Shown here: positions 1 through 50,470 of the stretch, in pieces
Position numbering within the stretch: position 1 is the stretch's first letter
Layout of the letters: each line of letters opens with the position of its first letter
Virus record (IMG/VR): IMGVR_UViG_3300025085_000037
Span: 1 to 50,470 of that record
Direction: 5' to 3' (one strand)
From: a virus
DNA length: 50,470 nucleotides
Made by a program: the position numbers and the translations under genes
Notes under the pieces: model-generated
The model's input: only the letters and a program-made list of their open reading frames with translations
What the model was told of the DNA's origin: nothing
The model's database searches: none

Positions 1-57
1 TCCTCTTCAGAATACAATAGTATCAAACAGAACATCGAGCAGAAAACTAGAAAATGA
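1..57 (+). CDS. C-terminal end of an upstream gene (partial)
   Basis: Frame 1 is open from the first base to a TGA at 55-57 and gives an 18-residue polar tail ending in QKTRK. The stop overlaps the ATG of gene 47 by four bases (ATGA), the coupling seen throughout the window, so this is probably the end of a real upstream gene. Too little is present to identify it. Confidence 0.5.
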   Translation, partial: SSSEYNSIKQNIEQKTRK

Positions 58-1100
58 AAGTTGCCCTGATTACTGATACTCACTATGGATTTAAGAAAGG
101 TAATCAAGACTACCATGATTACTTTCTGAAATTTTATAATGATGTTTTCTTCCCTACATTAAAGAAGAAAAAAATTAAGCACGTCATCCACTTGGGTGAT
201 GTGTTTGACATCCGTCGTAACATAGATTTCTGGTCTCTTAACTGGGCGAGAAAGAATATCTTCAATCCTCTAGAGGAGATGGGTATTACTATGGATATGA
301 TGGTCGGTAATCATGATGCCTTCTATAAGAACACTCTGGAGATCAACTCGCTTGATACATTGCTCCAGGAGTATTCTAACCTAAATGTATATTCAGAACC
401 CTCTGAGGTCATTCTGGACGGGCGTAAGATGGTTTATCTGCCATGGATATGTGATCAGAACGAAGAGCAGAGTGTTAGTATCCTACGTGATACAGATGCT
501 GAAGTAGTTCTGGGTCATTTGGAGATGGAAGGATTTAAAACTAATCCTACTTATGTTTGTAGTCATGGACGCAGCACTAATGAGTTTGATAAATTTGAAC
601 TGGTAATGTCCGGTCATTTCCATACTAAGAGTCAGAAAGGAAACTTCAAGTATCTTGGAAATTCTTATCAGATGTATTGGAATGATTATGGAGACCAACG
701 TGGATTTTATATCTTTGATACTGAAACTTTAAAGTTGCAGTATATTAAAAATCCTTACGAAATGTTTCATAAAATATTCTATGATGATACAAAAAATGAT
801 TATTATGATATAAATGTTGAAAAATATAAAGATACTGTAGTAAAAGTTGTTGTAGAAAACAAAACTGATTACACTGGGTTTGACTATCTTATCAATTCTT
901 TACAAGATGTCACATTAGATCTTAAAATTATTGAAGACTTTTCTACTGAGGAAAGTGATGATGAAGACATTCAATTGGAACATGAGGATACCTTAACTAT
1001 TCTTGAGAAATATATTGAAGAACTTAATACGAATTTGAATAGCGGTAAATTGAAAGAGATTATGAAGTCTCTTTACGTGGAGGCACTGGAGGTGGTATAA
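54..1100 (+). CDS. 47: gp47, SbcD/Mre11-like recombination endonuclease subunit
   Basis: Catalytic subunit of the T4-type gp46/gp47 nuclease, which resects DNA ends for recombination-dependent replication and helps degrade host DNA. All calcineurin-like phosphoesterase motifs are visible: DTHYG near residue 8, HLGDVFD near 46, GNHDAF near 82, GHLEMEG near 155 and SGHFHTK near 186, together the two-metal site. The length of 348 residues is close to T4 gp47. The C-terminal third is acidic and probably contacts gp46. A DUF3110-like gene separates it from gene 46, whereas in T4 only a small gene (46.1) intervenes. Its last A is the first base of the next ATG. Identity is secure from motif order and partner gene. 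Confidence 0.95.
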   Translation: MKVALITDTHYGFKKGNQDYHDYFLKFYNDVFFPTLKKKKIKHVIHLGDVFDIRRNIDFWSLNWARKNIFNPLEEMGITMDMMVGNHDAFYKNTLEINSLDTLLQEYSNLNVYSEPSEVILDGRKMVYLPWICDQNEEQSVSILRDTDAEVVLGHLEMEGFKTNPTYVCSHGRSTNEFDKFELVMSGHFHTKSQKGNFKYLGNSYQMYWNDYGDQRGFYIFDTETLKLQYIKNPYEMFHKIFYDDTKNDYYDINVEKYKDTVVKVVVENKTDYTGFDYLINSLQDVTLDLKIIEDFSTEESDDEDIQLEHEDTLTILEKYIEELNTNLNSGKLKEIMKSLYVEALEVV

Positions 1101-1369
1101 TGTTTATACTGTGTCTTAAAGGAAAGGAAACTGAAGGAGCGTATGCTGTTTCAAACAGTAAGAACGAAAGAGTTCTTCTGCTCTTCAGTGAAAAAGAAGA
1201 TGCTGAACGATTTGCTGTTCTGCTTGAGGCAGATGATTTTCCATCAATGTCTCCAGTTGAGGTAGACAGCGAATCAATGATTGAGATGTGCGATAGCACA
1301 GGTTACAAATATACTGTTGTTGCTCCAAACGAACTGATTATTCCACCATCCCACCATGATTATTTTTGA
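1100..1369 (+). CDS. DUF3110-like small protein
   Basis: An 89-residue protein encoded between genes 47 and 46, overlapping both (TAATG at the start, 14 bases at the end). The pattern of a short N-terminal strand, then GAYAV, then LLLFSEKEDAERFAVLLEA, DDFPS and a C-terminal IIPP matches my recollection of DUF3110, a small cyanobacterial and plastid family of unknown function. That assignment is from memory of the family pattern and was not searched. The location suggests co-expression with the recombination nuclease, but there is no evidence that it acts with it. No membrane segment or signal peptide. Confidence 0.75.
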   Translation: MFILCLKGKETEGAYAVSNSKNERVLLLFSEKEDAERFAVLLEADDFPSMSPVEVDSESMIEMCDSTGYKYTVVAPNELIIPPSHHDYF

Positions 1370-3083
1370 AACTATTCGTTATAAAAACTTCTTATCTAGT
1401 GGGAATAACTTCACTGAGATAACTCTCAACACTTATACTAATAATGTAATCATCGGAAAGAATGGTGCTGGTAAGAGTACTCTACTTGATGCTCTTACAT
1501 TTGTGCTGTTTAATAAACCCTTTCGTAGGATTAACAAACCTCAACTTGTTAATACTATTAACGGTAAGGATTGCCGTATCGAAGTTGAGTTCTCTCAGGG
1601 TAATAAAAAGTATAAAGTTATCCGTGGCATGAAACCTAATCTCTTTGAGGTTTATGTTGATGGAGAAATGCTGAACCAAGATGCTGCTACTGGAGATCAG
1701 CAGAAGTTCCTAGAACAAACGATCCTCAAACTTAACTATAAATCGTTTACCCAGATTGTTGTTCTGGGATCTTCTACGTTCATTCCATTCATGCAGTTGC
1801 CGATAGCATCACGTCGTGAAATCATTGAGGATCTTTTAGATATTCAAGTGTTCTCTACCATGAATACTAATCTCAAAGATCGCATGAAGCGATTAAACGA
1901 TGATATTCGCTTCACCGAAAAGGATCTTGATCTAGTAAAGCATCGTATAGAGACACAAGAAGAACTCATAAAGGAACTCGAAACACAAAGTGATAACCTG
2001 ATTGATTATAAGCAGGATAAAATCGGTAAACTCATTACGCAAAGTGATGAAGTAGTTGAGGAAAATAATAATACTAACGAATATATTAAAGAAAGACAGT
2101 CTCTGTTATTTGACGGTGATAAACTTTCAAAAAAGTATGATAATTTAAAAGAATTTAAAGTAAAATTTAAAACTAAGGTTAATAACTTAGAAAAAGAAAA
2201 CATTTTTTACTCTAAAAATGACAAATGTCCTACCTGTAAGCAAGATCTTGATGAAAAATTTAAGACTGATAAGATAGATCGTAACAACGATACTATTACA
2301 GAGACTAAAAAGGCGTGGGAAATACTGGAGCAACAGATAGATGAAGTCAAGGGACAAATTTCTGAATATACAGAAGTCTCTGATGATATTCGCAAACACT
2401 ATAGCGTGATTGATAAGAATAATTCTCTCATCAATCATATGAATAAGCAGATCAAAGAACTAGAAACTGAAATTAAAACTATCCAAGATAGTAAGAATGA
2501 TTCTAGTAAAGAGCAGGAACAGTTGAATAATCTTAACGATCAACGTGTAGGTTATGAAAGTATTCTTGCCGCTCACAAAGAGAATAAAGATTACTACAGC
2601 GTTGCTGCTAATCTGCTGAAGGATACTGGTATCAAAACTAGGATTATCAAACGATATCTTCCAGTGATGAATAAACTCATCAACCAATACCTACAGCAGA
2701 TGGATTTCTTTGTGAACTTCACACTCAGTGAGAGTTTTGAGGAGACTATCAAGTCTCGTTATAGGGACGACTTTAGTTACGCATCGTTCTCAGAGGGTGA
2801 GAAGTCTCGCATTGACATCGCGCTTATGCTAACATGGAGATCCGTTGCTAAGCTCAAGAACAGCGTAGACACCAACCTACTAGTCCTGGACGAGATCTTT
2901 GACAGCTCACTTGACAGCACGGGCACTGATGAGTTATCATTCATATTGAGGAACTTTACGAACGATCTCAACTTGTTTATTATCTCGCACCGAGAACACA
3001 TGGTCGAGAAATTCGATCGTGTTCTCAAATTTGATAAAGTGAAAAATTTTAGTAAAATGGAGGAATTGACTAATGGAGACTAA
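1356..3083 (+). CDS. 46: gp46, SbcC/Rad50-like recombination endonuclease subunit
   Basis: SMC-type ATPase partner of gp47. Walker A is IIGKNGAGKSTLLDAL near residue 32. Long coiled-coil arms follow, interrupted by a zinc-hook CPTCKQD near residue 292. The ABC signature FSEGEKSRIDIAL lies near 477 and Walker B LLVLDEIFD near 505. At 575 residues it matches T4 gp46 (560). The ATG lies 14 bases inside the preceding small gene, suggesting translational coupling. The C-terminus overlaps the next gene by 11 bases. ATP binding and hydrolysis by this subunit control gp47 access to DNA ends. Confidence 0.95.
   Translation: MIIFETIRYKNFLSSGNNFTEITLNTYTNNVIIGKNGAGKSTLLDALTFVLFNKPFRRINKPQLVNTINGKDCRIEVEFSQGNKKYKVIRGMKPNLFEVYVDGEMLNQDAATGDQQKFLEQTILKLNYKSFTQIVVLGSSTFIPFMQLPIASRREIIEDLLDIQVFSTMNTNLKDRMKRLNDDIRFTEKDLDLVKHRIETQEELIKELETQSDNLIDYKQDKIGKLITQSDEVVEENNNTNEYIKERQSLLFDGDKLSKKYDNLKEFKVKFKTKVNNLEKENIFYSKNDKCPTCKQDLDEKFKTDKIDRNNDTITETKKAWEILEQQIDEVKGQISEYTEVSDDIRKHYSVIDKNNSLINHMNKQIKELETEIKTIQDSKNDSSKEQEQLNNLNDQRVGYESILAAHKENKDYYSVAANLLKDTGIKTRIIKRYLPVMNKLINQYLQQMDFFVNFTLSESFEETIKSRYRDDFSYASFSEGEKSRIDIALMLTWRSVAKLKNSVDTNLLVLDEIFDSSLDSTGTDELSFILRNFTNDLNLFIISHREHMVEKFDRVLKFDKVKNFSKMEELTNGD
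2911..2940 (+). promoter_or_regulatory. Possible sigma-70 promoter inside gene 46
   Basis: TTGACA at 2911-2916, an 18-base spacer, then TATCAT at 2935-2940. It would feed the clamp genes downstream. It lies within codons of conserved Walker-B-proximal residues, so the match may be coincidental. Confidence 0.35.
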
Positions 3084-3402
3084 TGACAAAGGTCTTAACC
3101 TGGAAGCAGTACACTTCTGGAAGTATGATGAAGATGTAACTCTAAAAGAAGTTCGTGATTATTTGTCAGGTACATATAAATCTCACTACACATCTCAAGA
3201 ATCTAAAACTCAGACACTTGATCTGATTGAAAGCATTGGTGATGCAGAAGCATTCTGTCGTTCTAATGCTATCAAATACCTCTCACGATTTGGTAAGAAA
3301 GGTGGTAAGTCCAAAATGGATATCCTTAAAGCAATTCATTATTGCATTCTTCTCTGCCATTTCTCTGGCGTCCACAACACACGAAGTGACTATCCTCAAT
3401 GA
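3073..3402 (+). CDS. DUF3310-like small protein
   Basis: 109 residues. The segment AIKYLSRFGKKGGKSKMDIL followed by KAIHYCILL near residues 64-93 resembles DUF3310, a phage family annotated as nucleotide-kinase-like or SaV-like, where KYL-R-GKK and a following helix are the conserved core. The biochemical role is not established and the family call is from memory. It overlaps gene 46 by 11 bases and gene 45 by four (ATGA), so it is part of the replication transcription unit. No Walker motif is visible, so kinase activity should not be assumed. Confidence 0.7.
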   Translation: METNDKGLNLEAVHFWKYDEDVTLKEVRDYLSGTYKSHYTSQESKTQTLDLIESIGDAEAFCRSNAIKYLSRFGKKGGKSKMDILKAIHYCILLCHFSGVHNTRSDYPQ

Positions 3403-4064
3403 CTATGAAACTCTCTCAAAATACTTTCAACCTTCTCAAGAACTTCTCTGGTATTAACCAGTCTATTTCTGTAAAGTCTGGAAATACTATTCGCACTATT
3501 TCAGTAGCAGAAAACATTCTTGCTGAGGCAAACGTAGAAGAAACTTTCCCTAAGAATTTTTCTATCTATGATCTCAATGAGTTTCTTGGTGGTATGTCAT
3601 TGATGCATGGCGCAGACATGGAGTTTGGTAGCGATCATTATGTGAAAATTAAGAACAATCGTTCTGCTATCAAGTATTTCTTTGCTGACTCCAGTCTGAT
3701 TAAGCAGGCACCGGACCAGGGTATTAAAGTTCCATCGGCAGATGTAAACTTTGTTCTGAGTGAATCAGACATTCAAAGTCTTACTCGCGCTGCTGCTGTA
3801 TATCAACTTCCAGATTTTTCTGTGATTGGCGATGGCACTGACGTTACTGTTGTTGTTCGCGACAAAGAGAATGACACATCAAATACTTTTTCTATCACTG
3901 TTGGGAAAACTACTGATGAATTTGTACTCAACATGAAAGTTGAGAACTTGAAACTTATCAAAGGTGACTATGATGTAGTAATGTCTAAGCGTCTCATTAG
4001 TCGCTTCACTAACAAAAGCATTCCTGTCACATACTGGATTGCTTTAGAACCAGACTCCAACTAA
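3399..4064 (+). CDS. 45: gp45, sliding clamp (DNA polymerase processivity factor)
   Basis: 221 residues, the size of T4 gp45 (228). It sits immediately before clamp-loader gene 44 as in T4. The N-terminal pattern of a short helix plus ISVKSGNTIRTISVAENILA and a second repeat-like half with VGKTTDEFVLNMKVENLKLI fits the two-domain PCNA-like fold. As a trimeric ring it would tether gp43 to DNA and, in T4, also couples replication to late transcription through gp33/gp55, relevant to the NATAAATA promoters here. The start may be 3399 or the in-frame ATG at 3405; the first overlaps the preceding stop. Confidence 0.9.
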   Translation: MTMKLSQNTFNLLKNFSGINQSISVKSGNTIRTISVAENILAEANVEETFPKNFSIYDLNEFLGGMSLMHGADMEFGSDHYVKIKNNRSAIKYFFADSSLIKQAPDQGIKVPSADVNFVLSESDIQSLTRAAAVYQLPDFSVIGDGTDVTVVVRDKENDTSNTFSITVGKTTDEFVLNMKVENLKLIKGDYDVVMSKRLISRFTNKSIPVTYWIALEPDSN

Positions 4065-4080
4065 ACTTTATTTTTATATT

Positions 4081-5022
4081 ATGAGCGACCAGTATCTCTG
4101 GGTTGAGAAGTATCGTCCTCAAACGATTGACGATTGTATTCTACCAGATGGCATCAAACGTGATCTTAAGCAACAGGTTGCTGCTGGTGAGTTGAATAAC
4201 CTTCTTCTCACTGGACCACCTGGTGTCGGTAAGACTACAGCAGCAAAGGCACTCTGTGCCGAACTTGGACTATCTTATATTGTAATTAATGGATCTGACG
4301 AAGGACGCTTTCTGGATACGGTACGGAACCAAGCAAAAACTTTTGCAACGACCGTATCACTTCAAGGAAGTAAGCACAAAGTCATCATTATTGATGAAGC
4401 AGATAACACAGGGAACGATGTACAACTCCTCCTACGGAGTTCTATTGAGGCGTATCATAGCAACTGCAGATTCATCTTCACCTGCAACTACAAAAACAAA
4501 ATCATTGACCCCATCCAATCAAGATGTTCAGTCATTGACTTCACCTACAAAGGAAAAGAAAAGGCAGCTGTTGCGGGGCAATTCTTCAACCGTGTCAGGA
4601 CTATACTTGAGGCGGAATATGTTGACTATGATCCTAAAGTTGTTGCAGAATTAATTCAAAACCACTTTCCTGATTGGCGTCGTGTTCTGAATCAACTTCA
4701 GAAGTATGGCAATACTGGTAGTATTGATACTGGTATCCTTGCTGAGATCACTGACTTCAATCTCAAAGGACTTATGAATGCTCTGAAGAACAAAGAGTTT
4801 AATATTGTTCGTAAGTGGGTAGTTGCTAATCTGGATAACGATTTCAATATGGTTAGTCATCGTATCTACGAAGCAATGTATGATGTTCTTACACCTGCTA
4901 CTATTCCAGCAGCGGTTTTGATAATCGCTAAATACCAGTACCAGGCAGCGTTTGCTGCCGATCAGGAGATTAATCTTCTGGCATGTTTAACCGAAATTAT
5001 GATGGAGTGTCAATTCAAATGA
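4081..5022 (+). CDS. 44: gp44, clamp-loader ATPase subunit
   Basis: AAA+ ATPase that, with gp62, loads the gp45 clamp. Walker A is LTGPPGVGKTTAAKAL near residue 45, Walker B HKVIIIDEAD near 101, and the arginine-finger motif IQSRC near 148. The length of 313 matches T4 gp44 (319). A 16-base AT-rich gap separates it from gene 45 and I see no strong ribosome-binding site. The last codons overlap the following Sm-like gene. Unlike in T4, its partner gene 62 is not adjacent but about 1.8 kb downstream, after a methylase and an oxygenase. Confidence 0.95.
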   Translation: MSDQYLWVEKYRPQTIDDCILPDGIKRDLKQQVAAGELNNLLLTGPPGVGKTTAAKALCAELGLSYIVINGSDEGRFLDTVRNQAKTFATTVSLQGSKHKVIIIDEADNTGNDVQLLLRSSIEAYHSNCRFIFTCNYKNKIIDPIQSRCSVIDFTYKGKEKAAVAGQFFNRVRTILEAEYVDYDPKVVAELIQNHFPDWRRVLNQLQKYGNTGSIDTGILAEITDFNLKGLMNALKNKEFNIVRKWVVANLDNDFNMVSHRIYEAMYDVLTPATIPAAVLIIAKYQYQAAFAADQEINLLACLTEIMMECQFK

Positions 5023-5309
5023 ACGTAAAACTGATCCGTATGTCCTCTGGAGAGGATGTGATTGCTGAAGTCGTCAACCATGACGATAATTCCCTCACAC
5101 TAAAGAATGGAATTGTAGGTGTTCCTACACAGCAGGGCACACTATCATTCGTAGCATGGTCTCCGATGATTAGTAAAGAAGATAAAGATATCACTGTGTC
5201 TACTAAGTTTGTGGTATATGTTGCTGAGGCAGCAGAAGAAATTGTTTCTCAGTACGAACAGATGTATTCTCCTATTGCAACTCCTGAAAAAAAGAAATTG
5301 ATTCTTTGA
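5019..5309 (+). CDS. Sm-like (Lsm/Hfq-fold) small protein, copy 1
   Basis: 96 residues starting MNVKLIRMSSGEDVIAEV, the opening of an Sm1-type motif (strand, gap, GEDVIAEV strand), then a NGIVGVPT segment and a strand ending in a FVAWSPM motif. Two genes at 9.7-10.3 kb share this plan (LLKSGEELVADI and LLKTGQYLISEI). I recall a structural-genomics description of an Sm-like protein of presumed cyanophage origin that fits this pattern; not verified. An RNA-binding ring is the inferred form. The ATG at 5019 overlaps the gene 44 stop and is preferred over an in-frame upstream ATG at 4983 inside gene 44, because the conserved motif starts here. Confidence 0.75.
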   Translation: MNVKLIRMSSGEDVIAEVVNHDDNSLTLKNGIVGVPTQQGTLSFVAWSPMISKEDKDITVSTKFVVYVAEAAEEIVSQYEQMYSPIATPEKKKLIL

Positions 5310-5494
5310 TGGAAAGAAAAAAAACTACGCCTCAAAATGTGAACGAAGCACATGAAGGTCTCTTCTATGCTTCTATGAATCTTCCTGCTGCTGCCGCTCA
5401 TTGTGGCATGACACAGAAAGAACTTAAAATGACCTTCTGGGAATACCTTAAATATCATGAACCAAACTTTGAAGTCTCTCAAGACGCCGCTTAG
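5309..5494 (+). CDS. Small hypothetical protein with helix-turn-helix-like core
   Basis: 61 residues starting MERKKTTPQNVNEAHEGL. The core LPAAAAHCGMTQKELKMTFW reads like a short helix-turn-helix (A-A-x-x-x-G-M-T-x-x-E-L), so DNA binding is possible but unproven. The ATG overlaps the previous stop (TGATG), and the 3' end overlaps the methylase gene by 38 bases in another frame. No family was recognised. Confidence 0.6.
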   Translation: MERKKTTPQNVNEAHEGLFYASMNLPAAAAHCGMTQKELKMTFWEYLKYHEPNFEVSQDAA

Positions 5495-6293
5495 ATATCC
5501 TGGTGGTAAGTCTCGCGCTACCAAGTATCTTATTCCACGTTTCCCTGATGGCATTGAAGAGTATCGGGAAACATTTCTAGGTGGTGGTAGTGTTGCTATC
5601 GCATTCACTAAAGCACACCCAGATATCCCTGTGTGGGTAAATGATCTTTATGAACCTTTGTATAACTTCTGGAGGGTTCTTCAAGATTACAGTAAGGAAT
5701 TGTGTGATGAGTTACTGAAACTTAAACAGCAACATCCTGAACCTGTATCAGCAAAAAATTTATTCCTTGAAGCAAAACAACTGGTTAATGATTATGATCA
5801 ATCCCATCTATCTCGTGCTGTTAGTTTTTACATTATTAACAAGTGCTCTTTTTCTGGTCTCACTGAGTCCTCATCCTTTAGCAGGCAGGCATCTGATGCC
5901 AACTTCACAGTGCGTGGAATCGAGAAACTAAAAGGATACTCAGAAATAATTCAGAATTGGAAAATTACTAATTGGTCGTATGAAGGACTGCTTACAGACA
6001 ATCTACGTTGTTTTATATATTCTGATCCACCCTATGATATCAAAGATAATCTCTATGGTAACAAGGGAGATTTGCATAAGCGTTTCGATCATGATCAGTT
6101 TGCTGCTGATTGCGACAACCACCTTGCTCGTCAGTTAATCTCATACAACTCCGCTCAGATGGTCAAGGATCGCTTCAAAGACTGGATGACCTGTACTTAT
6201 GATCTTACTTATACGATGCGATCTACAGGTGATTACATGAACGAACAGAAGGATCGTGCTGAACTCTTGCTATTTAATTATGAAACTATTTAA
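5457..6293 (+). CDS. dam: DNA N6-adenine methyltransferase (Dam/D12 class)
   Basis: 278 residues. The N-terminal TPLRYPGGKSRATKYLI (motif X-like) and ETFLGGGSVAIAF (SAM-binding motif I) are followed by catalytic YSDPPYDIK near residue 190, the DPPY motif of N6-adenine methylases. This order defines the D12 class containing Dam. It probably methylates adenine in a short site such as GATC, protecting phage DNA from host restriction; the specificity is an inference. It starts inside the preceding small gene and ends 14 bases into the following oxygenase gene. Confidence 0.9.
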   Translation: MNQTLKSLKTPLRYPGGKSRATKYLIPRFPDGIEEYRETFLGGGSVAIAFTKAHPDIPVWVNDLYEPLYNFWRVLQDYSKELCDELLKLKQQHPEPVSAKNLFLEAKQLVNDYDQSHLSRAVSFYIINKCSFSGLTESSSFSRQASDANFTVRGIEKLKGYSEIIQNWKITNWSYEGLLTDNLRCFIYSDPPYDIKDNLYGNKGDLHKRFDHDQFAADCDNHLARQLISYNSAQMVKDRFKDWMTCTYDLTYTMRSTGDYMNEQKDRAELLLFNYETI

Positions 6294-6825
6294 AATTCCT
6301 AATTTTCTCACTGATGAAGAATGTGATATTCTTTATAATAGAATACTTGAAACTGAGAGTATTGTTAAATCATTAGGTGATGATTTGCATGATGGAACAT
6401 CAGATGATTCTTTGACTGGTAGACATTGGTGTCACAATCAACTTACTGATAAAGTAATCTCTGATATTATTGTTCCTAAACTTAGGGTTGTTGTGGGTAG
6501 GAAAAGATTTATTCAATGTTGGGCTAATACTTTTCGTAACGGTGAAGGTATTTCTAGGCATAATCATAGAGATCCTGATGCTATTGGTGGTCCTCCTGTA
6601 GACTGGACCTGCACTAATCTTTTTCTGGGTGGTGATCCCGGACTTGGTACATGGTTTGAGGGGGAGCAGCATACTAACAATAAGGGTGAGTTGATGCTCT
6701 TTCTTTCTAATATTCATCACTGGGTTCCTCCAAATAAATCTAGTGAGATTAGAATAACAATGGCAATGGACGTTCATACATCTAGAGTATCTGGATATGG
6801 CGAAAAACAATACTATGCAATCTAA
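6280..6825 (+). CDS. 2OG-Fe(II) oxygenase-like protein 1
   Basis: 181 residues from the ATG at 6280, chosen because the next in-frame ATG upstream (6256) lies deeper in the methylase gene and adds only a non-homologous leader. It starts MKLFKIPNFLTDEECDILY, the opening helix of prolyl-4-hydroxylase-like oxygenases. The iron-site pattern is RHNHRDPD near residue 94 and FLSNIHHWVPPN near 145, with a following R in IRITMA for 2-oxoglutarate. The substrate is unknown. It is one of five oxygenases of this superfamily in the window. Confidence 0.8.
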   Translation: MKLFKIPNFLTDEECDILYNRILETESIVKSLGDDLHDGTSDDSLTGRHWCHNQLTDKVISDIIVPKLRVVVGRKRFIQCWANTFRNGEGISRHNHRDPDAIGGPPVDWTCTNLFLGGDPGLGTWFEGEQHTNNKGELMLFLSNIHHWVPPNKSSEIRITMAMDVHTSRVSGYGEKQYYAI

Positions 6826-7208
6826 TGAGTAAAACTGAACTAAAGCATTGGTTGAATTCTATCAATCATGAGAAGCAAAATATCATGACTGATGATAACA
6901 AAAATGAATACCCGCCATTCATTGTTAACAAGTGTCTGTCTGGTTTTATCGATACTATCATGGTATCGAATGAGATTAACATCAACCACCACCTTTCTAA
7001 AAAACTACAATATGAATTTTTACTAAATATTGTCAGACCAAAACGGAGATTTTCTCCGTGGTTGAAAAAGGAAAAAATTACAGATCTGGAAATAGTGAAA
7101 ACTTATTATGGTTATAGTAATGAGAAAGCACGATCCGCTCTTAGTCTTCTTTCTGACGAACAGCTAAATTGTATTAAACTTAAATTGAGTAAAGGTGGTA
7201 AGCAATGA
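6825..7208 (+). CDS. 62: gp62, clamp-loader small subunit
   Basis: 127 residues, shorter than T4 gp62 (187). The alignment I can make from memory is over the C-terminal two thirds: FIVNKCLSGF, then LQYEFLLNIVRPKRRFSPW, then KTYYGYSNEKARSALSLLS, which parallels the T4 run with a PRGKR-W segment and the following helices. It sits directly before regA, exactly the T4 order 62-regA. It would form the non-ATPase subunit of the gp44/62 loader. The start overlaps the previous stop (TAATG). Confidence 0.85.
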   Translation: MSKTELKHWLNSINHEKQNIMTDDNKNEYPPFIVNKCLSGFIDTIMVSNEININHHLSKKLQYEFLLNIVRPKRRFSPWLKKEKITDLEIVKTYYGYSNEKARSALSLLSDEQLNCIKLKLSKGGKQ

Positions 7209-7645
7209 CGACATCAACTGATATCGAAGTAACATGGGAACCCGCCGACATGGTGGAGGTTCTTCTTAATGAACCCGATGATTTCCTAAAAGTAAGAGAA
7301 ACACTGACACGTATTGGTGTTGCTTCTAGGAAAGAAAAAAAATTATATCAATCCTGCCACATTCTTCATAAGCAGGGTCGTTATTATATCGTACACTTTA
7401 AAGAGTTATTTGCTCTTGATGGTAAGAGATCTAATCTTACATTGAATGACGTGCAGCGTCGTAATCGTATCACTCAACTCTTAGTTGATTGGGAATTGAT
7501 TAAGGTGCTTAAGTCTGAAGCAATTGAAGATGTATCACCACTGAACCAGATTAAAGTTATTGCCTACAAAGAAAAAGTCGAATGGACTCTTGAGGCAAAG
7601 TACAATATTGGCAAGAAGAAGGTAGTCACAACTACTGAGGCATAA
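7205..7645 (+). CDS. regA: RegA translational repressor
   Basis: 146 residues, longer than T4 RegA (122) by an N-terminal extension. The core EPDDFLKVRETLTRIGVAS, LYQSCHILHKQGRYYIVHFK and the C-terminal EWTLEAKYNIG match T4 RegA nearly motif for motif. RegA binds early phage mRNAs over their start sites and represses translation of clamp, clamp-loader and other genes, including its own message in T4. It overlaps gene 62 by four bases and is followed by a strong terminator, closing the replication unit. Confidence 0.95.
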   Translation: MTTSTDIEVTWEPADMVEVLLNEPDDFLKVRETLTRIGVASRKEKKLYQSCHILHKQGRYYIVHFKELFALDGKRSNLTLNDVQRRNRITQLLVDWELIKVLKSEAIEDVSPLNQIKVIAYKEKVEWTLEAKYNIGKKKVVTTTEA

Positions 7646-7699
7646 ATAGACTTGAGACTCTTTTCGTGCGGTCTCTACAAAAGTCGGAAACCCTTATAG

Positions 7700-7732
7700 G
7701 CAGATACGGTTTATACTGTATCTGCTTTTTTT
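7700..7732 (+). terminator. Rho-independent terminator after regA
   Basis: A GCAGATAC/GTATCTGC stem (7700-7707 with 7718-7725), extendable by three pairs towards a TTAT loop, is followed by seven Ts. It ends the 47-to-regA unit. Confidence 0.85.
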
Positions 7733-7739
7733 GTTGCGC

Positions 7740-7747
7740 TATAAATA
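7740..7747 (+). promoter_or_regulatory. T4-type late promoter upstream of hsp20
   Basis: TATAAATA, the late-promoter core recognised by gp55-type sigma, 58 bases upstream of the hsp20 ATG. A short inverted repeat (GTGGA/TCCAC, about 7752-7772) lies between, in the presumed leader. A good AAGGAG ribosome-binding site precedes the ATG. Confidence 0.7.
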
Positions 7748-7805
7748 TTTGTGGATGCCTTAGGGGTCCACAAAACACAAACTCGCTTTTTAAGGAGCTA
7801 CTATA

Positions 7806-8249
7806 ATGGTTAAGTATAACATTGCGGATATTGATGCGCTATTGAATGATGCATCAAGATTTGGTATTGGTATGGATGAATGGATTCGTAGATTTGCTAC
7901 AGTTCATGAGTCGGACTCGAATTATCCGCCGCATAATTTAGTCAAAGAAAGTAACATTAATTTTAGATTAGAACTTGCACTTGCTGGATATAGCAGAGAA
8001 GATATTAAAGTTGAAACTGAATGGAATAAACTTTTTGTTATTTGTTCTAAACCAAAAGAATGGTCTGATCAAGATGGAAACGGTGAAGAATATTATCATA
8101 GAGGTATTGCTAAGAGAGCATTTACCTGGAGTAGAACACTGTCTGATGATGTAGAGATTACTGATGTGGCATTTGATAATGGTATGTTAGTAATTAAACT
8201 GAGGAGAATTATTCCCGAACATCAGAAAAAGAAGACATACGATCTATAA
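7806..8249 (+). CDS. hsp20: Small heat-shock protein (Hsp20/alpha-crystallin)
   Basis: 147 residues. The alpha-crystallin domain is visible: INFRLELALAGYSREDIKVE near residue 51, HRGIAKRAFTWSRTLSDDVE near 98 and DNGMLVIKLRR near 125, close to the A-x-x-x-n-G-v-L consensus, then a C-terminal tail. It should be an ATP-independent holdase. In cyanophages such genes are common and probably help virion assembly; the late promoter upstream supports that timing. It is monocistronic. Confidence 0.9.
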   Translation: MVKYNIADIDALLNDASRFGIGMDEWIRRFATVHESDSNYPPHNLVKESNINFRLELALAGYSREDIKVETEWNKLFVICSKPKEWSDQDGNGEEYYHRGIAKRAFTWSRTLSDDVEITDVAFDNGMLVIKLRRIIPEHQKKKTYDL

Positions 8250-8261
8250 AACACGAAGTGT

Positions 8262-8278
8262 GGTATAATATATACCAT
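8262..8278 (+). promoter_or_regulatory. Extended -10 promoter inside a palindrome, upstream of ferredoxin
   Basis: TGGTATAAT (8262-8270) is an extended -10 (TGnTATAAT) with no recognisable -35. It lies inside the perfect inverted repeat TGGTATA-ATA-TATACCA (8262-8278), so a dimeric repressor could cover the promoter. The ferredoxin ATG is 17 bases beyond. Confidence 0.5.
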
Positions 8279-8295
8279 ACAGTTTTAAAAATTCA

Positions 8296-8586
8296 ATGTC
8301 GTTTTCTATCACTTTAAAAACTACTGAAGGTGATCACACTATTCAATGTGAGAGTGATCAGTATATCCTTGATGCCGCCGAAGAAGCAGGAGTAGATCTT
8401 CCATACTCCTGTCGTGCTGGTGCTTGTTCTACTTGTGCTGGAAAAATCGTAGAGGGAACGGTCGATCAAAGCGATCAATCTTTCCTCGATGACGATCAAC
8501 TTGAGGCAGGATTTTTACTTACCTGTGTTTCGTATCCAACATCAGATCTGGTTATCCTGACCGAAAAAGAAGAGGAACTTTACTGA
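8296..8586 (+). CDS. petF: [2Fe-2S] ferredoxin (plant type)
   Basis: 96 residues, the usual length for photosynthetic ferredoxin. The cluster ligands are in [16 protein letters not shown] (C-x4-C-x2-C) near residue 40 and in FLLTCVSYP near 77. The acidic surface and C-terminal EKEEELY, typical of PSI-coupled ferredoxins that dock FNR, are present. It would accept electrons from photosystem I and could supply phage or host reductases. It is followed without a gap by two small genes. Confidence 0.95.
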
Positions 8587-8657
8587 TGGAAGTTTTAATG
8601 ATTGCCCTTATCACAGGCGCTATTTTCGGTGCATATAAACTTACTCCTAAAAAATAA
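8586..8657 (+). CDS. Tiny single-helix membrane protein
   Basis: A 23-codon gene starting at the last base of the ferredoxin stop (TGATG) and ending TAATG into the next gene. The product is [19 protein letters not shown] followed by TPKK: one hydrophobic helix with a basic C-terminus. The seamless coupling on both sides is the main support. Function unknown. Confidence 0.55.
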   Translation: MEVLMIALITGAIFGAYKLTPKK

Positions 8658-8869
8658 TGACTGACACACTTCGTTTTAAAATTCTAGATGCACTCCGTGC
8701 TGATGCTAATGGTAACATTGCTAAAGCAAAAGCAAACATTGAAGTCTATCTAGAGAACCCTGTTGGTATTGGTGAACATCCTGATGTTCTTGCTGCCATT
8801 CAAGATCAACTTGATATCATCGCACATGAAGAAGAACGCAATGAAGTTCTTGATAAGTATTTTACCTAA
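8657..8869 (+). CDS. Small hypothetical protein downstream of ferredoxin
   Basis: 70 residues, helical and acidic (MTDTLRFKILDALRADANGN, then IEVYLENPVGIGEHPD and an EEER-rich C-terminal helix). No catalytic motif or membrane segment. It is translationally coupled to the preceding tiny gene and followed by a terminator, so it is the last gene of the ferredoxin unit. No function is assigned. Confidence 0.7.
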   Translation: MTDTLRFKILDALRADANGNIAKAKANIEVYLENPVGIGEHPDVLAAIQDQLDIIAHEEERNEVLDKYFT

Positions 8870-8892
8870 ATAGAATTGAATATCGTCGTCGC

Positions 8893-8930
8893 AGAGGGCC
8901 CTGGTCACAGTCAGGTAACCCTCTTTTTTA
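8893..8930 (+). terminator. Terminator of the ferredoxin unit
   Basis: AGAGGG (8893-8898) pairs with CCCTCT, with an inner CCTG/CAGG helix and a bulge, followed by a run of Ts. The stem is imperfect but well placed. Confidence 0.7.
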
Positions 8931-8935
8931 TTGTT

Positions 8936-8943
8936 TATAAATA
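8936..8943 (+). promoter_or_regulatory. Late promoter motif upstream of nucleotidyltransferase
   Basis: TATAAATA directly after the terminator and 18 bases before the next ATG. Confidence 0.55.
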
Positions 8944-8961
8944 AAAATAAAATCTGTCCTG

Positions 8962-9672
8962 ATGAAAAGTTACAGGGATCTAAAACTTACACTAAGATAT
9001 AACCAGCAATTAAATCCTAAGATCTGGGTTGGTGAAGCAATGAAACCTGAGGTTATGCAGGGACTGGTTCGTATTGCAGAAGAGTGGGCGGAATTTGCAA
9101 ATATTCCTAACAGTGCTATAATCGATGTAGTGCTAGTGGGCGGTAATGCCAATTACAATTATACTAAGTATTCTGACTTGGACCTTCATCTTATTGTCTC
9201 CAAGGAGGATATTGCCGATTGTCCTGATCTCATTGATGATTACTTACGAGACAAGAAACAATTATGGGCTCTCACCCATGATATTCAGATTTATGGACAC
9301 GACGTTGAACTCTATGCCCAAGATCGAAGAGATCAAACCCCTTCCGGTCAGGGAGTTTTTTCCATTATGAATAGTTTGTGGTTGCGTCGTCCCACATATC
9401 AGGAAGTAGATCTTTCAGATCCTAATATTACCAGGAAGGTCAGTCATTACATGGAGAAGATTGATTTCCTGATTGATAACAGAGCAGATGATCGTGATGC
9501 ATTTGAAAAACTCAAAGAGAAACTGCGTGACATGAGATCATCTGCTATCCAACGTGGTGGCGAGTTTGCTGTGGAAAACCTTGTGTTTAAGGAGCTACGC
9601 AACCGTGGGTATCTGGATAAGATGTCAGCACATCTAAGAAATCTTAAGGTTACCAGCTTGTCAATCGACTGA
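8962..9672 (+). CDS. Nucleotidyltransferase-fold protein
   Basis: 236 residues. VVLVGGNANYNYTKYSDLDL followed by HLIVS near residues 54-79 is a Pol-beta-type nucleotidyltransferase signature (hG-[GN]-x(9-13)-D-h-D), with D and D as metal ligands and a third candidate acid in GHDVELY near 116. The C-terminal half is helical and may bind substrate. Substrate and role are unknown; proteins of this kind recur in T4-like cyanophages. It has its own late promoter and overlaps a candidate promoter for the polymerase unit at its 3' end. Confidence 0.75.
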   Translation: MKSYRDLKLTLRYNQQLNPKIWVGEAMKPEVMQGLVRIAEEWAEFANIPNSAIIDVVLVGGNANYNYTKYSDLDLHLIVSKEDIADCPDLIDDYLRDKKQLWALTHDIQIYGHDVELYAQDRRDQTPSGQGVFSIMNSLWLRRPTYQEVDLSDPNITRKVSHYMEKIDFLIDNRADDRDAFEKLKEKLRDMRSSAIQRGGEFAVENLVFKELRNRGYLDKMSAHLRNLKVTSLSID

Positions 9673-9686
9673 GCTCATGCTATGAT
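9658..9686 (+). promoter_or_regulatory. Candidate sigma-70 promoter for the gene 43 unit
   Basis: TTGTCA (9658-9663), a 17-base spacer, TATGAT (9681-9686). The next gene starts at 9709 with a strong CTAGGAG ribosome-binding site. Confidence 0.55.
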
Positions 9687-9708
9687 GAGGGTTGAATTCT
9701 AGGAGTTT

Positions 9709-10071
9709 ATGTCCGTTCAATTAGTTCTCCTCAAATCTGGGGAGGAACTTGTCGCTGATATCAGAGAAATGATTGACCGCGACACTCAGGAATCTATTAG
9801 CACTGTGCTAATCAAACCTGTTCGTGTTACAGTGGTGCAGCAAAGCGTCCTCACTGAGGGTGCTAATGAACCATCTGATAGTGTTTTGAGTTTCGTTCCG
9901 TGGCTCGCTACTTCTAAATCAGAGGAGTATTTCATTAAACAAGATTGGGTAGTCACTATTTGTGAACCCCAAGATAATATCAAAGAAAGTTACATTCAAA
10001 ACGTAGGAGTTCGTGATGACAGTGAAGATTGTGTTATTGAAAACGGGTCAGTATCTGATCTCGGAGATTGA
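9709..10071 (+). CDS. Sm-like (Lsm/Hfq-fold) small protein, copy 2
   Basis: 120 residues. It starts MSVQLVLLKSGEELVADIRE, the same opening as the Sm-like protein after gene 44, and shares the later LSFVPWLATSKSEEYFI strand that aligns with LSFVAWSPMISKEDKDI there. An acidic tail of about 30 residues follows the fold. The Sm1-like strand-gap-strand pattern suggests an RNA-binding ring, but the usual Sm2 signature is not obvious to me. It overlaps copy 3 by 56 bases in a different frame. Confidence 0.7.
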   Translation: MSVQLVLLKSGEELVADIREMIDRDTQESISTVLIKPVRVTVVQQSVLTEGANEPSDSVLSFVPWLATSKSEEYFIKQDWVVTICEPQDNIKESYIQNVGVRDDSEDCVIENGSVSDLGD

Positions 10072-10267
10072 AGAACGTCCAGAAGAAGATGCTGATTGCA
10101 TCCTCATCAATCCTAAAGTGGTGATTGGATTTATTCCAGATTTTATTATGGAAAACTTTGTTCCATATTCATATCAAAAACAGATTCCTATTAGGTCTGC
10201 TGATATTATTACTATCACTGAACCTATGGATAGTCTGTTGAAATTATATCGTGATGCTATTGCTTGA
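10016..10267 (+). CDS. Sm-like (Lsm/Hfq-fold) small protein, copy 3
   Basis: 83 residues. VKIVLLKTGQYLISEIEE at the N-terminus and FVPYSYQKQIPIRSADIITI later align with the other two Sm-like proteins, so it belongs to the same paralogous set. An AGGAG site (10005-10009) lies six bases before the ATG at 10016; a GTG three bases earlier is an alternative start. The stop overlaps the ATG of gene 43 (TGATG), so expression should be coupled to the polymerase. Confidence 0.7.
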   Translation: MTVKIVLLKTGQYLISEIEERPEEDADCILINPKVVIGFIPDFIMENFVPYSYQKQIPIRSADIITITEPMDSLLKLYRDAIA

Positions 10268-12759
10268 TGGATTTCTATACTAATGTTGCTATCATCAATG
10301 ATACAGTTTTGTATCGTGGTTTTAGCGGGGGTGAAAGAGTTGAGCGTCGTGAAGACTTCTCTCCAACTCTTTATGTCTCATCAAAAAATCAGACCAAATA
10401 TAAAACTCTTGAGGGCAACTGTGTAGAACCCGTTCATTTCGGTGGCATCAAAGATGCTAAAGAGTTTGTTAATACTTATGAGGCAGTAGATAACTTTACT
10501 ATCTACGGCAATACCAAATACTTATATCAGTATATCCTGAGTAAGTATCCTAAGGAAGTTGACTATGATTTCAGTCAACTTAATATCATGTCTCTTGATA
10601 TTGAGACTACATCTGAGAATGGATTTCCTAGTGTTGAGGAAGCACGGGAAGAAATTCTTTGCATTACTGTAAAAGACTTTACTAGTAAGAAGATTATTAC
10701 TTGGGGTTGTGGTGAGTTTAGAAACTCCCGCGATGACGTTCATTATGTTTATTGTCAGAATGAACGTGAACTTCTTCTTAAGTTCCTAGAGTATTGGGTA
10801 CAGAAAACTCCTGATGTAATCACTGGGTGGAATGTCAAGTTCTTTGATATGCCATTCATCTGCCGTCGTATTGATCGTATGCTAAGTATCAAGCATATGA
10901 GATCTATGTCGCCATGGAACTCTGTTCGTGAACGTAAGTTGTTTGTGAAGGGTCAGGAGAAGATCTATTATGATATCATCGGTGTTGCTACCCTTGACTA
11001 TTATGATCTCTATCAGAAATTTACTTATACCAACCAAGAATCTTATCGTTTAGACCACATTGCTTTTGTGGAACTAGGACAGAAGAAACTCGATCACTCT
11101 GAGTTCGAGAACTTTCAGGACTTCTATCGTAGTGATTGGCAGAAGTTTATTGAGTACAACATCCATGACGTTGAACTTGTAGACATGCTGGAAGATAAGA
11201 TGAAACTGATTGAACTCGCTGTTACTATGGCATACGATGCCAAGGTAAACTTTGAGGATGTATTCTATCAGGTTCGTATGTGGGATAGTATTATCTATGA
11301 TGCTCTCACTCAGGAAAATATTATTATTCCTCCTAAGACTGAAAGTACTAAAGATCAGCAGTATGCTGGTGCTTATGTGAAAGAACCTAAACCTGGCATT
11401 TATGATTGGGTAGTTAACTTTGACCTTAACTCACTGTATCCACACCTTATCATGCAGTACAATATCTCTCCTGAGACCCTTCTGGATGACCGTGTGAGCG
11501 GTATTAATGTAGACAAACTACTAAACCGTGAGATTGATACAAGCACCCTAGACGGCGTTACTATGTGTCCTAACGGAACATTGTTTACTACGAAGAAGCA
11601 GGGTTTCCTTCCTAAGTTGATGGAAAAGATTTATACTGAGCGTACAATTTACAAGAAGAAGATGCTTGCTGCCAAGCAAGAGTATGAGAATACTAAAGAT
11701 CCTCAACTTGTTAAGGATATTGCTAAGTACAATAACATTCAGATGGCACGTAAGATCCAACTGAACTCTGCTTATGGTGCTATTGGTAACGAATACTTCA
11801 GGTACTTCCGACTAGAGAACGCTGAAGCAATTACTCTTTCAGGACAACTCTCGATCAGATGGATTGAGAATAAGATGAATGAGTATCTTAATAAAATTCT
11901 AAAATCGGATGATAAAGATTATGTCATTGCTGTGGACACTGACTCCATTTATCTTGATCTGGGCGATCTTGTTAAGAACGTATTCAAAGGAGGAACGCCG
12001 TCTGATGAGAAGGTTGTTAACTTCCTTGATAAGATCTGTAAGGTGGAACTTGAAACTTATATTGAAAGTTGCTACCAAGAACTGGCGACGTATGTAAATG
12101 CATACCAGCAGAAGATGGTAATGAAACGCGAGAACATCGCTAACCGTGGCATCTGGACTGCTAAGAAAAGATATATTCTTAATGTATGGGACAGTGAGGG
12201 TGTTCGTTATAAGGAACCTAAGATGAAGATCATGGGACTGGAGACGCAACGTTCATCTACACCTGCATATTTCAGAGACAAACTTCTGAAAGCATATAAG
12301 ATTATGATTAAAGGAACTAATGATGACATGATTGATTATATCAGTGACATCAAACGTGAGACACATCAGCAAAGTTACATAGATATTGCATTCCCCCGAG
12401 GATGTAATGGTCTTGAAAAGTACCGGAGTTATTCGGAGATTTATAAGAAGGGTACACCTATTGCTGTCCGAGGTGCATTATTGTATAATCACTATCTCAA
12501 GCAGTATAAAATTACTAATAAGTTTCCTCTTATCCAAGAAGGGGAAAAGGTAAAATTCATTTACCTCAAAACACCAAACCCTATCGGTCAGAACATTATC
12601 TCATTCTTTAACACGCTTCCTAAAGAATTTAAGTTAGATCAGTACATCAATCATCAGATGCAATTTGAGAAGTCCTTCTTGGAACCTCTCAAATCTGTGA
12701 TAGAATGTATTGGATGGAAGCATGAGCGCACCGGCTCATTAAGTAGTTTCTTTTCGTAA
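10267..12759 (+). CDS. 43: gp43, family B DNA polymerase
   Basis: 830 residues (T4 gp43 is 898). Exonuclease motifs: [14 protein letters not shown] near residue 110 (Exo I) and [12 protein letters not shown] near 188 (Exo II). Polymerase motifs: [13 protein letters not shown] near 386 (A), [15 protein letters not shown] near 498 (B) and [14 protein letters not shown] near 552 (C, the DTDS metal site). A C-terminal clamp-binding tail ([10 protein letters not shown]) is also present. It is the replicative polymerase with proofreading. The ATG at 10267 is used rather than a TTG one codon upstream. No intein or intron is seen. Confidence 0.97.
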
Positions 12760-12764
12760 TTATT

Positions 12765-13778
12765 ATGTCATTTTTAAACAACGTTATCAAGGAGTTAGAT
12801 AATGAATTTGCGTCAATTGTTGATGAAGGCATCGCCGCAGGAGATTGTGACACTTTTGTGGACACTGGCTCTTACATCCTCAATGGTCTTGTGTCTGGGA
12901 GCATTTTTGGTGGTCTCCCATCAAACAAAGTCACCGCTCTTGCAGGAGAATCAAGCACAGGAAAAACTTTCTTCGCACTGTCAATCGTAAAGAACTTTCT
13001 GACACAAAACTCTAACGGTCAAGTAATTTATTTTGAGTCTGAATCTGCTATCTCTAAGAGCATGATGAGTAGTCGTGATATTGATGTCACAAGGGTGGGT
13101 CTTGTCCCTGTAACTACAGTTCAGGAGTTTCGTACTCAAAGTATTAAGATCGTTGACGAGTACAATAAACTTAAGAAAGAGGATCGCCCACCGCTTTTAT
13201 TTGTGCTAGACTCTTTGGGTATGCTATCAACCTCTAAGGAAGTTGCTGATGCATCTGATGGTAAGGAGACACGCGACATGACCCGCGCTCAGGTGATTAA
13301 ATCTATCTTTAGAATCTTGTCACTGAAGTTGGGTCAGGCAGGCATTCCTTTGATTGTTACTAACCACACCTATGAAGTTGTTGGTGCTTATGTTCCTACC
13401 AAGGAAATGGGTGGTGGTACTGGTCTCAAGTATGCTGCTTCTAGTATTTTATTCCTCACCAAAAAGAAGGAGAAGGATGGTACTGAGCAGGTTGGTAACA
13501 TTATCAAAGTGAAGGCACACAAGTCTCGCTTTACTAAAGAAAATTCTATTGTAGAAACGAGGTTATTCTTTGACGAACGTGGACTTGACAAGTATTATGG
13601 ACTATTGGAGCTGGGTCAACAGCACGGAGTCTTTGAGCGTGTGGGTAACCGTGTTAAGACTGAGCATGGGAATGTATATCCTTCTGCTATCTACAAGGAT
13701 CCTGAGAAGTTCTTCACTGAAGAAATCCTCCAAGCACTTGATGAATGTGCCAAGAAAGAATTCTGCTATGGATCTTGA
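12765..13778 (+). CDS. uvsX: UvsX, RecA-like recombinase
   Basis: 337 residues (T4 UvsX 391). Walker [17 protein letters not shown] near residue 62, Walker [10 protein letters not shown] near 145 and a downstream [11 protein letters not shown] segment place it in the RecA/UvsX family. It forms presynaptic filaments on single-stranded DNA for recombination-dependent replication, working with the 46/47 nuclease encoded at the start of the window. It is five bases after gene 43, and the stop overlaps gene 41 (TGATG). Confidence 0.95.
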
Positions 13779-15166
13779 TGGAAGTAATTGAAAGCACTAT
13801 CCTGAAAAATCTCGTTAGTAACGAGAGTTATATGCGTAAGGTTATTCCTTATGTGAAACCAGAATATTTTATTCAGTACTCTGATAAAATTCTGTTTGAT
13901 ATCATTAATGAGTTTGTGGTTAACTACGGTCAACCACCTACTAAAGAAGTACTTTCTATTGAGGTTGATAATCGTAAGGATCTGAATGAAGATTCTTATA
14001 AGGAACTGCAAGTAAAGATTGCTGACATTGATAACACTGAAGTTGATGATCGTTGGATCCTTGACACTACAGAGAAATGGTGTAAGCAACGTGCAGTTTA
14101 CTTGGCACTACTGGAGAGTGTTAAGATTGCTGATGGTAAGGATGAGAAGAGAAGTGAGGATGCTATCCCATCAATTCTTCAGGAAGCATTAGGTGTTTCA
14201 TTTGACGAGCACATCGGACATGACTACATAGAAGATTATGAAAGTCGTTACGAGTTCTATCATAGACATGAAAACAAAATCCCGTTCGATCTGTCTCTCT
14301 TCAATAAAATTACGAAGGGTGGTATTTCTAACAAAACTCTCAACATCGCACTTGCTGGTACTGGGGTGGGCAAATCATTGTTTATGTGTCACATGGCCGC
14401 TGCGTCATTACTTCAGAGTAAAAATGTCCTCTACATCACATTGGAGATGGCAGAAGAGAAGATCGCTGAACGCATTGACGCAAATCTTCTCAACGTCAAT
14501 ATCAAGGACATTGAAGAACTGCCGGAACAAATCTTCACTTCCAAAGTAAATAGATTAGCACAGAAGACTAACGGTAAACTTATCATTAAAGAGTATCCTA
14601 CAGCGTCAGCACATAGCGGACACTTCAAGGCACTTCTGAATGAACTTGCACTTAAGAAAAGTTTTAAACCAGACATCATCTTTATTGATTATCTAAACAT
14701 CTGTGCGTCATCACGATATAAAGGAGCACTTGTAAATTCTTATACTAACATCAAAGCGATTGCAGAAGAACTTCGCGGACTTGCTGGCGAACATAACGTC
14801 CCTATTGTTTCGGCTACTCAGACTACTCGTTCTGGGTATGGTTCTAGTGACATTGATCTTACTGATACCTCTGAGTCTTTTGGACTACCTGCTACTGCAG
14901 ACTTTATGTTTGCTCTTATCAGTACAGAAGAACTTGAAGGCATCAATCAACTCATGATTAAGCAACTCAAGAATCGTTATAACGATACTACATCATATAA
15001 AAGATTTGTTATCGGTATTGACAGATCAAAGATGAGGTTGTATGATGTAGAGGAGTCCGCTCAGGTCGATATTGTTGACTCAGGACAAGAGCAGTATGAC
15101 TTTGAGGAGATTGCCAAGTCTCAAAGTAAATCATCTATGGCAAAGTTAACTGAGTTTAAATTTTAA
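13778..15166 (+). CDS. 41: gp41, DnaB-like replicative helicase
   Basis: 462 residues from the ATG at 13778, matching T4 gp41 (475). This start overlaps the UvsX stop; an earlier in-frame ATG at 13745 would lie inside uvsX. Walker A is IALAGTGVGKSLFMCHMA near residue 189 and Walker B PDIIFIDYLNI near 300, followed by VSATQTTRSG (motif H4-like). It is the hexameric 5'-3' helicase that works with primase gp61, encoded here at 22.9 kb. Confidence 0.95.
   Translation: MEVIESTILKNLVSNESYMRKVIPYVKPEYFIQYSDKILFDIINEFVVNYGQPPTKEVLSIEVDNRKDLNEDSYKELQVKIADIDNTEVDDRWILDTTEKWCKQRAVYLALLESVKIADGKDEKRSEDAIPSILQEALGVSFDEHIGHDYIEDYESRYEFYHRHENKIPFDLSLFNKITKGGISNKTLNIALAGTGVGKSLFMCHMAAASLLQSKNVLYITLEMAEEKIAERIDANLLNVNIKDIEELPEQIFTSKVNRLAQKTNGKLIIKEYPTASAHSGHFKALLNELALKKSFKPDIIFIDYLNICASSRYKGALVNSYTNIKAIAEELRGLAGEHNVPIVSATQTTRSGYGSSDIDLTDTSESFGLPATADFMFALISTEELEGINQLMIKQLKNRYNDTTSYKRFVIGIDRSKMRLYDVEESAQVDIVDSGQEQYDFEEIAKSQSKSSMAKLTEFKF
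15019..15047 (+). promoter_or_regulatory. Candidate sigma-70 promoter inside the 3' end of gene 41
   Basis: TTGACA (15019-15024), a 17-base spacer, TATGAT (15042-15047). It would drive the oxygenase and mazG. Confidence 0.5.
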
Positions 15167-15168
15167 TT

Positions 15169-15795
15169 ATGACAACTAAAGGATTGTTTTCCACACCAGT
15201 TTATATGGAAAGAGAACTCGGTCAATCTGAGCGAGATATCAATCAAGAACTGATGGATAAGTATTATTCCATGAGAAAAATACCTTTACGTGCATCTTAT
15301 AATAAAGAAGCAGCACATGATATTAGTGTTGGTGAAGATGGTGTTCAGTTTTCTGAAAATATTATTGACGATTGTCCGTTGTTTAGTAAGTTTTTAGATA
15401 CATCTGTTAATCAGTATATCAAAGACTTGGGATTTCAACCTCATCCGTATATGGTTAAAGAATCGTGGTTTACTAAAACTATTAAAGGTAAACATGCTCC
15501 AGTTCATAATCATGCAGATAATGATATTTCGGGAGTTTATTACGTCCAGACGAATGAGGATGATGGTCCTCTTGTTTTAAAAAATCCTTTGTCAATTGCT
15601 CAGGGCAATTACATTTATTTCTTAGATCACCATCAACACGGTCATCATGTAATGCCATTACATAGAGGACAAATTATACTATGGCCTTCAGTGATTGATC
15701 ATAGCACTTATGTTAATGAAACTAATCATGAAAGAGTTAGTTTAAGTTTTAACATTTCAATTGAACGTTATCCATTTACCTTATCTAAAAACTAA
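15169..15795 (+). CDS. 2OG-Fe(II) oxygenase-like protein 2
   Basis: 208 residues. HAPVHNHADNDISGVYYVQ near residues 109-127 and ILWPSVIDHSTYVNETNHER near 171-190 carry the H-x-D...H...R pattern of the cupin-type dioxygenase core. The N-terminal GLFSTPVYMERELG resembles the family of putative 2OG oxygenases that begin with a 'LFPTPVY' motif. The substrate is unknown. It lies between the helicase and mazG, two bases after the gene 41 stop. Confidence 0.8.
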   Translation: MTTKGLFSTPVYMERELGQSERDINQELMDKYYSMRKIPLRASYNKEAAHDISVGEDGVQFSENIIDDCPLFSKFLDTSVNQYIKDLGFQPHPYMVKESWFTKTIKGKHAPVHNHADNDISGVYYVQTNEDDGPLVLKNPLSIAQGNYIYFLDHHQHGHHVMPLHRGQIILWPSVIDHSTYVNETNHERVSLSFNISIERYPFTLSKN

Positions 15796-15796
15796 T

Positions 15797-16201
15797 ATGA
15801 CTGTAAACACCAAAGCATATCTTGAGTTCGTTGATGCTGTTACATCAGAACAAAGCAAAGACTTTGAGGCATTTGTCTATCGTCTTCAAGAACTAGAAGG
15901 ACAAGAGTTTCCTAGTGAGAGATTACTTACTGCTGCTGTAGGAATGTCTGCTGAGGCAGGTGAGTTTACTGAGATCGTTAAGAAGATTATCTTCCAAGGT
16001 AAACCTGTCAATGATGAAAATCTGTTTCATCTTAAACGTGAACTTGGAGACATCATGTGGTATGTCGCTCAAGCATGTATGGGTCTGAATGTTTCTCTCG
16101 ATGAAGTTATTGAGATGAACGTTCACAAACTGATGGCTCGTTACCCTGGTGGTGAGTTTGATGTTAATCATTCAGAGAACCGAGTAGAAGGAGATCTCTA
16201 A
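15797..16201 (+). CDS. mazG: MazG-like nucleotide pyrophosphohydrolase
   Basis: 134 residues from the ATG at 15797; an in-frame ATG at 15761 lies inside the previous gene. The core AAVGMSAEAGEFTEIVKKII near residues 47-66 (E-x2-E pair) and LKRELGDIMWYVAQACMGL near 79-97 (E-x2-D pair) is the MazG metal site. Cyanophage MazG hydrolyses nucleoside triphosphates and was once proposed to lower ppGpp; work I recall points more to dNTP substrates such as dGTP. It may tune the nucleotide pool for an AT-rich phage. Confidence 0.9.
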   Translation: MTVNTKAYLEFVDAVTSEQSKDFEAFVYRLQELEGQEFPSERLLTAAVGMSAEAGEFTEIVKKIIFQGKPVNDENLFHLKRELGDIMWYVAQACMGLNVSLDEVIEMNVHKLMARYPGGEFDVNHSENRVEGDL

Positions 16202-16207
16202 TAAATA
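16200..16207 (+). promoter_or_regulatory. Late promoter-like motif
   Basis: AATAAATA just before a terminator hairpin and 22 bases before the next ATG. The overlap with the terminator makes its use uncertain. Confidence 0.35.
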
Positions 16208-16227
16208 CCCCCGTAAGGGGGTTTTTT
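16208..16227 (+). terminator. Terminator after mazG
   Basis: A CCCCC-GTAA-GGGGG hairpin followed by six Ts; the next ATG is two bases later. Confidence 0.85.
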
Positions 16228-16228
16228 A

Positions 16229-17665
16229 ATGGCATATTCTATTCGTCCGAGAACTAAGGATGAAATATATCAAGTAACTAGTTATAAAGCTGATAAGATT
16301 GGTTTGATTGTAGAACTTTATGAATACCTTACTAGTAAATATCGTAATGTGGATCGCCCCCTGATCCTTAATGATGCTAGAGGTGGTAATGAAGTTAAAG
16401 TACATCCTGAGATAGCACAGGCATCTGGTCTTAGTGAAAGAGACTTGGAAAGAAATTCTCGCACTACACTAAAAATTAGATATGGAGTTGGTAGTGGTGG
16501 TGGTAGAGCAAGATATAATATGGGTAATGCTGCAGAAGGAATTCTAGCAGCAGCGATTACTGCTCGTTTTGTTAATAAAGGAAAAAGAATTAATGAAAGG
16601 GATATTTTAAATATTCTAGAAAAGCAATATAGAACACTGTCTACAGATCACAAAGGAAGTTTTAATACATTCAAGTCTCCTAATTTTAAAACTATTAGGG
16701 AGTCCGCTAAGATGATCCCTGATGATGATGTTGAACTGACTATTAAGTTATCGCCCATCAATATGTCATTGGTTTTTTGCGAGCAACTTTTAGATAATGA
16801 TGAGAAGGCATCAGGTATTGCTGATCGCATGAGTATCATGACGCCATGCGTTCAGTATGCTAACTCCAGAGAAATTTCTCAGTTAGCAAATGTCATGTAT
16901 CATAATAGAGTTTACAATAAAATTGAAGTCGAAGCTGATGGTGTTGGTGGTGAACTAACGACAAAGGTTGATATCTTTGTGAGGATTGATGGGAAGAAAG
17001 ATATAACAATTCCTGGTAGATATGGCAATAGAAAATTAGCTATCACTCAGATCTCACTCAAGCGTGAGGTAGATCAATTCGCTCAGGTTGGTGGATGGGA
17101 TATCCAAACTGTTAATAATTTCTGGGGTGTTATCTTAGATGAAAATCTAATCAATAACGTTCAACTAGAAGCAATCTACGCCAAACATAATGACGGAGAT
17201 TGGGAAACAACTAAGCATCATGCTGCTGCTGTGATGAATGATATCTATCTCTGGGCGCATAACAGAATACAGAATAAGTTTGGTAACTCTTCTTGGAGAA
17301 GACATTTTGTGGAAACACTTGATGACTTCGCTACAAAAAATGAGGAGAATGTAAAACTCGTAGAGATTATTGGTAGTGGTTATGAGAAGTTTGATTTCTC
17401 TAAATTACATGTAGCACTCAACGGTAGACCAGACTTGGATGTAGAAGCAAATCTGGAACTGGCATCGACATATCACAAATCAGTTCCTAGAGATCCTACT
17501 GTGGGAGCACCACTGCCAGCAGTTATCATTAGTGCTAAGAATAAAAATGATAATAAAGTTTATGATCTAATTAAATTCAGACATAAGATTGAGTGGGGTG
17601 GCACTGCCATTCGTAATTATGTGGAGAAGCAAAAAGGTTTATCCGAATACATTGCAGGATCATGA
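16229..17665 (+). CDS. Uncharacterised protein with PD-(D/E)XK nuclease-like core
   Basis: 478 residues with no family I can name. TKVDIFVRIDGK near residue 247 followed about 25 residues later by KLAITQISLKREVDQFAQVG resembles a PD-(D/E)XK site: an Asp on one strand, then (Q/E)-x-S-L-K with a following Q-F, a form seen in some restriction-type nucleases. An N-terminal GSGGGRARYNMGNAAEG segment and LILNDARGG are also notable. The nuclease reading is an inference. The TGA overlaps the ATG of the next gene, so it is coupled to the ligase-like and adenylyltransferase-like genes. Confidence 0.6.
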   Translation: MAYSIRPRTKDEIYQVTSYKADKIGLIVELYEYLTSKYRNVDRPLILNDARGGNEVKVHPEIAQASGLSERDLERNSRTTLKIRYGVGSGGGRARYNMGNAAEGILAAAITARFVNKGKRINERDILNILEKQYRTLSTDHKGSFNTFKSPNFKTIRESAKMIPDDDVELTIKLSPINMSLVFCEQLLDNDEKASGIADRMSIMTPCVQYANSREISQLANVMYHNRVYNKIEVEADGVGGELTTKVDIFVRIDGKKDITIPGRYGNRKLAITQISLKREVDQFAQVGGWDIQTVNNFWGVILDENLINNVQLEAIYAKHNDGDWETTKHHAAAVMNDIYLWAHNRIQNKFGNSSWRRHFVETLDDFATKNEENVKLVEIIGSGYEKFDFSKLHVALNGRPDLDVEANLELASTYHKSVPRDPTVGAPLPAVIISAKNKNDNKVYDLIKFRHKIEWGGTAIRNYVEKQKGLSEYIAGS

Positions 17666-18876
17666 GTAAGAACACACACTTAGAACACCTAGAAGATAGT
17701 ATATTATTTGATGGAGCTGCTGGTGCTTCTGATGCATTTAAGTTTTTAGATTTACTAGCAAAAACTTTTACTGGTGGTGGCAATAATAACTTTAAGATCA
17801 CTACAAAATGGGATGGTGCCCCTGCTATTTTCTGTGGCAACTATCCAGGCACAGATAACTTCTTTGTTGGAACTAAATCAGTCTTCAATAAAGATGCGAA
17901 GATCAATTATGTTGATGCTGATATTGAAAGGAACCACGGTCATGCTGCTGGTCTGGTAGAGAAATTAAAAGCATCATTAAAATATTTTCCAGCACTAGGT
18001 ATCAGTGGTGTAGCACAGGGTGACCTGTTGTTTACTCATGATAAGAAAACTCAGGTGATTGATGGTAAGACTTGTATCACATTTCAACCTAACACCATTA
18101 CCTATGCCATACCAGAAGATAGTGATCTATATGAGAAGGCAAAGAAAGCAAAGATCGGTGTAGTATTTCATACATCTTATTCAGGATCTGATGTAAGCAG
18201 TATGAATGCTTCGTTCGGATTTGATGTAAGTAAATTAAAGAAGAGTGATGACATTCTAGTATTGAGTGCCGAGACAGGACAGTTAGGAAAGGATACTCTT
18301 CTTACACCTACTGAGAAGAATAAGTTATCGCAACTCAAAACTCAGGCACCTAGTCATGTTCGCACAGCAGGATCATTCTTAGATGAGGTAGCAGCACAGA
18401 TTGTTCTTAAGGATCAGTTGACTGTAGGACCACGATTAAAGATTTTCTTTAACACATATGTTCGTCAGGGTAGAACAGTTCCTGAACCCAATACATTCTA
18501 TAGAGAGTTCACAAAATATTTTGAGACTGAATGTCAGAAGGCAGTTGATAAAGTAAAAACTCCGAAGGCAAAAGCAACTAAACTCAAGAAGATGTTTGAT
18601 GGTCTGGAGTTTATTGAAAAGAATAAGAACCCTCTTAATAGCACAGTACAACTATATAAGTTATTGCAGGATGCGAAGTTAGTATTCATTCGCAAACTTG
18701 AGAAGGGTGAGCGTATTGGAACCTATCTTAAGACAGAAGGTGGTTATGAAGTCACAGCACCAGAGGGATATGTTGCTGTTAGTAATGGAACCAACGCAGT
18801 GAAGTTAGTTGATCGTTTGTCATTCAGCGTAGCAAACTTTAATGTATCTAAAGACTGGGTAGCAGGAGACAAATGA
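17662..18876 (+). CDS. Predicted ligase-superfamily nucleotidyltransferase (KxDG motif)
   Basis: 404 residues. ITTKWDGAPAIFCG has K49-W-D-G52, the adenylation motif I of DNA/RNA ligases. FFVGTKSVF and ISGVAQGDLLFT (motif III-like, normally GE) follow, then KIGVVFHTSY. Near the C-terminus APEGYVAVSNGTNAVKLVDR carries an EG-x-V...K pattern like motifs IV and V. I infer covalent lysine-AMP or -GMP chemistry on DNA or RNA. The long distance between motif I and IV suggests an insertion. It is coupled by ATGA overlaps to the genes on both sides. I recall related cyanophage proteins only as uncharacterised. Confidence 0.65.
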   Translation: MSKNTHLEHLEDSILFDGAAGASDAFKFLDLLAKTFTGGGNNNFKITTKWDGAPAIFCGNYPGTDNFFVGTKSVFNKDAKINYVDADIERNHGHAAGLVEKLKASLKYFPALGISGVAQGDLLFTHDKKTQVIDGKTCITFQPNTITYAIPEDSDLYEKAKKAKIGVVFHTSYSGSDVSSMNASFGFDVSKLKKSDDILVLSAETGQLGKDTLLTPTEKNKLSQLKTQAPSHVRTAGSFLDEVAAQIVLKDQLTVGPRLKIFFNTYVRQGRTVPEPNTFYREFTKYFETECQKAVDKVKTPKAKATKLKKMFDGLEFIEKNKNPLNSTVQLYKLLQDAKLVFIRKLEKGERIGTYLKTEGGYEVTAPEGYVAVSNGTNAVKLVDRLSFSVANFNVSKDWVAGDK

Positions 18877-19421
18877 AACGAGTAGTATTTGCATGGGGTA
18901 GATTTAACCCACCAACAATCGGACATGAGAAACTTCTGCAAGCAGTAGAGAAGATTGCTGCTGGTGATGATTTTCTTATCTACCCTACTCATACTCAGGA
19001 TAAGAAAAAAAATCCATTGGATTCAAAAACTAAATCTGATCTCATGAAGAAGATGTTTCCTTCTATGAGTACTAACATTGTTTATGATCGTGACATTAAT
19101 ACAATTATTAAAGCACTCCAAGGTCTCCAAGGAACATATCATGACTGTGTTCTAGTAGCAGGATCTGACCGTGTGTCACAGTATGATGCTATGATTAGTA
19201 AGTATAATGGAGTTGAATATACATTCAGAAAACTAGAAGTGATATCTGCTGGTGAAAGAGATCCTGATGCTGATGGTGCTGAAGGTATGTCTGCTAGTAA
19301 GATGAGAGCAGCGGCAGTTCAATCTGATTTCAATTCATTTAGAACTGGTATGCCTAGAACTATTTCTGATAGAGACTGTAAAAAACTTATGGATGATATC
19401 AGAGACATTATGTTAAAGTAA
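18873..19421 (+). CDS. Cytidylyltransferase/NMNAT-like nucleotidyltransferase
   Basis: 182 residues. VFAWGRFNPPTIGHEKLLQ at residues 5-23 is the GRFxPxxxGH form of the HxGH motif, and EGMSASKMRAAA near 142 is the C-terminal (I/M)SxSxxR motif of the nucleotidyltransferase alpha/beta phosphodiesterase superfamily. NMN adenylyltransferase or a glycerol-phosphate or phosphopantetheine-type transferase are all possible; an NAD role is attractive but unproven. The ATG overlaps the previous stop (ATGA). A late promoter motif for the next gene lies at its 3' end. Confidence 0.75.
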   Translation: MKRVVFAWGRFNPPTIGHEKLLQAVEKIAAGDDFLIYPTHTQDKKKNPLDSKTKSDLMKKMFPSMSTNIVYDRDINTIIKALQGLQGTYHDCVLVAGSDRVSQYDAMISKYNGVEYTFRKLEVISAGERDPDADGAEGMSASKMRAAAVQSDFNSFRTGMPRTISDRDCKKLMDDIRDIMLK

Positions 19422-19427
19422 TAAATA
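19420..19427 (+). promoter_or_regulatory. Late promoter motif
   Basis: AATAAATA overlapping the preceding stop codon and 23 bases before the next ATG. Confidence 0.5.
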
Positions 19428-19449
19428 GTACGATAGAATTTAAATATTA

Positions 19450-20373
19450 ATGTACAACTTCTCCGAATACAATAAGAAGGTTTACATCCGTGAACAATAT
19501 TATAACGATGAAATTTTTCCAGAAGGAATGAAAGTTCGTAATGGAAACGATCAAGTGGGAACTATTATTAGGCGTGGACCTAATTATGTTATCTGCTTAG
19601 ATGAAGATCACAAGACTTTTAGAAGTTGGATTTCTGATATCAGTGAGGTCCATGAACTTGGAACTGATGAGACCAGAGAGTATCTTCAAGATTTGACTCC
19701 AGGTCAAAAGAAAGAACGTTATGGTAAGACTAAGACACCTGAGTCATCTACATCTATAAATAAAAGAAAAAGTACCCATAAAGAAATGTACAACGATAGT
19801 TATTCGGATTCTTTAATCAAACGATCCTCTGAGGGCATTGCCGGAAAGGAGTGCTACGGAGAAGTAGAAAATAAAAAGACCGTTGAGGATCAGTATTCAT
19901 CATCATTGATGGATGCTACGTTAACAAAACTTTCCTCTGGTAAATTGTTTGAAGGTAGCATGAAGCAAGCCCGTTCTAATGTCGGTGCTGATTCTTGCTG
20001 GGATGGTTACAAGGCAAAGGGAACTAAGAAGAAGGGCGGTAAGGTTGTACCTAACTGTGTGAAGGAGGAAGATCTAGATGAAAAAAGACTTGATCCAGTC
20101 GGCAAAGAAGATTCTGATGTTGATAATGATGGTGATACTGATAAGAGTGATAAGTACCTTATGAAGCGTCGTAAGGCAATCAGTAAAGCAATTGGAACTA
20201 AGAAAGAAGAGTTCTCCGATTGGAGATCTGAGATGGGATTGGAAGAAGCGAAATGCAATAATTCCAAGGAAGGAACTAAGTGCCCCGTTCATGGAACTGA
20301 TGCATGTAAATGTGAAGAAACCGTAGACGAAGATTGCGGTTGTGACAGTGGTAAGAAGTCAAAAAAATATTGA
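19450..20373 (+). CDS. Virion-type protein with acidic Ca-loop-like and Cys-rich segments
   Basis: 307 residues of low complexity. An N-terminal domain contains VGTIIRRGPNYVICLDEDHK. It is followed by a NVGADSCWDGYKAKGTKKKG motif near residues 177-196, which I recall in several T4-like cyanophage structural proteins, and by DSDVDNDGDTDKSDKYL near 220, a D-x-D-x-D-G-D loop of the dockerin/EF-hand type likely to bind calcium. The C-terminus has paired cysteines (CPVHGTDACKC, CGCDSG). A TATAAATA at 19755-19762 lies inside the gene. Function unknown; late timing suggests a virion component. Confidence 0.6.
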   Translation: MYNFSEYNKKVYIREQYYNDEIFPEGMKVRNGNDQVGTIIRRGPNYVICLDEDHKTFRSWISDISEVHELGTDETREYLQDLTPGQKKERYGKTKTPESSTSINKRKSTHKEMYNDSYSDSLIKRSSEGIAGKECYGEVENKKTVEDQYSSSLMDATLTKLSSGKLFEGSMKQARSNVGADSCWDGYKAKGTKKKGGKVVPNCVKEEDLDEKRLDPVGKEDSDVDNDGDTDKSDKYLMKRRKAISKAIGTKKEEFSDWRSEMGLEEAKCNNSKEGTKCPVHGTDACKCEETVDEDCGCDSGKKSKKY

Positions 20374-20411
20374 AGGCATATATATGGTAGACATTACTAA
20401 TGAGGTTTACC

Positions 20412-20615
20412 ATGTTATCCTTTCTACTTCCACTAGCATCCAAAGTTATTTCCGATGCTGTTTCTAAAGTTCCAGACAATGAAGAATTGGGTGAGAAACT
20501 TGTTGAGATCTGTCTTGTTATTCTTGCTAAGGCAGTTAAGTTAACCAAGACTGATATGGACGATCAACTTTTAGAAGTTGTTACCAAGGCAATCAATTCT
20601 CGCGAAGAAGCCTGA
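20412..20615 (+). CDS. Small hypothetical protein with hydrophobic N-terminus
   Basis: 67 residues from the ATG at 20412, preferred over the in-frame ATG at 20400 because GAGG at 20402-20405 is then a correctly placed ribosome-binding site. MLSFLLPLASKVISDAVSKV is amphipathic, followed by helical LVEICLVILAKAVKL. It could be a membrane-associated or oligomerising helix protein. No family was recognised. A terminator follows. Confidence 0.6.
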   Translation: MLSFLLPLASKVISDAVSKVPDNEELGEKLVEICLVILAKAVKLTKTDMDDQLLEVVTKAINSREEA

Positions 20616-20642
20616 TAGCAGTTACTAATTAGGTATTTTACT

Positions 20643-20665
20643 GGGGAGTATACTCCCCTTTTTTT
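20643..20665 (+). terminator. Terminator
   Basis: Perfect inverted repeat GGGGAG-TATA-CTCCCC (20643-20658) followed by seven Ts. Confidence 0.85.
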
Positions 20666-20672
20666 ATAAATA
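20665..20672 (+). promoter_or_regulatory. Late promoter upstream of Ig-like virion protein
   Basis: TATAAATA begins in the terminator T-run and lies 36 bases before the ATG at 20708. Confidence 0.65.
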
Positions 20673-20707
20673 ATCAAAGATTACGAAAACTTTCAAAGGT
20701 AAAACAC

Positions 20708-21337
20708 ATGGCGTTATACGGAAATACCGATTCCAACGCGAACAAAACTAAGGTTGAAGGAGTCCGTGGTAACGGTCCTGGATCACAGTCTGAGACTGTA
20801 GTATTTGTTGACGCAACGGAAGCAAACCTTGCTGAGAATAAAGCTCGTGGCATCAGTGGTCCTGGTTGGTGGGCATTTGCCACCTATACACAAGGAGCAG
20901 TAACTCGCACTAAGGCAGAGTGTTTAGCAGTTATCTCTAATCCTGAAGCAAATAGTGCAGAAAGTCAGGCAGATGATACTATCGCAGCAGACCGCACAGT
21001 TGTTATCTCAGCACAACCTGCTTCCCAGGAAGTTTCTGCTGGAGCAGATGCAACCTTCGCAGTAACAGCTGCTATTGAGGGTGCATCTGGTGGATCTATC
21101 AGTGCTCAGTGGTTTGTATCTAGCAATGGTGGAGGTAGTTTCGCTCCGATCTCCCCCAATGCTAGCACTGGTTTCGGTGGAACTTACATCTATCAAGGTT
21201 CTGGATTCTCCGGTCAGGAACTACGCATTACTGCAACTAATGGTGCAATGGTTAACTACCAGTATCGTGTTGTCCTTTCTACGGCAGGGGATTCTGGTGA
21301 TGTTACTTCCGACGCTGCTACCCTTACATTTAGCTGA
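20708..21337 (+). CDS. Virion decoration-type protein with C-terminal Ig-like domain
   Basis: 209 residues. The N-terminal half (MALYGNTDSNANKT, then SETVVFVDATEANLAENKAR, then GPGWWAFATYT) looks like a particle-binding domain I recall from cyanophage structural proteins. Residues about 98-209 read as an Ig-like beta sandwich: VVISAQPASQEVSAGADATF, AQWFVSSNGGGSF, YQYRVVLST and a terminal AATLTFS. This layout resembles Hoc-like outer capsid decoration proteins. The own late promoter fits a structural role. No signal peptide. Confidence 0.65.
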   Translation: MALYGNTDSNANKTKVEGVRGNGPGSQSETVVFVDATEANLAENKARGISGPGWWAFATYTQGAVTRTKAECLAVISNPEANSAESQADDTIAADRTVVISAQPASQEVSAGADATFAVTAAIEGASGGSISAQWFVSSNGGGSFAPISPNASTGFGGTYIYQGSGFSGQELRITATNGAMVNYQYRVVLSTAGDSGDVTSDAATLTFS

Positions 21338-21344
21338 TAATTAA

Positions 21345-21707
21345 ATGAGATTTGATGAACTGAACGAAGACAACTATGTCTTCTTTGCAATTAAATATTA
21401 CAACAATCCACACTGTACTACTAAAGAAGAATTTGATGAAGATTTAAAGAGATTTAAGTATGTCAAAAAACTTATGCGAAAGTATATAAATTCTGACATA
21501 CTTAAACATCATTTAATTTTAAATCATTTGATTATTCTTTTTAATGTATTTAATGATGCAACAGTTCCTTTGCTGTTTTATAAAATTGAAAGAAATTGTT
21601 GGCCTGTTCTCAAATCTTTTCTGATATACTTAAACAGGATGCCACCAAACTATCTGGAGCATGTTGAACCAGATTATAAATGTCTAGAAGAACTAAATAA
21701 AATATGA
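21345..21707 (+). CDS. Hypothetical helical protein
   Basis: 120 residues, rich in Tyr, Asn and Leu (MRFDELNEDNYVFFAIKYYN, then IINHLI-type hydrophobic helices around residues 57-75). The ATG is eight bases after the Ig-protein stop, and its own stop overlaps the next ATG. No catalytic motif; function unknown. The gene is more AT-rich than its neighbours. Confidence 0.65.
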   Translation: MRFDELNEDNYVFFAIKYYNNPHCTTKEEFDEDLKRFKYVKKLMRKYINSDILKHHLILNHLIILFNVFNDATVPLLFYKIERNCWPVLKSFLIYLNRMPPNYLEHVEPDYKCLEELNKI

Positions 21708-22447
21708 AAAACATTAGACAACTTCTACAACAAGCGAGATATCAAATGTGGGAAGAACCAACAATGTCTGTTGGTTCCGGTGCTAATTTGTCACTACCTC
21801 CTGCACATGAACCTCCTGGCATCCCTGCCGGTAAGAAAAAGAAAAAGTATGATGGTAGAACAAAAGCAGGTCGTAAACTTGTAAACAGAATTTTAACCAA
21901 CCGAGACAAGAAGGCAAAGAAAAAAATGACACAAGAACAACACATCATCGAAGCTGACGACAAGCAGAAGGGTCCATCAGAAACTGAGAGGGCACAGAAA
22001 TCTATCACTCAGCAGAAGAAACTGAACAAGCAGAAAGAAGTTCAGAAGAAAGCGCAGGATGCCAAAGGCAAAATGCAGAATAAGACTAAAGAGATGGATA
22101 CTCTGATGAAGGCACGTTTGTCTGACTTCAGAAAGAAAGCATCTGAGAAGTCTAGTAATCTTCAGAAGCAAGTATCAGAATCAGCAGGAACTCAGGCTCC
22201 TGGATTGGAAGTTCTTGGAACTCTCATGAAACTGGCGCAGGAATCTACCTATGGCAATCAAGAAGTAGAAGGTTTCGTTCAGTTCAGAGACGGTCGTTCA
22301 CTCAGAGTTAACACTGATGTTGCTAAGAGAATGGTTGCTACATTTGAAGCACTCGACGCTGGCGTTCAGGATCAGTATCGTTTCCTCATGAATAAGAGTG
22401 TAGAAGATTTCCTTAAGATTATGCAGTTCAATCCGTCATCTGTATAA
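21704..22447 (+). CDS. Basic coiled-coil protein, probable virion or scaffold component
   Basis: 247 residues. The N-terminus has a Pro/Gly linker and a very basic run (GKKKKKYDGRTKAGRKLVNR). Residues about 85-165 are almost entirely K/Q/E coiled coil (AQKSITQQKKLNKQKEVQKK). A compact C-terminal domain contains EGFVQFRDGRSLRVNTDVAK. The composition is that of a structural or scaffolding protein that contacts nucleic acid or a partner coil. It is coupled to both neighbours. No family was recognised. Confidence 0.6.
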   Translation: MKNIRQLLQQARYQMWEEPTMSVGSGANLSLPPAHEPPGIPAGKKKKKYDGRTKAGRKLVNRILTNRDKKAKKKMTQEQHIIEADDKQKGPSETERAQKSITQQKKLNKQKEVQKKAQDAKGKMQNKTKEMDTLMKARLSDFRKKASEKSSNLQKQVSESAGTQAPGLEVLGTLMKLAQESTYGNQEVEGFVQFRDGRSLRVNTDVAKRMVATFEALDAGVQDQYRFLMNKSVEDFLKIMQFNPSSV

Positions 22448-22448
22448 C

Positions 22449-22856
22449 ATGTCACCTTTTGGATCTGGGAGAGACTTAGCAGTCCTCAAATCAAAACTTG
22501 ATATCTATGAAGACCTTTCAAAAGAAATGTTGGATAAGTTAGAAAGAGCAGTTACATCCATATCTGAGAATAGTAACAGAGTGGCAATCATTCTGGAACG
22601 TCATGAAAATAGATTAGACGAAGTTGATAAGAATAGTAATGCATTAATTAAACTGATTGAAAAAGTAGAAGATAAGATTGATAAAGTAGAAGGTAGAGTA
22701 GAACAACTCTCTCGTTTCCGTTGGGTAAGTGTTGGTGTTGCTACAGCAGCAGTCATTTTACTGAGGATATCCGATACTTTTGGTGGCACTCCTACAATGA
22801 ACCAGTTGCCTCAAGCATCATTGACAGCGTACCAGCAAGCTGCTATAGTGAGGTGA
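22449..22856 (+). CDS. Coiled-coil protein with one membrane helix (XhlA-like architecture)
   Basis: 135 residues. A long heptad-like coil (residues about 13-85, with RLDEVDKNSNALIKLIEKVE) precedes one transmembrane helix WVSVGVATAAVILL near 92-105 and a short tail. This architecture resembles hemolysin XhlA/holin-associated phage proteins, but the resemblance is structural only. A promoter for the primase gene overlaps its 3' end. Confidence 0.6.
   Translation: MSPFGSGRDLAVLKSKLDIYEDLSKEMLDKLERAVTSISENSNRVAIILERHENRLDEVDKNSNALIKLIEKVEDKIDKVEGRVEQLSRFRWVSVGVATAAVILLRISDTFGGTPTMNQLPQASLTAYQQAAIVR
22821..22849 (+). promoter_or_regulatory. Sigma-70 promoter for the primase-nrd unit
   Basis: TTGACA (22821-22826), a 17-base spacer, TATAGT (22844-22849), 27 bases before the primase ATG. 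It is embedded in the previous gene. Confidence 0.65.
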
Positions 22857-22875
22857 AGCAACTCGCCCCTATAGT

Positions 22876-23856
22876 ATGAATTTCATTGATGCGAAGTATA
22901 TTAATCTTATCTCGCCTCAACTTGTAAAGTTTGCTAAAAAGAAATCAGATCTGTATACATTCAGATGCCCCTACTGCGGTGACTCACAGAAGCACCGCAA
23001 TAAAACTAGGGGTTATTTTTATCGGAAACGTAATGATTACTTTTTTAAATGTCACAACTGTGGCATGGGTAGAACGTTTACAAATTTCTTAAAAGATCAA
23101 TCTCCTGCACTCCATGATGAGTACATTATGGAGAGATATAAAGAAGGTCTCACTGGCAAGGGATCTAATACTGCAGTGCCAGATTTTAAAATTCCCACTC
23201 CGGTATTTAAGAAAGATATATTCTCAGATCTTAAAAAAGTCGAAACTCTAAATAAAGAACATCCCGCAAAAGTATACTTAAGTCAGCGCCAAATTCCAGA
23301 GGATTTATTCTCAATTTTTTACTACGCAGAAGACTTCAATGCTTGGGCAAAACTCAGTAATAATCAAAAAGAATCTAGAATCGTCATCCCCTTAATGTCT
23401 AATGACGGTAAGGTGTTTGGGCATCAAGGGAGGTCATTAGATAAAAATACCAAACTTCGTTACATCACAACGATTTTAGATAAATCATTTCCTAAATTAT
23501 TTGGACTTGATAGAGTAAACAATACTAAGAAAATATATGTCACAGAAGGACCATTTGATTCCTTGTTTTTATCAAATGCAATCGCCATGTGTGGATCTGA
23601 CGTTACGTTGGATGGCACTGAGTTCAACGATCTCATTTATGTTCTGGACAATGAACCACGAAACAAAGAGATTGTCGCCAAGTATGAAAAACTTATCTCA
23701 TCCGGGAACAGTATCGTCATCTGGCCGAGTACCGTGATTGAAAAAGATATCAATGACATGAAGATGTCTGGACACAACGTGCAAAATCTGGTAGAATGTA
23801 ATACCTACCAAGGACTAGAAGCAATCATTAAATTAAACGCCTGGAAGAAAGTATGA
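22876..23856 (+). CDS. 61: gp61, DnaG-like primase
   Basis: 326 residues (T4 gp61 342). The N-terminal zinc-binding domain has CPYCGDSQKHRN near residue 33 and FKCHNCGMGR near 58. The TOPRIM motifs are KIYVTEGPFDSLF near 219 (catalytic Glu) and IYVLDNEPRN near 255. It makes RNA primers in complex with gp41. It has its own promoter and overlaps nrdA by four bases, so primer and dNTP synthesis are co-expressed. Confidence 0.95.
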   Translation: MNFIDAKYINLISPQLVKFAKKKSDLYTFRCPYCGDSQKHRNKTRGYFYRKRNDYFFKCHNCGMGRTFTNFLKDQSPALHDEYIMERYKEGLTGKGSNTAVPDFKIPTPVFKKDIFSDLKKVETLNKEHPAKVYLSQRQIPEDLFSIFYYAEDFNAWAKLSNNQKESRIVIPLMSNDGKVFGHQGRSLDKNTKLRYITTILDKSFPKLFGLDRVNNTKKIYVTEGPFDSLFLSNAIAMCGSDVTLDGTEFNDLIYVLDNEPRNKEIVAKYEKLISSGNSIVIWPSTVIEKDINDMKMSGHNVQNLVECNTYQGLEAIIKLNAWKKV

Positions 23857-26159
23857 GTAACGGTATCAAAGTTGTTAAGCGCAGTGGTGAAATTGAACCA
23901 CTGAACCTGGAAAAAATTCATTCGATGGTCGAATGTGCTTGTCATAATCTTGGTGGAGTTTCTGCAAGTCAAGTAGAAATGAATTCAGGAATTCAATTTT
24001 ATGATGGTATCCCTACAGATAAAATTCAAGAGATCCTTGTTCGTTCTGCTAGTGATCTTATCTCTTTGGATAATCCAAACTATCAATTTGTAGCAGCACG
24101 TCTACTATTGTTTGGTCTTTATAAGCAAGTCTTCGGACCAGACTGGCAGAATGGATTTCCTGATCTCAAAGAACATTTGAATGAGGGTATTGATCGTGGC
24201 ATCTATGATGCTGAATTGGTGACTAAATATTCTGATGATGAGTGGGAAAAAATTCACTCATACTTAGATCATGGTCGTGACTATTTGTTTACTTATGCTG
24301 GTCTTCGTCAAGTAGTTGATAAGTATCTCGTTCAAGATAGGAGTTCACATGCAATTTACGAAACCCCTCAGTATGCATACTTGCTGGTCTCTGCCACGAT
24401 CTTCGCAGAATATCCTCAGGAAACTAGGTTAGATTATGTCAGAAGATACTACAACGCAATCAGCAAACACAAAATCAACGTTCCAACACCCATCTTGGCA
24501 GGAGTGCGAACACCACTTCGACAATTTGCTAGTTGCGTTCTGGTTGATTCTGATGACACCCTCTCTAGTATCGAGTCTAGTGACTCTGCAATTTTTAGGT
24601 ATGTTGCTCAAAGGGCGGGAATTGGTATCAATGCAGGTAGGATCCGTGGCATCAACAGTAAGATCCGAGGCGGAGAAGTGCAGCACACAGGTGTTGTCCC
24701 ATTCCTCAAAAAGTTTGAGAGCACTGTCAGAAGTTGTACTCAAAATGGCATACGAGGTGGATCAGCTACAGTACACTTCCCAATCTGGCACCAAGAGATA
24801 GAAGATATTATTGTTCTCAAGAACAATAAGGGAACCGAAGACAATCGAGTGAGGAAACTTGACTACTCAATCCAAATTTCAAAGATTTTCTACGAACGTT
24901 TCATTGAGAATGGAGAGATTAGCCTGTTCTCACCGCATGACGTACCAGGTTTGTATGATGCTTTTGGTACTGATGACTTTGACACTTTATATCGGATGCA
25001 TGAACTCAATGATGCTGTTCCAAGAAAGACTGTCGGGGCACAAGAACTTATCTTAGATATTTTGAAAGAACGAGCAGAGACTGGTCGGTTGTATTTGATG
25101 AATATCGATCACTGTAATACACACTCTTCATTCAAAGATAAAGTTTATATGAGTAATCTCTGTCAGGAGATCACTCTTCCAACTAAACCACTTACTCATA
25201 TCGATGATCCTGATGGTGAGATTGCTCTTTGCATTCTTTCTGCTATCAATGTAGGTAAGATTTACAAACTTTCTGAGATGGAAGAACTATGTGATCTTTC
25301 CGTTCGTAGTCTAGAGGAACTAATCGACTATCAGAAATACCCTGTAGTCGCTGCAGAACGCTCTACAAAGGCGAGAAGATCATTGGGGGTAGGGTTTATT
25401 GGTTTAGCACATTACCTCGCTCGTAACGGCGAGCACTATGACGATCAAGCGTCATGGGATTTAGTTCATGAATTGTCTGAAGCATTCCAATACTTCCTTC
25501 TGAAATCTTCTAATGAAGTTGCTAAAGAAAAAGGAGTGTGTGAAGCATTCCATAGGACAAAATATTCTGATGGAATTCTTCCGATTGATACATATAAGAC
25601 CGATGTAGATAGTATCGTATCACCGCAATACAATTATGACTGGGAAACTCTTAGAGAATCTATTATTACCCACGGTCTTAGGCACTCAACATTGTCGGCA
25701 CAAATGCCTTCAGAGAGCAGTTCCGTTGTGTCAAATGCAACCAATGGAATCGAACCGCCAAGAGCTTACTTGTCCATTAAAAAATCCAAGAAGGGGGTTC
25801 TTAAGCAGATTGTTCCTCAGTATGCTACACTAAAGAATAACTACACACTCTTATGGGATATGGCATCTAATGCCGGATACATTAAGATTGTTGCTGTGAT
25901 GCAAAAGTTCTTCGATCAAGGAATCAGTGGCAACTGGTCTTATAATCCAGAACAGTTTGATAACAATGAGGTTCCAGTTTCAGTAATGGCACAAGACTTC
26001 CTCACTACCTACAAGTATGGCTGGAAGACTTCTTATTATCAGAATACATACGACATCAAGACTGATGAATATCAGGAAGATGTGAAGCAGAGTTTAGAAA
26101 GTTTAATTTCAAGTATAGAAAACACCGAGGAGGAAGACTGTGAGTCCTGTAAACTTTAG
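23853..26159 (+). CDS. nrdA: Ribonucleotide reductase alpha subunit, class Ia
   Basis: 768 residues (T4 NrdA 754). It begins with an ATP-cone-like VVKRSGEIEPLNLEKIHSMV, then active-site segments FASCVLVDSDDTLSSI near 227, LMNIDHCNTHSSF near 418 and YMSNLCQEITLPT near 433, and MPSESSSVVSNATNGIEPPR near 614. The C-terminus EEEDCESCKL carries the CxxC shuttle thiols. With NrdB it reduces ribonucleoside diphosphates. The 3' end overlaps the GTG start of nrdB by 20 bases. Confidence 0.97.
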   Translation: MSNGIKVVKRSGEIEPLNLEKIHSMVECACHNLGGVSASQVEMNSGIQFYDGIPTDKIQEILVRSASDLISLDNPNYQFVAARLLLFGLYKQVFGPDWQNGFPDLKEHLNEGIDRGIYDAELVTKYSDDEWEKIHSYLDHGRDYLFTYAGLRQVVDKYLVQDRSSHAIYETPQYAYLLVSATIFAEYPQETRLDYVRRYYNAISKHKINVPTPILAGVRTPLRQFASCVLVDSDDTLSSIESSDSAIFRYVAQRAGIGINAGRIRGINSKIRGGEVQHTGVVPFLKKFESTVRSCTQNGIRGGSATVHFPIWHQEIEDIIVLKNNKGTEDNRVRKLDYSIQISKIFYERFIENGEISLFSPHDVPGLYDAFGTDDFDTLYRMHELNDAVPRKTVGAQELILDILKERAETGRLYLMNIDHCNTHSSFKDKVYMSNLCQEITLPTKPLTHIDDPDGEIALCILSAINVGKIYKLSEMEELCDLSVRSLEELIDYQKYPVVAAERSTKARRSLGVGFIGLAHYLARNGEHYDDQASWDLVHELSEAFQYFLLKSSNEVAKEKGVCEAFHRTKYSDGILPIDTYKTDVDSIVSPQYNYDWETLRESIITHGLRHSTLSAQMPSESSSVVSNATNGIEPPRAYLSIKKSKKGVLKQIVPQYATLKNNYTLLWDMASNAGYIKIVAVMQKFFDQGISGNWSYNPEQFDNNEVPVSVMAQDFLTTYKYGWKTSYYQNTYDIKTDEYQEDVKQSLESLISSIENTEEEDCESCKL

Positions 26160-27327
26160 AGTAGGATCTAGCGACACTAATACCACCGTTCGTGGTATGA
26201 CCGTATTCAATAAAGATAAAGTTAATACTAAGAAGCAACCGATGTTCTTCGGTGCTCCTCTTGGTATTCAGCGTTATGATACTTATAAGTATCCAGTGTT
26301 CGATAAACTTACTCAGACACAACTTGGATACTTCTGGAGACCTGAAGAGGTTTCTTTGCAGAAAGATCGCGGTGATTATCAATCATTGCGTCCAGAACAA
26401 AAGCATATCTTTACTTCTAATTTGAAGTATCAGATCATGCTTGACTCAGTTCAGGGTCGTGCTCCTGGTATGGCATTCATTCCATACTGTTCTCTACCTG
26501 AACTGGAAGCATGTATGGAAGTCTGGGGTTTCATGGAGATGATCCACAGTCGTTCATATACTCACATCATTAAAAATGTTTATGCTGATCCAGCAGAAGT
26601 GCTTGACACGATCCTGGATGACGCTATGATATTATCACGCGCCGAAACAGTCACGGGTGCGTATGATGATTTCATCAACCACGCTCAGTCATATGGAAGT
26701 GGTAATCAGTGGGAACATGCTCTTGAGGGAGTTCCCTGTGCTGAATACGATCTGTATGAACTTAAGCGTAAACTTTATCGTGCTGTAGTTAACGTTAACA
26801 TTCTTGAAGGAATCAGATTCTATGTCTCATTCGCCTGCTCGTTTGCTTTTGGAGAGCTTAAACTCATGGAGGGATCCGCTAAAATTATCTCTCTCATCGC
26901 CAGAGACGAAAACCAACATCTTGTTCTTACACAAAACATTATCAATAAATGGCGTCAGGGAGACGACCCAGACATGGTTAGAATTGCTGAAGAAGAAGAG
27001 CAGTGGGTCTATCAAGCGTTTGAGGCAGCAGTAACTGAAGAACGTATCTGGGCTGACTACCTTTTCCAGAAAGGTTCTATGATCGGTCTCAATGCTAAAC
27101 TTCTCACACAATATGTTGAGTGGGTTGCTAACCGTCGCATGAAAGCAATTGGTTTGAAACCTGTTTATGATGTTGCTGCTAAGAATAATCCATTACCTTG
27201 GACCGAGCATTGGATTTCTTCTAAAGGTCTTCAGGTAGCACCTCAGGAAACTGAGAATGAAAGTTACATTGTTGGAGGAATTAAGCAGGATGTTAAGAAA
27301 GATACTTTCGCTGATTTTCAATTGTGA
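26140..27327 (+). CDS. nrdB: Ribonucleotide reductase beta subunit, class Ia
   Basis: 395 residues from the GTG at 26140, which has a strong GAGGAGG site just upstream. An ATG at 26197 would give a start (MTVFNKDKVN...PMFFG) closer to T4 NrdB but has no ribosome-binding site; either is possible. Iron ligands and the radical site are visible: SNLKYQIMLDSVQG (Asp), WGFMEMIHSRSYTHI (Glu, His), a Tyr downstream, and IARDENQHLVLTQ (Glu, His). It supplies the tyrosyl radical to NrdA. The stop overlaps a tiny GTG-start gene. Confidence 0.95.
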   Translation: MSPVNFRVGSSDTNTTVRGMTVFNKDKVNTKKQPMFFGAPLGIQRYDTYKYPVFDKLTQTQLGYFWRPEEVSLQKDRGDYQSLRPEQKHIFTSNLKYQIMLDSVQGRAPGMAFIPYCSLPELEACMEVWGFMEMIHSRSYTHIIKNVYADPAEVLDTILDDAMILSRAETVTGAYDDFINHAQSYGSGNQWEHALEGVPCAEYDLYELKRKLYRAVVNVNILEGIRFYVSFACSFAFGELKLMEGSAKIISLIARDENQHLVLTQNIINKWRQGDDPDMVRIAEEEEQWVYQAFEAAVTEERIWADYLFQKGSMIGLNAKLLTQYVEWVANRRMKAIGLKPVYDVAAKNNPLPWTEHWISSKGLQVAPQETENESYIVGGIKQDVKKDTFADFQL

Positions 27328-27482
27328 AAAAACAACCACCGTGGAAACTGTTAGCATTAAAAGACCCGAATCTGACAGACGAAGAGTACACACTTCTGAA
27401 GTTAGGACCGATGAGTCTGGGTCAAGCGTTTCATTTACAGGCAATAAAATACAGATACCAGATCCGTGGGATGACATCCTAA
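27324..27482 (+). CDS. Tiny GTG-start gene after nrdB
   Basis: A 52-residue reading frame starting at a GTG inside the nrdB stop (TTGTGA). It contains KKQPPWKLLALKDPNLTDEE, then LLKLGPMSLGQAF and a basic C-terminus. Amino-acid composition looks protein-like, and the frame fills the space up to the terminator. A competing forward frame (27257-27487) begins inside nrdB and has a less natural composition. No family was recognised. Confidence 0.55.
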   Translation: MKKQPPWKLLALKDPNLTDEEYTLLKLGPMSLGQAFHLQAIKYRYQIRGMTS

Positions 27483-27491
27483 TGTAATCTA

Positions 27492-27522
27492 AATACCTTC
27501 ATCATATGATGGGGGTATTTTT
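27492..27522 (+). terminator. Terminator of the 61-nrdAB unit
   Basis: AATACCTTCAT pairs with ATGGGGGTATT (with G-U pairs) around a CATATG loop, followed by a run of Ts. The next ATG is at 27525. Confidence 0.8.
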
Positions 27523-27524
27523 TT

Positions 27525-27857
27525 ATGAAACCACAATCTGCTAAGGCAAAGGGTAGGAAGTTACAGCAGTGGGTAAGAGATAAATTGATCGAACATCTTA
27601 GCGTACATCCTGAGGACATTGAATCTCGGTCTATGGGTGCTGGTGGAGAAGATCTCATTATGGCAAGAGCAGCTAGACAAAAGTTCCCTCATAGTATAGA
27701 ATGCAAGAACGTGGAGAAACTAAATATCTGGGACGCATATGAACAATCAGCGTCCAATTGCGGGGATTATGAACCTATTGTTATTATCAAAAAAAATGGT
27801 AAGAAACCTTTAGTAGTAATTGACGCTGAGTACTTCATTAAAACCTTTCAAAATTAA
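27525..27857 (+). CDS. Small PD-(D/E)XK endonuclease (Holliday-junction-resolvase-like)
   Basis: 110 residues. An N-terminal basic helix KAKGRKLQQWVRDKL is followed by SRSMGAGGEDLIMARAA near 35-51 (Asp) and FPHSIECKNVEKLNIWDAYE near 54-73, giving the D-x(n)-E-x-K catalytic set, as in Hjc/VRR-type resolvases. It probably cuts branched DNA, parallel to T4 endonuclease VII. The position after nrdAB agrees with a DNA-metabolism role. The exact junction specificity is not deducible. Confidence 0.8.
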   Translation: MKPQSAKAKGRKLQQWVRDKLIEHLSVHPEDIESRSMGAGGEDLIMARAARQKFPHSIECKNVEKLNIWDAYEQSASNCGDYEPIVIIKKNGKKPLVVIDAEYFIKTFQN

Positions 27858-27859
27858 TC

Positions 27860-28552
27860 ATGAAAAAACTTTTACTAGCCTTGCTGCTTACAGCAACTCC
27901 TGTTCTCGCCCATAACCACATCACTCCACTCAATGAACCAGTAGTGGCAGATAAGATCACTAAGGGATTGAAATCTTATGATGCTATGGGATGTATGTTA
28001 CTAAGAGAATGTACCGATAATGTCAAAAAAATTCATAGCATCAGAGATCTCGGGAATAATTATCCTGATAGTAATTTTAATCTTATTGCTGATGAGTTTA
28101 ACTCAATGCTTGTTTCTCTTGAACAGGTCGGAGTTAATGTATTTCTAGCAGATGAAAAATATTTTCCTCCAGGACATCGTGGTGTGTATCACACAGTAAG
28201 CAATAACTTCTTCCTGAATGAAGACTACATGCATAATCAAGGTGTTCTTATGTCAGTCATGCGCCATGAAGGATGGCATGTAGCACAGGATTGTATGGCA
28301 GGAACTATTAATAATAGTATAATTGCTATCATTAAACCTGAAGATTCAGTTCCTCCTATGTGGGCTGAGATTGCTAAAAGAACTTATATGGGTAGTGTTC
28401 TTCCATGGGAACGTGAAGCAATGTGGGCGGGACATACTGAAGGTATGACTGCTGATGCATTAAAAGCATGTGCTACTGGTGCTATGTGGGAAGTATATCC
28501 TCCAACTCCTTTAACACGTCAGTTCTTGGAAGATAAAGGTTACATTAAATAA
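27860..28552 (+). CDS. Secreted HExxH-motif protein, putative zinc metallopeptidase
   Basis: 230 residues. A clear signal peptide MKKLLLALLLTATPVLAHNH has cleavage near A17. The mature part has VMRHEGWHVAQDC near 133, an HExxH zinc motif in a helix, with EGMTADALKACA near 194 as a possible third-ligand helix and several cysteines. I infer a periplasmic or virion-associated metalloprotease; the family is not named. It is followed by a chain of membrane proteins, which suggests an envelope role. Confidence 0.65.
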   Translation: MKKLLLALLLTATPVLAHNHITPLNEPVVADKITKGLKSYDAMGCMLLRECTDNVKKIHSIRDLGNNYPDSNFNLIADEFNSMLVSLEQVGVNVFLADEKYFPPGHRGVYHTVSNNFFLNEDYMHNQGVLMSVMRHEGWHVAQDCMAGTINNSIIAIIKPEDSVPPMWAEIAKRTYMGSVLPWEREAMWAGHTEGMTADALKACATGAMWEVYPPTPLTRQFLEDKGYIK

Positions 28553-28555
28553 ATA
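28548..28555 (+). promoter_or_regulatory. Late promoter motif upstream of membrane-protein genes
   Basis: AATAAATA overlapping the preceding stop and 21 bases before the ATG at 28577. Confidence 0.45.
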
Positions 28556-28576
28556 AAAGAGCCTTACTCTTTACTC

Positions 28577-28867
28577 ATGGAATCAAATCCGAAGAAGAAA
28601 GAGGAAGCCAAAAAGGAAAACAAATTTGAGTGGGCGGACGAGGGTGTATCAACTCTCGTTCGAGTTATTATTCTTGGTTGGTCAGCAGCAATTCTGACCC
28701 TTAATTATGTAACTGTTCCTGGTATTCCTCAAAAAAACATCGATCCGACTTTTATAGCCAGCGTGTTCACTGGAACGCTTGCGACGTTCGGTGTCGTTGC
28801 GTCTAAAAAGAAAGACGATTCAAAAGAAGCACCTACACTGGAGAAGAAAGATGCAAAAATTGATTAA
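28577..28867 (+). CDS. Two-helix membrane protein (holin-like topology)
   Basis: 96 residues: a highly charged N-terminus (NPKKKEEAKKENKFEW), two hydrophobic segments (VRVIILGWSAAILTLNYVTV and FIASVFTGTLATFGVVA) and a charged C-terminus. The topology is compatible with a class II holin, but nothing else identifies it. The 3' end overlaps the next gene by 17 bases. Confidence 0.55.
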   Translation: MESNPKKKEEAKKENKFEWADEGVSTLVRVIILGWSAAILTLNYVTVPGIPQKNIDPTFIASVFTGTLATFGVVASKKKDDSKEAPTLEKKDAKID

Positions 28868-29087
28868 TGGTGTCGCGTTATTATCTGGTTTAGTTTCTTT
28901 AGCTGTCTTAGGGGGTGGTGCTTATCTTTACATTCAAAAGGATTCAATTATCGAATCACAAAAAGAAAATTTAGCGAAAGTTATTGCAGAAGCAATGACT
29001 GATGCTCTTCCTGGTATGCTCGATGGTGCAATGCCAGAGATGCCTGAACTGCCATCGGCAACTGGTCCCGCGATTAGGTTACCATGA
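28851..29087 (+). CDS. Single-span membrane protein with MP-rich tail
   Basis: 78 residues from the ATG at 28851, chosen because the hydrophobic helix (LINGVALLSGLVSLAVLGGG) starts just after it; an upstream ATG at 28779 would add a basic leader inside the previous gene. A helical segment and a Met/Pro-rich tail (GMLDGAMPEMPELPSATGP) follow. Function unknown. It overlaps the next gene by four bases. Confidence 0.6.
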   Translation: MQKLINGVALLSGLVSLAVLGGGAYLYIQKDSIIESQKENLAKVIAEAMTDALPGMLDGAMPEMPELPSATGPAIRLP

Positions 29088-29716
29088 CAAATCCAGAAGA
29101 GTTAGCACAAAAATATGCTACCGAGCATGTACCGAGCAAGTCACCTATTAAAGGTATTGCATTGACCTTGGGTGGACTCTTCGCATTCGCTCATTTAGGT
29201 TTACTGGGATATGTTATTCATAGACCAGAGCAACCAAAACTTCCTCAAGTACCTACAATCAATATTCCTCATGGGGATTATTCTTCCTACAAGATTAAAG
29301 CTGGTAAGGATGGATACGAGATTGAATATAAAGCAAACGATCCTGCAATTTTAGAATCAGAAAGATCATTATCTTCTGATAGTAATAAGAAAGGATTGTT
29401 TGGTGGTGGTACAACAAGTCGCCGTGAGTATCGTAGTGATCAGTATACTATGGATGGTACTCGTAATCTGGGTGGAGGTGACATAGGAGAAGTGGGAAAG
29501 ACCGGAGGTGTAAGCGCAGAGTGTTTAGTGGCAGACGCTGGGGCAAGAACTCAGGGTGCGATGGCAGGAACAGCAATTAGTGCTGGTCTTATCGTTCCTG
29601 CTGTTGCTAGCATTCCTTATGTTGGATGGTTAGCATCTGGTTGGGCGCTATTGCTAGGACAAAAAATAGGATCCTCTTCAGGATCTGCTGTAGGATCACT
29701 ACTTAATGACTGCTAA
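29084..29716 (+). CDS. Membrane protein with C-terminal Gly/Ser-rich hydrophobic hairpin
   Basis: 210 residues. One N-terminal membrane helix (IALTLGGLFAFAHLGLLGYV, residues about 25-44), a soluble middle, and a C-terminal hydrophobic glycine-rich region (GTAISAGLIVPAVASIP, then GWLASGWALLLGQKIGS). Glycine-zipper-like spacing in the last segment suggests helix packing in a membrane. No family was recognised. It is coupled to both neighbours (ATGA, TAATG). Confidence 0.6.
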   Translation: MTNPEELAQKYATEHVPSKSPIKGIALTLGGLFAFAHLGLLGYVIHRPEQPKLPQVPTINIPHGDYSSYKIKAGKDGYEIEYKANDPAILESERSLSSDSNKKGLFGGGTTSRREYRSDQYTMDGTRNLGGGDIGEVGKTGGVSAECLVADAGARTQGAMAGTAISAGLIVPAVASIPYVGWLASGWALLLGQKIGSSSGSAVGSLLNDC

Positions 29717-30531
29717 TGGATATTCGTGAGATTGCACCAATTGATATTAATGTAAAGATCAGGGAACTAGATATCCCACCTATTGATATCTGGACTGCCC
29801 CTGCTGTAGGTAATACTAACGTTAGTATTCCACCAGTCACAGTAGAATTAGGAACACCTATCGTTAATATTCCTGGATGTGTCGAAGCTCACGAATCTAA
29901 TAATGATTCTAAAACTGTTGGTACGGATGATGAGAATGGTTTAATCACATATTGTGATGCAGGTGTTCCATCATTCAATCCAATTGATTATGATAAAAAT
30001 CAGTTAAAGTTTACTAAAGATTCAAGACCAACTCCTCAATTTAAAGGAGAGCAACCAAATAATTTAGAAGATGATACTCCTGAATCTGCTGTAGGAAGAA
30101 CACCTGAAGATACAGCAAACATTCAATGTCCTACTCAAGAACAGTTAGATAAAGAACCCGTGGGGTTCCTGTTTGATAGTGGACGCAAAGAAATATTAGG
30201 ATACAAGTTGGTTGGAAACCAATGTGTCCGAGAGGTAGGTGATGTACCTATCATTACACAAGTATTAAATGGATTACCCCCAACTGGTGTTGTTATCACC
30301 ACTGGGGGTATTGCTGTAGTTGCTACTACATCAGCACTGCTTGCTAAACCATTCGCTGACATTCTTCTGAAGGTAATTAAACCTACAGTGAAGAAAGTTC
30401 TGAAGAAGGTTGCTGCTATTCGGGGGAAGAAACTGAAGGTCCAGTCTGTAGAGGACCGCCGAGTAGAACAGCGGGATCGGAATCAAGCGATTGCAAAGTT
30501 GAAGTCTGTGAAGGCGAAGACGAAGAAGTAG
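29716..30531 (+). CDS. Hypothetical protein with proline-rich start and basic tail
   Basis: 271 residues. The N-terminus has alternating strands (IDINVKIRELDIPPIDIWTA), a middle acidic region, and one membrane-type segment near residues 195-212 (GVVITTGGIAVVATTSALLA), followed by a very basic C-terminus (IKPTVKKVLKKVAAIRGKK). The last 116 bases overlap the 3' end of the minus-strand gene. The basic tail after a membrane span would sit in the cytoplasm. Function unknown. Confidence 0.6.
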   Translation: MDIREIAPIDINVKIRELDIPPIDIWTAPAVGNTNVSIPPVTVELGTPIVNIPGCVEAHESNNDSKTVGTDDENGLITYCDAGVPSFNPIDYDKNQLKFTKDSRPTPQFKGEQPNNLEDDTPESAVGRTPEDTANIQCPTQEQLDKEPVGFLFDSGRKEILGYKLVGNQCVREVGDVPIITQVLNGLPPTGVVITTGGIAVVATTSALLAKPFADILLKVIKPTVKKVLKKVAAIRGKKLKVQSVEDRRVEQRDRNQAIAKLKSVKAKTKK

Positions 30532-31345
30532 GTTGTGGAATAGTATGTGCGTGGGGTGCGATAGCATTCTTATTCATTACTACAACATCAGCACACACAC
30601 TTGCATACTTACTACCAGGTCGGAAAATAATTCCTTGCTGCATTAGTGTTCCACAATTCTTAAGTCTTGCAATCTCAAAGTCCAATCTTTTATTGGCAGT
30701 TATTTGTTGCATCATTGCAATGTTAGAAGTTGCTGCTTCCTTACAAAGATCTTGTAACTTTTTATCTGTAGGTGTACTCCATGTCATGGAGAAACCAACA
30801 CCTATACTATAATTATCTTTCTGTCCGGTTCTTGTTTTTTTGTGAAATAAAATATCACCGGGATTATCGATACGACCGTCTGGAATAACATTCCCATCAT
30901 CATCGAAGGCACCCATAGTATCAGTAACATCATATACTGGGTCATTATAATATGGTTCCCATGGTCTAGAAGCAGATGCAGTTCCAGTTACATAGGGTGA
31001 GAAGTTGCGAGTTGGACCTTGACATTGTATACCACCTCCGTATGTGTTTGTAATATATGGTCCCTGAAGAACTTGTACGGCTTGGTTTGTAACGGAGCCT
31101 GAACTGTTAGCCACAGGAGAAGCAGTAGCAGACACACCACCAATAGTTTCAGCATAAGAAGGATTAGCAAATAATAATGTTACTGCGAGAAGATACTTGT
31201 GGTATCGGTTACGCTTGTAACGTCGGTTTCCCTTTGAATAATTGTATGATTTTGGAGCCCTGGTCCAGAATAAGTTTCTGTGAATTGAAACGCTGCTCCT
31301 GGTGTCGTTTGTTGGAACGATGGTTTGCTCGTTACTCCCGTCCAT
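30416..31345 (-). CDS. Exported protein with uncertain start
   Basis: A signal-peptide-like segment KYLLAVTLLFANPSYAETIG precedes a mature part rich in Gly/Ser/Thr with NYSIGVGFSMTWSTPTDKKL and several Cys. There is no ATG, GTG or TTG near that signal in frame. The only canonical start is an ATG at 31345, which has GGAG seven bases upstream but lies 166 bases inside the preceding gene and adds 48 basic residues. Frameshifting, an unusual start or a sequence error are the alternatives. The Ser/Pro-rich C-terminus overlaps the plus-strand gene. The family is unknown. Confidence 0.6.
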   Translation of the reverse strand: MDGSNEQTIVPTNDTRSSVSIHRNLFWTRAPKSYNYSKGNRRYKRNRYHKYLLAVTLLFANPSYAETIGGVSATASPVANSSGSVTNQAVQVLQGPYITNTYGGGIQCQGPTRNFSPYVTGTASASRPWEPYYNDPVYDVTDTMGAFDDDGNVIPDGRIDNPGDILFHKKTRTGQKDNYSIGVGFSMTWSTPTDKKLQDLCKEAATSNIAMMQQITANKRLDFEIARLKNCGTLMQQGIIFRPGSKYASVCADVVVMNKNAIAPHAHTIPQPTSSSSPSQTSTLQSLDSDPAVLLGGPLQTGPSVSSPE

Positions 31346-31617
31346 GATGATGTCACTCCATCTATAGTTACATTAGAAGCACCTGTTCCTGGGGAAAGGT
31401 TTCCAGATGCTGATACACCAGAACCAGTAGCAGAGTACTGGTATCCGGTGCTATAATCCATGCTATTTATAGTCTCAGTTATCTTCTGAGTTGTCTCTGT
31501 GTGGCTCGACATGGACCCCTGACTGAAGTTCGGGACCACGGGGACCGCCAGGGCAGCTGCAGGTATGACACTTGCAACCACCGCAGATATCACAGACCAG
31601 CGAATCATAGTACTCAT
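31180..31617 (-). CDS. Exported Ser/Thr/Gly-rich protein A
   Basis: 145 residues. Signal-peptide-like start MSTMIRWSVISAVVASVIPA with cleavage plausible after AALAVP. The mature part is Ser/Thr/Gly rich with TTPGAAFQFTETYSGPG, matching GAAFSFSQSYTQADA in the next upstream protein, and both carry a VPNFS segment, so the two look paralogous. It is followed by the gene with the missing start. A TATAAATA on this strand at 31464-31471 lies inside. Likely secreted or virion-associated; function unknown. Confidence 0.65.
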   Translation of the reverse strand: MSTMIRWSVISAVVASVIPAAALAVPVVPNFSQGSMSSHTETTQKITETINSMDYSTGYQYSATGSGVSASGNLSPGTGASNVTIDGVTSSWTGVTSKPSFQQTTPGAAFQFTETYSGPGLQNHTIIQRETDVTSVTDTTSIFSQ

Positions 31618-31628
31618 TGTTTTTATCC

Positions 31629-32126
31629 TCAGTCAATTACAGTAATCTCACTAACAAATTGTCCTGTTGCTGTAGTGCCAGCTCCACCAGCCGTCACAGT
31701 AATTACACCCGCAGATGTAACAGTACCAGCTAGACTTCCAGCAGTTCCTGCAGTGTAAGAAGTTATATTGGAGAAGTTAGGAACAGTTCCTACGGTAGGA
31801 GCAGCAGTTGGGATTGCATCAGCCTGTGTATATGACTGACTGAATGAGAACGCTGCACCAGCGGTGTCTTGAGTAGCAGAAATAGTACCAGGAGAGTAAA
31901 CTCCTGCAGTAATCGTGCCAGCAGAAACTGTACCTGCAGTGTTACCATCTGTAGTATCAATATTTGAACCACTAATACTAAACGAAGAACCAATTCTTGT
32001 TGCCTGTGTTCTAGCAGCATCAACAGTTAGTTGTACGCTAGAAGCATGTTTTGATACAAGTCCGCCAGCGTTAGCAGCAGTGGCGGTCATCAGAAGCATT
32101 CCAAAAGTCAAGAAGACTTTTTTCAT
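31629..32126 (-). CDS. Exported Ser/Thr/Gly-rich protein B
   Basis: 165 residues. Signal peptide MKKVFLTFGMLLMTATAANA with A-x-A-type cleavage, then KHASSVQLTVDAARTQATRI and long Ala/Gly/Thr beta-repeat-like sequence (GTVSAGTITAGVYSPGTI). It shares GAAFSFSQSY and VPNFSN motifs with protein A. It follows a late promoter. Such exported proteins are odd for a phage with an intracellular cycle. The role is unknown. Confidence 0.7.
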   Translation of the reverse strand: MKKVFLTFGMLLMTATAANAGGLVSKHASSVQLTVDAARTQATRIGSSFSISGSNIDTTDGNTAGTVSAGTITAGVYSPGTISATQDTAGAAFSFSQSYTQADAIPTAAPTVGTVPNFSNITSYTAGTAGSLAGTVTSAGVITVTAGGAGTTATGQFVSEITVID

Positions 32127-32151
32127 TATACCTTGATATAAAGACTGAAAC

Positions 32152-32159
32152 TATTTATC
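32152..32159 (-). promoter_or_regulatory. Late promoter for the exported-protein genes
   Basis: GATAAATA on the minus strand, 26 bases upstream of the ATG at 32126. Confidence 0.55.
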
Positions 32160-32182
32160 TTTTTATTTTTGAATGTTAATAT

Positions 32183-32644
32183 TTACTCTACGAGTGTCCC
32201 ACGTTCTTTTCTAATTTTTTTAAGTGCTTCAAGGTTCATGTCTTTGGTGCCACCATCATATGGATGAGCATAACCTTCAGTAATCATTTGTTCGTTAAGC
32301 GACACGTCGCTGTCCCCAATGTATAACCAGCCAAGAAGGCGACCATATTTACCGACCCCACCAACAAGTTCAGTCCTAACAGACAACTCATCATCACCAG
32401 CCAGAGTGCTTTCCAGTTTCGCTTGGAGCCAGTTGGTTGCGTCGATTCCAAGTGCTTTCTCCTCTAAGTTTCTAGTTCTTTTCTCCGGCGTATCAACTCC
32501 TGCAACTCTAACTCTTTCTTTCTTGTATAAATCAAACCCGAGGTCGATAGTGACATCAATAGTATCACCATCAACCACACGATTGATCTCCGTCACTCGG
32601 AAGTTGTAGCAGCTCTTTCTGCTCGGTGGTGTCATTGCTCCCAT
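32183..32644 (-). CDS. Staphylococcal-nuclease-like (thermonuclease) protein
   Basis: 153 residues. INRVVDGDTIDVTIDLGFDL near residues 20-39, RVRVAGVDTPEKRT near 44, EEKALGIDATNWL near 61 and KYGRLLGWLY near 99 give the SNase Ca-binding Asp and catalytic Arg/Glu/Arg set. No signal peptide, so it acts in the cell, perhaps on host nucleic acid. The ATG at 32635 (MTPPSRK) is an alternative start. It overlaps the upstream membrane gene by 74 bases. Confidence 0.85.
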   Translation of the reverse strand: MGAMTPPSRKSCYNFRVTEINRVVDGDTIDVTIDLGFDLYKKERVRVAGVDTPEKRTRNLEEKALGIDATNWLQAKLESTLAGDDELSVRTELVGGVGKYGRLLGWLYIGDSDVSLNEQMITEGYAHPYDGGTKDMNLEALKKIRKERGTLVE

Positions 32645-32780
32645 CTTCTAACTCTGCAAATGCTTGTCTTAATATGTATACAACTACAAACAATGCTCCG
32701 GCAACTGCTAGTATTACACATATAATTACCGACCACACAGGATCCGTAACGTTATCTAAAGGTCTTAATAATAAATTCAT
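32571..32780 (-). CDS. Small single-span membrane protein
   Basis: 69 residues with one helix (VWSVIICVILAVAGALFVVV, residues about 15-34) and an acidic tail. The ATG overlaps the stop of the upstream tiny gene (ATGA), supporting translation. The 3' end overlaps the nuclease gene by 74 bases. No homology was recognised. Confidence 0.6.
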   Translation of the reverse strand: MNLLLRPLDNVTDPVWSVIICVILAVAGALFVVVYILRQAFAELEDGSNDTTEQKELLQLPSDGDQSCG

Positions 32781-32857
32781 TTCTTAACAGGCCAAGTAAG
32801 TTCCATTCCTATCGTGAGTAGCAGAACAAATCCAAATACAAATATTCCACTCATCAT
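32777..32857 (-). CDS. Tiny membrane peptide
   Basis: 26 residues, MMSGIFVFGFVLLLTIGMEL then TWPVKK: one membrane helix and a basic end. Four-base overlaps with the genes on both sides are the main evidence. Confidence 0.5.
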   Translation of the reverse strand: MMSGIFVFGFVLLLTIGMELTWPVKK

Positions 32858-33030
32858 AATCTATTACCACTATCTGCTGAAGGAATTAATTGATATGCCA
32901 TTTTATCTCTTAGCATGTTGATGCGTTCATCATCATATTGATTGAAGTTTCCTCGCTTATCAACTTTTTTATAATAGTGTAATGCATTGAGGATGATCGC
33001 ATAGTCATCTATAGTAAGTTCAAATTTCAT
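32854..33030 (-). CDS. Small soluble protein, family of 32854/33027/36400
   Basis: 58 residues starting MKFELTIDDYAIILNALHYY. The strand-helix opening matches VNLTIEDVRLLHHCVIKRLE in the next upstream gene and MRFNATDMHRLHNACKVYQE at 36.4 kb, so these are probably paralogues. It overlaps its neighbours by four bases each. No function is known. Confidence 0.55.
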   Translation of the reverse strand: MKFELTIDDYAIILNALHYYKKVDKRGNFNQYDDERINMLRDKMAYQLIPSADSGNRL

Positions 33031-33218
33031 AGTTGATGGAATTGGTAATCTAAAATCATTCTATACAAAGAATCTCTCATGAACCATAAGTGTTCTTGTT
33101 CTTCGGCAGGTCTAGCAGGGAAACCTTCCCAACGTTCTAACCTTTTTATTACACAGTGATGTAGTAAACGTACATCTTCTATGGTTAAATTTACTGTGTA
33201 GTCTGGTTCGTTATTCAT
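33027..33218 (-). CDS. Small soluble protein, paralogue of 32854
   Basis: 63 residues. VNLTIEDVRLLHHCVIKRLE followed by WFMRDSLYRMILDYQ gives two helices. Same strand-helix-helix plan as the adjacent gene. The ATG overlaps the stop of the upstream gene. Function unknown. Confidence 0.6.
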   Translation of the reverse strand: MNNEPDYTVNLTIEDVRLLHHCVIKRLERWEGFPARPAEEQEHLWFMRDSLYRMILDYQFHQL

Positions 33219-33445
33219 GGATTGCGTGGGTTTATTCCTTGTGTTTTAAGATATTCAACCCACCAATCGGTATCTTTTATATACCTCCAATTTGGGACAG
33301 GTTTTCCTTGTTCTACCACATAGTATTGATGGAGCGCATCATCTATAGTCTGTGCGATCTCCATACTCTTCTTCATCTTCGTCAACGTCTGCATATGCAT
33401 CTGCCACGAATGGTCCTCGTTTTCGTAAATGTTCTTTTCCGACAT
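33215..33445 (-). CDS. Small hypothetical protein
   Basis: 76 residues from the ATG at 33445 (MSEKNIYENEDHSWQMHMQT). A C-terminal KPVPNWRYIKDTDWWVEYLK is Trp/Tyr rich. The start chosen avoids a leader (MRCGYLQ) read from an ATG at 33484. The first 107 bases overlap the upstream membrane gene in a different frame, an unusually long overlap, but both frames look coding. Unknown function. Confidence 0.55.
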   Translation of the reverse strand: MSEKNIYENEDHSWQMHMQTLTKMKKSMEIAQTIDDALHQYYVVEQGKPVPNWRYIKDTDWWVEYLKTQGINPRNP

Positions 33446-33554
33446 AAGAGTTTTCTGTGTTAACTGCAGATACCCACACCGCAAGTTTCATTACTATAAA
33501 AACGATAGCTAATGGTAAGAAGCATCCAACTAAAATAAGAGTCTTAGTCATCAT
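33339..33554 (-). CDS. Small membrane protein with acidic tail
   Basis: 71 residues from the ATG at 33554. MMTKTLILVGCFLPLAIVFI then VMKLAVWVSAV is a membrane helix, and the tail is acidic (ADVDEDEEEYGD). It overlaps the stop of the upstream gene by 11 bases. The 3' half overlaps the next gene. Confidence 0.5.
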   Translation of the reverse strand: MMTKTLILVGCFLPLAIVFIVMKLAVWVSAVNTENSYVGKEHLRKRGPFVADAYADVDEDEEEYGDRTDYR

Positions 33555-33696
33555 CTTCCTCATATAAAGGACAAGGTTCTTCAAACAAAAGATCTGTTCT
33601 GAGTTGATTAACTCTTTCCCTGAGTTGTTTATACAACTCTTTATGTTCTGCTGATTCTTCCTGGTTCATTGGTCCTGTTCTTTTATTTAAACCCAT
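33544..33696 (-). CDS. Tiny acidic helical protein
   Basis: 50 residues: MGLNKRTGPMNQEESAEHKE then LYKQLRERVNQLRTDLL and a DDD terminus. It begins one base before the stop of the upstream membrane gene. Soluble, single helix; function unknown. Confidence 0.5.
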   Translation of the reverse strand: MGLNKRTGPMNQEESAEHKELYKQLRERVNQLRTDLLFEEPCPLYEEDDD

Positions 33697-33855
33697 TTAA
33701 TGTTTTTTAACGAAAGGTTCCCAGTGCTGCCAACTGTATTTATGAACTGCCCACATACCAATAATGGGGACGAAGACTAGGCACCATGCCAGTAGTCCAC
33801 ATCCCCAAGGGTTGTTTAATACAGTTCCACAAAATCTAGCAAACTGTAGCATCAT
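33697..33855 (-). CDS. Small membrane protein after talC
   Basis: 52 residues. MMLQFARFCGTVLNNPWGCG then LLAWCLVFVPIIGMWAV is a membrane helix, followed by an aromatic basic tail (HKYSWQHWEPFVKKH). The ATG overlaps the talC stop (ATGA). Unknown function. Confidence 0.55.
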   Translation of the reverse strand: MMLQFARFCGTVLNNPWGCGLLAWCLVFVPIIGMWAVHKYSWQHWEPFVKKH

Positions 33856-34502
33856 TGCACGTCGTCCCAATCTTTTTGAAATTGATCTAATCCTTCACGG
33901 GTAAGTACATGATCGTACATCGCCCAAAATACTTTAGGTGGCATTGTAATAACGCTGGCACCATAAGCAAAACACCGTGATACATGATGAACATCTCTCA
34001 ATGATGCTGCAAGAATTTGAGTTCTTATACCATGAGAACAATAAGTTCCACTGATAGCACGAACAAGTTCTACACCACTGAATGAGTTATCATTGCAGCG
34101 ACCTACGAAAGGTGAGATATAAGTAGCACCTGACTTTGCTGCCATGATTGCTTGTGCCACAGAGAACACTAAGGTCACATTGGTTTTAACACCAAGCACA
34201 GAGAGTGCTTTACATGCAATCAAACCTTCTACAGTACATGGTAGTTTGATAGTGATTGCTTTACTTCCCAACTGAATAAACTGTTGAGCTTGTTTAATCA
34301 TTTCCTCAGCAGTATCAGCAACTACTTCACACGATACACTTTCAAACTGGGGATACTTATCAGTTAATTCCTTAGCGACATCAGGAAGCGTCCTGCCGCT
34401 TCTTTTAATTAGCGTGGGGTTTGTAGTGACCCCATCAACTAAACCAGTTCTTACTGCCTTCTTGATTTCATCGAGGTCAGCTGTGTCTAAAAAGATTTTC
34501 AT
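33852..34502 (-). CDS. talC: Transaldolase (TalC type)
   Basis: 216 residues from the ATG at 34502, the size of the short TalC/F6P-aldolase family. MKIFLDTADLDEIKKAVRTG, VDGVTTNPTLIKRSG, KAITIKLPCT (Schiff-base Lys) and ATYISPFVGR are all diagnostic. It moves a three-carbon unit in the pentose phosphate pathway. In cyanophages it supports ribose and NADPH supply and is paired with gnd, as here. The start overlaps a tiny membrane gene (ATGA); a further upstream in-frame ATG at 34547 would lie in that gene. Confidence 0.95.
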   Translation of the reverse strand: MKIFLDTADLDEIKKAVRTGLVDGVTTNPTLIKRSGRTLPDVAKELTDKYPQFESVSCEVVADTAEEMIKQAQQFIQLGSKAITIKLPCTVEGLIACKALSVLGVKTNVTLVFSVAQAIMAAKSGATYISPFVGRCNDNSFSGVELVRAISGTYCSHGIRTQILAASLRDVHHVSRCFAYGASVITMPPKVFWAMYDHVLTREGLDQFQKDWDDVQ

Positions 34503-34603
34503 GAGTAAAAAGTTGTTTGTGTTATGTATGCGCCGTCGAGAGCACATATAATTGATATTAATACTGTAGCGAATAGTAGTGATGCTGTTAGAAATACATT
34601 CAT
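34499..34603 (-). CDS. Tiny membrane peptide before talC
   Basis: 34 residues: MNVFLTASLLFATVLISIIC then ALDGAYITQTTFYS. One membrane helix. TAATG overlap upstream and ATGA overlap with talC downstream. Confidence 0.45.
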   Translation of the reverse strand: MNVFLTASLLFATVLISIICALDGAYITQTTFYS

Positions 34604-34683
34604 TAGTCTGAAAATAATGACAGTATGAATAAGAAAATACCGAAAGAAGAAAATAATATTATTATTGCAAATTCGATTTCCAT
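34603..34683 (-). CDS. Tiny membrane peptide
   Basis: 26 residues: MEIEFAIIILFSSFGIFLFI then LSLFSD, almost entirely one hydrophobic helix. It overlaps its downstream neighbour by one base and the upstream gene by 22 bases. Confidence 0.4.
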   Translation of the reverse strand: MEIEFAIIILFSSFGIFLFILSLFSD

Positions 34684-34880
34684 AGTTCTAAGAAGTAACG
34701 ATCTACTTTATATAAATCACCAACTGGTGGTTGCTCTTCTATCTTAGACCATTCATTACAGAATGCTCTCATTTCTGGTGTTATGCCATGAGGTAAAAAC
34801 ATTCTGCCGAATGCAGACATAGCAAAAGCAAACCTCATTCTAATGCGCTGTTCCATTTCCTGAGTAGGCGTCGGTTTCAT
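34662..34880 (-). CDS. Small hypothetical protein
   Basis: 72 residues from the ATG at 34880 (MKPTPTQEMEQRIRMRFAFA), with GGTGAG upstream. An alternative start at 34958 would lie within another gene. It contains FLPHGITPEMRAFCNEWSKI and a C-terminal LYKVDRYFLELWKS. Soluble; no family recognised. The first 41 bases overlap the upstream membrane gene. Confidence 0.5.
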   Translation of the reverse strand: MKPTPTQEMEQRIRMRFAFAMSAFGRMFLPHGITPEMRAFCNEWSKIEEQPPVGDLYKVDRYFLELWKSNLQ

Positions 34881-34971
34881 AATAGTTATTCTCACCTTTT
34901 CTGTGCCCGAAATAAACGGTGGCACATATAAAGGGTAGTGATCCGAAAAGTAGGACATGTGCTAAAGTCAT
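34840..34971 (-). CDS. Tiny membrane protein after gnd
   Basis: 43 residues: MTLAHVLLFGSLPFICATVY then FGHRKGENNYYETDAYSG. One membrane helix, polar tail. The ATG overlaps the gnd stop by four bases, supporting coupled translation. Confidence 0.5.
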   Translation of the reverse strand: MTLAHVLLFGSLPFICATVYFGHRKGENNYYETDAYSGNGTAH

Positions 34972-36017
34972 CTTACGTTGTGTCCTCCGAACATATATCT
35001 CATGCCATTGAGGACTTTATTGGCAAAGGTTCCTAATCTTCTAGAGTTGAACCGCTCAAATAATGCAGCACTAAGGACAGGAGCAGGAACCCCGAGGTCC
35101 ACAGCAGCATGAACAGTCCAACGTCCCTCACCACTATCACTAACCCCACCATCAAACTTGCTAAGTTTGTTGTCATCTCGTAGTACCTCGGCAGTAAGGT
35201 CCAATAACCAACTACCAACAACGCTACCACGACGCCAACACTCAGCCACCCTAGCAACGTCAATCTCATAGCAATAGGATTCAGGGTCTGCCATAGGTGC
35301 AACCTCAGCGTCTCCTTCTTTGACATATTCTGAACCTGCATTTGCTTGATTGATAATATTAAATCCTTCGGCATATGCTTGCATGATTCCATACTCAATG
35401 CCATTGTGAACCATCTTCACAAAATGTCCTGCACCAGGATCACCGCAATACATCCAACCATATTCTTCAGGATACATTACATAGGAACCATCCCCTGTCC
35501 TGGGGGCAGCATTAATTCCTGGAGCGAGTGCATCGAAGAGAGGGCGGCATACATCGACTGCGCGGCTTCTGCCACCAACCATAAGACAGTATCCACGCTC
35601 CAAACCATAAACACCACCACTAGTACCACAGTCAAGATACTGGATACCAAGTTTCTCAAGGCGGAGTGCTCTCCTCCTTGAATCCTTAAAATTGGAATTG
35701 CCATGATCAATAATAATATCTCCATCACTAAGTAATGGTAATAACTCATCGATAGTTTCCTCTACTAGTTCTGCTGGAATCACAAGTTGAAAAATACCAG
35801 GAACTGAACCAGCACTAGTATATTTTTTGCCGTCAGTTTTAACTGCTCGAACAAGATACTCTAATGAAGTTACACATCCGCTGATATAACCTGCTTCATA
35901 CTGTTCACATGCTTTTTCGTAGTTATTTCTGTAACCCCAAACTTCATGTCCTTCTTTAATCATGCGGCGAGACATTCCCTCACCCATTCTGCCTAGACCA
36001 ATAATACCAACTTTCAT
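34968..36017 (-). CDS. gnd: 6-phosphogluconate dehydrogenase (short form)
   Basis: 349 residues. The Rossmann start is KVGIIGLGRMGEGMSRRM. LDCGTSGGVYGLERGYCLMV near 128 and GDPGAGHFVKMVHNGIEYGI near 191 hold the catalytic Lys and substrate-binding Asn/Glu/Tyr. It is shorter than the 470-residue form, as in the GndA-like group. It oxidises 6-phosphogluconate to ribulose-5-phosphate with NADP+ reduction. It is grouped with plastocyanin and talC in one transcription unit, typical of Synechococcus myophages. Confidence 0.95.
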   Translation of the reverse strand: MKVGIIGLGRMGEGMSRRMIKEGHEVWGYRNNYEKACEQYEAGYISGCVTSLEYLVRAVKTDGKKYTSAGSVPGIFQLVIPAELVEETIDELLPLLSDGDIIIDHGNSNFKDSRRRALRLEKLGIQYLDCGTSGGVYGLERGYCLMVGGRSRAVDVCRPLFDALAPGINAAPRTGDGSYVMYPEEYGWMYCGDPGAGHFVKMVHNGIEYGIMQAYAEGFNIINQANAGSEYVKEGDAEVAPMADPESYCYEIDVARVAECWRRGSVVGSWLLDLTAEVLRDDNKLSKFDGGVSDSGEGRWTVHAAVDLGVPAPVLSAALFERFNSRRLGTFANKVLNGMRYMFGGHNVR

Positions 36018-36027
36018 TTTAATTAAT

Positions 36028-36351
36028 TCAATTTACGTGAATGACACCAGTCATACCTGCGCCCTGATGAGGACCACAAAAGAAATTATAGTCACCTGCA
36101 TCAGCAAATACAACGTCTTGTGTTTCACCAGGAGCAAACAGTAATGCTTCTCTGGAAAGATCTGGACGTGCCTCAACAATAATATTGTGAGGAGGTAGTG
36201 CTTCATTCATAAAATGCACTGTGTCCCCTGCTGAGATAGTAATCTCATTTGGTTCAAATACTAGGTTGCCATTATGACCCATTGATACATCTACCGCCCA
36301 TACAGGAGCAGCAAAAAATAGTGCAATGAAAAATGTAACTAAGACTTTCAT
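36028..36351 (-). CDS. petE: Plastocyanin
   Basis: 107 residues. Signal peptide MKVLVTFFIALFFAAPVWA, then a cupredoxin domain. Copper ligands: His in ALPPHNIIVEA near 53 and Cys/His/Met in NFFCGPHQGAGMTGVIHV near 90-106. The mature protein (about 88 residues) is slightly shorter than cyanobacterial plastocyanin. It carries electrons from cytochrome b6f to PSI in the thylakoid lumen, so it matches the ferredoxin and D1 encoded here. I see no strong ribosome-binding site; a GTAGTT/AACTAC hairpin immediately precedes the ATG. Confidence 0.95.
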   Translation of the reverse strand: MKVLVTFFIALFFAAPVWAVDVSMGHNGNLVFEPNEITISAGDTVHFMNEALPPHNIIVEARPDLSREALLFAPGETQDVVFADAGDYNFFCGPHQGAGMTGVIHVN

Positions 36352-36399
36352 AGTAGTTTTATCAACTACACTATCTATGCTATTTCTAAGTCTTTCTAC

Positions 36400-36591
36400 T
36401 TACAAAATGTCAGGATTTGGTGACGCATCTGGACAGTATTCTTCTGCGTAAAAATGAATTTTTTTGATGAGTTCTTCATACTGATCCCACATCCAGTCCG
36501 AACCAGTTTGTTCTTGATATACCTTACAGGCATTATGGAGACGGTGCATGTCTGTTGCGTTAAATCTCATGGTAAACCTGCTGTGATGCAT
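36400..36591 (-). CDS. Small soluble protein, paralogue of 32854/33027
   Basis: 63 residues: MHHSRFTMRFNATDMHRLHN then YQEQTGSDWMWDQYEELI. It opens with the strand-helix motif shared by the two small genes at 32.9-33.2 kb. First gene of the minus-strand unit, behind a late promoter. Function unknown. Confidence 0.6.
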   Translation of the reverse strand: MHHSRFTMRFNATDMHRLHNACKVYQEQTGSDWMWDQYEELIKKIHFYAEEYCPDASPNPDIL

Positions 36592-36601
36592 GTAGTATAC
36601 T

Positions 36602-36609
36602 TATTTATT
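36602..36609 (-). promoter_or_regulatory. Late promoter of the minus-strand metabolic unit
   Basis: AATAAATA on the minus strand, 11 bases upstream of the ATG at 36591. It is divergent from the early promoter at 36615-36643 on the other strand. Confidence 0.5.
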
Positions 36610-36614
36610 GGCGC

Positions 36615-36643
36615 TTGACAGCCGCCTACATAGGTGGTAAGAT
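36615..36643 (+). promoter_or_regulatory. Early sigma-70 promoter
   Basis: TTGACA (36615-36620), a 17-base spacer, TAAGAT (36638-36643). It is intergenic and directed to the lysozyme-like gene at 36657. Confidence 0.75.
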
Positions 36644-36656
36644 ACAGATTGTTGTA

Positions 36657-37244
36657 ATGAAACAAATGATCTCAACATCAATTATTGCTGCTGGTCTCGC
36701 CTTTATTATTCCATCTACTATTGCTCCATCCATTGCACCAGTTCAGGAGGCTCCTCAAGAAATTCCTGTAATTCATTATGAACCTACTTGGAAGTGTGAA
36801 GATTGTACTCCAGAGGAACAGTATGTTCTCGCACAACTTCAGGAACATACCAAGATTACTGACAAGAATGCTCTTGCTACCATCATGGGTAATATTAAAC
36901 AGGAGAGTAAGTTTATTCCAAACATCTGTGAAGGCGGCGCTCGCGTTTCATATGAGAACTGCCTGAGTGGTGGTTATGGTTTAATCCAATGGACTAGTAT
37001 CGGACGCTATAAGGGTCTTGGTAATTTCTGTAAGAAGTTTGATTGTGATCCATCATCACTTGCAGGTCAGGTTCGCTGGATGATTAATGAACCAATCTTC
37101 CAACGCTATCTCCCCGAGTTTGAGGGACATGGATATTCAATCTCACAATATATGGCTCCTGCATACTACTGGTTAGGGTGGGGTATCAAAGGTAACCGTG
37201 AACTGTACGCTTATGATTACGAAAATAAAATGGTACTCGCATGA
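36657..37244 (+). CDS. Tail-lysozyme-type peptidoglycan hydrolase
   Basis: 195 residues from the ATG at 36657; the upstream TTG overlaps the -35 box and is rejected. An N-terminal signal or membrane anchor (MISTSIIAAGLAFIIPSTIA) is followed by a Pro linker. The catalytic domain has LATIMGNIKQESKFIPNICE near 73-92 (likely catalytic Glu in KQES) and GGYGLIQWTSIGRYKGL near 104-120, the phage tail lysozyme pattern. It probably cleaves peptidoglycan. The early promoter is unexpected for a lysis or tail enzyme. Confidence 0.75.
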   Translation: MKQMISTSIIAAGLAFIIPSTIAPSIAPVQEAPQEIPVIHYEPTWKCEDCTPEEQYVLAQLQEHTKITDKNALATIMGNIKQESKFIPNICEGGARVSYENCLSGGYGLIQWTSIGRYKGLGNFCKKFDCDPSSLAGQVRWMINEPIFQRYLPEFEGHGYSISQYMAPAYYWLGWGIKGNRELYAYDYENKMVLA

Positions 37245-37492
37245 CTTATCTAGCACCAATATATCTTAAAGACGATCCGTGGTTTGGTCCCGCTGTTCTA
37301 TCTGATACTCAGATGAATTATAGGGATGCATACGATCATGCTGTACTTGACGGTCAGTTATTACATGAACCAGATAGTACAGTAGTTAATGAAGTTATCA
37401 ATATTCATGAGGTGATGTATCGCATCGCTACGAATAATGGTAAAACTACTTTACATCTTACTGGAGGATCAGAAAATTTTCATGAACGATGA
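37241..37492 (+). CDS. Small hypothetical protein
   Basis: 83 residues (MTYLAPIYLKDDPWFGPAVL...). Acidic, no membrane segment. The ATG overlaps the lysozyme stop by four bases; the stop lies 11 bases into the next gene. No family recognised. Confidence 0.6.
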   Translation: MTYLAPIYLKDDPWFGPAVLSDTQMNYRDAYDHAVLDGQLLHEPDSTVVNEVINIHEVMYRIATNNGKTTLHLTGGSENFHER

Positions 37493-37694
37493 TTGGCGCT
37501 ACAGTGATGATCGTATGGAGTTGAGGCAGAAAGTTTATAGTCTTCTCCTCACTCGTTTTGGATCTGCTATTGACGAAAATGGAGAACCAGTGTATAGTAT
37601 GAACAGCATCACCCAGTGTTCTCATGATTGGGTATCACAGGGTAATGTTCGTTCTGATGGTATTATTAAATACTTTCAGGCATACTATACATGA
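37482..37694 (+). CDS. Small hypothetical protein
   Basis: 70 residues from the ATG at 37482 (MNDDWRYSDDRMELRQKVYS). It contains LLTRFGSAIDENGEPVYSMN and is soluble. An upstream in-frame ATG (37437) lies inside the preceding gene. Coupled to the next gene by ATGA. Function unknown. Confidence 0.6.
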   Translation: MNDDWRYSDDRMELRQKVYSLLLTRFGSAIDENGEPVYSMNSITQCSHDWVSQGNVRSDGIIKYFQAYYT

Positions 37695-37876
37695 GTAAGT
37701 ATGATTTCGGGGGTCTTGACAGACACCCCGCTAATGTGCTAAGATTAATCAGTGAGTTAGAAGGGTCTTATCAACTTTGTAAGTGGATGGGATTTGAAGA
37801 GGATATGAAAGTCCTTGATGAAATGAAGAAACCTTATTACAAACTTTATTTCAAACTCAAACGAGAGCAAGGGTAG
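37691..37876 (+). CDS. Small hypothetical protein ending in a tRNA gene
   Basis: 61 residues: MSKYDFGGLDRHPANVLRLI, a helical body and a Lys-rich end. The TAG stop is made from bases 4-6 of the tRNA-Tyr gene. A sigma-70 promoter for the tRNAs lies inside it. Function unknown. Confidence 0.6.
   Translation: MSKYDFGGLDRHPANVLRLISELEGSYQLCKWMGFEEDMKVLDEMKKPYYKLYFKLKREQG
37716..37745 (+). promoter_or_regulatory. Early promoter for the tRNA cluster
   Basis: TTGACA (37716-37721), an 18-base spacer, TAAGAT (37740-37745), inside the coding region just before tRNA-Tyr. Confidence 0.6.
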
Positions 37877-37952
37877 GTGTCCGAGTGGTTAATGGAGGTG
37901 GACTGTAAATCCACTGGCTCTGCCTACGGGGGTTCAAATCCCTCCCTGCCCA
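37871..37952 (+). tRNA. tRNA-Tyr (anticodon GTA)
   Basis: Acceptor GGGTAGG (37871-37877) pairs with CCTGCCC (37945-37951), with A as discriminator. The anticodon stem GTGGA/TCCAC encloses CTGTAAA. A long variable arm (class II) and a GGGGGTTCAAATCCCTC T-arm are present. CCA is not encoded. Confidence 0.95.
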
Positions 37953-37956
37953 CTCT

Positions 37957-38030
37957 GGTTCAGTAGCTCAGCTGGATAGAGCAACTGCCTTCTAAGCAGT
38001 CGGTCGTTGGTTCGAGTCCAACCTGAATCG
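37957..38030 (+). tRNA. tRNA-Arg (anticodon TCT)
   Basis: Acceptor GGTTCAG pairs with CTGAATC, with G as discriminator. The anticodon stem ACTGC/GCAGT encloses CTTCTAA. The D-arm GCTC-AGCTGGATA-GAGC and a standard T-arm are present. It reads AGA/AGG codons, common in AT-rich phages. Confidence 0.95.
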
Positions 38031-38031
38031 T

Positions 38032-38113
38032 GTGACGGGGAATGAGCTCGCCCGCGACGGTGCTAACCACACTGTGATCTAGAGAGTTGGTTACTTTCTT
38101 CTTGCTCCGTTAC
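38032..38113 (+). ncRNA. Candidate structured RNA between tRNA genes
   Basis: GTGACGGGG (38032-38040) can pair fully, with G-U pairs, with CTCCGTTAC (38105-38113). Inside, TAACCA plus ACT (38064-38073) pairs with AGT plus TGGTTA (38085-38093) as a nine-base-pair hairpin with one bulge, and CCG/CGG makes a short second hairpin. The result is a compact three-way junction of tRNA-like size, but there is no T-arm or anticodon, so it is not a normal tRNA. No open reading frame is evident. Prediction by eye only. Confidence 0.45.
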
Positions 38114-38173
38114 AAACTGTCAGTATGTTGGGTGTAGTGCCCCATAGCAAGCATATCGATAAGTGTAATGTAT

Positions 38174-38245
38174 GCCTCCGTAGCTCAGTGGTAGAGCAGG
38201 GCTTTTGTAAAGCTCAGGTCGCAAGTTCAAATCTTGTCAGAGGCT
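38174..38245 (+). tRNA. tRNA-Thr (anticodon TGT)
   Basis: Acceptor GCCTCCG pairs with CAGAGGC with one mismatch, discriminator T. The anticodon stem GGGCT/AGCTC encloses TTTGTAA. The D-arm and T-arm GCAAG-TTCAAAT-CTTGT are intact. Confidence 0.95.
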
Positions 38246-38267
38246 TTGGAACTATAAGTTCCATCAT

Positions 38268-38339
38268 TCCCAAGTAGCTCAGTGGCAGAGCCGCCGACTG
38301 TTAATCGGCTGGTCGCTGGTTCAAATCCAGCCTTGGGAG
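38268..38339 (+). tRNA. tRNA-Asn (anticodon GTT)
   Basis: Acceptor TCCCAAG pairs with CTTGGGA, discriminator G. The anticodon stem GCCGA/TCGGC encloses CTGTTAA. The T-arm GCTGG-TTCAAAT-CCAGC is perfect. Confidence 0.95.
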
Positions 38340-38356
38340 TTTATAAATTTTGCGAC

Positions 38357-38998
38357 ATGAACGTTACTAATTCAAACGAACTAGATAAATTTCCCTATAT
38401 ACTAGTCGATGATTTTTATGACTGTTCTGAGTTATATAAAATCTGGGAAGAGTTAGATTACTTGTGTGATCCTAGAATAATATCTAGGTCTAGCATTGAA
38501 AACGGTGGGTCGTGGGAGTATGATGAGTGTGGTAATAAAAAATTACTGAAACATAATTGGACTATGTGGTTAGACTCTTACTTTAAAAGTGATCGAAGTA
38601 GTTCAAATATTTTAAATGCAAATAGAAAATTATTTAACCACAGTAATTTATTTACAGATCATCCTCATTGGTTGATTAATGATGTCACTGCAATTCAAAA
38701 AGATCATACACAAATTGCTTATTATGAAAATGATGATGAGTATAAAGTTCATCGAGATCTCTGTCGTTTAACTTGCCTTACTTGGTTCTTTCGTGAACCG
38801 AAAAAATTTACCGGTGGTAATTTGCAGTTCCCTTTATTCGATACTGAGATTGAATGTAGAAACAATCGAATGATTATTTTCCCTGGTGCAGTTCCTCATG
38901 CAGTAACTAAAGTTTGTATGGAGGAACAACATAAAGAACAAAAACTCGGTAGATTTGTGATGGTGCAACTACTCAAACTTGACTACAAACCCATTTAG
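38357..38998 (+). CDS. 2OG-Fe(II) oxygenase-like protein 3
   Basis: 213 residues from the ATG at 38357; an in-frame upstream ATG at 38282 is inside the tRNA-Asn gene. The N-terminus KFPYILVDDFYDCSELYKIW is the usual entry to the fold. Iron site: YKVHRDLCRLTCLTWFF near 132-148 (H-x-D) and MIIFPGAVPHAVTKV near 178, with R in GRFVMVQ near 203. FTGGNLQFP is the usual turn between them. The substrate is unknown. A tRNA-Val promoter overlaps the 3' end. Confidence 0.8.
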   Translation: MNVTNSNELDKFPYILVDDFYDCSELYKIWEELDYLCDPRIISRSSIENGGSWEYDECGNKKLLKHNWTMWLDSYFKSDRSSSNILNANRKLFNHSNLFTDHPHWLINDVTAIQKDHTQIAYYENDDEYKVHRDLCRLTCLTWFFREPKKFTGGNLQFPLFDTEIECRNNRMIIFPGAVPHAVTKVCMEEQHKEQKLGRFVMVQLLKLDYKPI

Positions 38999-39007
38999 GG
39001 TTATAAT
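38979..39007 (+). promoter_or_regulatory. Promoter for tRNA-Val
   Basis: TTGACT (38979-38984), a 17-base spacer, TATAAT (39002-39007), overlapping the end of the oxygenase gene, 19 bases before tRNA-Val. Confidence 0.7.
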
Positions 39008-39025
39008 ATTATCATCGCCAGTATT

Positions 39026-39097
39026 GCTCGAATAGCTCAGCGGTAGAGCACCTCCTTTACACGGAGATTGTCGGGGGTTCGATCCCCTCTTCGAGCA
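39026..39097 (+). tRNA. tRNA-Val (anticodon TAC)
   Basis: Acceptor GCTCGAA pairs with TTCGAGC, discriminator A. The anticodon stem CCTCC/GGAGA encloses TTTACAC. The T-arm GGGGG-TTCGATC-CCCTC is intact. Confidence 0.95.
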
Positions 39098-39122
39098 TGG
39101 TTCATTACCTCCTACTAAATAA

Positions 39123-39374
39123 ATGAAATCAGAAAAGATCAAAGAAGAACTCAACGATATTAAACTTGAACTTGCTTACATGAGAGGTATGTTAGAAAAT
39201 GTTAGTCATCAGATGCAAGAGTTGCGGGAAGCAGCTGGAATCCCATCCAACGAAAACACGAGCTTGCCAGTGCGAGAATTGTACGAGCATCCGTGGTATA
39301 AGTATAAGCGCGAGCAACTTGTCTCTAGTGGAAATTGTCAGCAATCCGAAGGAGACGATCTCTCCGACATTTAG
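39123..39374 (+). CDS. Coiled-coil protein overlapping a zinc-ribbon-like gene
   Basis: 83 residues: MKSEKIKEELNDIKLELAYM starts a coiled coil of about 38 residues. The last 176 bases overlap the next gene in another frame. The unique 76-base start has coding-like composition, so it is likely expressed, but the C-terminal part could be constrained mainly by the other frame. Function unknown. Confidence 0.5.
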   Translation: MKSEKIKEELNDIKLELAYMRGMLENVSHQMQELREAAGIPSNENTSLPVRELYEHPWYKYKREQLVSSGNCQQSEGDDLSDI

Positions 39375-39447
39375 TGCTGAAGATTTAGCATATCAAGAGA
39401 CACGTCGCCAAAGAAAAGTACGCAAACTTGATTTTGATATTAAGTAA
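39199..39447 (+). CDS. Small zinc-ribbon-like protein (DUF7695-like)
   Basis: 82 residues. MLVIRCKSCGKQLESHPTKT then RACQCENCTSIRG has a C-x2-C...C-x-C-x2-C pattern, followed by a segment I recall as typical of the DUF7695 phage family. The family assignment is from memory. The gene starts inside the preceding one. A metal-binding small protein of unknown role. Confidence 0.7.
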   Translation: MLVIRCKSCGKQLESHPTKTRACQCENCTSIRGISISASNLSLVEIVSNPKETISPTFSAEDLAYQETRRQRKVRKLDFDIK

Positions 39448-39450
39448 ATT

Positions 39451-39981
39451 ATGAAATCTCCCATACAAATACCCACTGCATTAGCAGTGCCTGAGTTCAT
39501 TAGTATAAATGATGAACTCAAAGTATGGATACAAGGACAATCTACAGGTAATGATAGTAAATTATTTTTTCGGATAGTTGATCCGACAAGTTGTTTATCT
39601 CTCTACAATGCAGCGATAAATTTAAAACTTAAGATGAAGAAGCATCTTAAAAAAGATATTACCTTAGTCCGAATTAATACTAATGGTAAAGTCTTCGGAT
39701 CTCCCGCTCATTTTCATACTGATTATAGTAAACCATATTATTATACTGTAGTATTGTTTACTGAATTAAGTTGGGATACTCAATGGGGTGGTGAACTTGT
39801 AGTTCAAAATCCAACCAGTGGAGAATATCATTACCATGCATATATCCCCAACAATGCTGTATTCTTTCCTTCTAATTGGAACCACTGTGGGTTTTCTCCA
39901 AATAATTTCACATGTAAAATGAGAAGTAGTGTAGCATTTTCTTACATTGAAACTGAATATCTAGATCAACATGTGTTATAA
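39451..39981 (+). CDS. 2OG-Fe(II) oxygenase-like protein 4
   Basis: 176 residues. SPAHFHTDYSKPYYYTVVLF near residues 87-106 carries H-x-D, QWGGELVVQNP follows, and VFFPSNWNHCGFSP near 138-151 supplies the second His, with R in KMRSSVAFSY near 159. The fold and spacing match prolyl-4-hydroxylase-type oxygenases. The substrate is unknown. Starts three bases after the zinc-ribbon gene stop. Confidence 0.8.
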   Translation: MKSPIQIPTALAVPEFISINDELKVWIQGQSTGNDSKLFFRIVDPTSCLSLYNAAINLKLKMKKHLKKDITLVRINTNGKVFGSPAHFHTDYSKPYYYTVVLFTELSWDTQWGGELVVQNPTSGEYHYHAYIPNNAVFFPSNWNHCGFSPNNFTCKMRSSVAFSYIETEYLDQHVL

Positions 39982-39982
39982 T
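39974..39982 (+). promoter_or_regulatory. Extended -10 promoter
   Basis: TGTTATAAT (TGnTATAAT) overlapping the oxygenase stop, 24 bases before the next ATG. No clear -35. It resembles the ferredoxin promoter at 8262 (both preceded by TG-rich sequence). Confidence 0.5.
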
Positions 39983-40006
39983 TAGTAATGTATTTTTCAT
40001 ATAGAA

Positions 40007-40225
40007 ATGAATCACCAAAATATTCTTCGTAAATTTCCTGAAGATATTGCACTCCTCAGTGATGCTGTTGATGGAGTTGTAAATCTTGAAGATGATTATC
40101 CATATCTTTACAAAAGACTTTATGAGTTTTATGATGTTAATGGTCTACAACTCTTTGGTGACCCTGACGATGACTATCAGGTGGTCCTGACCCAACTCGA
40201 ACGAGACCTTGACAGCATCGCCTGA
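40007..40225 (+). CDS. Small acidic hypothetical protein
   Basis: 72 residues: MNHQNILRKFPEDIALLSDA, then a very acidic segment (VVNLEDDYPYLY, GDPDDDYQ). Soluble. The 3' end contains the -35 box of the next promoter. No family recognised. Confidence 0.6.
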   Translation: MNHQNILRKFPEDIALLSDAVDGVVNLEDDYPYLYKRLYEFYDVNGLQLFGDPDDDYQVVLTQLERDLDSIA

Positions 40226-40237
40226 ACCTGCTATCAT
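40209..40237 (+). promoter_or_regulatory. Early sigma-70 promoter
   Basis: TTGACA (40209-40214), a 17-base spacer, TATCAT (40232-40237), 27 bases before the ATG at 40264. Confidence 0.7.
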
Positions 40238-40263
40238 TACAGAGTAAATCAAAGGCATCATCG

Positions 40264-40542
40264 ATGAATGATCTTGACCCAAAGTCCGTAGCATCGACTA
40301 AGACTACGGTTGTCCATGAGCGTTTTCCTTACCGCTATGTGCAAAAGGGTTACATTCAACTTAATGGTAAACCCGATTTGCGTCTTCAGAAGGCAGACGA
40401 GTATACTAAAAAATACTCTGACATTTATCTCTTTGATAATGCCGATCAATGTTTTCTTGCTATAGAAGACTTTGAGTATTCTAAGTGGTTAGATCCCGCT
40501 GGTGTCCCTTGCTATGTAAAAGATGTCGCTCAACAACACTAA
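40264..40542 (+). CDS. Small hypothetical protein
   Basis: 92 residues: MNDLDPKSVASTKTTVVHER, then FPYRYVQKGYIQLNGKPDL and DIYLFDNADQCFLAIEDFEY. Mixed alpha/beta composition, no membrane segment. Early promoter immediately upstream. Function unknown. Confidence 0.6.
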   Translation: MNDLDPKSVASTKTTVVHERFPYRYVQKGYIQLNGKPDLRLQKADEYTKKYSDIYLFDNADQCFLAIEDFEYSKWLDPAGVPCYVKDVAQQH

Positions 40543-40882
40543 TTTAAAGTTTAACAACCAAACAGAATTCGTTCCTGCTAACCCTACTAAATTTACAAAT
40601 ACTATGACTACTCACGACCACCTCGCTGCTGCTGAGAAAGAACTTCGTCTTGCTCTCGCATCAGTAGTTGAAACAGCATCACCTGTTCGTCTCACTAGAC
40701 TTATTCATGTTCTTGATACTGTCAATGATATCAAGCAAGGATTTGTTTCCAATGAAACTACTGCTGCCCCTACTACAAACTTTGTAATCAATACTTCCGA
40801 TACTGTTGATTATGGTTATGGTGCTGCTGGTCCTGTAGATTATCCTAGTTCTTTCGGACAAGATGTAATTACATTCTCGTAA
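40523..40882 (+). CDS. Hypothetical protein with helical core
   Basis: 119 residues from the ATG at 40523, which overlaps the preceding gene by 20 bases; an ATG at 40604 (MTTHDHLAAAEKELRLALAS) would remove a polar leader and could be the true start. The core has two helices (LAAAEKELRLALASVVE, LTRLIHVLDTVNDIK), then a Gly/Tyr-rich tail. No family recognised. Confidence 0.55.
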   Translation: MSLNNTNLKFNNQTEFVPANPTKFTNTMTTHDHLAAAEKELRLALASVVETASPVRLTRLIHVLDTVNDIKQGFVSNETTAAPTTNFVINTSDTVDYGYGAAGPVDYPSSFGQDVITFS

Positions 40883-40888
40883 TTATTC

Positions 40889-40999
40889 GTCACGGATGGA
40901 CGTTAACAGCACTGGTGCGGGTGAAGATATCGCTGCCTGGTTTCTTGTTTCCAGTTAAAGAACAAGTGGCGTGCATGTGCTCCGGGGTGTGACAACCCC
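40889..40999 (+). ncRNA. Candidate structured RNA before tRNA-Gly
   Basis: GTCAC (40889-40893) can pair with GTGAC (40989-40993). That second strand lies in the loop of a GGGGT/ACCCC hairpin (40984-40988 with 40995-40999), making a pseudoknot possible. GGA (40894-40896) pairs with TCC (40981-40983), extending the long-range helix. A CTTGTT/AACAAG hairpin sits inside. Frames here are short. It occupies the same position relative to a tRNA as the 38032 element. Prediction by eye only. Confidence 0.4.
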
Positions 41000-41003
41000 A
41001 ACT

Positions 41004-41074
41004 GCGGGATTAGTTTAGAGGCAAAACTAAAGGTTTCCAACCTTTCGTCATCGGTTCGATTCCGATATCCCGCT
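41004..41074 (+). tRNA. tRNA-Gly (anticodon TCC)
   Basis: Acceptor GCGGGAT pairs with ATCCCGC, discriminator T. The anticodon stem AAAGG/CCTTT encloses TTTCCAA. The D-stem GTTT/AAAC is weak but complete, and the T-arm ATCGG-TTCGATT-CCGAT is perfect. Confidence 0.95.
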
Positions 41075-41090
41075 TGTTAATTTTAACACT

Positions 41091-41282
41091 ATGATTCCAT
41101 ACTACATCGATTACAATTTTCAGGAGATAGAAGTACCTATGGAAATTGTATACTATTGCGAGGAGTTTACTCAAGCAAGTAGAAATGATCTTAGGTTTTT
41201 TGACTGTGTGTCTATGCATATGGGTTACTATGGTAATCATAAAGAACACTTGCAAAAATTAAGAGATGAATACATATATTGA
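41091..41282 (+). CDS. Small Tyr/Glu-rich hypothetical protein
   Basis: 63 residues: MIPYYIDYNFQEIEVPMEIV, then YYCEEFTQASRNDLRFF. No membrane segment. It overlaps the next oxygenase gene by 17 bases. Function unknown. Confidence 0.55.
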   Translation: MIPYYIDYNFQEIEVPMEIVYYCEEFTQASRNDLRFFDCVSMHMGYYGNHKEHLQKLRDEYIY

Positions 41283-41823
41283 AATCTATGATGGTGTTCT
41301 GTCATCAGATGAATGCAGTAACATCATACAGTATATTAATCAGTCACCTAATATACAACGAGGTCTTATAGGTGAAGGAGTTGATGTTAAAGCAAAAGAT
41401 AGTTGGGACATACACAATAGATTTCAAAATCAAACTACAGTAGATACCCTAATACATGGTGCTTTATCTGAATGTCTTGCTGATTATAAAGTTAGAAATT
41501 CTGAATTAAATCACATTGGATACTGGTCCTTAGAAAATAATTATAACCTTCAGAAATATCTTCCTGGTGGTGGATACTTTACCTCACACTGTGAAGCAAA
41601 CTTCAGAACCACTTGTCAACGTGTTGTAGTATGGATGATTTATTTAAACACTGTCACTGATGGTGGTGGAACTAAATTTCCTCAGTATGATTTGGTAACA
41701 GATGCTGTTGAGGGAAGAGTGGTTCTTTGGCCTGCCTCATGGACGCACTTTCATCATGGTGTAGTTAGTCCAAGTCAATTCAAATATATTACTACAGGAT
41801 GGTATTCTTTCGTTCCTCAGTAA
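41266..41823 (+). CDS. 2OG-Fe(II) oxygenase-like protein 5 (P4H type)
   Basis: 185 residues. YIEIYDGVLSSDECSNIIQY is the prolyl-4-hydroxylase-type start. LPGGGYFTSHCEANFRTTCQ near residues 101-120 supplies H-x-E in place of the usual H-x-D, TDGGGTKFPQYD is the turn, and PASWTHFHHGVVSPSQFKYI near 153-172 supplies the second His and the Lys that binds 2-oxoglutarate. Last gene before the fibre region. The substrate is unknown. Confidence 0.8.
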   Translation: MNTYIEIYDGVLSSDECSNIIQYINQSPNIQRGLIGEGVDVKAKDSWDIHNRFQNQTTVDTLIHGALSECLADYKVRNSELNHIGYWSLENNYNLQKYLPGGGYFTSHCEANFRTTCQRVVVWMIYLNTVTDGGGTKFPQYDLVTDAVEGRVVLWPASWTHFHHGVVSPSQFKYITTGWYSFVPQ

Positions 41824-41826
41824 GTT

Positions 41827-41834
41827 TATAAATA
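41827..41834 (+). promoter_or_regulatory. Late promoter of the fibre genes
   Basis: TATAAATA 29 bases upstream of the ATG at 41863. Confidence 0.7.
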
Positions 41835-41862
41835 CTTTGAAGGAAAGTATAACGTACATGTA

Positions 41863-44379
41863 ATGTCAAGAATATTAGTTGACGAACTAGTAAATTTAGC
41901 AGGAACAGATAAGGTAACCTTTGCTGAAGGTCTGAAAGTTACTGCAGGAGAAGCACTTGATCTTAATGGTGCGAAAATTAACATTGATACCGGAGTAGGT
42001 TTAGATAATCAACTGTTAGCATCTACTGGATCTGGTCTTAAGTGGGTCACTATTGGTGATACGAATAGCACTTATGCATTTTCATCAGTTGCTGCAGCCT
42101 CAAATGATGTTAAGTTGAAACTAACTGGTGGTGGTGATGCTGCTGGATATACAGATCAAGTAACATTTACTGGAACTGGAACTATAACTGTTCTTGAAAA
42201 TGCTGGTGTTATTACGATCAATGGAAGCGATCAGAATACTACTTATGATTTAGTAGCATCCACGGTAAGTGGTGGAGCACAACTTACATTAGCAGGAACT
42301 GATTCAAGTAATGATATATTTTCAATCTTAGGTGGATCTAATATTACAGTTGCCCGAAGTGGAACTGATATTACAATCTCCACATCATTATCAGGAACAG
42401 TTGGAGCACCTTCAACAACTACAGATGGTGGGTTTGCATTATTTGATGGTACTGATGGAACTCTGCTGAAGAATTCTACATTAGTTCTTGATAGTAGTAA
42501 TAATCTAACAGGTTTAAATGATATTGGCGTAAATGATATCACTGCAAATAGTATTAGTACTGCTGCAGGTACAGGAAATTTAATTACATTCTGGTACGAC
42601 CAGCAGGCAAATTTCCCTAATGCTAATACTTATCAAGGTGCTTTTGCATACTCTGATAACAACAGTACCATGCATTATTCTGCTGGTAATTCTTGGTATC
42701 AGGTAGCAAAGATTGGTGATATTGTTCCTAACACTGACACCACATATTCTATTGCTTTAACAGGAACTGGCACATTAAGTCTCAATGATTCCAATGGAAT
42801 TGCTGACTCAGTAACTTTCCAATCGAGTAGTTATGGTGGTGCTGGAGTTTTTAGATCTGGCGAAAACTTATATATTGACAGTAAAGTTTATGATATCTCA
42901 GCACAAGTTGGTCCTGGAACAGGAACTACTCTTAGATTAAGAGGTGCTAATCATGATGCTGGAGGTAACGAAGTTAGCATCGTAAACGATGACATTCTAC
43001 TTACTGGTGCTGATGGTTTAACAGTTGAGTTAACTGATGCTAATACAATTACCTTTAGGCAGAGTGGAGGTAGTGGAACATCTTATACTGATAACGATGC
43101 TAAAGATGCTGCAGCACAGGCACTTCTTAATGGAACATCATTAGGCATTTCATTCTCTTATGATTCTGGTAATAAAACTATCAGTGCTCAGGTAGGAACA
43201 GTTCCTACTGCATTCAGTATTTCTCTGGCAGCACAGACTGACAATTATTTATTTACTGGTTCGGATCGCGGTAATACTTATTCAAGTGATCCTGATCCTA
43301 GCATTGTATTATATGAAGGTGATACAATTACTTTCACTAACACTGTTAATATAAATCATCCTCTGTATATCAGAGTAAGTGATGGTGGTGCTAGTGTTTC
43401 TAGTCCTGCTGCTTCTGGTGAAGGTACTGCAACAACTTCGTGGACTCCTACGACTGCTGGTACATATTATTATCAGTGCTCTAATCATCCATTAATGGTC
43501 GGAACTATCACAGTTCTTTCTACTGGTGGTGGCGGTGGTGGTGGATCATCAGTTCTGTATGATCTTTACGGAACTAATACCACATCAAATAATGTTTTCC
43601 TGAACCTTGATCCTTCAGTAGGAACAACAGATCAGATTGAATTTGCTGGTGGCGGTGATACTAGCGTCTCATGGGATGCTATTAATAAAAAAGTAACACT
43701 TTCCAGCACTGCTCCAGTCCAATCGGATTGGGATGCTACTTCTGGATTAGCACAAATCCTCAACAAACCATCTATTCCTGCTGCTTATACATTACCAGCA
43801 GCATCAGCATCATCACTTGGTGGTGTAATTCCTGATGGTACTACTATTACAGTAGATGGTAGTGGAAATATTTCTGCCGCGCCTGGTGGATATATATTAC
43901 CCCAAGCTGCTAGTAATATTTTAGGTGGCATCAAAATCGGTTCTGGATTATCGATTGATGCTGGTGGAGTTGTTAGTGTTGCTTCTGGTGGATCTGTAGG
44001 TCTTCAGGCAAGGGCAGAGGCTCATGGAACTACTGCATCACTTGCTGATAATGAAACTGAGAACCTAAATATAACAGCACATAAAGCATATATATTGCTA
44101 TACATCGAAACTGATGAAGAAGCATGGGTGAGAGTTTATACTGATGATGCTTCTAGAACAGCTGATGCTAACAGAAGCGAGGGTAGTGATCCTGCTGCTG
44201 GTTCTGGAGTTATCGCTGAGACCAGAGGAACAGATGTAATTTGGTTATCTCCAGGTGTAATCGGATACAATGCCGACACACCAAGTGCTACTGATACAAT
44301 GTATCTAGCAGTAACAAATCGTAGTGGAAGCACTAATTCAATTCACTTACACGTTAATTTAATCAGACTAGAGGCATAA
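41863..44379 (+). CDS. Large tail-fibre/adhesin-like protein with cupredoxin-like domain
   Basis: 838 residues. The N-terminal MSRILVDELVNLAGTDKVTF module is shared with two smaller downstream proteins and probably anchors to the particle. The body is Thr/Gly/Asp-rich beta repeats (DLNGAKINIDTG, DSSNNLTGLNDIG). Residues about 450-552 form a cupredoxin-like unit with NINHPLYIRV and YYYQCSNHPLMVG, giving His, Cys, His and Met as in type 1 copper proteins (C-x2-H-x2-M, amicyanin-like). A poly-Gly linker follows. Function in host binding is inferred from size, composition and late promoter. Confidence 0.65.
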   Translation: MSRILVDELVNLAGTDKVTFAEGLKVTAGEALDLNGAKINIDTGVGLDNQLLASTGSGLKWVTIGDTNSTYAFSSVAAASNDVKLKLTGGGDAAGYTDQVTFTGTGTITVLENAGVITINGSDQNTTYDLVASTVSGGAQLTLAGTDSSNDIFSILGGSNITVARSGTDITISTSLSGTVGAPSTTTDGGFALFDGTDGTLLKNSTLVLDSSNNLTGLNDIGVNDITANSISTAAGTGNLITFWYDQQANFPNANTYQGAFAYSDNNSTMHYSAGNSWYQVAKIGDIVPNTDTTYSIALTGTGTLSLNDSNGIADSVTFQSSSYGGAGVFRSGENLYIDSKVYDISAQVGPGTGTTLRLRGANHDAGGNEVSIVNDDILLTGADGLTVELTDANTITFRQSGGSGTSYTDNDAKDAAAQALLNGTSLGISFSYDSGNKTISAQVGTVPTAFSISLAAQTDNYLFTGSDRGNTYSSDPDPSIVLYEGDTITFTNTVNINHPLYIRVSDGGASVSSPAASGEGTATTSWTPTTAGTYYYQCSNHPLMVGTITVLSTGGGGGGGSSVLYDLYGTNTTSNNVFLNLDPSVGTTDQIEFAGGGDTSVSWDAINKKVTLSSTAPVQSDWDATSGLAQILNKPSIPAAYTLPAASASSLGGVIPDGTTITVDGSGNISAAPGGYILPQAASNILGGIKIGSGLSIDAGGVVSVASGGSVGLQARAEAHGTTASLADNETENLNITAHKAYILLYIETDEEAWVRVYTDDASRTADANRSEGSDPAAGSGVIAETRGTDVIWLSPGVIGYNADTPSATDTMYLAVTNRSGSTNSIHLHVNLIRLEA
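43210..43518 (+). repeat. Cupredoxin-like domain, copy 1 of a duplicated segment
   Basis: Encodes residues about 450-552 of the 838-residue protein. The stretch from LYIRVSDGGASVSSPAA to TTAGTYYYQCS is near-identical in the next protein (45067-45396), including most nucleotides, which indicates duplication or gene conversion. Confidence 0.75.
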
Positions 44380-47121
44380 ATGGCAATTCTTAAGAACACA
44401 GTTCAAGTAAATAGCGGCAATACTGGTTGGACTAGATCCAATGTTCTGGATGCCTTAGAAGAAACAATCGCTGACCTTGGATGGAACAGTGGTTCGCAAG
44501 TAAATGGCGTTGTTACTTCACTAGCTCATCCATCATCTCCTGATGCTGTTTGGGGTTCGTACCGCAATAGCGGAATCAGCACGAATTGGAACATGGTAGG
44601 TGGTCCTGGTATCACTATGAGACCAATCGCAGCACATTATTATAGTGTTGATGATAGCGGAACTGCATATGTATTCCAGAAATTTTATCCTGCTACTTAC
44701 TCTACAACCGATACTTTATCGCTTGGTGGTATTACTGATCTTAGTGTAGGAGATCCTTTAGTTTGGAGAACATCTACCACTAACACAGTTGCTCTTGGTT
44801 CTCTAAGTGATGGTGATACGGTTTATGTAGCTGAGAATCCGAGTTATACAATTGCTCAATATGGTTGGATACAACTTGCTCCTACTGAGGCTGATGCTAT
44901 TGCGGGAACTAATCTATTTTCGTTCAACACCAGTGGCATCAACGGGGAATGGAGATTTTATGATCCCGCTCATACTGATAACACTCAGTTGATGTCAGAC
45001 GTTAATCAAGGTGATGTTTTACATTTTACACATAATGATAACTTTCCGAGTGCAAAGGGGGGAACTCTTCCTATCACAGTTAGCATGACTACCAATAGTG
45101 GAGATGGTAGTGATTATGATATTTCAGGAACAGATCGATCTAATACTTACACTAATGCATCAGATCCTGGTATTGCAGTTTATGAGGGTGACACAATCAC
45201 CTTCGATAACTCTGCTTTAGGCGGAAATCACCCAATGTACATCAGGGTATCTGATGGCGGTGCTAGTGTTTCAAGTCCTGCTGCTACTGGAGAAGGCACT
45301 GATACAGTTTCGTGGACTCCTACTACTGCTGGTACATATTACTATCAGTGTAGTGTTAGTGGTCATCAAGGGATGATTGGAACCATCACAGTTACTGCTG
45401 CTCCCACAGGCGATTCTGCTATCACAGCACATCCTTTATGGTTCCAGGATGCTCCCGGTGCTTATGATAGTACTAGAACTATTGAATCTGAAGTTAATTA
45501 TGTCTCGATTAGTACTTCTTATAGACGTTTCCCTACTTTGGACTATGGATACATTGGTGGAGCGACAGATCTTTCTTGGGATACAAGGGGATGGGAACAA
45601 GACCGAACTTTTTATATAAAATCAGAAAATGATGCCACGTATACAGTATCATTTACATTAAATGTTGCTCCGGGAAGAACTAGTAATGGTACTGGGTATC
45701 TTGAAAATCCTTATTATGACTACACAGTTCCTCAGGATGGTTCTAGATCAGCTTTAAATCTTCGCATTTATAGAGAGGCTGAGGCTACACCATCAAAAAT
45801 TGCTGGTATAAGAGTAATGGATTTGACTAGTACTGGATGGTCTGAGACTGATACCTTTACAATTCCAGGAACAGCAGTGGGTGGCACTTCTCCTACTGAT
45901 GATATTCTGGTAGGTGTCAGTGCTGATGAATCAACTCCTGGTGCTTCTGATGGAACTGCATCTTTGCATGTAACTAACTTTGGTGCTGGGGTAAATGCTT
46001 ATGTAAAAAATCCTGCTGGTAATCAGATAATTTTTAAACTTGAAAATGATGCTACTAAAACTTATGGTACTACATATCAACTAATTGAATTACCGGATGA
46101 TCATACAATTAGATTGGTTGCTGGTTCTAGTGTAAATTTCTTAGGATTTGATCCTAAGAGTAGTAATCAAACTTATAGAGGACGTTGGGGTGGCACCTCA
46201 GGACTTGACTGGTCTGAAAATTATGGGGATCAATTCAGAACTGATAGTGCTGTTGTGAATGTAAATCAACTGGATTTTGCTACGACATCAACACCAACAG
46301 CATATCCCTTGAAAATTGTTACATATAGAGCACAGGCACCACAAGATACTGATTTTGCTATCATTAGTTTCGTTCAGACTATCAATGCTGTTGATACAAC
46401 CTATGCTACATGGTTCTATCACAAAGGAAATAATTATGGAAATGGTATTTGGGACATGGATTATGTATGGCAAGGAGGATTGACGACAATTATTCCTACA
46501 TCAGCTCAAGACTATTCCATAATATTTGCAACATCTAATACTCATCCTGAGGATGGAACTCATGAGCGGGAGGATGCTCAAAGCACTTCATCAGAGCGTA
46601 TTATGAGAGAAGCATTGTTTGGATACTTTAGAAGTCCCTCAGGCAGTAGTTCTTACGGTTATGCTCAATCATATTGGAGTTCCAATATGTGGACAAATCC
46701 TGCTCTGTACAATGCAGAGTCAACTGTAACTCCATATTTCAGACATCATGAATATGATGATGTCGTTCTTAGTAATACGTTTAATTTAGATTATAGAATG
46801 TATGTTGCTAATCAGAATGATTATGAAGCACAGAAAGATAAATCTATGCCTGCTGCAGCGAATTATTATAGACCACTGAAAGGATTACCCATTGATATTA
46901 GCCTTGCCCCATGTCCTTACTATCTACCAGATGATTTTGTTATGATTCCATTTGATATTTCTCCTGGTATGGCTAGCATTAGACCTGGTGATACTGTGAC
47001 AATTAGTGGAAGTGAAGTATACGAAGTTGTTCGTGCTTCATATGAAAATAATGATGAAACCTATGATGGTATTACTGACAATAGAACTAGAGGAATTATC
47101 TTTGCTGCGAGGACAACTTAA
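44380..47121 (+). CDS. Large virion protein, probable fibre or baseplate-associated, with cupredoxin-like domain
   Basis: 913 residues. N-terminus MAILKNTVQVNSGNTGWTRS. Residues about 230-339 hold the second cupredoxin-like unit: GGNHPMYIRVSDGGA and YYYQCSVSGHQGMIGTI, with Cys-x4-His-x2-Met instead of C-x2-H-x2-M. Long beta-rich regions follow (LASTYHKS-type helices absent), and the C-terminal part has RPGDTVTISGSEVYEVVRAS. No enzymatic motif recognised. Translationally abutted to the preceding fibre gene (TAAATG), so co-expressed under the same late promoter. Confidence 0.65.
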   Translation: MAILKNTVQVNSGNTGWTRSNVLDALEETIADLGWNSGSQVNGVVTSLAHPSSPDAVWGSYRNSGISTNWNMVGGPGITMRPIAAHYYSVDDSGTAYVFQKFYPATYSTTDTLSLGGITDLSVGDPLVWRTSTTNTVALGSLSDGDTVYVAENPSYTIAQYGWIQLAPTEADAIAGTNLFSFNTSGINGEWRFYDPAHTDNTQLMSDVNQGDVLHFTHNDNFPSAKGGTLPITVSMTTNSGDGSDYDISGTDRSNTYTNASDPGIAVYEGDTITFDNSALGGNHPMYIRVSDGGASVSSPAATGEGTDTVSWTPTTAGTYYYQCSVSGHQGMIGTITVTAAPTGDSAITAHPLWFQDAPGAYDSTRTIESEVNYVSISTSYRRFPTLDYGYIGGATDLSWDTRGWEQDRTFYIKSENDATYTVSFTLNVAPGRTSNGTGYLENPYYDYTVPQDGSRSALNLRIYREAEATPSKIAGIRVMDLTSTGWSETDTFTIPGTAVGGTSPTDDILVGVSADESTPGASDGTASLHVTNFGAGVNAYVKNPAGNQIIFKLENDATKTYGTTYQLIELPDDHTIRLVAGSSVNFLGFDPKSSNQTYRGRWGGTSGLDWSENYGDQFRTDSAVVNVNQLDFATTSTPTAYPLKIVTYRAQAPQDTDFAIISFVQTINAVDTTYATWFYHKGNNYGNGIWDMDYVWQGGLTTIIPTSAQDYSIIFATSNTHPEDGTHEREDAQSTSSERIMREALFGYFRSPSGSSSYGYAQSYWSSNMWTNPALYNAESTVTPYFRHHEYDDVVLSNTFNLDYRMYVANQNDYEAQKDKSMPAAANYYRPLKGLPIDISLAPCPYYLPDDFVMIPFDISPGMASIRPGDTVTISGSEVYEVVRASYENNDETYDGITDNRTRGIIFAARTT
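45067..45396 (+). repeat. Cupredoxin-like domain, copy 2
   Basis: Encodes residues about 230-339 of the 913-residue protein. It repeats the segment at 43210-43518. The copper-site loop has two more residues between Cys and His (CSVSGHQGM). Confidence 0.75.
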
Positions 47122-47402
47122 TGGCAGACTTTAATTTAGAGACCGGATACGAGGTGCCAATCGGCACCTCCGTTCAACAGATTTCAACTACAGCACATCA
47201 ACCAACAACTCTCACTAATGTGGCAGTGAATGATGCTAGTGTTTTGACTGGAAATGCTGCGAGAATTCTAAGTGATTATGTTCCAGTCGATTGGACTTTG
47301 AATTTATCCAATGGTTCTATTACACTAGGTAGACCCATCGAACAACTACCACCTCCAAATCGTCGTGATGAAGGGCAGTTATATCCTAGACACAATAAAT
47401 AA
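47121..47402 (+). CDS. Small virion-associated protein
   Basis: 93 residues: MADFNLETGYEVPIGTSVQQ then beta-rich TLNLSNGSITLGRPIEQLPP. The ATG overlaps the previous stop (TAATG), so it belongs to the fibre unit. A late promoter motif lies in its last codons. Function unknown. Confidence 0.6.
   Translation: MADFNLETGYEVPIGTSVQQISTTAHQPTTLTNVAVNDASVLTGNAARILSDYVPVDWTLNLSNGSITLGRPIEQLPPPNRRDEGQLYPRHNK
47394..47401 (+). promoter_or_regulatory. Late promoter motif
   Basis: AATAAATA overlapping the preceding stop, 11 bases before the ATG at 47412. Confidence 0.5.
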
Positions 47403-47411
47403 TTAAAAACT

Positions 47412-47642
47412 ATGTCAAGAATTAAAGTAGATGAAATTTGTAACTTCGCAGAGAATGGTGCTGTCGAAGCGATCGAAGGTATCACAGTAGCATCTGGTAA
47501 AAAGTTAACTCTTCTGGGTGCTAGAACTATTACTAATGCTACAGATACCGGAACTGCTGGTGAGGTTTGTTGGGATGCTGATTATCTTTATATCTGTGTA
47601 GGAATTGATACATGGAAAAGAACTGCCCTCACTACGTGGTAA
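47412..47642 (+). CDS. Short protein with the fibre N-terminal module
   Basis: 76 residues: MSRIKVDEICNFAENGAVEA then EGITVASGKKLTLLGAR, the same module as the N-termini of the 838-residue and 305-residue proteins. It then has AGEVCWDADYLYICVGIDTW, a short beta hairpin found at the end of many phage fibre proteins. It may be a minimal attachment domain or short fibre. Confidence 0.65.
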   Translation: MSRIKVDEICNFAENGAVEAIEGITVASGKKLTLLGARTITNATDTGTAGEVCWDADYLYICVGIDTWKRTALTTW

Positions 47643-47646
47643 ATAA

Positions 47647-48564
47647 ATGTCAAGACTAAGAGCAGACGAAGTATTAAACAAAGCCGCAACAGGACCATTC
47701 TTGGCAACAGAAGGAATTAATGTTCCTACTGGAAAAAATATTACTTATAATGATCTGAGTGAGACTACAGTTCTTGATGGAACATCATTATTCACTACTG
47801 ATATTACTACGACAACACTAACTGTCGATCAAGTAAATCTTGGTGATAATGATGAATTAAAGTTTGGTGACGATGAAGATCTAAAATTATATCATGATGG
47901 TACTGATGGGTACATTGATAATTATTCTACTGGCGATTTACGCATTAGATCTCTTGTTGATGATATATTTATTGAATCTGGTGATGATATTTTTCTAAAT
48001 CCTAATGGCGTTGATAATGGAATAAAAGTACACGGACAAGGATCAGTACAACTTTATCATGACGATCAACCGAAATTTGAAACTACTGCTAATGGAGTAG
48101 CAGTAACAGGACGCATATCATCTACTACTGGATGGGCGGGAACTACTTCAACGGCAAACGTCCTTGGTGGTCTTTCTATGCCCTTCTCATGTGGTTTGAA
48201 TGGTAGGGTTGGTTTACCAGCAACTAATTCTACGATGATTTTTGGTGGTTCAGAGTATACTGGTGGTGGAGATAACACAGAAGGTGTTACAATGCCCCAT
48301 GATGGAACTGTGGTTGCTGCTACACTCCATGCCGAACAAGCAGTTGGTAATCTACTCCTCCACCTTATGGTGAATGGTACGCAAGATTCTAACTATGCAT
48401 TATCATTTACTAATCCAACAATATCTAATCCATCAGTCGTTCAAACTTTTTATTCTAATCCAAAGAGTTTTTCTGCAGGAGATAGAATTAATTTCGCGGT
48501 CAATACCACCACGTTGAGTCAAATGCAAGTACTAACGGTCACATTTTTTGTTAAGTTCGACTAA
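47647..48564 (+). CDS. Tail-fibre-like protein
   Basis: 305 residues. The N-terminal MSRLRADEVLNKAATGPFLA module is followed by collagen-free beta repeats with LKLYHDGTDGYIDNYSTGDL and VQLYHDDQPKFETTANGVAV, a repeat I recall from many cyanophage fibre proteins. The C-terminal third has a compact jelly-roll-like tail (NLLLHLMVNGTQDSNYAL). Four bases after the previous stop. Late expression assumed. Confidence 0.7.
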   Translation: MSRLRADEVLNKAATGPFLATEGINVPTGKNITYNDLSETTVLDGTSLFTTDITTTTLTVDQVNLGDNDELKFGDDEDLKLYHDGTDGYIDNYSTGDLRIRSLVDDIFIESGDDIFLNPNGVDNGIKVHGQGSVQLYHDDQPKFETTANGVAVTGRISSTTGWAGTTSTANVLGGLSMPFSCGLNGRVGLPATNSTMIFGGSEYTGGGDNTEGVTMPHDGTVVAATLHAEQAVGNLLLHLMVNGTQDSNYALSFTNPTISNPSVVQTFYSNPKSFSAGDRINFAVNTTTLSQMQVLTVTFFVKFD

Positions 48565-48568
48565 GGGC

Positions 48569-48597
48569 TTGACAAGAAGTTGATGATGCTATATACT
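48569..48597 (+). promoter_or_regulatory. Early promoter for hli
   Basis: TTGACA (48569-48574), a 17-base spacer, TATACT (48592-48597), 28 bases before the hli ATG. Confidence 0.8.
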
Positions 48598-48624
48598 ATG
48601 TAAAGAAACATTACGAAAGGTATC

Positions 48625-48843
48625 ATGACCGTAACAACAGAAGACGGCGGACGTACAAATATGTTCGCTTCAGAACCTACCATGTATATGTCGAAGGAAG
48701 CACTTGACAGATATGGTATTGAGACCTATGCTGAACGTGCTGAAAAGTTAAACGGTCGTGTTGCTATGCTGGGATTTGTCTCAGCAATAGTCTCCTATGC
48801 TGCCAGTGGTAGCGTTTTCTTTTTCGGTGCATTTGGTATCTAA
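48625..48843 (+). CDS. hli: High-light-inducible protein (Hli)
   Basis: 72 residues. AERAEKLNGRVAMLGFVSAI near 37-56 is the chlorophyll-binding helix signature (E-x2-N-G-R-x-A-M-L-G-F) of the single-helix Hli/CAB family, followed by a hydrophobic C-terminal end. It sits in the thylakoid and protects photosystem II from excess light, and would help keep PSII active during infection. It has its own strong promoter, just upstream of psbA, the usual cyanophage arrangement. Confidence 0.95.
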   Translation: MTVTTEDGGRTNMFASEPTMYMSKEALDRYGIETYAERAEKLNGRVAMLGFVSAIVSYAASGSVFFFGAFGI

Positions 48844-48855
48844 TCCATCATTATA

Positions 48856-49026
48856 ATGTCTAACCCCAATCAACTCTATGAAGACATGGAGAGATTGAAC
48901 GCCCTATATGAAGAACTCTGCTGGGGGCATCATGATGAATTAGTATTCACTCATGAAAACGGTAGAGTAATTATTTACAACAACACACAGGAGAAAACTC
49001 ATGAATCAAAACGCAGAACGTATTAA
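48856..49026 (+). CDS. Small hypothetical protein between hli genes
   Basis: 56 residues: MSNPNQLYEDMERLNALYEE, then LVFTHENGRVIIYNN. It overlaps the start of the second hli gene by 26 bases, and its 3' end contains that gene's AGGAG site. Soluble, acidic. Function unknown. Confidence 0.55.
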   Translation: MSNPNQLYEDMERLNALYEELCWGHHDELVFTHENGRVIIYNNTQEKTHESKRRTY

Positions 49027-49108
49027 TGGTTGGGCAGCAATGCTCGGAGTCATTGCAGCACTTGGTGCTTATGCTTTGACAGGACAAGTAATTCCAGGAG
49101 TATGGTGA
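49001..49108 (+). CDS. hli: Short high-light-inducible-like protein
   Basis: 35 residues: MNQNAERINGWAAMLGVIAA then LGAYALTGQVIPGVW. AERINGWAAMLG matches the Hli helix consensus (E-x-I-N-G-x-x-A-M-L-G) and the GQVIPG-W end is typical of short Hli proteins. AGGAG lies nine bases upstream. This is among the shortest Hli forms, helix only. Confidence 0.85.
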   Translation: MNQNAERINGWAAMLGVIAALGAYALTGQVIPGVW

Positions 49109-49233
49109 TGTTGTTATTAGCAACCTGTTTGTTTGGTGCATTCTTTGTGGGTGCAATCTTGACACAACATGATGTTGATGATGACGATCATTTCGATGGT
49201 GGTATGATGATCCCTGCAACTCAGGGTATTTAA
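49108..49233 (+). CDS. Tiny membrane protein with acidic His/Asp loop
   Basis: 41 residues: MLLLATCLFGAFFVGAILTQ then HDVDDDDHFDGGMM. The membrane helix is followed by a His/Asp-rich patch that could bind metal. The ATG overlaps the hli stop (TGATG). Function unknown. Confidence 0.55.
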   Translation: MLLLATCLFGAFFVGAILTQHDVDDDDHFDGGMMIPATQGI

Positions 49234-49274
49234 TCATATCAACATATAATTATAAAATCATATAAATTCTATCT

Positions 49275-49299
49275 AAATACCCTATACGGGTATTTTTTT
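49275..49299 (+). terminator. Terminator of the hli unit
   Basis: An AAATACCC/GGGTATTT stem with a short TATAC loop, followed by a T-run. Bases 49234-49274 upstream are very AT-rich with nothing else visible. Confidence 0.8.
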
Positions 49300-49425
49300 A
49301 TGCGATCAGTTAATGTTTGGATCTTAAGAGATGACGGTACTACATGTTGGTACACAATACCCTGGGGAAAAAGACATCTTGATGCTGTAAGGCAATTGGG
49401 ACGTATAATTTTTTCTTCTTTTTAA
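49300..49425 (+). CDS. Tiny hypothetical protein
   Basis: 41 residues: MRSVNVWILRDDGTTCWYTI then PWGKRHLDAVRQL. The ATG directly follows the terminator T-run, an arrangement also seen at 16229 and 27525. Function unknown. Confidence 0.45.
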   Translation: MRSVNVWILRDDGTTCWYTIPWGKRHLDAVRQLGRIIFSSF

Positions 49426-49444
49426 TCTATACAAAAACAAAACT

Positions 49445-49741
49445 ATGGCCGACAAAGAACTGTCTGATTTTAGTATTACTAGAACAGAATGTAAAAAATG
49501 CGGTGCTACTTGGATTAATGGAAAGCATGTCTGGCGGGGCACAGGCAATGAAGGTAGCGAATTGGACCTAGCAGGGTTGGTGTGTAATAAGTACTCCGAC
49601 AGCGATTGCATCAACCCTTCTAAGGGTCTTGACGGAGGCGATACCTGGGCTTATCGTGCTGGGTTCATTGATGGAGCAATGACTGAGAAGAAAAAGTCCA
49701 TGGAACAACTCAGGGATTTCGGAAACGATCTAGACCTGTAA
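49445..49741 (+). CDS. Hypothetical Cys-containing protein upstream of psbA
   Basis: 98 residues. TECKKCGATWINGKHVWRGT near 14-33 and LVCNKYSDSDCINP near 45-58 hold four cysteines that could bind zinc (C-x2-C...C-x(n)-C). A C-terminal segment DGGDTWAYRAGFIDGAM is helical. I recall similar proteins next to psbA in cyanophages, but no function. Confidence 0.6.
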   Translation: MADKELSDFSITRTECKKCGATWINGKHVWRGTGNEGSELDLAGLVCNKYSDSDCINPSKGLDGGDTWAYRAGFIDGAMTEKKKSMEQLRDFGNDLDL

Positions 49742-49771
49742 AAGATAAGTATTTTTACTTACCGAAAAGGG

Positions 49772-49800
49772 TTGACAGACACAGGGTTTGGTGTTATTAT
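49772..49800 (+). promoter_or_regulatory. psbA promoter
   Basis: TTGACA (49772-49777), a 17-base spacer, TATTAT (49795-49800). Transcription would start near 49807 and produce a leader of about 160 bases. Confidence 0.8.
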
Positions 49801-49814
49801 ATATACATCAGCAA

Positions 49815-49920
49815 GTTAAGAGACCAACACATTTCTTAACTGTTCGTAACACGCCTCACCAAGACTAAACAGCGTGTATAAACAATAGTCTTTCATACCT
49901 GTGCCTGAGGGTGGTACAGG
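49815..49920 (+). promoter_or_regulatory. Structured psbA leader with possible pseudoknot
   Basis: GTTAAGA/TCTTAAC hairpin (49815-49821 with 49834-49840). ACACGC (49849-49854) pairs with GCGTGT (49872-49877). AAGACTA (49861-49867), in that loop, pairs with TAGTCTT (49886-49892) outside it, so the two helices interleave as an H-type pseudoknot or as alternatives. CCTGT/ACAGG (49898-49902 with 49916-49920) forms a third hairpin. The ATG at 49969 lacks a Shine-Dalgarno. Confidence 0.5.
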
Positions 49921-49968
49921 AATATCTTACTAGTGTTTCCCTGCACTCATATCTAACCCTTTTTCAAA

Positions 49969-50470
49969 ATGTCAACACTTTCAAGGCAACAACAATCTAC
50001 CTCTTCGTGGGAATCTTTCTGCGAGTGGGTAACGTCCACAAACAATCGTCTGTATGTCGGTTGGTTCGGTGTGCTTATGATCCCAACATTGCTTGCAGCA
50101 ACTGTCTGCTTCATTGTTGCATTCATCGCAGCACCACCCGTCGATATTGACGGTATCCGTGAACCCGTCGCTGGTTCACTCATGTATGGTAACAACATCA
50201 TCTCTGGTGCAGTTGTTCCTTCTTCAAACGCAATCGGTCTTCACTTCTACCCCATCTGGGAAGCAGCATCTTTGGATGAATGGCTTTACAATGGCGGTCC
50301 TTTCCAACTGGTAGTCTTTCACTTCCTCATCGGTATCTATGCATACATGGGACGTGAATGGGAACTGTCATACCGCTTAGGTATGCGTCCATGGATCTGT
50401 GTAGCATATTCTGCTCCAGTCGCTGCCGCGAGTGCAGTATTCCTCGTCTATCCTTTCGGTCAAGGTTCTT
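49969..50470 (+). CDS. psbA: PsbA, photosystem II D1 protein (5' part; runs off the window)
   Basis: The first 167 of about 359 residues. It starts [20 protein letters not shown]. The D1 features are present: D61 in VDIDGI, H118 in VVFHFL (ChlZ ligand), E130 in [14 protein letters not shown] and TyrZ Y161 in FLVYPFG. E130 is the high-light-form residue (low-light form has Q). There is no intron in the visible part. Phage D1 replaces the rapidly turned-over host protein to sustain photosynthesis. The start has no Shine-Dalgarno; see the leader. Confidence 0.98.

Follow-up and report, generated by a model that had tools for sequence, protein, structure and literature searches.

Cupredoxin domains with candidate type 1 copper sites in two fibre-like proteins of a T4-like cyanophage

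Analysis of an IMG/VR virus record of 50,470 bases, hereafter the window (the whole stretch of DNA analysed), revealed that two adjacent large proteins each contain a cupredoxin domain in which His, Cys, His and axial Met occupy, by alignment, the canonical positions of a type 1 (blue) copper site. We put the probability that a metal-competent type 1 site is present within a structural protein of the phage at roughly three in four, and the metal competence of the site, considered apart from its location, is highly probable. A copper-binding, mainly structural domain is the most likely reading, and a redox or adhesion role is speculative.

The two domains, their setting and their fold

Based on PHROG matches to DNA polymerase, UvsX, DnaB-like helicase, primase, both ribonucleotide reductase subunits, transaldolase, a 6-phosphogluconate dehydrogenase-type gene and PetE, the window was assigned to a T4-like cyanophage. 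Two large open reading frames, located at positions 41863-44379 (protein 1, 838 aa) and 44380-47121 (protein 2, 913 aa), lie adjacent and head to tail on the plus strand. Residues 219-552 of protein 1 match PHROG 677, "baseplate wedge tail fiber connector" (E 5e-17), and protein 2 matches PHROG 27200 and PHROG 677. The original prediction had named both products tail-fibre proteins; this label is indirect, since the PHROG tail matches of both reading frames take in the shared domain, and the tail-fibre identity of the two proteins and their place in the virion are, as judged from sequence, probable.

Translation confirmed that the two proteins share a domain of about 105 residues. Copy 1 (residues 448-555 of protein 1; positions 43204-43527, plus strand) contains the motifs NHPLYIRV and YYYQCSNHPLM, in which His499 (codon 43357-43359, plus strand) is the putative first copper ligand and Cys539-x2-His542-x2-Met545 (43477-43497, plus strand) forms the ligand loop. 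Copy 2 (residues 235-339 of protein 2; positions 45082-45396, plus strand) contains NHPMYIRV and YYYQCSVSGHQGM, with His284 (45229-45231, plus strand) as the corresponding first ligand and Cys324-x4-His329-x2-Met332 (45349-45375, plus strand) as the loop; the column of His284 is invariant in the family alignments A2 and A3. These motifs and the two loop spacings, C-x2-H-x2-M and C-x4-H-x2-M, are those originally described, whereas the description of the copies as near-identical was too strong, their identity being only 65-69%. Cys539 is the sole cysteine of protein 1. A disulphide was considered as the reason for the cysteine and was rejected, since 124 of 143 domain matches hold exactly one Cys.

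As had been stated, the phage also carries a plastocyanin gene, petE, located at 36028-36351 on the minus strand (PHROG 515, E 1.8e-59) and encoding a separate soluble protein of 107 residues. Like the fibre domains, PetE is a cupredoxin with H, C, H and M; PHROG 515 matches copy 2 weakly (E 0.003), and an iterated fibre-domain profile picked up the window PetE with its ligands in the C-x2-H-x4-M spacing. The presence of petE in the same genome would fit an origin of the domains as recent copies of the phage's own gene that became fused to fibre genes. Such an origin is extremely improbable, however: PetE has a PHN motif where the fibre domains have HP instead of HN, the loop spacing differs, the closest relatives found were other fibre domains and Bacteroidetes surface proteins, and in a tree constructed without PetE the two copies fell into different lineages, each common to other phages. 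It was also found that the domains lie within proteins of 838 and 913 aa, in contrast to plastocyanin, which is free-standing, about 100 residues long and has the C-x2-H-x4-M spacing.

Six tRNA genes (Tyr, Arg, Thr, Asn, Val and Gly) were located at 37871-41074, from the petE-side genes to the fibre genes, interspersed with several 2OG-Fe(II) oxygenase-like reading frames. One reading frame with a GTG start (38282-38998) overlaps the tRNA-Asn gene (38267-38340); therefore, its first residues (VNRLVAGSNPALG) represent tRNA read as protein, and its real start is probably further downstream, the remainder being similar to 2OG-Fe(II) oxygenases.

Both isolated domains passed the curated gathering score of the plastocyanin/azurin model of the cupredoxin superfamily (PF00127, 21.2 bits), with 23.4 bits for copy 1 and 21.5 bits for copy 2; the whole proteins scored 20.6 (protein 1) and 16.3 (protein 2), both below this cut-off, and the model also recognised 38 of 63 relatives at E<=0.01. 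When copy 1 was compared with the PDB using phmmer, amicyanin was matched (E 1.1e-5) with all four putative ligands placed on the amicyanin His, Cys, His and Met; the matches of copy 2 were auracyanin A, plastocyanin, rusticyanin and others. A profile of the 63 domains detected 209 PDB sequences at E<=1, the best 60 of which were all copper proteins, and in the printed alignments with these proteins the ligands line up.

The AlphaFold2 models of copy 1 and copy 2 (pLDDT 97.1 and 95.3, respectively) show the Greek-key beta-sandwich of cupredoxins, with the Cys closing one strand and the His and Met situated in the loop preceding the last strand, as in this superfamily. Comparison of both models by Foldseek and VIA-align gave copper proteins as the top matches, the best by VIA-align for both copies being the N-terminal cupredoxin domain of the three-domain nitrite reductase of Hyphomicrobium denitrificans (2dv6, 6tfd, 6tfo): residues 24-134 of 2dv6 were superimposed on copy 1 with Z 11.4 and an rmsd of 2.1 A over 93 residues, and 2dv6 was matched by copy 2 with Z 10.8 and 2.0 A over 91 residues. 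The predicted structures and the profile searches both bear out the cupredoxin-like nature proposed for the two domains, and that both have this fold is practically certain. An immunoglobulin identity was set aside, the Ig Pfam models remaining below their own cut-offs and the best PDB matches being copper proteins.

With amicyanin, a free periplasmic electron carrier classified in PF00127, the phage domain shares the fold and, in copy 1, the H...C-x2-H-x2-M ligand order and loop length, whereas it differs in lying inside large proteins, in having HP and not HN after the first ligand, and in an identity of about 24%. The nitrite reductase domain differs in being tethered to a reductase core and in a ligand loop that is longer when the two are aligned. 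Fold, profile and ligands identify the domain as a cupredoxin; it is not a plastocyanin, and a status as electron carrier is no more than putative.

Conservation of the putative ligands

A set of 110 different domains, with a median pairwise identity of 36%, was collected from two scans of viral contigs and from tblastn searches of isolate genomes. Loss of conservation of the ligands among homologues, which would tell against the original assignment, was looked for and did not appear, as His, Cys, His and Met were all kept in 106 of the 110. The loop spacing among these 106 was C-x2-H-x2-M in 95, C-x4-H-x2-M, as in copy 2, in 10, and C-x2-H-x4-M in the window PetE. Of the four domains that had not kept the ligands, three belonged to a second, diverged family and the fourth was an interrupted domain of S-CAM1.

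Examination of the S-CAM1 domain (L112:2010-2267) revealed that an interruption follows its first half, that the Cys loop is absent, and that the same reading frame contains a YQCTAHPNM loop a short way upstream; substitution of the ligands was ruled out in this case, the Cys half being missing through interruption of the domain. Members of the second family, characterized by HPFRFSETQDG...YYYCxxHxxM, were found in the same long fibre proteins (L065:2297-2632, L070:1875-2213, L086:2309-2653 and others). Most of them have H, C, H and M, a few are without these residues (R/C/Y/Y, L or Q variants), and four members tested gave no Pfam match.

Site rates were analysed for 101 sites in 94 main-family sequences, a set defined without the second family, PetE and the interrupted domain. 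The six slowest sites were M545, H499, H542, Y537, G486 and C539, and the four ligands were invariant in all 94 sequences. The chance that four pre-named sites all fall among the top six is 15/4,082,925 (3.7e-6), a figure that applies to pre-named sites because the amicyanin alignment had fixed the four ligands beforehand. Conservation of the Cys and the preceding Tyr is partly ascertained, since the pattern of one scan, which supplied most of the sequences, contained both; that of His, His and Met is free of such ascertainment, and no pattern of this kind was used in the search that yielded the isolates. Together with the alignment to amicyanin, the retention of His, Cys, His and Met in distant homologues agrees, at the level of sequence, with their prediction as a type 1 ligand set.

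It is possible to regard the domain as an inert beta-sandwich spacer of cupredoxin fold that holds no metal in the virion. Its placement amid repetitive fibre sequence, the weak sub-threshold matches to Ig-like Pfam models and the few related domains without ligands in the diverged second family are compatible with this, and because some second-family domains have lost the ligands, the fold can probably stand without them. Nevertheless, the four ligands rank with the best-conserved sites of the whole domain in pairs of sequences down to about 12-25% identity, in which most positions vary, and an inert spacer would hardly preserve a lone Cys together with His, His and Met. We consider the spacer quite unlikely; the sequence evidence speaks for a metal site that is strongly selected for within a structural domain.

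In plastocyanin and azurin the site is steadied by an Asn adjacent to the first His, a feature that is not universal among cupredoxins. In the phage domain this place is taken by Pro, both in the two copies and in 89 of the 94 sequences, so that the classic plastocyanin/azurin arrangement was not found, and the properties of the site may differ from those of classic electron carriers because Pro replaces the usual Asn.

Carriers of the domain and their presence in virions

In isolates, gp9-type "baseplate wedge tail fiber connector" proteins carry the domain at their C-terminus, as in S-RIM8, ACG-2014b, ACG-2014d, S-SSM4, S-SSM7, S-MS29 and others; it is also present within fibre-like or hypothetical proteins from P-SSM2, P-TIM68, the podovirus P-SCSP2 and an actinobacterial lake phage. 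A single tblastn query detected it in 161 phage records, cyanophages nearly throughout. The gp9-type connectors of T4-like cyanophages (PHROG 677) end in the same cupredoxin domain with the four ligands, whereas these connectors are about 245-500 aa long in the isolates examined, compared with 838 and 913 aa for the window proteins, whose role is putative. Predicted viral structures of the same fold bear names such as "Immunoglobulin domain-containing protein" and "Peptidase S8/S53"; among the matches listed, a type 1 copper protein name was attached to one giant-virus protein only. Cellular relatives, as recovered by a pattern-limited genome scan, were mainly from marine Bacteroidetes, in which the ligands were kept in nearly all and the domain was often the last part of proteins containing bacterial surface repeats. 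It was also noticed that in the Actinomycetia phage DSL-LC01 (L102:2140-3507) the copper-site domain is fused to a YHYH domain (PF14240), the gene adjoining collagen-like genes and a tryptophan halogenase.

Virion presence has been demonstrated for a relative. S-SZBM1_206, which has a T4_gp9_10_N domain (PF07880) at the N-terminus and the HCHM domain with all four ligands at the end, was identified by mass spectrometry in CsCl-purified virions with 9 peptides and 24.9% coverage (PMC9146016). As S-SZBM1 is reported to be without long tail fibres, its proteome bears on the baseplate carrier only. Another carrier, S-SCSM1_231, is annotated "virion protein", and a virion proteome of S-SCSM1 obtained by mass spectrometry has been published (PMC9602691). 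For the two window proteins, we infer presence in the virion. The cryo-EM paper on P-SCSP1u describes the fibre N-terminus as a jelly-roll and the distal fibre as unresolved; in it cupredoxin, Ig-like and gp33 do not appear and copper is named only as the grid, so that the paper is neither for nor against the domain.

Putative metal and role of the site

As we read it, the cupredoxin domain is a mobile extracellular module of marine tailed phages, above all T4-like cyanophages, used in baseplate (gp9-type) and fibre proteins; its fold, ligand set, conservation and spread are established computationally. In the mechanism we propose, a mononuclear type 1 copper site would arise where loops at one end of the beta-sandwich place the His of the NHP motif close to Cys, His and Met from the final loop. 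Virion assembly takes place in the cytoplasm, which contains little free copper; the site would therefore acquire its metal, as Cu(I) or Cu(II), at lysis from the broken cell or else in seawater. The copper supply in the cyanobacterial cytoplasm during assembly is doubtful, and zinc may occupy the site first. The bound metal would mainly fix the ligand loops and hence stabilise an exposed fibre or baseplate domain.

Copper is the most likely metal because the ligand set and loop are typical of type 1 copper proteins, to which the nearest relatives of solved structure also belong, and we infer that it is probably, though with some reserve, bound in virions. It is also conceivable that the site holds another metal in nature, most likely structural zinc. 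In favour of zinc, type 1 sites can take Zn(II) when the protein is produced in the cytoplasm, and this is where phage structural proteins are synthesized and where copper is tightly buffered; against it stand the conserved axial Met and the C-x2-H-x2-M loop, both typical copper features, as well as the solved relatives among the matches listed, which are copper proteins. On balance a metal other than copper seems unlikely.

As to the role of the domain, a mainly structural one is our tentative choice, at slightly less than even odds; a role in adhesion or redox is rather unlikely, and one other than structural, adhesion or redox is doubtful, if a little less so. Electron transfer or copper-dependent contact with the host surface is possible but speculative. 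In a more specific form, the copper site would work in infection, by redox or copper sensing at the cell surface or by docking on a copper or electron-transfer protein of the host, and would control adsorption or triggering. The occurrence of the domain in gp9-type baseplate and fibre proteins of cyanophages, whose hosts possess plastocyanin, is in keeping with this, whereas the same domain in marine Bacteroidetes and an actinobacterial phage argues against any tie to photosynthetic electron transfer. Precedent for metal in a fibre is provided by T4 gp37, which contains iron, and by the "Trojan Horse" idea (PMC11705849); T4 gp37 and marine phage fibres with HxH motifs resemble the present case in having metal sites in a phage fibre, but differ in that octahedral iron is held by paired His and not by a mononuclear cupredoxin site. 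We regard a function of the copper site in infection as improbable, and it is a similarly long shot that copper uptake or reduction at the host surface alters fibre stiffness or docking and thereby gates adsorption, with the particles acting as a copper-binding pool in seawater.

The open literature searched, a body of work that mostly leaves out subscription journals, yielded no description of type 1 copper sites in structural proteins of phages; for members of the family, no metal analysis, spectrum or solved structure was found. For annotation, the result carries a warning that a PF00127 match on a viral contig may represent a structural protein and not a petE-type metabolic gene. Since many marine viruses have this copper-site domain in their baseplate and fibre proteins, their particles may carry copper, to judge from the shared residues. 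T4 gp9 is present as six trimers per particle; a gp9-like protein arranged in this way would by itself contribute about 18 sites to each particle, if copper is bound. In that case, a widespread group of marine viruses would possess metalloprotein sites in the machinery of host contact and, if true, this would have a bearing on the trace-metal chemistry of the sea, in parallel to the "Trojan Horse" idea for iron.
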